Shown here piece after piece: positions 1-31,557 of a stretch of 31,557 nt of DNA (the stretch's first letter is position 1; each line of letters opens with the position of its first letter). The position numbers were made by a program, and so were the translations under genes. The stretch lies in the IMG/VR virus record IMGVR_UViG_3300007516_000082, positions 1 to 31,557 of that record, one strand, 5' to 3'. The DNA is from a virus. Under the pieces are notes generated by a model. That model was not told the origin of the DNA, made no database searches, and saw nothing but the letters and a program-made list of their open reading frames with translations.

Positions 1-144
1 GGCCGCTGTGGCATAGATCGAGGAGAAGGCAATCATGTAGAGGATTTTCTGAGCACGGCCCGACAGACCAAGCAATGGTTCGTGGTGTGCACCGCGCATA
101 CGGTAGAGCAACCCGCCGATCATAGCGATGATGAGTTCAATCAT
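1..144 (-). CDS. partial membrane protein, lysis region (C-terminus missing)
   Basis: The reading frame starts at ATG 144 and is open for 48 codons to the window edge, so only the N-terminus is seen. It begins MIELIIAMIGGLLYRMRG, a hydrophobic stretch followed by basic residues, and a second hydrophobic segment starts near residue 36 (ILYMIAFSSIYAT). Its start codon overlaps the stop of the holin-like gene (ATGA, 141-144), so it is probably translationally coupled. The position after a holin-like gene suggests a lysis or membrane role, but I do not recognise a characterised family. A polytopic inner-membrane protein is the safest description. Confidence 0.6.
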   Translation of the reverse strand, partial: MIELIIAMIGGLLYRMRGAHHEPLLGLSGRAQKILYMIAFSSIYATAA

Positions 145-353
145 TTTTGCTTAACCCCGCGCCCGATCAAGGCGACGAGACTTGCCCCCGCCATGAGCGA
201 CACCAGCCCGCCAGGAATGGCATCCTTAAAATCATCCGGCATTGCCATCCACGCAACAGGCAAAGCGATTGCAACCGCGCTGGCCTGTACGGATATCCAA
301 CGCCAAGCGTCCTTAATGTCGTCAACGAGGTGGCACTTGATCCAGTCAATCAT
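141..353 (-). CDS. holin-like small membrane protein
   Basis: This 70-residue protein has an amphipathic, charged N-terminus (WIKCHLVDDIKDAWRW). Two hydrophobic segments follow, at about residues 20-37 and 46-64, and it ends with the basic tail GRGVKQK. The charged head, two membrane segments and basic tail match small phage holins, which form inner-membrane lesions and time the release of endolysin. A GH19 endolysin lies in the same operon about 1.7 kb upstream. The start is ATG 353, and a GGAG sits 12 bases before it, which is rather far. Holin function is inferred from topology and position; another small membrane protein is possible. Confidence 0.6.
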   Translation of the reverse strand: MIDWIKCHLVDDIKDAWRWISVQASAVAIALPVAWMAMPDDFKDAIPGGLVSLMAGASLVALIGRGVKQK

Positions 354-453
354 CTGATTTAAAACTCCGGTATAACAATTCGGCTCTATAGGCCCAGATT
401 AGGCAGCGGAAATACGTCTTTATGACCACGACTAGCGGGCCACCCAAAGCGGA

Positions 454-696
454 TCACTTAGCTGCGGTGAGTTTTGGCTTGGTGCCTTTGAGGAACGCTT
501 CAACGGCTGGGGCATCTTTTGACCACGTATCGCATAATGTCCCCTCGCCTAGCCTGAGAAGTTCGAGACAGTGAACCCGTCTGGCTTCGTCTTTCAGTGG
601 CCCGTCTGCCAGCATCAAATAGGATGGTAACGGCTCATATTCGAATACTTCCGTTAGGGCGCCGTCCTGTTCTTCAACGTCTGGTTCTTCACTCAT
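454..696 (-). CDS. hypothetical small acidic phage protein
   Basis: This 80-residue protein has an acidic N-terminal third (SEEPDVEEQDGALTEVFEYE) and a lysine-rich C-terminus (KGTKPKLTAAK). There is no signal peptide or membrane segment. The start overlaps the stop of the upstream gene by ATGA (693-696), which argues for a real, coupled gene. It lies between the metallophosphoesterase gene and the holin-like gene at the end of the late operon. I do not recognise the family and assign no function. Confidence 0.6.
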   Translation of the reverse strand: MSEEPDVEEQDGALTEVFEYEPLPSYLMLADGPLKDEARRVHCLELLRLGEGTLCDTWSKDAPAVEAFLKGTKPKLTAAK

Positions 697-920
697 CCGA
701 GTTCATCCTGTGGAGTTTCATCCAACTGACGCACACGTTCAGCCTCTAACTTCTCCATTCGGCGAGCAAATTTCCGCGTCTCAATGGCGACGTAATAGAG
801 GAAGTCCCTCACGGATTCGGCGTCAAAGAAACTCTTACGCTCGCGGGCAAGGTTCAAATGCGGCGCGACCGCTGCAAGAATTTCATCGGGGATATCATCA
901 ACCTGAGATAGCAAATCCAT
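693..920 (-). CDS. hypothetical small helical phage protein
   Basis: This 75-residue protein is predicted to be helical, with many charged residues (ARRMEKLEAERVRQLDE near the C-terminus suggests a short coiled coil). The start at ATG 920 has a GGAG nine bases upstream, within the last codons of the metallophosphoesterase gene. Its stop overlaps the next start by ATGA. It has no transmembrane segment or known motif. Its place in the late operon suggests a minor virion or lysis-associated role, which is only inference. Confidence 0.6.
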   Translation of the reverse strand: MDLLSQVDDIPDEILAAVAPHLNLARERKSFFDAESVRDFLYYVAIETRKFARRMEKLEAERVRQLDETPQDELG

Positions 921-926
921 TATGGT

Positions 927-2090
927 CTACTCCAACATTTCAGGGCAAACAGTGACACGGGCGACCTGCCCAAATTCCTTGTGATATGTGATAGCCGTAG
1001 CCTCACGTTCACTTAGCCACCCTCCCCGCGCTGCGTATGCGTCACGCGCTCCAAGAGTTGGATGCTGGATAACTTTCATGCCGGAATGTTCTTTTTCCTC
1101 GACATGGTGACGATGGCCGGTGTGGCAATATCGCTTGGTGGTAGCGCCCCACATTTCAGGATATTGCGCGGCAAATAAAAGCGGCAGACCGTCCATCTTT
1201 TTCAGGTGTGAATGATGGAAGGCCAGCATGATTTTACCGTGCTGATAAACGTAGTAAGGCAGTTCGGAATTGTTGACCGTAACTCGTGGCTCGTTCTCAT
1301 AGAGCGCGGCGAACATATGCCTCAGCCAGACCGATGAGGCCATGTCGTGGTTGCCCTCGGCCATGACGATGTAAACGGCTTCATGCTTGAGCAATGCAAG
1401 GTCCACAAGCCTACGAAGTATACGAATTGCAGCGGCAACGATTTTGGAAAAGCGCCCGTCCTGATCGAGCAAATGGCCCGATGTTGGCGTGATAGCTTGC
1501 AGCCCGTCAGAATGGAGAAAATCGCCTAGCTGATTAATCACGCAAACCTTGGCCGGTTGCGCTGATTGCACCATGCGCTCAAAGCAGCCTGTTAGAACAC
1601 GCTCGGCAATCTTCACGTCCCAATCCGCACCGCCTTCTTTGTGCCACGCCAAAGCGCCAACGTGGGTGTCTGTCATTGTGTAGAGATTGCAGAGGCTTTC
1701 AATGCAACCATCGGGAGCGTCCAGCGGTGCAACGCGCGGTATATCTTGCGCCATTGCCTCAATAGCGGCCTTGATGGCTTCGTCGTATTTCTCACGATCT
1801 AATGTAGTCTTGACCCATTGCGCCTTGGGCTGTCCATCTTCTCCGTAAAGCGTCGAAACGCCCTTCACGATAAACGGGTTTGGCGCGGTATGCGTCATTG
1901 CGTGGTCTGGCGAATATCCAGCGATAGCGGCCTTCTTCTTTACCGCTTGAATGGCTATGTTGATTACAGTCCTTGTCACCCCTAAATGGGTGCCTGCCGC
2001 CGCGCCGCTGCCATATTCGTTTATGGCGTCAATATATTCCGCCTGCCGAGGCGTCGCCCATTGTTTCAACTCAACGTCGATATGGGTCAA
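927..2090 (-). CDS. calcineurin-like metallophosphoesterase with N-terminal HTH
   Basis: This 387-residue protein carries the ordered metal-binding motifs of calcineurin-like phosphoesterases: DTH (141-143), GDF (189-191), GNHD (246-249), HHSH (292-295) and GHRHH (325-329). This family hydrolyses phosphomono- or diesters with two bound metal ions, and some members act on nucleic acids. Residues about 10-52 (ATPRQAEYI, then GVTRTVINIAIQ) resemble a helix-turn-helix, which suggests DNA contact. The start is TTG 2090, supported by AAGGG seven bases upstream. It lies between the endolysin and two small genes in the late operon. The substrate cannot be deduced; processing of DNA late in infection is one possibility. 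Confidence 0.85.
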   Translation of the reverse strand: MTHIDVELKQWATPRQAEYIDAINEYGSGAAAGTHLGVTRTVINIAIQAVKKKAAIAGYSPDHAMTHTAPNPFIVKGVSTLYGEDGQPKAQWVKTTLDREKYDEAIKAAIEAMAQDIPRVAPLDAPDGCIESLCNLYTMTDTHVGALAWHKEGGADWDVKIAERVLTGCFERMVQSAQPAKVCVINQLGDFLHSDGLQAITPTSGHLLDQDGRFSKIVAAAIRILRRLVDLALLKHEAVYIVMAEGNHDMASSVWLRHMFAALYENEPRVTVNNSELPYYVYQHGKIMLAFHHSHLKKMDGLPLLFAAQYPEMWGATTKRYCHTGHRHHVEEKEHSGMKVIQHPTLGARDAYAARGGWLSEREATAITYHKEFGQVARVTVCPEMLE

Positions 2091-2093
2091 TGG

Positions 2094-2705
2094 CTATCCC
2101 TTCAATGCGTCGGTTGCCTTGCGCCATAAAGAAACGCGATCATCAAGCCCGTTCAGCCCGCCGTTAATCCGTCGCGTTATTTGCTTGAAGTTGTCGGCAT
2201 CGGCCAGTTCATTGCAGCCGTTTGTTTTCCAGTACCAGCCAGCGGCCATTGCCGCGTCGTGAGGCTGTTCGAGTAATTCAGGGTTGCTGATTAGATCTAT
2301 TCCCAAACCTTCACCAGCGGCCCTGTAGTTGGCCTTGCCGGTAAGCTGAATTAAGCCACGGCCAATATATCGAAACCCATCGCCGGAAGTCTCCGAGCCG
2401 TTGCCCATACGGTCGGCATAGACCTTGTTTGCAATGCGCTCTGGCTGGCGGGCAAATACTCTGGCCTCAGCATCATTGAACCGTCCCGGCCACACTCTCC
2501 GAAGGGCATCATCTGAGTAATTCAGGTTTTCAATGAGGTGTCTGAATAGCCCGCTTTCATGTGCAACTTGAGCGAGAAAAGCGGCTTGGCGTTTAGGTGT
2601 GTTGATGTTGAATTGCGAACATGCATTGGCAACCGGGCTATCAAATATCGCAATTCGGTCAGCACTTACGCCCATTGCGGAAAGGACAGGGTTGTAATCG
2701 GTCAT
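2094..2705 (-). CDS. endolysin, GH19 (chitinase-type) family
   Basis: This 203-residue protein (counted from ATG 2705) matches phage GH19 lysozymes. It has AHES with the probable catalytic Glu50, the segment GNGSETSGDG with the probable second Glu105, and the family signature GRGLIQLTGKANY just after it. These enzymes cleave the peptidoglycan sugar backbone at lysis. There is no signal peptide, so release should depend on a holin, and a candidate lies downstream. The start chosen is ATG 2705 because it overlaps the upstream stop by ATGA; a TTG at 2723 is also in frame but less convincing. The next gene follows after three bases. Confidence 0.9.
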   Translation of the reverse strand: MTDYNPVLSAMGVSADRIAIFDSPVANACSQFNINTPKRQAAFLAQVAHESGLFRHLIENLNYSDDALRRVWPGRFNDAEARVFARQPERIANKVYADRMGNGSETSGDGFRYIGRGLIQLTGKANYRAAGEGLGIDLISNPELLEQPHDAAMAAGWYWKTNGCNELADADNFKQITRRINGGLNGLDDRVSLWRKATDALKG

Positions 2706-3064
2706 GCCGGGACAACAGGCCAATTTATAGACGATGGAAAACCAGACTGTTTCGGCACGCCACGCAATGCCTGAGTGTATGTCAGTATTTTTGTGAACAT
2801 AGCCGCGCTGTCATTGGTTGATGTGCCTGCCGCCACCTGTGAATTATACCTGTCAATGCGCCGTTGCACCGCGTTGATTAAATCGTCTCGCTTGTATCGC
2901 GCTGTGGTTGCAAGTTCCGCGGTAGTCGGCGGTAGTGGCCATGTGTCTGTTATTTCCTTCCACCCAACCTTTATGGCGGCGTCGATAAGGTCTTGCTGTT
3001 TAGGCTCATCGTAACCGTAAGGAGCGCTTGTATCCGATGGATTAATAAATATACGTGCTGTCAT
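2702..3064 (-). CDS. tail fibre assembly chaperone-like protein
   Basis: This 120-residue protein lies directly after the tail fibre gene (12-base gap). Its pattern is that of phage tail-fibre assembly proteins: a Pro- and Tyr-containing N-terminus, a helical middle (RYKRDDLINAVQRRIDRY), and an end rich in Trp and Pro (INWPVVPA). Such proteins help fibre trimers fold or mature. The start ATG 3064 has GGA about 8 bases upstream. Similarity is by pattern and position only; there is no diagnostic catalytic motif. Confidence 0.6.
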   Translation of the reverse strand: MTARIFINPSDTSAPYGYDEPKQQDLIDAAIKVGWKEITDTWPLPPTTAELATTARYKRDDLINAVQRRIDRYNSQVAAGTSTNDSAAMFTKILTYTQALRGVPKQSGFPSSINWPVVPA

Positions 3065-3075
3065 TTTCTAATTCC

Positions 3076-4380
3076 TTAATACCATTCAACCCAAATTGAA
3101 ACGGTCGGTGACGGCCCGGTGTCGTTGACTTGATAAACCTTGCCTGCGGGCACCATGAAAAAAATGCTCGCGTTCGCGCCACTCGAGCCATAAGAGCTGC
3201 CCTTAATACTCACCCCGTCGACTATCGCTGTTGCTGTGTTCGCGCCACTCGCGCTAGGCGTGACAGAGACAAAAATGGGATACCCATATGAGTTGGTGTA
3301 GTTCGTCGCCAGAGCGCGGGAAGCTGCCACATCATGCGTTGATATATTCATCACGGCTGAAAGTGCCGCAGGAGTAATAGTTCTTGATGCGTCGGTCCCC
3401 GCTTGAGCCTCAGCATTGGTGGCAAGTTCAGCAACGCCAGAGACTGAAGCGGAAGCATGTCGATTTGCAGTGGATAAATAATAATCAGTCCCATTCGTCG
3501 TTATGCTTCCAAATTCACCAGCAACCATTGTGTAAGAAGCCGCAGCAGCAGCTCCATTGACGTAAAGATTAGTCGATGGCGATGCGATAACCGTTCCGCC
3601 AGAAACATCTTCAACCTCGGTATTCCAACCGTTGCCAGCAGTTGCAGCGGCGAGTAGCATCCATGTCTTTGAGGCAGCACTTGAACGGTGACGTTTAACG
3701 CGGTCAGTTGCCACGAAAGAGAAGTCCACGGCATGGGGAACAACGGCAATCATCGTTGTCAAATTTCCAGAACCATCATCAACAATGTCAGCGTTTAAGT
3801 TGGACGCATAAAGGGGCGGGGCGGTCGTTGATATGATATTGTAAACATCGTTTGTTATGTCATATACCATTTCGATAATGGCATCTGCCGCCACATCAGA
3901 AGCCCGTAAGACTGCGCCATTAGGCCACTTCAGGGATTTAACCCCCAGCCCATCCACATTGACCGTCATGGCCCCTGTATTGCTAGATAATGCTCGCCAC
4001 CAGAACCGTGTGCCGTCCCTCAAGGCATTAATCAATGGATCAGTTGTTAAAAGAACAGCATCAGCCGTACCCCCAACGGTTCCAGCCCAAAGGATCTGCT
4101 CACCCGTAGCGATAGGAGAATAGTTATCAATCGTCTTTATTGTGCTATCATTCGCATCCTTGACAACGACCTTGTATTGCTGTGCCTTGAGATAGATAGG
4201 CCCAAGCGCACCCGCAGCATCGGCGATTACCGGGTTTGTATTAGCCGTCTGAAGGTCAGCGTCTGAATATGTATCGAGCGGCGTTGTGGTTCCGGACTGA
4301 TAGAAATACGCTTTAGCCCCCGGAGACAGAACGCCAGAAGTATCGAATATTGTTGCGTAGGGGAATGTGAGCAATGTCAT
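3076..4380 (-). CDS. tail fibre / tailspike protein
   Basis: This 434-residue protein begins with a domain seen at the N-terminus of many podovirus tail proteins (LTFPYATIFDTSG, GAKAYFYQSGTTTPLDTYSD, then QYKVVVKDA), thought to attach the fibre to the tail. A Ser/Thr/Ala/Gly-rich beta region follows. Near residues 310-340 there is a collar-type repeat (GVAELATNAEAQAGTDASRT), common in phage fibres. The C-terminus (about 350-434) should bear the receptor-binding part. Its neighbours are an ejection protein upstream and a likely assembly chaperone downstream. A terminator hairpin lies just before its start, so it may have its own promoter or depend on read-through. Confidence 0.85.
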   Translation of the reverse strand: MTLLTFPYATIFDTSGVLSPGAKAYFYQSGTTTPLDTYSDADLQTANTNPVIADAAGALGPIYLKAQQYKVVVKDANDSTIKTIDNYSPIATGEQILWAGTVGGTADAVLLTTDPLINALRDGTRFWWRALSSNTGAMTVNVDGLGVKSLKWPNGAVLRASDVAADAIIEMVYDITNDVYNIISTTAPPLYASNLNADIVDDGSGNLTTMIAVVPHAVDFSFVATDRVKRHRSSAASKTWMLLAAATAGNGWNTEVEDVSGGTVIASPSTNLYVNGAAAAASYTMVAGEFGSITTNGTDYYLSTANRHASASVSGVAELATNAEAQAGTDASRTITPAALSAVMNISTHDVAASRALATNYTNSYGYPIFVSVTPSASGANTATAIVDGVSIKGSSYGSSGANASIFFMVPAGKVYQVNDTGPSPTVSIWVEWY

Positions 4381-4396
4381 ATTGGAATCCCAATAG

Positions 4397-4419
4397 AAAA
4401 AGCCCCGCGTGAGCGAGGC
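4397..4419 (-). terminator. intrinsic terminator before the tail fibre gene
   Basis: Read on the minus strand, a 7-bp stem GCCTCGC/GCGGGGC (one U-G pair) with loop TCAC is followed by five T residues. It lies between the stop of the 713-residue ejection gene (4588) and the start of the tail fibre gene (4380). It would end most transcripts coming from the virion block, unless read-through or antitermination occurs. Confidence 0.75.
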
Positions 4420-4431
4420 GATGGAGAGAAG

Positions 4432-4677
4432 ATGAAGTATATTTGGAGCGCGATATTCTTAATGCTTTCGATTTCGTTCATGCGAGAACTCTCACAACCG
4501 TCAAACGGTATGGGGTTTGGGGCCGAGAACGAAAGCCTGCTTTACAGAATGTCCCTTGATGTTGTGCTGTATGGAATAATGGGCACGTTAATTGGGTTGG
4601 GCTTCTGGGGGGTTGAGACTTGGCGGAGGCGGCGCGATGGCGCGACCGGCAAGCGCCGAAACCCCTCTAGTTCCTAA
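4432..4677 (+). CDS. possible antisense-strand small membrane protein
   Basis: This plus-strand frame of 81 residues has two hydrophobic segments (residues about 3-18 and 42-62) and a basic tail (WRRRRDGATGKRR). GGAGAG sits three bases before ATG 4432, a possible though close ribosome site. It fills the 207-base gap between two minus-strand genes and overlaps the last 90 bases of the ejection gene in antisense. Small convergent membrane genes of this kind occur in phages as accessory genes. No plus-strand promoter was found, so it could be a chance frame. Confidence 0.35.
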   Translation: MKYIWSAIFLMLSISFMRELSQPSNGMGFGAENESLLYRMSLDVVLYGIMGTLIGLGFWGVETWRRRRDGATGKRRNPSSS

Positions 4678-6729
4678 CTGTCCAGAAGCGGCAAGAGCCC
4701 TCCATTGTTTGGGGGAAAGCTTGCGGAGCTCCTTGATCGCCTTAATGCCGTTCCTGTCCCCCGACGTCACAATGTCAACCATTTTTTTCGCCTGGCTCGC
4801 CATGTTTCGTTCGCCAGATGACTTGGCGACATCCTTTGGAATATCCCAAAAATTCAGCAGCGCCTTTTGAGCTTTGGCCCATAAGGGCGTTGCTCTATCT
4901 AGGGCTATCCTGTCGGCGGCTTGGTTGGCGGCTGTATCTGACCCCATACGTAGGTTAGCATTGGCGATACGCTTCAAAACAAATCGCAAATCTTCAAGGT
5001 TTTGCTTTTCAGCCCCCGATAATGCTGCGCTCGCAGATCTGCGCAACCCGGGGTCCTCTAGCGCTTTTAATATCTTGCCAGCGCTATTGGCTATGTCACC
5101 AGATTCCGTTATTTTCAATTTTCCGCCAATCTCATCTTGTAACCACAAGCGCTTTAAGCCTTGCCATGCCTGCGGATCTTTTGTTGCCAGTTTCTCACCA
5201 AGTTTTTTTATCATTTCAGGCGATCGTGTTGATGGGTTAAACGCCTCACGAACGGTCGAAAGAATGCTTGTGTCCTTCAAATTTGCGATGCGCTCAAGAG
5301 ACGACGAAAATGCGTCCGTCACATCGCTGGACAAGTCGGAAAATGAGCCCCTTGCTTTCCCATATAGTGAAACGCCATCAGGCGTCATAGATGCATCATC
5401 CATCTGACGCGTTAAATCTTTCATTATGCCCTTTAGTTTTCCGGCAATCGTATTGTTAATTGACGTACCGTCCACAGATCGCGTTTCAATCATATTGCCC
5501 AATTCAATGCGAGCATTATGTAATTTCACTGGATCTGTAACAGGCCTCCCCTTAGCATTGGTTAGAAAATTACGAACCTTTGAAAGAGACGACGACGTTA
5601 GCCCACCTCTAGCGGAATCCTTAATCTCACCTTTGATCGCGTCAAGAACAGGCGTTGTGTCAACGGGCGCTCGCTGTTGTTTCCATGCATCATAAAGCGG
5701 CTTGGCGACGCCTTTGCGGGCCTTCACCACATCATCAAGAGCGCTTTGGGCTGCCCTCCTGACGCTGCTCCCAACTTCAGACGCGTCTTTCGACGGCGCA
5801 ATATTGTTAAGTTCCTTGTACCAAGCGTTTTGAACGTCGTCCGATTGCTTGGCAATGAAGTCGCTCATCTGGTCTACTGTCTCTGGAACGCGCGTGGCAA
5901 TGCGTTTTTCTTCAGCCTGCAGCGTTTTCAATCCAGTGGCTTGCCCTGGCGTTAAATCAATGCCGCGTTTTCCAGCCTCATTGTAAGCCTTGTCCATATA
6001 ATCTTTGGATAGGCGGTCGATGTCGCGGACTTGGTTTTTCTCGATTACTTTTCCAAAGCCAACGCCAATTCCTTGGCCAATCCCTGATAATGCGCCTTCT
6101 TTCGCTATTTCCATTTTATTCAGATCGCCAGTGGATGCGTCACCCATCATGTAATCGCCTAGCTTTTGGCGTAATGCTTCCCCCGCTGCGCCAGCGCTTG
6201 CCGTTGCGGACATGGACCCGGCCAATCCAATCCCGGTTCCAGCCATCGGGGCTGTCGCAATCCCAGCGACCGTTGCGGCTGTCATGGGGATCATTTTCCC
6301 GACCGTATTGCCTAAACGGCTAATTGTTTCACGAACACCGCTTGATGGTTGCGCGTCATAATAGTTCCCATCGTCGGCTTGATAAACAACGCGGTTCTTG
6401 TCCGTCTTCGTAAATCTCTTAACGGCATCATCGATAGGCTCATCGGGGAAAAGCTTTTGCGCGTAATACCGCAACCCCTCATCATCATCAGATCGGAAGC
6501 CAGCCACAAAGGTGCCGCCGATGCCAACATCTCTACCGGCTTTAGCTTGGCTGTCTGGGATACCGTTTAAATGCGTTCCATCAGCCGTTAGGTCTTTCTT
6601 ATACCAGTCACCATTCTGGCCTTCATCTGGGGCGTTGTAGACGGGGGGCATAGGCTCACCCGCTGGCTGTGTAGCGGTGTTTAGCGACGCACCTGGAGCT
6701 GTTAAATCGTTCTTCCACCAGTCTGCCAT
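4588..6729 (-). CDS. large internal virion / DNA ejection protein
   Basis: This 713-residue protein has a disordered N-terminus with a short duplicated motif (WWKNDLTA near residue 4 and WYKKDLTA near 42). A Gly/Ala-rich, potentially membrane-inserting stretch (about 150-190, AATVAGIATAPMAGTGIGLAG) follows, then a long helical, charged body to the C-terminus. This is the layout of podovirus ejection proteins such as P22 gp16, which enter the host with the DNA and help form a conduit. It is the last of three such genes, between p32-like proteins and the tail fibre. Its start overlaps the upstream stop (TAATG). I do not see a lytic transglycosylase motif. The functional class is inferred from position and composition. 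Confidence 0.75.
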   Translation of the reverse strand: MADWWKNDLTAPGASLNTATQPAGEPMPPVYNAPDEGQNGDWYKKDLTADGTHLNGIPDSQAKAGRDVGIGGTFVAGFRSDDDEGLRYYAQKLFPDEPIDDAVKRFTKTDKNRVVYQADDGNYYDAQPSSGVRETISRLGNTVGKMIPMTAATVAGIATAPMAGTGIGLAGSMSATASAGAAGEALRQKLGDYMMGDASTGDLNKMEIAKEGALSGIGQGIGVGFGKVIEKNQVRDIDRLSKDYMDKAYNEAGKRGIDLTPGQATGLKTLQAEEKRIATRVPETVDQMSDFIAKQSDDVQNAWYKELNNIAPSKDASEVGSSVRRAAQSALDDVVKARKGVAKPLYDAWKQQRAPVDTTPVLDAIKGEIKDSARGGLTSSSLSKVRNFLTNAKGRPVTDPVKLHNARIELGNMIETRSVDGTSINNTIAGKLKGIMKDLTRQMDDASMTPDGVSLYGKARGSFSDLSSDVTDAFSSSLERIANLKDTSILSTVREAFNPSTRSPEMIKKLGEKLATKDPQAWQGLKRLWLQDEIGGKLKITESGDIANSAGKILKALEDPGLRRSASAALSGAEKQNLEDLRFVLKRIANANLRMGSDTAANQAADRIALDRATPLWAKAQKALLNFWDIPKDVAKSSGERNMASQAKKMVDIVTSGDRNGIKAIKELRKLSPKQWRALAASGQLGTRGVSALAGRAIAPPPPSLNPPEAQPN

Positions 6730-7904
6730 TATTTCATACCCTTGACGCGGAATTGTCCCTCTGGATCGAGATAGACTGTTCCTTTGGATACTGCCTTATA
6801 GTCATCATCAGATTGCGGGCGCGGGAACAAATCCCCAAGTTTCTCTTTTGCATAATCTTGAAACCCAACATCAGAGCCACCATTCTGCATGGCGTACTCT
6901 TTCAATAGATCGGATTCCTTTTGTAGATAATCTTGCTGTTGAATATAGCCCTTGGCGATAAGAATATTGCCTTCGCGCGTATTCTGAAAATTTGGCGCGG
7001 CTTGCGTAAACAGCCTTGCTTCAAAGTCAGACGTTGAACCAGAGCCTGCGACGCGCATACGCGGGATGATGTACGACATCGCCGATTTAACCAATTCTTC
7101 TTGCGGAAGTTTTGGGTCAACCTTAACGCCTGCTTCATTTAAAATCTGACGCAATGGCCGCGTCAAATCTTTAATTCGGCCAGTTTCCAACCCGCCCTCA
7201 AGTCCGCCGATAACCTGTTCAAGTTGCGGACGGATTGCTTGGCCGGACTGAATCTGAGAGTTTGCTGCCTTGATGCGGTCCTTAGTAATATCCCACAGAG
7301 GCGACAATGCTTGGCCTCGCGCATCGACATTAACTCTCGTCGCCCCCGCCGCTTTCTGATTTTGCTGGTATCGCGCAAAGCCGGGATTTTCCTGCCCATA
7401 TTTATACTCCTGAACAGACGTTGGGGGCTTGTTGACCTGCATCTGATCTTTTACAGACATGGCCTGTTGCTGGATCATGCCGAGATAATTGCGGATGATG
7501 GTTGGGTCGGACGTGCGCGGAGCCGCCGAAATATCAAGGCCCTGCTTCTTGGCTGTGTCGAGTCCCCACGCATAGGCTTGTTGAATTTCATTGTCTGGCG
7601 CTTTAAGAATTGCACCTGCTATGCTGCCAAGATTACCGGCAACCATATTGGCGTGGTCAAGCTTTGCTTTATCAGCGCTCTGCATGAACTGCTGAATCTT
7701 CATACCGGATTCTGGATCAGCCGTCATGACACTCTTTAGCGCATTGGGGTCTCCCTGAAGAGCTGCGGGGGCATTGGCCTGAAGAACTGCATCACGCTGT
7801 TGCTGCGCTTTCAGGGACTGAAGCTGTGCAATGCCGCCCGCATTTTGAATGCTATCACCAATAGATGCAGCAAGATCAAATCCATAGGGTGTTGCTTGAG
7901 CCAT
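6729..7904 (-). CDS. ejection / internal virion protein
   Basis: This 391-residue protein is Gln- and Ala-rich, with a helical N-terminal part (residues 15-50) and a C-terminal region typical of phage DNA-transfer proteins (IPRMRVAGSGSTSDFEARLFTQAAPN, about residues 280-305). It lies between the p32-like protein and the 713-residue ejection protein, so it probably belongs to the set of proteins injected with the DNA. There is no signal peptide. The start ATG 7904 follows GGGGAAAT. The next gene overlaps by TAATG. Confidence 0.75.
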   Translation of the reverse strand: MAQATPYGFDLAASIGDSIQNAGGIAQLQSLKAQQQRDAVLQANAPAALQGDPNALKSVMTADPESGMKIQQFMQSADKAKLDHANMVAGNLGSIAGAILKAPDNEIQQAYAWGLDTAKKQGLDISAAPRTSDPTIIRNYLGMIQQQAMSVKDQMQVNKPPTSVQEYKYGQENPGFARYQQNQKAAGATRVNVDARGQALSPLWDITKDRIKAANSQIQSGQAIRPQLEQVIGGLEGGLETGRIKDLTRPLRQILNEAGVKVDPKLPQEELVKSAMSYIIPRMRVAGSGSTSDFEARLFTQAAPNFQNTREGNILIAKGYIQQQDYLQKESDLLKEYAMQNGGSDVGFQDYAKEKLGDLFPRPQSDDDYKAVSKGTVYLDPEGQFRVKGMK

Positions 7905-7907
7905 TTG

Positions 7908-8837
7908 TTATTTCCCCATCAGATTTGACATTGTATAATAGCTTGCGATGTTGCCGAGGCCCTGATTGATGGCCTGTGACTGGCGGAGATACCCAGAAGC
8001 GGTTGCATTACCCGCCGCCATGTATGCATTGCCAAGATTAGCCGCACCCGCACCGACATTGCCGGAATAGTTACTCCCCGCCGCCGCCGTGCTATTGGCT
8101 GCATTCTGACCAAGGCCGGACATAGACATAAGCGTGTTCTGGTAATTGCCAAACTCGTTTGATGCCATGCTTTGCGAATAATCATTTGCCGCTTTGAGCG
8201 TATTCCCAGATGCAAAGCTACCGCTGGCCGCTGAATACCGGTCCAGAGATTTCAGACCTTCATTCAACGTGAAATTGTAATTCGGGGACGTGAAGAACTT
8301 GTCCATCGCGGCTTGCTGGCGACCGGCTGTCGAAAGCCCCGCGTTCGGGTCGCCCTGCCCTGCTCCGCGTGCCGCCGCAAGTTGTGAAGTCAAATCTTGC
8401 TGCTGCTGAGTAAGGCCAGATACATCTGTTGCGGCTTGGTAGTTGCCGCCGCCATTCATCCACCGACGCCCATTGCCGCCCGGACTTCCGCTACCCGATG
8501 TTGCACTTGAGAGTTGGCCGTTAACACCAGCAAGTCGCGCCTCAAGATTGGAGATGTTTGTGCTGTTATCGTTTGTCTGCGAGCCTGTCACGGCATAAGG
8601 GGAGGACAACCCGTATAGATCAGAAAGCTGCCCCAGTGCGGATTGTCCAACCGTTCGCCACGGCGCAAAATCCTCACGCTGCTGTTCGTAAATCTGCTTC
8701 TGAATGTCGGCTGCGTATTTATTGGCATCCGCTGCCTGCCCAGCCCCCGAGGACTGAGCCTTGGCGGCCTTTGAGGCCGCACTGGATGAAACAACACCAC
8801 CCACCACCGCGCTGCCAATTACTGCTGCTGCAACCAT
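7908..8837 (-). CDS. DNA transfer protein, p32-like
   Basis: This 309-residue protein starts with a hydrophobic, small-residue helix (VAAAVIGSAVVGGVVSSSAASKAAKAQ). The family block YEQQREDFAPWRTVGQSALGQL follows, which marks the phage DNA transfer protein p32 group. The middle is Gly/Ser/Asn-rich and low in complexity. The C-terminal helix reads QSQAINQGLGNIASYY. Such proteins sit inside the virion and reach the host envelope during ejection. ATG 8837 is preferred to an in-frame GTG at 8846 because AGGTG lies six bases before it and it follows the upstream stop by one base. Confidence 0.8.
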   Translation of the reverse strand: MVAAAVIGSAVVGGVVSSSAASKAAKAQSSGAGQAADANKYAADIQKQIYEQQREDFAPWRTVGQSALGQLSDLYGLSSPYAVTGSQTNDNSTNISNLEARLAGVNGQLSSATSGSGSPGGNGRRWMNGGGNYQAATDVSGLTQQQQDLTSQLAAARGAGQGDPNAGLSTAGRQQAAMDKFFTSPNYNFTLNEGLKSLDRYSAASGSFASGNTLKAANDYSQSMASNEFGNYQNTLMSMSGLGQNAANSTAAAGSNYSGNVGAGAANLGNAYMAAGNATASGYLRQSQAINQGLGNIASYYTMSNLMGK

Positions 8838-8838
8838 G

Positions 8839-9300
8839 TCATTCACCTAGCCATTTGGAGTAATAAACTTCAACTTTTTCAAAGCCGAGATATTCAAAGA
8901 GAACGCTTGCGTCCTTATGGGCCTTGGACCCGACGAACCACCGCTTGACGCCTCTGCGGCGGGCTTCCTTCTCGACACATCGAAACATCTTTATTGCAGG
9001 GCGCGGATTACCGTTTCGCCTTGCGGGATCAAGGTAGAAAATGTCCATCGTGCATGTGAGGCAGGTTCGGTAGTGAAGCCCCGGCGCAACAAAGCCGACG
9101 AAATAGCCGATTAGCTGCCCGTCTTCGCGCAACGTGACAAAAAGCACTTCGCCGTGCGCGTCCTTGTTGAGATAAATCTCATATTGCGGATCGAGAGGAA
9201 CTTCGTCTTTGTTGAGCGCCAATTCCTCCCAATGTTTGGGGAAAAGAGGCCGCATTTCATCAAGGCGGTCGGTCAGGCTTTCAACCTGTGCCGTAATCAA
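8839..9300 (-). CDS. GNAT-family acetyltransferase-like phage protein
   Basis: This 153-residue protein has the strand and helix order of GNAT N-acetyltransferases. It has a beta-rich centre (LIGYFVGFV, then TCTMDIFYLDPARRNGNPRPA around residues 80-105, in the acetyl-CoA-binding position) and ends FEYLGFEKVEVYYSKWLGE, the usual late GNAT element. The donor is probably acetyl-CoA; the acceptor is unknown. A TTG at 9300 overlaps the upstream stop (TTGA), suggesting coupling. Similar genes are found between tail-hub and ejection genes in podoviruses, so a virion or host protein target is possible. Confidence 0.7.
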   Translation of the reverse strand: MITAQVESLTDRLDEMRPLFPKHWEELALNKDEVPLDPQYEIYLNKDAHGEVLFVTLREDGQLIGYFVGFVAPGLHYRTCLTCTMDIFYLDPARRNGNPRPAIKMFRCVEKEARRRGVKRWFVGSKAHKDASVLFEYLGFEKVEVYYSKWLGE

Positions 9301-9857
9301 GGCATGGTCCTCACGTCAACGAGCAAATGGATGCGGTCATCCACAGAATTGTTTTCGACGTGATGGATTTCATGCGCGTTGAACCACCAAACCTCACCAG
9401 TCAACATGCAGACCGTTTCATCGCCGGTTGTGTAGAGCGATCCGGGCAAGCCCTGAAGCACTACATGGTATCTTGCGCGGTCGTCCGTATTGACATAGGC
9501 CCCGTCATTGTCGGCATGGGGCAGAATGACCCCGCCAGGGCGAATGCGCGTAATCAGCACACGGTCAAGCTGATACGCCTTCGCCCATGCCATGAGATTG
9601 GTGATGATCGGCTTGACTTCCGGCAATTCGCGCCATGCGTCATGGAAAATAGGCGCTTCATCCCCGATAGCATTCGTTGTCGTCAGACATTTTTCGGTGT
9701 CTGAGAACCGAAGCATGATGTCATCAACATCAACGAACGGCGTATTGGGGAATGTGGTCCTGAATTTGTTCGCGTTCCATAAAAACGACTTCCTTTGCAA
9801 TGAATGAAGCAATGGAAGCACGTCAACGCCTTGGGCAATCCGGTGAAATTCTCTCAT
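9297..9857 (-). CDS. aspartyl/asparaginyl beta-hydroxylase-like Fe/2-oxoglutarate oxygenase
   Basis: This 186-residue protein shows the core of the Asp/Asn beta-hydroxylase family: RARYHVVLQG (127-136), GEVWWFNAHEIHHVENN (154-170) and DDRIHLLVDVR (173-183). H114/D116 (PHAD) or H131 with H166 would hold iron, and R175 would bind 2-oxoglutarate. Such enzymes hydroxylate Asp or Asn side chains in proteins. It is coupled to the acetyltransferase downstream. The pair sits among tail and ejection genes, which suggests modification of a phage or host protein. The exact metal ligands are my reading of the motifs. Confidence 0.75.
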   Translation of the reverse strand: MREFHRIAQGVDVLPLLHSLQRKSFLWNANKFRTTFPNTPFVDVDDIMLRFSDTEKCLTTTNAIGDEAPIFHDAWRELPEVKPIITNLMAWAKAYQLDRVLITRIRPGGVILPHADNDGAYVNTDDRARYHVVLQGLPGSLYTTGDETVCMLTGEVWWFNAHEIHHVENNSVDDRIHLLVDVRTMP

Positions 9858-9866
9858 GTGTCTCTC

Positions 9867-10118
9867 TTATTTGGCTGTCCAGCCCGTATTTCCTGCGCCG
9901 GTTTCTTTCACGTACAGCGTCGTGCTCGTGCCGCCATCCGTTCTCAGATACAATGTTCCAACGACAGCCGTGATAACGCCTTCTGGCGTCCCTTGACCCG
10001 TCTGGACGTAGTTCAGAGCGTTAACAACCTCGTTGAGGAAGCGCACGGCAACACTCGTTAGTGCGCCGGTCTTTATATCGACAAAGATTTCCTGCGCACG
10101 AAGGGATTGAACGGCCAT
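9867..10118 (-). CDS. small virion-associated protein
   Basis: This 83-residue protein ends in a motif repeatedly seen in small phage structural proteins and fibre ends (GTLYLRTDGGTSTTLYVKE, then GNTGW). The N-terminus is helical. Its start overlaps the stop of the gp10-like gene (TAATG), so the two are likely made together. It may be a minor tail component, but no function is established from the sequence. Confidence 0.6.
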   Translation of the reverse strand: MAVQSLRAQEIFVDIKTGALTSVAVRFLNEVVNALNYVQTGQGTPEGVITAVVGTLYLRTDGGTSTTLYVKETGAGNTGWTAK

Positions 10119-11521
10119 TAGCTCGCTCCTGCTGTCGTATCGGCATATGCCTTAATGATCGTATAGGGCGTCGGGTCGGCATAGCTGACCTCAAAGGCCC
10201 ACTCTCTGGCGCGGCCAAGGTTGCGGACAATGGTTCTGGCATTGTATTGCCCGACCTTGCCAATAGACCGGAGCCTTTCATTTGACCATGTGCGGCCTGC
10301 ATCCTTTGACCATCGGATCATCATCATCGGGTCGCTGCCTTGACCTGAGGTCAAACCACGCCCAGCATCAATTTCAATCTCAAGTTTTGAAACCCGCAGC
10401 GGTTGCCCGTCGGCGTCATAGACCGGAGAAATCATCTTGCGGTCTATCTGCGTTCCCAAATCTGTGTAGACGCTGGATGAAAGCGTAGCGAGGATACCGT
10501 CAGGACCGCCAACAATATGCTGATTGTTGAAAAATGCGTGATGAGTCCACCGTGACCACAAGTCACCGTGTCTAATCCACTCGTGCCAAAGGCCGGTCGA
10601 TAGGTCCAGAACGAACGTTCCATAGGACGGGAAGTTCAGAACGTAGAAAATATGACCGGAGAGCATGTAGGTAAATGCAATAGCTGACGAAACAGCAAAG
10701 CCTAAACTTTCAATCTTCTGCTCAATCGCATGTGTCGAAACGCGCATGGGCGTGTAGCCATTAGCCCGCCATATAGAAACGCCACCCTCAGCCTCACGAT
10801 TGCCAAGCCAAAGAAAGCTGTTATCTGCAATGACGATGGAGTTTTTAGCCAGACACCCCATTTCAAGAACAGCTTGGCTAATGCGCTGATACGGGAAAGC
10901 CAGAGCCGGATTGCGCGAATATGGGACCACGGTATTGGTCGAGAACATCCACAATTCCTTGCGGTCGTCTCGAATAGAAACCAGATCATCGGGCGATGTT
11001 TCTTCAGTCGTGAAATTAAGCGCATTCCATGACAAGAAATTATTCAGGTCTGAAACGTATGCAGCGCCCGAATTTGGCTTTGATACAATCGCGGAACCAT
11101 CCATGTAGGTCGCAGACGACGCTCCGGGAAAGTCTGCGTCTATTATCTGCGCGAATGCGCCCGTCGAGATGGTATAGACATACCCAACGGTACCTGCCGC
11201 AATCATGATCTGCGTGGAATTGTAGATAATCTCCACGTAATCGGCACCCGCCACGGTTCCGAGATCGGTTTTCACGCCTGCCGTGCTGACGCTATAGAAT
11301 TTTGTCCCTGCTACAGCGTAAAGGGTGCCGTTGACCGTTTTAAGGCCGCGTAACGGCTCGCCAAGATCAGAAAATTGCGTGGAGCCCGGCGTGGTTCGCA
11401 CATAGCCCGGCGCACGCGCCTCTGGGATATTAGACGCTTCCAGATATTGGTTAACCAGCCGCTGATTTGAGAACTGCACAGCGTCCAGTTGATAAAACTG
11501 AGTTGCAAGATTTATCCTCAT
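10118..11521 (-). CDS. P22 gp10-like packaged DNA stabilisation / tail hub protein
   Basis: This 467-residue protein fits the P22 gp10 family in length and pattern. It has an N-terminus with a NQRLVNQYLE motif, repeated beta-strands (for example PLRGLKTVNGTLYAVAGTKFY), the segment SWNALNFTTEETSPDDLVSI, and a C-terminal jelly-roll-like region (SKDAGRTWSNERLRSIG). In P22, gp10 binds below gp4, plugs the channel and keeps the packaged DNA in the head. The gp4-like gene lies directly upstream, overlapping by ATGA. Confidence 0.85.
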   Translation of the reverse strand: MRINLATQFYQLDAVQFSNQRLVNQYLEASNIPEARAPGYVRTTPGSTQFSDLGEPLRGLKTVNGTLYAVAGTKFYSVSTAGVKTDLGTVAGADYVEIIYNSTQIMIAAGTVGYVYTISTGAFAQIIDADFPGASSATYMDGSAIVSKPNSGAAYVSDLNNFLSWNALNFTTEETSPDDLVSIRDDRKELWMFSTNTVVPYSRNPALAFPYQRISQAVLEMGCLAKNSIVIADNSFLWLGNREAEGGVSIWRANGYTPMRVSTHAIEQKIESLGFAVSSAIAFTYMLSGHIFYVLNFPSYGTFVLDLSTGLWHEWIRHGDLWSRWTHHAFFNNQHIVGGPDGILATLSSSVYTDLGTQIDRKMISPVYDADGQPLRVSKLEIEIDAGRGLTSGQGSDPMMMIRWSKDAGRTWSNERLRSIGKVGQYNARTIVRNLGRAREWAFEVSYADPTPYTIIKAYADTTAGAS

Positions 11522-12468
11522 TCAGAAAAATCCGAGTAAGGCTCAAACACCACGCTGGATGTGTCCTGATCCCATTCCTTGACGTTCTGTTTCAGCAACG
11601 CGGCCTGATTTGCCACTTCCATGCGGTCCATCTTGCCTAATGTGTCGCCGTAGGTTGGGATAAGGCGTTGTGCGAGATTGTAAGCAAGTGCCTCGACCCA
11701 TTCGATGGGAAAATCAGGGTCATCAGAAGCCGCGTCAAAGTCCTCAATGGACATTGCCGCTGTAAAACGCATGGTAAACCGCTCATCAGACGGAGCGAGC
11801 CATAGATTGAGATTTGAATTGCCAGTCTGAGGATCGAAGTAATACTGAACAGGCGTTCCGGTCGCTGTCTTGTTAGGCAAATTGCGGTAATCAGCGCGGC
11901 CAAGTTCCGTTACTTCAACATCGCGGTCGTTTTCATCGCGTCTCTGCATGTCAAGAATACGCAAAGGACGCTGCATCAGGGACGTGTAGGCAAACACCTT
12001 GTTGCCGGATGAGGCAGCGCCTGTAAGTGCCGCTGTGGGTGTTACCGTCGTGCCTGAAGGGGCACCGTTGACCGTTGTCCACTGCATGGTGTTGTCATCA
12101 AGTAGAATGCCGAGCGCGTCACCGTTTGAAATACCCGTGATACTCGTGACTGATATGGTTGTTGCGCCAGATGCCGCATCAGCAGAAAGTGTCGTATCGG
12201 CCCAAGTTGTCGCTGCCTTATCGCCCGTAGGCCCGAGAGAATAGGCATATTGGCTCGCCGTGGTCCAGAGAATGGCGTCCTTCTTTTTCCACAGATGTAT
12301 CTTCTCTGCCTGCCACGACTTGACCATCAAGTTCAGGCGCTCAAGGCCGTCTTCCTGCTCTTCGGCTTCCAATGCCTCGCCTTGCGTCCCAACACCGATA
12401 ATACGAAAGGCCAGAGATATGATCTGATTGGCAGTGCGATTGTAATCTGTTGAGCCGGAGGTCGCCAT
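11518..12468 (-). CDS. P22 gp4-like head completion / tail adaptor protein
   Basis: The N-terminus of this 316-residue protein (TANQIISLAFRIIGV, ERLNLMVKSWQAEKI) matches the helical adaptor core of gp4-type proteins, which attach to the portal and start the tail. Residues 90-165 are a beta-rich insert (TISVTSITGISNGDALGI), longer than in P22 gp4. The C-terminus (EWVEALAYNLAQRLIP) is helical again. Its start overlaps the upstream stop (TAATG), and it is followed by the gp10-like gene. The insert may be an exposed decoration domain. Confidence 0.8.
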   Translation of the reverse strand: MATSGSTDYNRTANQIISLAFRIIGVGTQGEALEAEEQEDGLERLNLMVKSWQAEKIHLWKKKDAILWTTASQYAYSLGPTGDKAATTWADTTLSADAASGATTISVTSITGISNGDALGILLDDNTMQWTTVNGAPSGTTVTPTAALTGAASSGNKVFAYTSLMQRPLRILDMQRRDENDRDVEVTELGRADYRNLPNKTATGTPVQYYFDPQTGNSNLNLWLAPSDERFTMRFTAAMSIEDFDAASDDPDFPIEWVEALAYNLAQRLIPTYGDTLGKMDRMEVANQAALLKQNVKEWDQDTSSVVFEPYSDFSE

Positions 12469-12719
12469 TATAGATCATCCACGGTTACTTGATTAACTGT
12501 CAGATACACGGGGTCAGGATCGGGCCTTGGGTTGGGCACGCTCTGACGATCAGGGCGTCCGCGCAACTTATCCAAAGGCTGACGTGACTCCCAATGCCGC
12601 TTGCAAACGATAGCGCCATTCCATTCAGGCTTTGTGTTCTCAGCCTTCACCTTGAAGCCACAGCGGTCACAAATGCGGTTGAATGAGTTTTTCTTGTAAT
12701 AATCAGCGTTGCCCATCAT
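12468..12719 (-). CDS. small zinc-ribbon-type phage protein
   Basis: This 83-residue protein has CDRCG (about 17-21) and a downstream VCKRHW (about 38-43), a Cys/His set able to bind zinc. The C-terminus is Pro-rich (VPNPRPDPDPVYL). Proteins of this type are common in tailed phages next to head-tail joining genes, but their role is not known. Two ATG codons in tandem (12719 and 12716) can serve as the start. Confidence 0.65.
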   Translation of the reverse strand: MMGNADYYKKNSFNRICDRCGFKVKAENTKPEWNGAIVCKRHWESRQPLDKLRGRPDRQSVPNPRPDPDPVYLTVNQVTVDDL

Positions 12720-12734
12720 GCTTCCAGTTTGTTT

Positions 12735-13130
12735 TTAGCTCTTTGGACGCAAATATATTGTAATGTCGTATGCCGCACCGGTAGCCGCACCGACGGTCGT
12801 TAATATGATATCTCCAGTCCCACCGGCACTTTTAGGATCGGTCAATCCGCCAGCATCAGAAAAATCAATATCAAATAATCCAGACAAAACTGCGATTTCG
12901 TCATCGGTTGTGTGATCCCAAGCCAATCCCACCGAACTAAAGCCGTTCGTGGTCCCTACAATTCGATCAACCGTGGAATAGGTTGCTACGTCTCCAGCGC
13001 CGTCTGTCAGGGTCGAAATATCAACCTTGATGACGCCGCTTTCGCCCGTGCCGTCCGACTGGTTTGTCAAATGCACCGCATAGCGACGGATGCCATCGTA
13101 GAGAACATGTGATGTTACTGTGTCGGCCAT
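12735..13130 (-). CDS. virion structural protein (hypothetical)
   Basis: This 131-residue, beta-rich protein begins ADTVTSHVLYDGIRRYAVHLTN and contains SDGTGESGVIKVDIS. Phage head or neck proteins found between capsid and tail-hub genes share this style. It has no membrane segment and few charges. GGAG lies seven bases before ATG 13130. A terminator hairpin lies just upstream, so its expression relies on read-through or a nearby promoter. The function is inferred from position. Confidence 0.65.
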   Translation of the reverse strand: MADTVTSHVLYDGIRRYAVHLTNQSDGTGESGVIKVDISTLTDGAGDVATYSTVDRIVGTTNGFSSVGLAWDHTTDDEIAVLSGLFDIDFSDAGGLTDPKSAGGTGDIILTTVGAATGAAYDITIYLRPKS

Positions 13131-13144
13131 AAGCCATCTCCATG

Positions 13145-13169
13145 AAAAACGGGAGGCCGAAGCCCCCCG
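13145..13169 (-). terminator. intrinsic terminator with TTCG loop
   Basis: On the minus strand, an 8-bp G/C stem (CGGGGGGC with GCCTCCCG, one G-U pair) closes a TTCG tetraloop and is followed by five T residues. It lies between the stop of the 234-residue structural gene (13176) and the start of the next gene (13130). This is one of the strongest hairpins in the window. Confidence 0.85.
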
Positions 13170-13175
13170 CTATAA

Positions 13176-13880
13176 TTAACGCTGCTTGGCAGCAAGGATG
13201 TAGTCGATGCTCATGGTTTTGGCGACGGCTTCACCATTCTGGATGCCGAAGCTGACCGTCAGTTCCGTGTCAGGAAGGTAAGTTGCAGACGCATCAAGAG
13301 TACCAAGATGCACATCATTGACGTAATAGGCGAGATTGCCCTTACCGTCGTAATACCAGCCAACTGTCATGTAGGTGGCATCCACAACCGTTGTAATGGC
13401 CGATGCTGAAGTCTGGCCCGTGGTAGCGTCCTTCTGACAATAAACATCCAGTGTGGCAACGCCGTCAGCCTTCAGGAAGTAAATGCCGTCCGTGACAGCA
13501 AGCGGTGTCGTATCCGTGATCTGAAGGCCAATCACGAAATCCGATTGCGTGGCATCCGAAACCTTGAAGCGGGCCTTGAAGAATGCCTTCTTGCCAGCCG
13601 CCATGAGGAAGCTCTCACCGACCTTGTTGAAGAAGTCATTGTCGTTGTCCGCGTTATCATTTGTGATAAGCAGAACACCGCCATCTTCATCGGCCAAAGC
13701 TTCCGTTGCAGATCCAGTACCGGCCTCAGTGGTCGTAATGGTCCAATCGGCGACGGTGTAGGTGTCGAAGTCATTGAAGTAGGTGTGCCAGCCCGTCGCA
13801 TCAGGAAGGCCAAACTGGCCCAGATTAGCGGCAGGGAGCGCGGTTGTTACACCAGAGGTAAAACGAGTTGGAGACGACAT
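13176..13880 (-). CDS. virion structural protein, beta-sandwich type (hypothetical)
   Basis: The frame is 234 residues from ATG 13880, where GAAAGGA stands nine bases upstream; an upstream in-frame start at 13919 has no such site. The protein is beta-rich, with segments FNDFDTYTVADWTIT, KAFFKARFKVSD, VGWYYDGKGNLAYYVNDVHLG and SFGIQNG that suggest a concanavalin/LamG-like sandwich. It is the first gene after the capsid gene, so a decoration or head-surface protein is plausible. It stands between two terminator hairpins. Confidence 0.65.
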   Translation of the reverse strand: MSSPTRFTSGVTTALPAANLGQFGLPDATGWHTYFNDFDTYTVADWTITTTEAGTGSATEALADEDGGVLLITNDNADNDNDFFNKVGESFLMAAGKKAFFKARFKVSDATQSDFVIGLQITDTTPLAVTDGIYFLKADGVATLDVYCQKDATTGQTSASAITTVVDATYMTVGWYYDGKGNLAYYVNDVHLGTLDASATYLPDTELTVSFGIQNGEAVAKTMSIDYILAAKQR

Positions 13881-13931
13881 TGTGATTATCCTTTCAACGT
13901 CCGTTAATGGACGTGGCACCTAGCCACGTTG

Positions 13932-13967
13932 TGAGGAAGAAAGAGCGGGGACCAAAGCCCCCGCCCT
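13932..13967 (-). terminator. intrinsic terminator after the capsid gene
   Basis: On the minus strand, a 9-bp stem AGGGCGGGG/CCCCGCTCT (one G-U pair) with an 8-base loop is followed by TTCTTCCTCA, an imperfect U tract. It begins six bases after the capsid stop codon. A terminator here would raise capsid over tail gene expression. Confidence 0.65.
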
Positions 13968-13972
13968 AGTCA

Positions 13973-14884
13973 TTAAGCCCCGGCAGAGCCATACAATGCA
14001 TGGCCGTCTGTCGCGCCGACTGAATAACGCTCATAAGCTTTCGCCTTGGCGTTATCTGTGTCGAAGTCATTATCCTTGGTGAACTCAACCGCTTCACGCT
14101 GCCAAAGTGTCAGGCCGGCGCTTGGGAGATTGGTACGCAAGAACCACGCATCAGGGTCCGTCAGATAGTGGTTAGCCTTGACGCCTTCAGGAATAAGACC
14201 AAGCGAGCGAACTGCGTTGATCGCATTGTTGGCCGTGTCATTCTGAAGGTTTGACTTGACGATACGCGTTGCGTCAAAAATAAGTTGACGCGGCACAATC
14301 AAGCAACGTGGCATGAGACTGATTTTCAGTCCGCGAGAGTTTGTCGCTCCCATAACCTGAATAATCATGTCTTCAAGGGAGGTTTCCGACAAGTCGGCAG
14401 GTGTTGCCAACTCATTGGAATACGTGCCCGCCCGCGTCGGATGATCGGTGGCGATTAAAGCCTTGCCGTCACCCAGCGGATAGGATGCACTGAAAGCGCG
14501 GTTATAGAGATTAGCTACCACGTTCTCTTTTGTTTGCGACATCGAGAATGCAAGGTTCTGAACACGGCGCATGGAAACCTCAGTGTAGAGGTTATCGGCC
14601 TGTTCTTCGCGCGTCACGATATAGCCAAGCGAATAAGCAACATGCGTATAACGCTTGGTTTGACCTTGCAGATCTTCGTCGTATGAAGTCGCCGAGCCCT
14701 GATTTTTAATCGGCGCAAGGCCAAAACCAGAAGTTTCAACGTCTTCTTCATATGCCTTCTTCGACGTTTTCACATCCACAAGGTCGGTATATTCCTTGGG
14801 GAATTTGTCGTAAGAAGTGCCCCACCAACGGGCGACGCCCGGCCATAGAGCCTTGGGATGATTACCAGTTGTAATAACAGCCAT
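13973..14884 (-). CDS. major capsid protein
   Basis: This 303-residue protein resembles the Mu gpT / HK97-fold group of major head proteins. It starts AVITTGNHPKALWPGVARWW, contains GYIVTREEQADNLY and later the segment ATDHPTRAGTYSNEL, and ends YERYSVGATDGHALYGS. Its place after a scaffold gene and small head genes, and the strong ribosome site AAGGAG nine bases before ATG 14884, fit a highly expressed coat protein. A terminator follows directly. The assignment to capsid is firm; the subfamily is less so. Confidence 0.85.
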   Translation of the reverse strand: MAVITTGNHPKALWPGVARWWGTSYDKFPKEYTDLVDVKTSKKAYEEDVETSGFGLAPIKNQGSATSYDEDLQGQTKRYTHVAYSLGYIVTREEQADNLYTEVSMRRVQNLAFSMSQTKENVVANLYNRAFSASYPLGDGKALIATDHPTRAGTYSNELATPADLSETSLEDMIIQVMGATNSRGLKISLMPRCLIVPRQLIFDATRIVKSNLQNDTANNAINAVRSLGLIPEGVKANHYLTDPDAWFLRTNLPSAGLTLWQREAVEFTKDNDFDTDNAKAKAYERYSVGATDGHALYGSAGA

Positions 14885-14897
14885 TTGTCATCTCTCC

Positions 14898-15476
14898 TTA
14901 TACGCCAGCAATTTGGTTGGCGTAGAAATGGTTGTTCAAACGAACGTACCATTTCGCGTTTTCGCCTACCGCATTGTCTTCGCGATTTACGAGACCAACA
15001 ATTTTAACGTCGAGAGTGGCCGTCGTTTCTTCACCTACGTTGTTTAATTCAACGCCCGAAATTCCCGTCACTGTGCTGCCGGAACCGACAACGAACGGAG
15101 TGTTAAGCCCGATGTCGTTGGCAGTAAGAGCCGTGCCGCCAGAGACTTCCTGAATCTCAAACAGAAGATCAGGACTGTCCGCCACAAGAATACGGCGAGC
15201 AGTAGAGGCCTCGCGGTAAACCGTGGATTCACGAGTGTCGGGGAGAACGCCAACCACAACGCCAACAACGGTATTGGTCGTGGCGGCCTGATCAACGTCG
15301 GCATAAACCTGACCGTTAATGGTCGAAGATGTGCCTGAGAGTGTCACCGGATCACCGATGAAAATTGCGGTAGCGTCGCCAGTGACTGTGGAATAAACAT
15401 TCACAGCCCCGTTGTACGGCGCACCGCTGAGGTACCGGACGGGCTTGAACCCGAACGGCGTGTCAACATTAGCCAT
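14898..15476 (-). CDS. capsid decoration-type protein
   Basis: This 192-residue, beta-rich protein begins ANVDTPFGFKPVRYLSGAPYNGAVN. This opening is shared by phage head proteins encoded just before the capsid gene. Mostly neutral beta-strands follow, and it ends WYVRLNNHFYAN. A role in decorating or stabilising the head is inferred from position and composition. TAGGAG lies about ten bases before ATG 15476. Confidence 0.65.
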   Translation of the reverse strand: MANVDTPFGFKPVRYLSGAPYNGAVNVYSTVTGDATAIFIGDPVTLSGTSSTINGQVYADVDQAATTNTVVGVVVGVLPDTRESTVYREASTARRILVADSPDLLFEIQEVSGGTALTANDIGLNTPFVVGSGSTVTGISGVELNNVGEETTATLDVKIVGLVNREDNAVGENAKWYVRLNNHFYANQIAGV

Positions 15477-15523
15477 TTGAATGGTCTCCTAGATTTGATT
15501 GAACCTGCAAGGCCGCTGAACGC

Positions 15524-15991
15524 TTAACCCTGCGATAATCGCTTGATCTTGATGCCGCCCTTGGGAACGTAACTGTGTTCTGGGTCTTCAATATCGAGCG
15601 TCCCGCCCTTGATTGCCTCATCTACCTGATCGATAGAGTGCTGCTTGGCGAGTTGATCCTCGTTGTAAAATTCCTCTGGTATTTCCATCAGGAAGGTATT
15701 CATCGGCGTGCCGTCGCGGCGTGTACCTGCCGGGAAGCAAATACGGTCATCGGATTCGTTGTTAGACCCGGCCCTCTCAGCCTTGACACTCTCGTCTTCA
15801 ACGAACTCGTATCCAGCCGCCTTGGCCTGCGCAATGCGCCCATGATCGTCATTAAACCAACGCTGCACATATCCGCTGCGCTTGTTCCGCACCTGCAGCT
15901 TTTGCTGCATGGCGTTCATCGGGACACGCGCACGGCGTCCTGTGCCTTCGCGCGTTTCGGTTGTTTTCTGTTCTCTCGTTTGACGGGCCAT
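15524..15991 (-). CDS. hypothetical head-region protein
   Basis: This 155-residue protein has a basic N-terminus (RQTREQKTTETREGTGRRARVP) and a motif GYVQRWFNDDHGRIAQAKAAGYEFV. The C-terminal half is acidic and ends GGIKIKRLSQ. It lies between scaffold and decoration genes, as in other podovirus head clusters. Its role is unknown; a minor head protein is likely. AGGAGG lies ten bases before ATG 15991. Confidence 0.6.
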   Translation of the reverse strand: MARQTREQKTTETREGTGRRARVPMNAMQQKLQVRNKRSGYVQRWFNDDHGRIAQAKAAGYEFVEDESVKAERAGSNNESDDRICFPAGTRRDGTPMNTFLMEIPEEFYNEDQLAKQHSIDQVDEAIKGGTLDIEDPEHSYVPKGGIKIKRLSQG

Positions 15992-15995
15992 GTTC

Positions 15996-16883
15996 TCAAG
16001 CCTCCTGCTGGAAGTAATCTGCTACATATTCATCCTTCGACCCGTAAACGCCGTCCTCGACAAAACCCAAACAGGCTTTTTTGGCGTCCGATGGGAGGTC
16101 TGCAAATGATTTCTTTGATCCGGATGGACGCTTAGTGCCAGAAGCGTTTGTCTTTGGCGCATCACGTCTGTTCGGGTTTTCAAATTTATCCGGGTAAGCG
16201 CCGCGAATACGTTTCTCAACATACTCAAGCATCTCAACAGCGCTGCGCCCGGGGTTGGATTGGTTGAACGCAATCGACATAGCTTCAGCCGTTTTGGTCA
16301 TTTCAGGATCACGGTCAAACCATGAGTTTTTGCTTTTCCAGTCTGTAATTTCGTGCGGTTCTTTGGGTTTCGTCTGTTGTTTTTCTTCAGGTCCCGCATC
16401 GGCTTCGGCGGCTTCCCTGCGCAATTCGTCTTCGCGCGTTTCATATTCATTGAAAGCGTCCATGTCGCCATTTTCAACGGCGATACGCTTTTCTTTCTTC
16501 AAGTCAGCCAGCGCACGTTCGTAACCGCGCTTGTCTTGGTCTTTCAGCCTAGTCGCAAGCATTTCGACTTGGCGCTTCAGGTCGGACGTTGTGCCTTCAT
16601 ATTCGCTTAGGCGACGGCCTGCCTTTTCAAGACGCTCTCGCTGTACGGCAGGGGCCTCATCCATGAAGGATAGAAATTCATCTGCCGTTTTCCAGCGGTC
16701 CTTTGGTCCGCGCCATTCGTCTTCAGGTGCCCACCCCATACGGCGGGCTTTGTCTTCGGTGTCGTCTTCTGCCTTTTCGCCATCGTCTTCAAGATCATCA
16801 GTGTCGGCTATGGCATCGCCTTCAATTTCATCTTCAGGCGCTTCTTCAAGGACTTCTTCGCCCTCTAGTTCTTGCTCGCTCAT
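15996..16883 (-). CDS. scaffolding protein
   Basis: This protein is 295 residues from ATG 16883. The N-terminus is very acidic (residues 1-45 mostly Glu/Asp) and the centre is a helical, coiled-coil-like region (RQVEMLATRLKDQDKRGYERALADLKKEKR). The tail from about 225 on is Lys/Arg-bearing. This composition, plus its place between portal and capsid genes, marks the internal scaffold that guides procapsid assembly. GGAG lies six bases before ATG 16883. An upstream ATG at 16895 is in frame but sits directly behind a terminator U tract, so 16883 is preferred. Confidence 0.8.
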   Translation of the reverse strand: MSEQELEGEEVLEEAPEDEIEGDAIADTDDLEDDGEKAEDDTEDKARRMGWAPEDEWRGPKDRWKTADEFLSFMDEAPAVQRERLEKAGRRLSEYEGTTSDLKRQVEMLATRLKDQDKRGYERALADLKKEKRIAVENGDMDAFNEYETREDELRREAAEADAGPEEKQQTKPKEPHEITDWKSKNSWFDRDPEMTKTAEAMSIAFNQSNPGRSAVEMLEYVEKRIRGAYPDKFENPNRRDAPKTNASGTKRPSGSKKSFADLPSDAKKACLGFVEDGVYGSKDEYVADYFQQEA

Positions 16884-16896
16884 GCGTTTCTCCATG

Positions 16897-16923
16897 AAAA
16901 AACCGCCCTCTCTATGGGGCGGT
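16897..16923 (-). terminator. intrinsic terminator upstream of scaffold
   Basis: On the minus strand, a 7-bp stem ACCGCCC/GGGCGGT with an 8-base loop is followed by six T residues, ending about 13 bases before the scaffold start codon. It separates the packaging block (terminase, portal, GroES-like) from the head block. Confidence 0.8.
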
Positions 16924-16947
16924 CAGGGCTGCTCAAATTAAGTAGCG

Positions 16948-17283
16948 TCAAGCTACGTCTGACACTTTCGCGGCTTCATTCGTAATGATGCTCGAAATGT
17001 CCTTGTCGCTTACAATGCGGTACTCAAGACCGTCTGCACCTGAAACCAATTTGCCCGCATATTTAGCAATCATTACGCGGTCGCCTGATTTGGGCGACGG
17101 ATCACCGAAGTCCTCAAAGGCCTTGCCGCCGTGGGCAATCATCGTGCCTTTTACTTCGGCCATGTCCTTTTGGTCTTTAACGCTGTCTGGAATAAAGATG
17201 CTCCCAACCTTCTCGGCCGTTTTGTCAATACGAACCAGCACCTTGTACTCAATCGGGATAATGCCCGAAGTGTTCTCAATCAT
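16948..17283 (-). CDS. GroES-like co-chaperonin
   Basis: This 111-residue protein has the Cpn10 layout: PIEYKVLVRIDKTAEKVGSIFIPD at the start, then VKGTMIAHGGKAFEDFG, the SGDRVMIAKYAG turn and a last strand EYRIVSDKDISSII. GroES caps the GroEL folding chamber. Phage versions such as T4 gp31 replace the host lid so the capsid protein can fold. The gene stands between portal and scaffold, which fits that role. ATG 17283 has AGAGGA upstream; an alternative start at 17313 lacks a good site. No GroEL gene is in the window, so it would work with host GroEL. Confidence 0.85.
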   Translation of the reverse strand: MIENTSGIIPIEYKVLVRIDKTAEKVGSIFIPDSVKDQKDMAEVKGTMIAHGGKAFEDFGDPSPKSGDRVMIAKYAGKLVSGADGLEYRIVSDKDISSIITNEAAKVSDVA

Positions 17284-17506
17284 CGGCTTCCTCTGTCCAC
17301 CCGTAAAAGTCATCCATCAACATTAATGGGTTGTCATGCAAGGCCTTGAACGTCGCCACCCTGGCCTGCTCCATCGGGTCCACTTGGTTGCCCGTCGCCC
17401 ATGCCTCCGCCCTGTTGTGGACGTAATCCGCCAGGAACGTCCACACCGCTTCCGTCGTCGGCTCGTTGAGCCATGCCCGCATCTGCTCCGGGGCTATCTT
17501 GTCCAT
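17276..17506 (-). CDS. hypothetical protein overlapping the portal 3' end
   Basis: This 76-residue protein has a balanced, natural-looking composition (VWTFLADYVHNRAEAWATGN, then DNPLMLMDDFYGWTEEADD). GGA stands eight bases before ATG 17506. All but the last 58 bases lie inside the portal gene in another frame, where the portal encodes a Gly/Gln-rich tail. Its stop overlaps the next gene start region (17283). I do not recognise the family; a head assembly helper is possible from position. Confidence 0.6.
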   Translation of the reverse strand: MDKIAPEQMRAWLNEPTTEAVWTFLADYVHNRAEAWATGNQVDPMEQARVATFKALHDNPLMLMDDFYGWTEEADD

Positions 17507-19412
17507 TGCTCATTTCCTGCTGTACTTGCTGTCTGAGCGCTTCAAACTGCGTGGCGTATTCAATTGTCTGATTACCCACCTCAGCCGAAGCCGCATCAGC
17601 GATGTTCTTGATCGCCTGCGTTTCGTCCTTGAGGATTGACGCCAGAGCCTTAGCGCCATCAATGCGTATCCGCATCATCTCATGATTGGCTTTGACCTCA
17701 GCCTCCTTGACCTTCGGATCAACAGGGGGCTGTTGGGCGAACAATTCGTTGATATTCTCAATGTTCGCGGATTCGAGAACGCGCTTCATAATCTCTTGGC
17801 TGTTCATTACGGGGTTCCCGATGAACTGCATCAAAAACTGAGAGCGACCAAGCTTTTGCATATCTGTGACGACCGACGGGTCTGTCACGGGGACAACATT
17901 AAGATCCTCTGCGTTGTAATCTTCTGGGCCAACCTGCTGCTTTTCATCAAGTAACGTGAAATAGGTGTTCGGATTGAGATAAAGTTGGTTGAGCCGGTAA
18001 AGAATTTTAAGCTCGTCATGCAGCGCCCGATGAACGCGCTTATAGATGGCCGAGAATACTTTTAGACCCTGCTCAATCAATGCTAGGCCAAGTGAGGCGG
18101 GCATTTGCGGGCTAGTATTCTCGCCAGTCAAAATGTCTTTAGTTGCAGACAGAGATTTTCCGCTGTCAATCAACATGCCAAGCAACTGAAACAGCACAGG
18201 GCTAGGAGGTGTCACTGGCATGGGCACGATATTCTGTGCCAACTGCGCCCCCGTCGAGTCCACACGCTTCCATTCGCCCGGCTTGAACTTAATTGAGCCG
18301 CCCTGCATGTTCGCGCCCTTGCCGATAAACCCGCCCCCCAGAGAGGACAAATGCCCGGCGTCCATCAGCATGTTAATCACGCCGTTAATGGCTTTGGACG
18401 TACCAAACAGTAATTGACCAAGCCCGATGCCGTAGAACCCACCATCAGGATCAGGCATGAACATGTAGTGCGCAAAATACGTCTCAGATTCAATCGAGAT
18501 GATCTTGTCGTCCTTGATGCGGACCTTTTCAGGCCGGAAACAAGGGTCAATCCGCACAACCTTCTGGCTATTTACATGGATTGTAACTGAATAAGGCTCA
18601 GCATAGCCATCATCATCTAAGTCGATGCGGCAATAGTGTTCAACGAAATCAACCGGCGCATCGTCGTCATCGTCGTTTTCGTCAATAACAACATCTAACC
18701 ATTCGCCGCTGCGTTGCTTTTCGTCAATCTCGAACGGATAGCGCACAAACTTGAATGACGACCTCGGGACGCGAGATAGAGACTTGCAGCCCTGATTAAC
18801 AACATAATCCTCAGCCGCTATAACCTCAGAGCGATTGCGGCCTAATTCTGGATCGAACCACCATTTGCGAAACACGGAACCCGTAATCGGGAGCATCAGT
18901 AATAGACGGTCTGTGTCGTCTTCCCACTCAGGCGATTCCTCAGATAGCTGCCAACTCATGTGTGTGGCAACGCGGTTGCCCTGCGCCTGCTTCTGTCCGT
19001 CTCCATCCTCGCCATTAATCTTGGCCTTGACGATGTTCTTGCCATTCACAATCGCAGGATAGGCCCTTGCGTTGAACTGAATGGCAGCTTCGGAAATCAG
19101 CGGATAAAGAATATTAGATGCTTTAGGCCAAGGGTAGGCCTTCTCATCGGAAACCTGCCGAGCAAGCTTCATCGCATCTTTGTTTTTCTCAACCCACTCT
19201 TTGCGAGAATCCTCATCGATCTTAAAATGACGTATGCAGTCTTGACCGATGCTGGCAAGCCTTTGTTCGCCGCCATCTTCTTCTGATAGCATCTTGGCGA
19301 TATTGCCGGACTGAAACAGCTCATGCAGACGACCAATAGCGTCATTGTCGCGCTCTGGTGGCGCATCAGACATCTCGTCTGGCTCATCCATTACATCGTC
19401 CATGTCATCCAT
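17334..19412 (-). CDS. portal protein
   Basis: This 692-residue protein has the features of large podovirus portals. It has an acidic N-terminus, the segment AYPWPKASNILYPLISEAA, an acidic loop (VIDENDDDDDAPVDF), the conserved GGFYGIGLGQLLFG followed by INMLMDAGHLSS, and a helical crown region to about residue 640. A Gly/Gln-rich tail ends it. Twelve subunits form the ring through which DNA is packaged. ATG 19412 overlaps the TerL stop (TGATG). The length is near that of P22 gp1. The tail region is also coding in a second frame. Confidence 0.9.
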   Translation of the reverse strand: MDDMDDVMDEPDEMSDAPPERDNDAIGRLHELFQSGNIAKMLSEEDGGEQRLASIGQDCIRHFKIDEDSRKEWVEKNKDAMKLARQVSDEKAYPWPKASNILYPLISEAAIQFNARAYPAIVNGKNIVKAKINGEDGDGQKQAQGNRVATHMSWQLSEESPEWEDDTDRLLLMLPITGSVFRKWWFDPELGRNRSEVIAAEDYVVNQGCKSLSRVPRSSFKFVRYPFEIDEKQRSGEWLDVVIDENDDDDDAPVDFVEHYCRIDLDDDGYAEPYSVTIHVNSQKVVRIDPCFRPEKVRIKDDKIISIESETYFAHYMFMPDPDGGFYGIGLGQLLFGTSKAINGVINMLMDAGHLSSLGGGFIGKGANMQGGSIKFKPGEWKRVDSTGAQLAQNIVPMPVTPPSPVLFQLLGMLIDSGKSLSATKDILTGENTSPQMPASLGLALIEQGLKVFSAIYKRVHRALHDELKILYRLNQLYLNPNTYFTLLDEKQQVGPEDYNAEDLNVVPVTDPSVVTDMQKLGRSQFLMQFIGNPVMNSQEIMKRVLESANIENINELFAQQPPVDPKVKEAEVKANHEMMRIRIDGAKALASILKDETQAIKNIADAASAEVGNQTIEYATQFEALRQQVQQEMSNGQDSPGADAGMAQRADDGSGVDVPGGLRPQQGGGMGDGQPSGPDGAGQGGDVQGLA

Positions 19413-20680
19413 CAATATCCGCTCACTTCATCAGGTTCGGCATAAGCACGTTCGTCGTATTCATCGTCCGTGCGCCTTATCGTCATGGCCGGGAATAGTT
19501 CAGTCATAGCCCAAACGAGAGCATCAACGCGGTCAGGTGAGCCATCGCCCATATAGCCCTCTGCAGTCATTTGGCACATTTGGACTTCAAGGTCCGGGAA
19601 CGTGCCGACGTGGCTAACCCTGCCGAGGCTGTAGAGCGCGGAGATAGGCTCAGCCCTCACATGCTTGCCGCGTGTAGCTCTGACCTCAATGATCGGCAAC
19701 CCGGGCCTGATGCTGTCCAGCGTGTGGCGCACCATGTCGCCGCCTTGGTTGACCTCAATGACAATAGCGTCGGCCTCGAAATGGTCATAGGCGGCAATCG
19801 TGCGCTTGGCCCATTTCATCGGATCGCCACGCACTGACACATCGTCTAAAACATAGCCGCGCTGATCTTCACCCACACCAGCCACAATAATTCCATGCTC
19901 ATCAGAGCCGGGCAGATGGCTGACAGCAGGATCAACAGCGACTAGAACGCGTGTAAGCTGCGGTACCGCGTCTCTGCGTCCTTCGCGTAGCGTCTCACGA
20001 TCCCATATAGCCCCGATAACAGCAGGTTCGTAGTCGCCTAGCCAGATATGAGCATAACGTGATGCGTTGAATTGCTTGTCGTGAAGTCGCTCGTCTTCCA
20101 GTTCCGACGGGAAAAACGGATTGTCTGAATAATTTGCATGAACAACAACGGAACTTTTGGGCGGGTTATGACCTCGCAAGAACTTGTCAATCGCATCTTT
20201 AGAGTTGCGCGGGTTCCATGAAAACCAAAGCTCAGAACCCGGCGCTCTGATTGTCGGGCGAAGCAATTCAATACTGCGCTCAGAAAGCGTTTGCGCCTCC
20301 TCTACCCAAGCCCAGTCAAAGCCTTCGAGTGATTTTATCGTGTCTGCGGTATGATCTTGCATTCCTTGGAATAAGATAACACCACCGCCCGGCGTCTTGA
20401 TCTCTGTTGACTGCATATCAAAATGAGACGAGACACCCAATGCGCCGATCTTGTCTTCAATCAACCGTTTGGCGGATTCCTTCAGGCTCTTTTGGACCTC
20501 ACGAATACACACTCCACGAGAGCCAGCCCGAAGCAAACAACGCTCCACACCCAATTCAGCAAAGAAATGTGATTTCCCAGACCCGCGCCCGCCATGAGCG
20601 CCCTTGTATCGACTAGGCTGCAATAGCGGCTCAAATACCGCTGGCGTGTTAATCCGAAGCGTTGACAATACGCCGCTCAA
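19412..20680 (-). CDS. terL: terminase large subunit
   Basis: This 422-residue protein contains the packaging ATPase and nuclease domains. Walker A is GGRGSGKS (30-37), Walker B is WAWVEEA (123-129), and the coupling motif is WFSWNPRN (152-159). Nuclease acidic residues appear at D250 (VAVDPAVS), E309 (VIEVNQGGD) and D383/D386 (SPDRVDALVWA). It powers DNA into the head and cuts the concatemer. It overlaps the small subunit gene by 32 bases. The start is uncertain: TTG 20680 or TTG 20668, neither with a clear ribosome site, so coupling to the upstream gene is likely. Confidence 0.95.
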   Translation of the reverse strand: MSGVLSTLRINTPAVFEPLLQPSRYKGAHGGRGSGKSHFFAELGVERCLLRAGSRGVCIREVQKSLKESAKRLIEDKIGALGVSSHFDMQSTEIKTPGGGVILFQGMQDHTADTIKSLEGFDWAWVEEAQTLSERSIELLRPTIRAPGSELWFSWNPRNSKDAIDKFLRGHNPPKSSVVVHANYSDNPFFPSELEDERLHDKQFNASRYAHIWLGDYEPAVIGAIWDRETLREGRRDAVPQLTRVLVAVDPAVSHLPGSDEHGIIVAGVGEDQRGYVLDDVSVRGDPMKWAKRTIAAYDHFEADAIVIEVNQGGDMVRHTLDSIRPGLPIIEVRATRGKHVRAEPISALYSLGRVSHVGTFPDLEVQMCQMTAEGYMGDGSPDRVDALVWAMTELFPAMTIRRTDDEYDERAYAEPDEVSGY

Positions 20681-21047
20681 TTACAAGGGGTCCGCCGTCG
20701 GGACCAGTGTGCTCTAGGCGCTGTTTTTCGCTCCATCTGTCTTGAAAGCGTTGGGCCATGTATTTGAGATTGGCCGCGCCCTGGAACTCGCTGGAAGGCA
20801 AACACAGCCCATCACGAACTCTTTTGGCGTGGAATGCCTCAGAAAGTGTCTGTGCTTTCTTGAAGGCTTCGGAAAATCCTTCATGCACCTTGGCCCATTC
20901 ATAGAGCGTATCAATGCAAACATCGCAATCCATCGCCATTTCGGCAACAGAGCCGCCTTCTTTGCCAGAGGCTAGGATAGCATCGCACATGGATGGGGCG
21001 TACTTGCTTGGCCTCCCCTTCGGGTTATTGCTTGGTGCCTTAGCCAT
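20649..21047 (-). CDS. terS: terminase small subunit
   Basis: This 132-residue protein begins with a basic segment (PSNNPKGRPSKYAP) and a helix-turn-helix (GSVAEMAMDCDVCIDTLYEWAK). The helical AHAKRVRDG-type segment, here FHAKRVRDG, and NLKYMAQRFQDRWSEKQRLEHTG near the C-terminus are typical of phage small terminases. These proteins form rings that recognise the packaging site and regulate TerL. The TerL gene follows with overlap. A packaging site often lies within or near this gene, but none can be identified by eye. Confidence 0.85.
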   Translation of the reverse strand: MAKAPSNNPKGRPSKYAPSMCDAILASGKEGGSVAEMAMDCDVCIDTLYEWAKVHEGFSEAFKKAQTLSEAFHAKRVRDGLCLPSSEFQGAANLKYMAQRFQDRWSEKQRLEHTGPDGGPLVIERRIVNASD

Positions 21048-21110
21048 CTCTATGGCCTCTCTTGTCTGTTATCTGGTGCTCAGTCTGGTTGATAGCCGCG
21101 CATCAGTGGC

Positions 21111-21383
21111 TTAGCGGTCCTGAGACTTAATCGCAGACATCAGCCGCATTTCCATTTCGCGTATGTCTGTCTTTGATGCCATGTCTGAAAAAACGCGGTC
21201 GCGGAAAGCGTCGAAGTCTCTGCGGTGTGCTGTTTGTGTCACCCAAATGCGGTCACGATCTTCTCTGTTCTCTTTGCTGACCTCAGATAGACGGCCATGC
21301 ACGAGCCTTAGAAACACCCCACCGAGCATGATTAAAATGCCGAGGCCCCATTGGGTCCATGAGGCAAAGGAAATCTCATTCAC
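21111..21383 (-). CDS. small membrane-anchored coiled-coil protein
   Basis: This 90-residue protein has one hydrophobic segment near residues 8-26 (WTQWGLGILIMLGGVFLRLV) and a charged helical C-terminal part (EVSKENREDRDRIWVTQTAHRRDFDAF). GTG 21383 overlaps the stop of the upstream 44-residue frame (GTGA). The layout would fit an inner-membrane spanin-like or tether protein, but its place before the terminase genes is unusual for a spanin. The function is unassigned. Confidence 0.6.
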   Translation of the reverse strand: MNEISFASWTQWGLGILIMLGGVFLRLVHGRLSEVSKENREDRDRIWVTQTAHRRDFDAFRDRVFSDMASKTDIREMEMRLMSAIKSQDR

Positions 21384-21514
21384 TCGGCCACTTCCTTCGT
21401 CTTGCCGCCGTTCTTAATCATAGCCAGCGCGTAATCATTCACAGCTTTGCCTGCTCTCTCCATAGCCCTGCGGGCCGCTTCTAGGCGGCTGTATGGAATG
21501 ATGGTGGCTGACAT
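21380..21514 (-). CDS. very small hypothetical protein, first late gene
   Basis: This 44-residue frame starts at ATG 21514 and is basic and helical (YSRLEAARRAMERAGKAVNDYALAMI), ending GGKTKEVAE. Its stop overlaps the GTG start of the next gene by four bases, the coupling style used throughout this genome, which supports it. No clear ribosome site is seen before the ATG. A terminator hairpin ends about 12 bases upstream. Confidence 0.5.
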   Translation of the reverse strand: MSATIIPYSRLEAARRAMERAGKAVNDYALAMIKNGGKTKEVAE

Positions 21515-21525
21515 GACGGCTCAAT

Positions 21526-21553
21526 AAAAAAGGCATCAACCTTTTGGGATGCC
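21526..21553 (-). terminator. intrinsic terminator ahead of the late operon
   Basis: On the minus strand, a stem GGCATC/GATGCC, with an extra CC/GG pairing inside the loop, is followed by TTTTTTATT. It lies upstream of the first late gene and downstream of a candidate late promoter. It could act as a control point for antitermination, as in lambdoid late operons, or simply end the leftward early transcript. Confidence 0.75.
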
Positions 21554-21558
21554 AGTTA

Positions 21559-21575
21559 GCTGAGGGAGGCTCAGC
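21559..21575. repeat. short perfect hairpin
   Basis: GCTGAG and CTCAGC form a perfect 6-bp inverted repeat around a 5-base loop, just beyond the terminator at 21526-21553. There is no U tract on either side. It would be in the leader of the late transcript, so a leader structure or protein site is possible. Confidence 0.4.
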
Positions 21576-21608
21576 AGGGAGATTGAATCAAAAGCGCCCG
21601 CTATATCT

Positions 21609-21648
21609 TGCGAGCGCAAATCACCTATCTACACAATATGGCAGGTTT
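21609..21648 (+). repeat. 40-bp direct repeat, copy 1
   Basis: The 40 bases beginning TGCGAGCGCAAATCACC recur without a mismatch at 21960-21999, 351 bases away and in the same orientation. Flanks of the two copies differ at once. In this copy the first bases extend to a small palindrome, TTGCG-AG-CGCAA. It is non-coding here and overlaps the -10 of a candidate late promoter. Confidence 0.95.
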
Positions 21649-21663
21649 ACTGCTAACAGTCAA
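21635..21663 (-). promoter_or_regulatory. candidate late promoter
   Basis: Read on the minus strand, TTGACT (21658-21663, five of six to the -35 consensus) is followed after 17 bases by CATATT (21635-21640, four of six to the -10). It points into the late operon, whose first gene starts at 21514. The -10 lies inside repeat copy 1 and the -35 outside it. TGTTAGCA in the spacer matches half of the switch operators. The promoter call is by consensus only. Confidence 0.35.
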
Positions 21664-21718
21664 TTGACCAGTCGCGCCGGTAGTGTCTCAGTTTGAATTG
21701 AGAAATTTTAAGCCCCTC

Positions 21719-21747
21719 TTGGGCCTATCCGCCGTCCATGCGATACT
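21719..21747 (+). promoter_or_regulatory. promoter of the KGG-type gene, probably giving a leaderless mRNA
   Basis: TTGGGC (21719-21724), a 17-base spacer and GATACT (21742-21747) stand so that transcription should start at or next to ATG 21754. There is no ribosome site before the ATG. A GCCC/GGGC dyad overlaps the -35, a possible operator. Confidence 0.5.
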
Positions 21748-21753
21748 AACTGC

Positions 21754-22053
21754 ATGACAAACCCTGCCAAAAAACCAAAACGCCCCAGAGACGCAAACCA
21801 ACTCGCCAAGTTCATTACTGACCTTGCGACAGGCGAAGCCTTGGAAAAAGACCCAGACGAGGGTAAAGACCCCGCTGCGGTCGCCCTAGGGCGCAAGGGT
21901 GGAAAGTCGCGGGCATCCAGCATGACGCCAGAGCGCCGCGCGGAGATAGCTAAGAAAGCTGCGAGCGCAAATCACCTATCTACACAATATGGCAGGTTTG
22001 TGGATCACTTTCACCGCGTTCCCGCGCTTCAATGGTTTTTGATTTCGGACTAG
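21754..22053 (+). CDS. KGG-type small basic protein with altered C-terminus
   Basis: Residues 1-71 match a short alphaproteobacterial family: KPKRPRDANQLAKFITDLATGE, GKDPAAVALGRKGG, then MTPERRAEIAKKAASA. As I know it, that family normally ends within a few residues, at about ARWKK. Here the frame instead enters the 40-bp direct repeat (from SA, residue 70) and runs on to FLISD at residue 99, so the tail seems acquired. The family has no proven function; nucleic-acid binding is often suggested. It is the only plus-strand gene between the two minus operons, with its own promoter, as expected of a gene expressed in lysogens. Confidence 0.7.
   Translation: MTNPAKKPKRPRDANQLAKFITDLATGEALEKDPDEGKDPAAVALGRKGGKSRASSMTPERRAEIAKKAASANHLSTQYGRFVDHFHRVPALQWFLISD
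21960..21999 (+). repeat. 40-bp direct repeat, copy 2
   Basis: This is a perfect second copy of 21609-21648. It lies within the 3' part of the KGG-type gene and encodes SANHLSTQYGRF in that frame. It starts where the family resemblance of the protein ends. Confidence 0.95.
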
Positions 22054-22098
22054 TACGCTTTTCTTAAGTCTTTACAAGTCCAAAAGCGTACTAGTCCG
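22046..22098. repeat. perfect 17-bp inverted repeat between convergent genes
   Basis: CGGACTAGTACGCTTTT at 22046-22062 is exactly complementary to 22082-22098, around a 19-base centre. The left arm contains the stop codon of the KGG-type gene, and the minus-strand gene beyond ends at 22128. GTTATTTTAG follows on the plus strand, so a terminator for the plus gene is likely. The arm length is unusual for a plain terminator; a protein-binding or recombination site is the alternative. Confidence 0.9.
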
Positions 22099-22127
22099 GT
22101 TATTTTAGTCAGTCATTTACTCATAAA

Positions 22128-22610
22128 TCAACATAATCCGTAATGCTTGGCAAGCTCATCCAACGCCTCGCGGAATCGCGGACCTACATAGTGACGGGAA
22201 AACCCGCGCATTACAGCTACCCTCTGGATGCTTCGGTCGTGGAATACCACGTCATTGACCAGCAACCTTGATATGACGCTCATAGACCGTAATGCGTTCT
22301 TGACACGATCCTGTGCATCTAGAGCATGGTCGCTCAGCGTCATCGTGAAATTGCCGCCATCAACCTTCTCCTTGAGCTCTACGGCCTTCGCTGGCGATGT
22401 GTGGGCCCTGTCGCAATCTGATTTGAACATGTCTCCAGCCATGTGCTGATACAGCTCAATCTGGTGCTTATTCAGCATCAGATCTAAATGGCAGTTGGCG
22501 GCGTTGAAAATGTGTGTGCCGCTGTCCAGATCGGTTTTGCGTATTTCAATGTCAATCACATTGCCGTCCCGGCCTTCGAGCGAAATGCGACGTTTTGCGG
22601 CTTTCCTCAT
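22128..22610 (-). CDS. DUF6456-like protein, possible regulator
   Basis: The C-terminal part of this 160-residue protein (RLLVNDVVFHDRSIQRVAVMRGF, then GPRFREALDELAKHYGL) follows the conserved pattern of DUF6456 proteins in alphaproteobacteria and their phages. The N-terminus is basic (RKAAKRRISLEGRDG). It is the last gene of the leftward early operon and directly precedes the late region, where phages often keep their late activator. That role is inference; no DNA-binding motif is clear. GGGG lies nine bases before ATG 22610. Confidence 0.6.
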   Translation of the reverse strand: MRKAAKRRISLEGRDGNVIDIEIRKTDLDSGTHIFNAANCHLDLMLNKHQIELYQHMAGDMFKSDCDRAHTSPAKAVELKEKVDGGNFTMTLSDHALDAQDRVKNALRSMSVISRLLVNDVVFHDRSIQRVAVMRGFSRHYVGPRFREALDELAKHYGLC

Positions 22611-22647
22611 TGATCTGCCCCTACATACCGATTTGCGATTGTGTCAG

Positions 22648-22974
22648 TCATTCCGCTGCCTCCAGGGTTCTGTATTCGACGGGAATGCTCAGCAAACAAG
22701 CGTAGGCAATGCCGTATTCCATGCCACTGCTTATGCCCCGATCGGTGTAAACGACGCTCGCCTGTGCAACTTTCAGCCACGCAAGCCCGGCATCAATTCC
22801 CCACTGGCGTTCGTCGGGAATATCATCACGCAAGATGCCCACCTGCGTGTAAAGCAAATGGGATGCAATCGGAGCCTCGCCGCGCGAAAGGCAATCCCTT
22901 ACGCACCGTCTGGCGTACTCAACATTAGCGTCTATATCGCCCGCATATGGGCTTTCAATGATAACTAGCCTCAT
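22648..22974 (-). CDS. DUF7768 / nucleoside deoxyribosyltransferase-like protein
   Basis: The sequence of this 108-residue protein follows the family closely: LVIIESPYAGD at the start, YARRCVRDCLSRGEAPIASHLLYTQ, and VVYTDRGISSGMEYGI near the end. The fold is that of nucleoside 2-deoxyribosyltransferase-like proteins, which bind nucleotides. Its enzymatic role in phages is not settled; changing nucleotide pools is one idea. It overlaps the upstream gene by ATGA. Confidence 0.75.
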   Translation of the reverse strand: MRLVIIESPYAGDIDANVEYARRCVRDCLSRGEAPIASHLLYTQVGILRDDIPDERQWGIDAGLAWLKVAQASVVYTDRGISSGMEYGIAYACLLSIPVEYRTLEAAE

Positions 22975-23510
22975 GCGCTGGCCTCATCCGTCCGGCGGAA
23001 GGCTGTTTTGACCAGATTGCGCATCCTGTCGATTTCAGCAGGTGAGCGTTTTTGCTCTTGCGGTTTTCCACCTGGCCCGCGTTCCAGCCTCAACACTGCG
23101 CGGCGGCGCTCCTCAAGCATCGGCGCTGCAAACCCCAATAGTTCGCCCGTGCGCGGAAAGAATTTGCTTTCAGGATTGCGCCGATACTGACCAATGGCCG
23201 CATCCAGAATATCAGGCGGAAGGTCGGATAGGTCTTCGATGTAATCGGCGTAAAGTTCCTTGGCCTGTGCAGGGCTGAAATCGGGTCGCCAGTAGTGGGC
23301 TTGCAGTTTAAGCATGGCAGTTGCCACGTATTCCGGTCCCGCTCGCCACAGGGCTTCCTTGAGGCCCGCAAGCACCAACGGGCGGTCAGATACAGGCGGG
23401 AATTGCGGGATGCCCGAAAGGCTACCCACGCGCTTCTGCCACAGCCGCAGCGATTCCGGCGAAGTGATTTTCACGGGCGCGTGCGTCGGTCGATTTGTGA
23501 TTTCCTGCAT
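22971..23510 (-). CDS. helicase loader-like replication protein
   Basis: The centre of this 179-residue protein (LYADYIEDLSDLPPDILDAAIGQYRRNPESKFFPRTGELL) follows the pattern of phage helicase loaders of the G39P type and related host-recruiting proteins. The C-terminus is basic (RLERGPGGKPQEQKRSPAE). Such proteins bring the host DnaB helicase to the origin. It starts within the 3' end of the Rep/HNH gene, with an 89-base overlap in another frame, and AAGGG lies seven bases before ATG 23510. The absence of a phage helicase in this window fits host DnaB use. Confidence 0.55.
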   Translation of the reverse strand: MQEITNRPTHAPVKITSPESLRLWQKRVGSLSGIPQFPPVSDRPLVLAGLKEALWRAGPEYVATAMLKLQAHYWRPDFSPAQAKELYADYIEDLSDLPPDILDAAIGQYRRNPESKFFPRTGELLGFAAPMLEERRRAVLRLERGPGGKPQEQKRSPAEIDRMRNLVKTAFRRTDEASA

Positions 23511-24471
23511 TGGCTCGCCCTTCCGGCATTGGTTTGGTTCGGTTGGCCTTGGCGTCTGCTACTGGCCCGTCAAAGTAATTCCATCCCTTGATCGCCATAG
23601 GAGAGGCACGAGCGGCAACGCGGCGAACGGCGGGGAGAATATCTAGATCGAGGTCGCATCCATCAGCGAGCCACGCAAACGGGCGGCTGAGGTCTTGCAA
23701 TCCGTATCGGGTCGGGTCGATGGACGCCCCAGCCGCTTCGATTAGGCAATCAGCCAAATCGTCCTTGCGCGTAGCATCAGTATCAATTCCATCATCCATC
23801 CTACATCCTACATCCTCCATCTGGAGTGCGACTATTGTAGTCGCACCGATGGATGATGATTTCGCATGGTCTATTTGAGACTTTCGCAATGCGAAAAACT
23901 CATCGTGAGTCATGTCGCATTTCGCTCTATTGCAGTTTTTGCAGGACGCGACTAGGTTTTCTTGGTCATCGGTTCCGCCGCGCGAAATGGGGATTTTGTG
24001 GTCAACATCTAGCGTGTTGAATTTTTTGGAATAATGAGTGATGGCTGTGCCGCAATAAAAACAGTTATTGTTCTGAGCCTCACATAGTGATTTCCTAAAT
24101 TCCGCTCTAGCATCAGGCTCTCCGTAATCTATCGCCACATAATCACGATGCTCGTCAGGTAGCGGATGTATAGCGTTAGGCTTTTGTGGTCGCTGGAACT
24201 TGCGAAAGTTGCGTACTAGCCCGTATGATTTTTCATCAACCTCAATGCGACGGATCAATTCATGTTGCTGCATTTCGTCCAAAAGTGGATCAACAGAACC
24301 ATCGTTGGCTGGACGCAGCCTCGCTTTGAGTGTGAGTGGTTTCCACTCAAACACCCCTTGATCGTCGGCCTCTGTCCATAGTCCTATCAGTAGCATTCGA
24401 GCGGCATCTGAAAGCTGCATGAATGCCTCGTCGGTGAATAGAGTTGGGTGTACTGATCTAATGCGGCTCAT
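23422..24471 (-). CDS. replication initiation protein with internal HNH endonuclease domain
   Basis: Residues 1-108 of this 349-residue protein (SRIRSVHPTLFTDEAFMQLS, LIGLWTEADDQGVFEWKPLTLKARL, FRKFQRPQKPN) are the winged-helix N-terminus of phage replication proteins. Residues about 120-195 form an HNH nuclease: C137xxC140, the catalytic DVDH (155-158), N172 and C177xxC180. Residues 236-310 (FAWLADGCDLDLDILPAVRR, IKGWNYFDGPVADA) look like the replication protein C-terminus again. The HNH unit thus appears inserted in frame. The gene follows the DnaA-like gene and overlaps the loader-like gene. Confidence 0.75.
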   Translation of the reverse strand: MSRIRSVHPTLFTDEAFMQLSDAARMLLIGLWTEADDQGVFEWKPLTLKARLRPANDGSVDPLLDEMQQHELIRRIEVDEKSYGLVRNFRKFQRPQKPNAIHPLPDEHRDYVAIDYGEPDARAEFRKSLCEAQNNNCFYCGTAITHYSKKFNTLDVDHKIPISRGGTDDQENLVASCKNCNRAKCDMTHDEFFALRKSQIDHAKSSSIGATTIVALQMEDVGCRMDDGIDTDATRKDDLADCLIEAAGASIDPTRYGLQDLSRPFAWLADGCDLDLDILPAVRRVAARASPMAIKGWNYFDGPVADAKANRTKPMPEGRANAGNHKSTDARARENHFAGIAAAVAEARG

Positions 24472-24472
24472 C

Positions 24473-25054
24473 TTACCCTACCAATGTCAAATCAGATTTG
24501 ACAATTATGCGATTGCCTACTTTGACCGCCCGCGCATTGGCATTGACGCCGCGCTGCGACCAGTAATTATTAATGTTCCTAGCGTGACGTAGCGCCTTGC
24601 AGGGGAGCGTGACGATCTTCTCAACAGGTGCCGTTGCATTTTCTCCGGTAGGCTTGAGTGCTCGAACCCTACGAACTGTCACAGGCTCGTCAATTTGGCT
24701 TGGCACAATCACCACCTGAGCGGCTTTCGACATAAACCGAATACGGAAATTGCCCGGCAAAAAATCAATGTTTGGGTTGATGTTCTCATTCTTGATCGGC
24801 CAAGGCTCTCCAGTCTCAAGCCATTCTCGAACTTTCCTGAGTGAATACATGATGGTGCTATGGTCGCGCCCGTCGAACAAAAGCCCGATCTGGGTAGTGG
24901 ATAGTTTTGTTTCGCGTCTGATGCACCAGATAGCTTCCATGCGAGCGTAAACATCTTTGCGAAACCGTGATTGACCCACGATTTTTGCGGCTTTGACTTG
25001 ATGCTTAACCGATGTTTCGCGGATGATCTGGGCGGCTTTGTCTCGCTGGCTCAT
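24473..25054 (-). CDS. DnaA domain IV-like DNA-binding replication protein
   Basis: Residues 38-80 of this 193-residue protein carry the DnaA C-terminal domain, with IRRETKLSTTQIGLLF and the signature GRDHSTIMY (62-70), which reads DnaA boxes. There is no AAA+ ATPase domain with Walker motifs, so this is not a full DnaA. The C-terminal 110 residues are of unknown fold and end in VGNRIIVKSDLTLVG. It probably binds an origin or competes with host DnaA. It lies upstream of the replication gene with a 1-base gap and is coupled to a 51-residue gene by ATGA. Confidence 0.8.
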   Translation of the reverse strand: MSQRDKAAQIIRETSVKHQVKAAKIVGQSRFRKDVYARMEAIWCIRRETKLSTTQIGLLFDGRDHSTIMYSLRKVREWLETGEPWPIKNENINPNIDFLPGNFRIRFMSKAAQVVIVPSQIDEPVTVRRVRALKPTGENATAPVEKIVTLPCKALRHARNINNYWSQRGVNANARAVKVGNRIIVKSDLTLVG

Positions 25055-25206
25055 GGATGCACCTTCCTGGCATTGAAATGACGTTCAATAGCCTTCCGCT
25101 TTAATCCGCGTTTGAATCCCTTGGTGCCAGCGCAGAGCAGTTTGTGCGTCTGTTGAGCCTTGGTGTTTTCGGTGTAGTGCTGAGCGCGACGATCAATGTT
25201 GCTCAT
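25051..25206 (-). CDS. small basic hypothetical protein
   Basis: This 51-residue, Lys/Arg/His-rich protein starts SNIDRRAQHYTENTKAQQTHK and ends HFNARKVHP. Its start and stop both overlap the neighbouring genes by ATGA (25203-25206 and 25051-25054), which strongly supports a real gene. The basic composition suggests nucleic acid binding, but no family is recognised. Confidence 0.65.
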   Translation of the reverse strand: MSNIDRRAQHYTENTKAQQTHKLLCAGTKGFKRGLKRKAIERHFNARKVHP

Positions 25207-25559
25207 GCCGTCCTCACAGTTCCGCGCACCTGACCGGCCTCAACATCAGCGGACCAGTAAATGCGGCTATCAATAATTTCGCTGTCATTCGTGATGACGT
25301 TGCAGTTCTGGAGAAGGTCATCCAACGCCTTGACGAAGTTGGTAACGTCACGGCGGCGCTTGTCTGGTCTGCCAACGGCATATTCAACCTGATACGGGGG
25401 ATTGATCGTCGGAACGCGCTGGCTGTTCAGCATCAAACCTGCCGATGCAATCCATGATTTGTATTTCGCGCTCAAGTGAGTGCGGCCACGATTGCTACGC
25501 CATATTGCATTGGCGCTTGGCGGGATAGGCAGGGTGAATGTCGCGGAAAGGGTAATCAC
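25203..25559 (-). CDS. rusA: RusA-type Holliday junction resolvase
   Basis: This 118-residue protein has the RusA layout: PIPPSANAIWRSN near the start and the catalytic block PDKRRRDVTNFVKALDDLL (65-83), followed by ITNDSEIIDSR (89-99). D71, K77, D80 and D92 are the likely metal-binding or catalytic residues. RusA dimers cut Holliday junctions, resolving branched DNA before packaging. GTG 25559 overlaps the upstream stop by GTGA. Confidence 0.9.
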   Translation of the reverse strand: MITLSATFTLPIPPSANAIWRSNRGRTHLSAKYKSWIASAGLMLNSQRVPTINPPYQVEYAVGRPDKRRRDVTNFVKALDDLLQNCNVITNDSEIIDSRIYWSADVEAGQVRGTVRTA

Positions 25560-25885
25560 TCCACCACCTCCGGCTGACAGAGGCGCTTGAGGGCTTCAAC
25601 TTGTGCGGTGGTGGATTTGGTGACGAGTGGTTTGAAGTATTCCCATGAGAAATTACATTCGCCAAAACCCTCTGGAAAATCCATCTTTGGATTGACTATT
25701 TCGACCAGACAAAACCCAACTTTGTCACTTTTTTGTCCCACCCAAACTTCACGAATGGTATAAATTTTGCCAACAACAGGATATGTTTCCCGGATGTTTT
25801 TGAGTGAGCGACAAGCGTCAACACAAACCACCTTCTGCCCCACATAGGCATTAGCAGGCCACCCTATGATTGCGTCTGCGCTCAT
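25556..25885 (-). CDS. hypothetical phage protein, small beta-barrel type
   Basis: This 109-residue protein contains [23 protein letters not shown] and FCLVEIVNP, a strand pattern seen in a common family of small phage proteins of unknown role. It ends with a helical segment ([13 protein letters not shown]). It is coupled on both sides by ATGA/GTGA overlaps. A role in replication or recombination is suggested only by its neighbours. Confidence 0.6.
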
Positions 25886-26193
25886 GTCACAATTCCGTTG
25901 TGCGGGATATTGCGGCCAATCGCTGCCTCGCCCAGTGGTGTATCTGCCAGCATTCCTAATGCATGCATGTAAACATCAAGCATGGCCTCTTGCTCTTGAC
26001 GTTCGGCGGCGTCCTGCTTGCGGATGCGGATGATTTGGCGAATGGTTTTTGTATCAAAACCGTTGCCCTTGGCCTCGGCATAAACTTCCTTGATGTCGGC
26101 AGCGAGCGCGGCCTTTTCTTCTTCGAGCCGTTCCACGCGAGCAATGATGGATCGCAGTTGATCGTTACCGCTGTTATGTCCCATTTCAGTCAT
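25882..26193 (-). CDS. gapR: GapR-like DUF2312 DNA-binding protein
   Basis: This 103-residue protein keeps the whole DUF2312 core: [48 protein letters not shown] and [15 protein letters not shown]. GapR of Caulobacter is a coiled-coil protein that clamps overtwisted DNA and supports replication and transcription. A phage copy in the replication operon could aid phage DNA synthesis or displace the host protein. The family is nearly restricted to Alphaproteobacteria, the main host clue here. The C-terminal tail ([17 protein letters not shown]) is extra. Confidence 0.9.
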
Positions 26194-26204
26194 GTGATTT
26201 TCCC

Positions 26205-26597
26205 TCAGTCGTTTTCTTGGTTCGGGTATTGATCTTGTCCACTACCGCCAGCCGCCAGTTTGCGCCCCACGCCAGAAACGTTTTCGTCAGGCTCAATATC
26301 AACCGCATTGTCTGCCTCTATTTTTTGGAGTTTGGATCTGGCTATTGCTTCCATGTCGTCTGCCATGCGTTCCGCTTTGGCCTCAAGCGCCGCATAGTTG
26401 GCTCGGATATTGTCCAGCACATGCGCGTCAATGCGCTTGCATTTGGCATAAACAATTCTCTGTGCTTGCGAGATGGAAAGCCCCACAACCCGCGCCACAC
26501 GATGAAGGCTTGCTTCCCGTGTGTCGCTACACATAGGCCGCGCAAGCTCTCTCAGCTTGAACTGGGCCTCATGTACGGTGTCTGTTGCGCTTGTCAT
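26205..26597 (-). CDS. helix-turn-helix protein (hypothetical)
   Basis: The protein is 130 residues from ATG 26597, which has AAGG seven bases upstream. Residues 24-50 ([27 protein letters not shown]) look like a helix-turn-helix. A charged helix ([27 protein letters not shown]) and a Gly-rich end follow. In-frame ATGs at 26642 (with GGAG) and 26660 would add 15 or 21 basic residues. A DNA-binding regulator of the early operon is likely from motif and place. Confidence 0.6.
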
Positions 26598-26606
26598 CTT
26601 TAACCT

Positions 26607-26683
26607 TTTGGGCACAACTCGCCCAAACTTTTGGCGAAACATGTTTTTTCTCCGTGTCATCCTGAAAACTCAGGAGACGGAGA
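26607..26683 (-). promoter_or_regulatory. structured leader with two hairpins before the HTH gene
   Basis: Two dyads occur here: TTTGGGC/GCCCAAA (26607-26613 with 26621-26627), and a compound hairpin TCTCCGT/ACGGAGA enclosing CCTGA/TCAGG (26649-26683). On the minus strand the GGAG for the alternative start 26642 lies in the compound stem. No U tract follows either hairpin, so they are not intrinsic terminators. Translational control or a protein site is possible. No gene is seen from 26661 to 26773. Confidence 0.4.
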
Positions 26684-26773
26684 GGCATGCTATGAACTCG
26701 AATTACTTACTCAGGTCGTTACAGCAGTTGGAGCGGCGCAACGGTGTCTTGCAGGACAGCGCCAGCAACAATG

Positions 26774-27064
26774 TTATTTGGGTTCCGGGTTGGGTTTTCG
26801 CTTCGAATCATTCTCTGGTGAGCGGTCGTCAAACCGCCAACGGACAGGTCGTGGACCTTCAAACTTTCCGCGAACTGCGATATAATCAAACGTGCCGTGC
26901 TGATTGCGTTTCTGGACAAGGCCAACATGCCCTCTGACAGCCGCGTTCCATGCGTCATTGGCGCATTTCAGATCATCGCGGTCTTGCAATTTGGCGGACG
27001 CCAGATAGCCACGGAAATAAACGAATGATTTTGTTTCACCCGCCAGCCATTTGTTAAATGTCAT
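26774..27064 (-). CDS. hypothetical early phage protein
   Basis: This 96-residue protein has a start (FNKWLAGETKSFVYFRGYLA) and middle (AWNAAVRGHVGLVQKRNQHGTFDYIAVRG) that look like a small phage family with a winged-helix-like pattern. The tail is basic and Pro-rich. It overlaps the upstream 33-residue gene by ATGA (27061-27064). The function is unknown. Confidence 0.6.
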   Translation of the reverse strand: MTFNKWLAGETKSFVYFRGYLASAKLQDRDDLKCANDAWNAAVRGHVGLVQKRNQHGTFDYIAVRGKFEGPRPVRWRFDDRSPENDSKRKPNPEPK

Positions 27065-27162
27065 CTACGCCCCCACCGCAGCCATGCAGCCGCGCAAAGC
27101 ACCGTCACCTCAACAATGGAAAATCCGATAATGGCAAGCAGCGTTATGGGGTCGATGCTCAT
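27061..27162 (-). CDS. 33-residue single-pass membrane peptide
   Basis: The frame encodes 33 residues with one membrane segment (ITLLAIIGFSIVEVTVLCAAAWL) and a basic end (RWGRR). Both ends overlap neighbouring genes by ATGA (27159-27162 and 27061-27064), which makes chance unlikely. A small early membrane peptide could affect host envelope functions or superinfection, but nothing in the sequence shows this. Confidence 0.65.
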   Translation of the reverse strand: MSIDPITLLAIIGFSIVEVTVLCAAAWLRWGRR

Positions 27163-27668
27163 GCTGCTTGCTCCATGCGTAATCCCACGAGTTCATCAAG
27201 CCGCGCTTCAATCCTGTCCATCTGATCTGACGAATAAATACGCCTGCAATCCATCCATTTATGGAAATCAAAAACTCTAACTCCCGCAGCCTCAGCGAAG
27301 TGGGGAAACCAATCCAAACGCTTATGAGAACATGCTTCGCGTATCTTTTTTTGGAGGCTAATTCTAAAATGCTGCTCAATGTATTTGTCGCGACCGAAGT
27401 CTGGCGACACAATTTGGATGTAGTCCAATATTGTGTAATGAGGTTTAAACCATTCAGCGCGGAGATGATGTGCGTCGAATAGATGATGAAGTCTCTTCTC
27501 TTCTACTGGAAGCGCGATGTAAGCCCCTATCCAATGGAGTTCATGTGGTGAAGATTGCTGAAGAGACTTGACGCGGGAATAAACAATGCCCTCTGTAAAG
27601 CCGATTTTAACAGGTCCGTTTTTCTCAACTTGAAGGAAATAAACCTGCCCCAAACGTTTCTTGTTCAT
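27159..27668 (-). CDS. GIY-YIG nuclease family protein (T5orf172-like)
   Basis: The N-terminus of this 169-residue protein carries a GIY-YIG variant: VYFLQVEKNGPVKIGFTE (9-26) with the following RVKSLQQSSPHELHWIG, then EEKRLHHLFDAHHLRAEWF. This is the T5orf172/Mug113 branch. Residues 118-160 (FPHFAEAAGVRVFDFHKWMDCRRIYSSDQMDRIE) resemble a DNA-binding module. Such proteins may nick DNA; whether this one attacks host DNA or is a homing type is not clear. It is the second gene of the leftward operon. Confidence 0.75.
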   Translation of the reverse strand: MNKKRLGQVYFLQVEKNGPVKIGFTEGIVYSRVKSLQQSSPHELHWIGAYIALPVEEKRLHHLFDAHHLRAEWFKPHYTILDYIQIVSPDFGRDKYIEQHFRISLQKKIREACSHKRLDWFPHFAEAAGVRVFDFHKWMDCRRIYSSDQMDRIEARLDELVGLRMEQAA

Positions 27669-27868
27669 GCGACCTCGCTTTGTGCGGGGCCATAAATGTC
27701 TGGGCGAAGTTCGTGGCGGCTGATGCCTGTCACACGCTCCACGTCCAAGACACGCTCAGCAGGAACACGAGACCATTGGCTAACCGCTCCATGGGTAATC
27801 CCAAGTTCGGTCGCCAGCTTAAATTTCAGACCACGTTCGCGGCCAAGACGCTCTTGAATGTCAATCAT
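27665..27868 (-). CDS. Cro/YdaS-like HTH regulator
   Basis: The protein is 67 residues from ATG 27868 (IDIQERLGRERGLKFKLATELGITHGAVSQWSRVPAERVLDVERVTGISRHELRPDIYG). The helix-turn-helix is LATELGITHGAVSQWSR. It matches the YdaS/Cro group, which in lambdoid phages opposes the repressor. The promoter at 27874-27902 should start transcription at this ATG, so the mRNA would be leaderless. An in-frame ATG at 27892 lies upstream of the predicted start of transcription and is less likely. Confidence 0.85.
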   Translation of the reverse strand: MIDIQERLGRERGLKFKLATELGITHGAVSQWSRVPAERVLDVERVTGISRHELRPDIYGPAQSEVA

Positions 27869-27873
27869 GCCTC

Positions 27874-27891
27874 TTGATAGCACCACTAACA
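27874..27891 (-). promoter_or_regulatory. operator A, left array
   Basis: TTGATAGCACCACTAACA is repeated exactly, in inverse orientation, at 28404-28421. The dyad TAG-N5-CTA lies in it. It covers the -10 of the leftward promoter. Confidence 0.8.
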
Positions 27892-27902
27892 TTATGGTTC
27901 AA
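27874..27902 (-). promoter_or_regulatory. leftward early promoter (PL-like)
   Basis: On the minus strand, TTGAAC (27897-27902) is followed by 17 bases and TATCAA (27874-27879). Operator A fills the spacer and -10. The expected start falls at or next to ATG 27868. It drives the Cro-like and replication genes. Confidence 0.7.
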
Positions 27903-27909
27903 GCACTTT

Positions 27910-27937
27910 TTGTTAGCACCACTGTATGGCGTAGATT
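27910..27937 (+). promoter_or_regulatory. repressor promoter (PRM-like) with operator B
   Basis: TTGTTA (27910-27915), a 16-base spacer and TAGATT (27932-27937) precede ATG 27947 by nine bases. Operator B (TGTTAGCACCACTGT, 27911-27925) overlaps the -35 and spacer, so the repressor can control itself. Confidence 0.55.
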
Positions 27938-27946
27938 TGCAAAGCA

Positions 27947-28294
27947 ATGAGAATCCGTCGTATGCGTTTGTCTCTTCAAAAAAAGCAGAAACCTCGTCAT
28001 TTTATACGTGAATGGCGCAAATATCGCGGACTCACGTTAGAACGTCTGGCCGAGCGCATCGACGTGACCCATGGGGCCATATCTCAGTTGGAGCGCGGAT
28101 TGATCAATTATACTCAGCCAATGCTAGAGGCGCTTGCGGTCGCTTTGTCCTGCGAACCTGCGGATTTATTGCAACAGCCTCCATCTTCTACGCATAATGA
28201 ATTGGCTGATTACGTCATGCGCCTGGACGCCCATAAACGGGAGCAGGCGTTGCGCCTTTTACGCATTGCGCTTGACGACGAAAAACAGGCCTAA
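27947..28294 (+). CDS. short XRE-family phage repressor (CI-like)
   Basis: Residues 18-66 of this 115-residue protein hold an XRE helix-turn-helix (FIREWRKYRGLTLERLAERIDVTHGAISQLERG). The C-terminal half is helical (ELADYVMRLDAHKREQALRLLRIAL) and could mediate dimerisation. There is no LexA-type Ser-Lys peptidase domain, so cleavage by the SOS response is not expected. The gene lies between the two mirror operator arrays. ATG 27947 fits a near-leaderless transcript; ATG 27962 is an alternative. Confidence 0.85.
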   Translation: MRIRRMRLSLQKKQKPRHFIREWRKYRGLTLERLAERIDVTHGAISQLERGLINYTQPMLEALAVALSCEPADLLQQPPSSTHNELADYVMRLDAHKREQALRLLRIALDDEKQA

Positions 28295-28370
28295 TCGCAT
28301 ACCAATATGCTCTGATCGAATGTTTTTGACGCTCGTTTTCTAAGCAATACCAACCCCTTATAAAATAATT

Positions 28371-28385
28371 ACAGTGATGCTAACA
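28371..28385 (+). promoter_or_regulatory. operator D, right array
   Basis: ACAGTGATGCTAACA matches the reverse complement of operator B at 14 of 15 bases. It lies just upstream of the -35 of the rightward promoter, as B does for the leftward one. Confidence 0.65.
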
Positions 28386-28392
28386 TTTATTG

Positions 28393-28421
28393 TTGTCATC
28401 CATTGTTAGTGGTGCTATCAA
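28393..28421 (+). promoter_or_regulatory. rightward early promoter (PR-like) with operator C
   Basis: TTGTCA (28393-28398), 17 bases, then TATCAA (28416-28421). Operator C (28404-28421) is the exact inverse copy of operator A and covers the spacer and -10. It drives the recombination operon. Confidence 0.75.
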
Positions 28422-28464
28422 TATCCTCACACCAGAGCGGCCACCCGCAGTGAGGATGAGACGA

Positions 28465-28812
28465 ATGACAATCAGTCCTAATGGCTACACAGATGATTTT
28501 GGCCCAAAACCTTTGAGGATGAAGACCATGCAAGGCGAAGCAGTCCTATTAAACGGCGAAACCACGCGGCCATTGCGCACCGAAGCGCAGGCGCGAGCCA
28601 AACGTAAATTCTATGCAGGCGAACGCTTTGAACAAGCTGAGCGCCGTTGGTTCCGTGATGATCGATTTCATTTTGATCTGGCAATCAGTTCAGCCGTTGC
28701 CGCGATGGAAAACGCGAATATGACGCCAGAGCAAATCCAGATATTCCGCGACCATGTTTCGGATTCGATCGGCGACACATGGGCTGTCGATTATCGCGCG
28801 GAGGATGAGTGA
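28465..28812 (+). CDS. hypothetical protein, first rightward early gene
   Basis: The frame is 115 residues from ATG 28465, with GAGG nine bases upstream; ATG 28456 is an alternative, and the codons before that overlap the promoter. The centre is basic (RPLRTEAQARAKRKFYAGERFEQAERRWFRDDRF) and the C-terminus is acidic. No family is recognised. As the first gene behind the rightward promoter it may have a regulatory or host take-over role. Confidence 0.6.
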   Translation: MTISPNGYTDDFGPKPLRMKTMQGEAVLLNGETTRPLRTEAQARAKRKFYAGERFEQAERRWFRDDRFHFDLAISSAVAAMENANMTPEQIQIFRDHVSDSIGDTWAVDYRAEDE

Positions 28813-28994
28813 TGGATGAAAACCCAGACAGAACGGCATTGCTTGAAATGATTGAAGGTCTTGATGATGCCCGTGACGACGCTATTGCCGCATTACACAA
28901 ATATGGTCGCCACCTCACCTCTTGCGCCATTACGGAAACTGACCGGACAGGCTGCACATGTGGATTTAGTGATGCGATGAAAGGCGGTGCGTGA
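28812..28994 (+). CDS. small Cys-containing hypothetical protein
   Basis: This 60-residue protein is acidic at the N-terminus and ends with three Cys within SCAITETDRTGCTCGFSDAM. His and Cys residues could bind zinc. Its start overlaps the upstream stop (TGATG) and its own stop overlaps the next ATG. The function is unknown. Confidence 0.6.
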   Translation: MDENPDRTALLEMIEGLDDARDDAIAALHKYGRHLTSCAITETDRTGCTCGFSDAMKGGA

Positions 28995-29155
28995 TGCCTC
29001 CCTTCAAACCGTTCGACCGTATGCCGATAGACCTGCCAGACGATCACGGCGGCAACTACAGCCAACACAGAGACAGACACGCACTACCAGCCATTGCGGC
29101 TCTAGTGATTTTCGTAATCGCGCTAATTGCAGCGCTTTTGAAATGGGTGATGTGA
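28994..29155 (+). CDS. 53-residue single-pass membrane protein
   Basis: The frame encodes a hydrophilic N-terminus (FKPFDRMPIDLPDDHGGNYSQHRDRH) and one C-terminal membrane segment (LPAIAALVIFVIALIAALLKW). It overlaps both neighbours by one base (TGATG), so it fits the operon perfectly. A competing frame from 28987 covers the same bases but looks unnatural. The function is unknown. Confidence 0.65.
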   Translation: MPPFKPFDRMPIDLPDDHGGNYSQHRDRHALPAIAALVIFVIALIAALLKWVM

Positions 29156-29394
29156 TGAAATATCCAATGCCAACCGTCAACTATGAGCTTGACCGCCCAC
29201 TTATCGAGGCCCGCATTAAAGCCAGACACGCACTGCGCGACCTTATTGCATGGCTCAAGCCATTGCCGCGCAGACTGGATGACCTATCGCATGAGCAGCA
29301 AATGGTATTCCACGCGCTCCAGCAAGGCATTGAAGGCGGTGCAACGGTGACAATTCCAAGCGCGGTGTTTGTCCAGGATCGGCGGGCGCTATGA
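29155..29394 (+). CDS. hypothetical early protein
   Basis: This 79-residue protein is helical (RPLIEARIKARHALRDLIAWLKPLPRRLDDLSHEQQMVFHALQQ). The start ATG 29155 overlaps the upstream stop (TGATG), and its own stop overlaps the next start (ATGA). No family is recognised; a partner of the following DUF1367-like protein is possible from tight coupling. Confidence 0.6.
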   Translation: MKYPMPTVNYELDRPLIEARIKARHALRDLIAWLKPLPRRLDDLSHEQQMVFHALQQGIEGGATVTIPSAVFVQDRRAL

Positions 29395-29825
29395 GCAAGC
29401 GCCCCAAACGCGACAAGCTGCCCCACGCAATCGTTCGGCGCGGACCCCGTGGCCTTAGCCCTGTGTCGGCATATGACGCCGAAGCATTGATGGCCTTCCC
29501 GAATAGTGCCGAGTTTGAACTTGTGCCGATTGTAAGCCGCTCGCTCAAACAACTCGGAACCTACTGGATGATGCTCCACCGCGTTGTTAATGCGACCGAC
29601 GCTTGGCCCTCTGCGGTGCATTTGTCCGACGAAATCAAGATCACGCTGGGCTATCGACGCCAGCTTGCCGATCTACGGACGGGCGAAGTCCACACCAGCG
29701 TTGATAGCATTGCGCTTGATGCAATGACGCAAGTCGAGTTTAGCGCGTTTTTCGATCAGGCACAAAAACTGCTCATAGAGAAATTGGGTTTTGACCCGTT
29801 AGCATTTTTGGAGGAAGTAGCATAA
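29391..29825 (+). CDS. DUF1367/NinB-like phage protein
   Basis: The pattern of this 144-residue protein (SRSLKQLGTYWMMLHRVVNAT, ITLGYRRQLADLRTGEVHTSVDSIALDAMTQVEFSAFFDQAQKLL, then GFDPLAFLEEV) resembles phage DUF1367 proteins and the recombination helper NinB. These help recombination or DNA processing. It directly precedes an exonuclease and an annealing protein, which fits. The similarity is by pattern only. Confidence 0.65.
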   Translation: MSKRPKRDKLPHAIVRRGPRGLSPVSAYDAEALMAFPNSAEFELVPIVSRSLKQLGTYWMMLHRVVNATDAWPSAVHLSDEIKITLGYRRQLADLRTGEVHTSVDSIALDAMTQVEFSAFFDQAQKLLIEKLGFDPLAFLEEVA

Positions 29826-30637
29826 ACGCACCCTACACAAAGCCCGCATCGTGGCACGCCGAGCGCCTTACTGGTATCGGTGGATCAGATGCCAATACCA
29901 TTCTTAGCGGCGACCCAGAGCGCGTTATGCGGCTCTACGGCGAGAAGATCGGTGCGACAGAACCGGAAAACCTTGAGTGGGTACTGCCTGTCCAAATGGG
30001 CAGCGCAACGGAAGAATTGAATTGCGCGTTTTTTTCCCACGCCACAGGCCGCGAAGTTTGGGACCGCAATCAATCAATCCACGCTGCCGACCGTATTTAT
30101 ATGCGCTGCGAATTGGATGGGCAGACGCTCGCAGAAAACGGCGAACCGGCAATCCTTGAGTGCAAGCACGTCAACGCCTTCTCCACGGTAGAAGATGTGG
30201 TCCAGCGGTATATGCCGCAGCTACATCACAACATGCACTGTGCGGGTGTTGGCCATGCCGTGTTGAGCATTTTCATCGGCACGTTCAAACACGAAATCTT
30301 TGAAGTGGCGATGGATGACTTCTACCTGATTAGCCTTCTGGACGCAGAGGAAGCCTTCTGGAACGCAGTCACAACTAGAACGCCGCCCATCGTATCGGCC
30401 CCTATTGCATCGCCTGTTCCGTTTGAAAAGCTGCGTGATGCTGACATGACGGGCTCAAACGAGTGGGCCAGCAATGCGCTTGATTGGCTCGCGAACAAAG
30501 ACGCCGCAAAGGATTTTGACAAAGCCGCCAAGACGATCAAGGGGCTTGTTGATGCGGATGTTGGCAAAGCCACGGGACACGGGATCGAAGTTAAGCGGAG
30601 CAAGTCGGGCTCCCTCACAATTAAAACGGAGAAGTGA
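29822..30637 (+). CDS. YqaJ-like recombination exonuclease, apparent AUA start
   Basis: From ATA 29822 the protein is 271 residues. The N-terminus has the family motif RLTGIGGSDANTIL, and GSATEELNCAFF follows. The nuclease core is ELDG with LECKHV (Glu and Lys of the active site). The C-terminal part (WASNALDWLANKDAA, KTIKGLVDADVGKATGHGI) is also typical. It degrades one DNA strand to feed the annealing protein downstream. The only ATG, at 29927, would delete the conserved N-terminus. GGAGG lies seven bases before ATA. Confidence 0.85.
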   Translation: MNAPYTKPASWHAERLTGIGGSDANTILSGDPERVMRLYGEKIGATEPENLEWVLPVQMGSATEELNCAFFSHATGREVWDRNQSIHAADRIYMRCELDGQTLAENGEPAILECKHVNAFSTVEDVVQRYMPQLHHNMHCAGVGHAVLSIFIGTFKHEIFEVAMDDFYLISLLDAEEAFWNAVTTRTPPIVSAPIASPVPFEKLRDADMTGSNEWASNALDWLANKDAAKDFDKAAKTIKGLVDADVGKATGHGIEVKRSKSGSLTIKTEK

Positions 30638-30638
30638 C

Positions 30639-31262
30639 ATGCAAACGAGCGAACAGACGGACAAGATTATTCCGGCCTTCATTAAGGCCGAGCATGCGGC
30701 GGGGTCGGCAAAAAAGACCGCAACAAACCCTCATTTCAAATCGAAATACGCCGATCTTGAGGCCGTTGTTGATGCTTGCATAGACGCATTGAAGGCGAAC
30801 GATCTGGCAATCTGGCAGTCGGTTTCCGAAGACGGCCAGCGCATGATTACGCGGGTTTACCATTCATCCGGTCAATGGATGGAGGGATACACGCCTCTAA
30901 TCATCGCCAAGAATGACATGCAGGGCCTTGGCAGCGCGTCAACTTACGCTCGCCGCTATGGGCTCATGGCCGCGCTTGGCATCGCACCAGAAGATGATGA
31001 TGGAAACGCCGCGAGCAAATCCGCACCGCAAGCACAAACAAAGCAGGCCGCGCCGAAAGCCGCCGAAGAACCTGCTCACGTAAAAGACGCCAAGGACATT
31101 CTCGCCAAGGCTCACGCCATTACGGATCCCGACGAACTAGCGGCGTTCCTTGATGGATGCACCCCGCGCCTCGACAAGATCAAAGATGCCAGCGAGGCCA
31201 CATATAACCACGTCAACAAACAACTGGACGCGATAGACGCGGCGTTAAGGATTGCAGCATGA
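30639..31262 (+). CDS. erf: Erf-family single-strand annealing protein
   Basis: This 207-residue protein has the Erf core: IIPAFIKAEHAAGSAKKTATNPHFKSKYADLEAVVDA, YHSSGQWMEGYTPLI, GLGSASTYARRYGLMAALGI and EDDDGNAAS. A Lys/Ala linker and a C-terminal helical part follow. It anneals complementary strands during phage recombination. ATG 30639 has GGAG seven bases upstream. It lies between the exonuclease and SSB genes, the usual recombination set. Confidence 0.92.
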   Translation: MQTSEQTDKIIPAFIKAEHAAGSAKKTATNPHFKSKYADLEAVVDACIDALKANDLAIWQSVSEDGQRMITRVYHSSGQWMEGYTPLIIAKNDMQGLGSASTYARRYGLMAALGIAPEDDDGNAASKSAPQAQTKQAAPKAAEEPAHVKDAKDILAKAHAITDPDELAAFLDGCTPRLDKIKDASEATYNHVNKQLDAIDAALRIAA

Positions 31263-31557
31263 AAAAAATCACAATCATCGGTCGCGTCGGAAAAGACGCC
31301 GAAATTCGCCGCCTCCAGGATGGAACGCCTATTCTCAATTTCAACGTCGCGGTGAATGACCCATTCAAGAAAGACGCGCCGCCCACATGGTTTGGCTGTT
31401 CGTTCTTCGGAACGCGCGGGGAGAAGATCGCGCCATACGTCACGAAAGGCTCACAGCTTGCCGTGGTGGGTGACTTCGGCCTGCGGGAATACGAGGGCAA
31501 GACGTATGCGGAAGTGCGCGTCAGTGACGTTGAATTGCTTGGCGGTGGCAAGCGTGA
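31259..31557 (+). CDS. ssb: single-stranded DNA-binding protein (partial)
   Basis: The first 99 residues are seen, and the C-terminus lies beyond the window. The OB-fold pattern is clear: ITIIGRVGKDAEIRRL, ILNFNVAVND, WFGCSFFGTRGEKIAPYVTKGSQLAVVGDF, YEGKTYAEVRVSDVELL. It coats single-stranded DNA for replication and recombination. ATG 31259 overlaps the erf stop by ATGA, so the two are coupled. Confidence 0.92.
   Translation, partial: MKKITIIGRVGKDAEIRRLQDGTPILNFNVAVNDPFKKDAPPTWFGCSFFGTRGEKIAPYVTKGSQLAVVGDFGLREYEGKTYAEVRVSDVELLGGGKR

Follow-up and report, generated by a model that had tools for sequence, protein, structure and literature searches.

A putative lambda/P22-type immunity region with mirrored two-site operators, and matched recognition helices of repressor and Cro-like protein in related loci

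In phage lambda, the operators OL and OR are located on either side of the repressor gene, each array contains three sites, and the promoters associated with them point outward. In phiKO2 and N15, OR also has three sites and OL has two (PMC4997575); consequently, with a two-site OL in phiKO2, the operator count is not decisive for the wider lambda/P22 group. The Cro protein of phiKO2 binds OR3 only (PMC4997575). For CP-933P, the YdaS protein has been argued to be a Cro analogue, and the −35 and −10 elements of the PL promoter are identical to those of PR (PMC8630535).

Here, we describe a locus in the window, that is, the whole 31.5-kb stretch of DNA analysed, which is an incomplete viral record. 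The region is very probably an immunity region of the lambda/P22 type, where a repressor and a Cro-like protein would compete at four operators, and the window locus itself is a standard switch type. As in lambda and P22, the repressor gene and cro diverge around OR, OL lies beyond the repressor gene, the outward promoters are under operators, and the recombination genes (erf) are on the PL side and the replication genes on the PR side. The window differs from lambda in having two operators per side, 35–36 bp apart, rather than three closely spaced ones, in its short repressor, in which no S24 peptidase domain is present, and in the lack of rex-like genes between the repressor gene and OL. The original prediction had called the layout unlike that of lambda, which stands for the two-site count. 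It does not stand for the mirror-image arrangement, because outward operators flanking the repressor gene are the standard OL/OR plan, and this feature does not separate the window from lambda.

The immB regions of the telomere phages N15, phiKO2 and PY54 resemble the window in their repressor/cro region with OR and, for N15 and phiKO2, in the two-site OL, whereas their OL precedes repA. CP-933P shares with the window a small CI analogue, a Cro analogue of the YdaS family and overlapping sites between divergent genes. However, CP-933P has more repeats per side, and the right array of the window directly follows the repressor gene, with no toxin–antitoxin genes there. Also unlike in CP-933P, where YdaT, a CII analogue, comes after YdaS, no YdaT match was found among the tested genes after cro, which matched MUG113 or nothing. 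The repressor mRNA has been shown to be leaderless in CP-933P, whereas in the window it is the cro mRNA for which this is predicted. The features of the locus are listed in Table 1.

Table 1. Putative operators, promoters and genes of the immunity region in the window.
Feature	Position	Strand	Basis and remarks
Left operator 1 (strong)	27875-27891	.	TGATAGCACCACTAACA; over spacer and −10; exact inverted copy 28404-28420; PWM rank 1
Left operator 2 (weaker)	27911-27927	.	TGTTAGCACCACTGTAT; outer half-site deviant; upstream of −35, adjoins repressor gene
Right operator 2 (weaker)	28369-28385	.	TTACAGTGATGCTAACA; inverted-repeat match and PWM
Right operator 1 (strong)	28404-28420	.	TGTTAGTGGTGCTATCA; over spacer and −10; inverted repeat and PWM
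PR-like outward promoter (putative)	27874..27902	-	TTGAAC 27902-27897, 17 bp, TATCAA 27879-27874; toward cro
PL-like outward promoter (putative)	28393..28421	+	TTGTCA 28393-28398, 17 bp, TATCAA 28416-28421; by sequence
Cro-like gene, 67 aa, YdaS/P22_Cro family	27665..27868	-	Pfam and PDB matches
HTH_3 repressor, 115 aa	27947..28294	+	Pfam HTH_3 8e-11; PHROG repressor families; relatives
First right-operon gene, 115 aa, no known family	28465..28812	+	Pfam, PHROG
NinB/Orf-like protein, weak match	29391..29825	+	phrog_319, 1e-3
YqaJ / RecE-like exonuclease	29927..30637	+	Pfam 1.4e-8; phrog_434 2.7e-26
Erf-type single-strand annealing protein	30474..31262	+	Pfam ERF 1.1e-20; listed ORF

The two inverted pairs of the original prediction are both found in the window: a perfect 18-nt repeat (27874-27891 versus 28404-28421), and a second pair (27911-27926 and 28370-28385) that matches at 94% over 16 nt. 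They belong to four 17-bp near-palindromic putative operators with the core TAG-N5-CTA, which form two mirror-image pairs around the repressor gene; in the weaker pair one half-site is CAG/CTG. By chance, about 0.007 exact 18-mer inverted repeats are expected in the entire window, and with up to three mismatches allowed the two strong sites alone were matched (shuffle mean 0.05). A PWM made from the relatives alone, with the window left out, placed the four operators at ranks 1–4 of the entire window (22.6, 22.6, 16.7 and 16.3), while the next-best score near them was 2.8 and no third operator was found on either side. Taken singly, the scores of the two weaker operators are within the range of the shuffle maxima (mean 12.4, max 17.9), and it is their position that makes these two sites credible. 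The centres of operators 1 and 2 are separated by 36 bp on the left and 35 bp on the right, and the operator-1 centres of the two arrays by 529 bp.

From the sequence and the conserved arrangement in relatives we infer two outward promoters. Their −10 hexamers and 17-bp spacers are identical, their −35 hexamers differ, and operator 2 lies upstream of the −35 with a gap of 8 bp in the left array and 7 bp in the right one, so that the sequence bears out the outward promoters with a common TATCAA, a 17-base spacer and operator 2 upstream of the −35 that had been proposed. The position of the PR-like promoter is kept in relatives, and a generic sigma-70 scan listed neither of the two. In the window, the cro start codon is located 5 nt beyond the −10 (27866-27902, minus strand). 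A TTGAC hexamer occurs in 37 relatives, and in 33 of them a start codon follows 34–37 nt beyond it if the start nearest to 35 is chosen, and when all the distances were counted without such a choice, the largest group was again at 32–39 nt. Since the start codon is placed where transcription should begin, in the window as well as in relatives, we predict a leaderless cro mRNA, and the same pattern suggests leaderless cro mRNAs throughout the family. The leaderless cI and cro mRNAs of PY54 are a precedent (PMC4488713). On the other side, the leader of the right operon (28426-28456) contains a stem, CCTCAC/GTGAGG, just past the predicted transcript start. Similar stems of other sequence occur in the relatives L005, L014, L085 and L069, and the fold energy of the right-leader RNA hairpin is not unusual across loci (mean z −0.9).

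The repressor gene is the sole gene between the two arrays, and the alignment with L005 favours a start codon at 27962, which gives 110 aa, over the listed one. Its recognition helix is THGAISQ. Pfam detected the HTH only, with no peptidase, S24 or cleavage domain; about 40 residues follow the HTH domain, with no known oligomerisation domain, and the comparison with solved structures returned generic transcriptional regulators only. The Cro-like gene, divergent from the repressor gene across the left array, encodes the recognition helix THGAVSQ and matches Pfam YdaS_toxin (2.9e-14, 53.1 bits with a cut-off of 30), Pfam P22_Cro (1.2e-9, 38.2 bits with a cut-off of 30.2) and the Cro protein 3bd1 in PDB (2e-8). 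Its 67-aa product is the Cro-like protein that the original prediction mentioned. The label “YdaS toxin” is not to be read as a statement of function, given the case made for the CP-933P protein (PMC8630535).

On the right side, the true start of erf is probably further in than that of the listed ORF. To the left of cro, a RusA-like resolvase gene and genes for replication initiation proteins are followed by terminase, portal and head genes, and the gene order, once reversed, reads recombination, OL, repressor, OR, cro, replication. In one of the replication initiation proteins (23422-24471, minus strand), residues about 120–205 also match HNH endonuclease families, as if a nuclease domain had been inserted. 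The gene following cro (27159-27668, minus strand) encodes a MUG113-type domain protein, and its 3′ end (27170-27187) repeats 17 of 18 nt of the cro helix codons (27786-27803) in another frame.

Neither a tyrosine or serine integrase nor a ParA match was found in the window, an incomplete record, or in that of L005 (42 kb), and the reading as a phage-plasmid was rejected for the lack of a ParA match. Searches with blastn against named phages returned no DNA match. The relatives carry integrases or are located in contigs of bacterial chromosomes. The window phage is probably temperate and would form lysogens.

The relatives were gathered by scanning first with the repressor and next with the alignment A1, which resulted in 92 loci with 74 distinct repressors including that of the window. 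The search patterns of the A1 stage exclude the recognition helix and therefore did not select for it, while one earlier repressor pattern includes it. A weak match in a Clostridia MAG (L092) was left out. The named hosts are mostly Alphaproteobacteria, including Ancylobacter, Roseibium, Mesorhizobium, Rhizobium, Sinorhizobium (MAG), Inquilinus and Bosea (MAG). In L005, all four operators are kept in a region that is just 72% identical, and the deviant outer half-site ACAG of operator 2 is kept in the left arrays of most relatives. When each left region was compared with the reverse-complemented right region of the same locus, 12 of the 68 loci exceeded all cross-locus pairs, and this inverted similarity is in the top 5% in 21 of the 68, where about 3 are expected. 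Direct-orientation similarity is likewise raised (8 loci beat all pairs and 15 are in the top 5%), and thus the inverted order is enriched, not exclusive. In several loci (L056, L067, L076 and L080), two operators enclose a GTCAA, which is the −35 in backward reading, on either side of the gene, and these operators are unrelated in sequence to those of the window. Together with the excess of inverted similarity, these loci indicate that mirrored arrays recur in the family. In many relatives, no mirrored pair was found within 700 nt past the repressor gene; their right arrays may be cut off, more distant or absent.

Do the two regulators of a locus share their specificity? The recognition helices of the repressor and the Cro-like protein match within the locus when compared with shuffled pairings (z=13.6, n=70), also after dereplication (z=8.0 for 30 loci and 5.4 for 14 loci), while the flanking segments of the two proteins give within-locus z values of −1.2 to 0.7. 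Because the Cro helices had been positioned by eye, the test was repeated with every ORF candidate and register, for true and shuffled pairings alike, with z=10.9 and 5.7 for the helices and at most 0.5 for the flanks. The serine codons in the helices of the repressor and the Cro-like gene are of different kinds (TCT versus AGC in the window, TCC versus AGC in L005), which favours matching at the protein level over recent copying. In the window, the repressor and the Cro-like protein seem to recognise common sites on the DNA. However, the repressor and Cro of phiKO2 occupy different operator sets (PMC4997575), and thus a shared helix need not give shared occupancy.

The helix is also linked to the operator. 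A TAG-N5-CTA site is located left of the repressor gene in 11 of the 13 loci with a T-x-G-[ASQ] helix versus 1 of the 58 others (p=3.5e-10); for the right side, the counts are 8 of 13 versus 2 of 58. The class was drawn from loci with operators already seen (the window, L005, L006, L015, L038 and L085) and the p-values overstate independence because the loci are related. Among the class members whose operators had not been seen beforehand (L012, L014, L016, L017, L022, L083 and L049), 6 of 7 have the site. L049 (match 736-1002) breaks the helix rule, with THGALSK in the repressor, DRTTISR in Cro, and the operators ATGTGCC...GGGCACA. With the rest of the domain controlled, operator similarity is correlated with helix similarity (partial Mantel, r=0.35, p=0.0005), and the trend vanishes among the most distant pairs. 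The class of the recognition helix thus predicts the operator sequence, as far as these candidate sites can tell. Two further proposals are in line with the relatives: the repressor gene between two outward arrays with two sites per side recurs in them as the same architecture, and a single binding specificity for both arrays agrees with operators that track the recognition helix.

Alternatively, the perfect inverted repeats, which lie about 500 bp from each other, might be recombination sites on the flanks of an invertible segment, or a chance pair, and not operators at all. We consider this highly improbable, since the chance expectation is as low as given above, no family of the resolvase/invertase type was found in the record, and the sites lie on promoters, are kept in L005 amid divergence and track the recognition helix. 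If the sites are operators, as we prefer, the two arrays might have arisen by inverted duplication of a single ancestral module. The operator 1 match is exact (18/18), and in the window and L005 both arrays have the deviant ACAG half-site in operator 2. However, the two arrays resemble each other neither in their spacers nor in their −35 elements, and therefore selection for one specificity explains the array match equally well; moreover, a full TAG half-site is present in the right operator 2 of L038 and L085. Such an origin seems unlikely to us.

The preferred reading of an immunity region with four operators may be extended by looping, where repressor dimers on both arrays form a higher oligomer and repression becomes stronger. 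Two mirrored pairs around the repressor gene are comparable to OL and OR of lambda, and PaaR2, a short CI analogue, is octameric in solution (PMC8630535). However, the roughly 40 residues past the HTH contain neither a known oligomerisation domain nor a lambda-type C-terminal domain, and simple double repression also accounts for the layout, so that looping is rather doubtful.

For the immunity region itself, we infer repressor binding, the order of affinities and autoregulation as follows. The short HTH repressor, probably a dimer, would bind the near-palindromic 17-bp operators and, at operator 1 on both sides, would cover the spacer and the −10 and thereby turn off the outward early promoters. 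Of these, the PR-like promoter would drive cro and the replication genes, and the PL-like promoter the recombination genes. The Cro-like protein, with its nearly identical helix, would compete for the four operators and lead to lytic commitment. The weaker left operator 2, beside the repressor gene, probably tunes the repressor's own promoter, like OR3 of lambda.

As cited in PMC4488713, Hall, Lefevre and Cordes (2005) described a correlation of the helix with the operator half-site in lambdoid phages, and to that extent they may already state part of the helix–operator point. Compared with the rules attributed to them there, the present set is mainly alphaproteobacterial, and the repressor helix and the within-locus pairing of repressor and Cro are considered. 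A limited search of the open-access literature returned no description of a family-wide pairing of repressor and Cro helices. The rhizobial phage 16-3 may be a precedent for the operators; the AP-16-3 paper contains no operator details.

In general, we tentatively propose, as a view still somewhat short of probable, that in a broad family of temperate phages, mainly of Alphaproteobacteria, the specificity of immunity resides in one short helix matched across two separately encoded proteins, the repressor and the Cro-like one, with mirrored two-site operators of each phage type that change along with it, and that two-site arrays and a repressor without the C-terminal domain constitute a minimal alternative to the cooperative three-site switch of lambda, possibly with looping. 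A rule leading from the repressor helix to the operator is suggested for dozens of uncharacterised phages, and immunity groups could be predictable from sequence. The loci also offer natural pairs for studying the joint change of specificity in two proteins and several DNA sites, and the small repressors with their simple two-site operators could serve as gene-control parts in Alphaproteobacteria.
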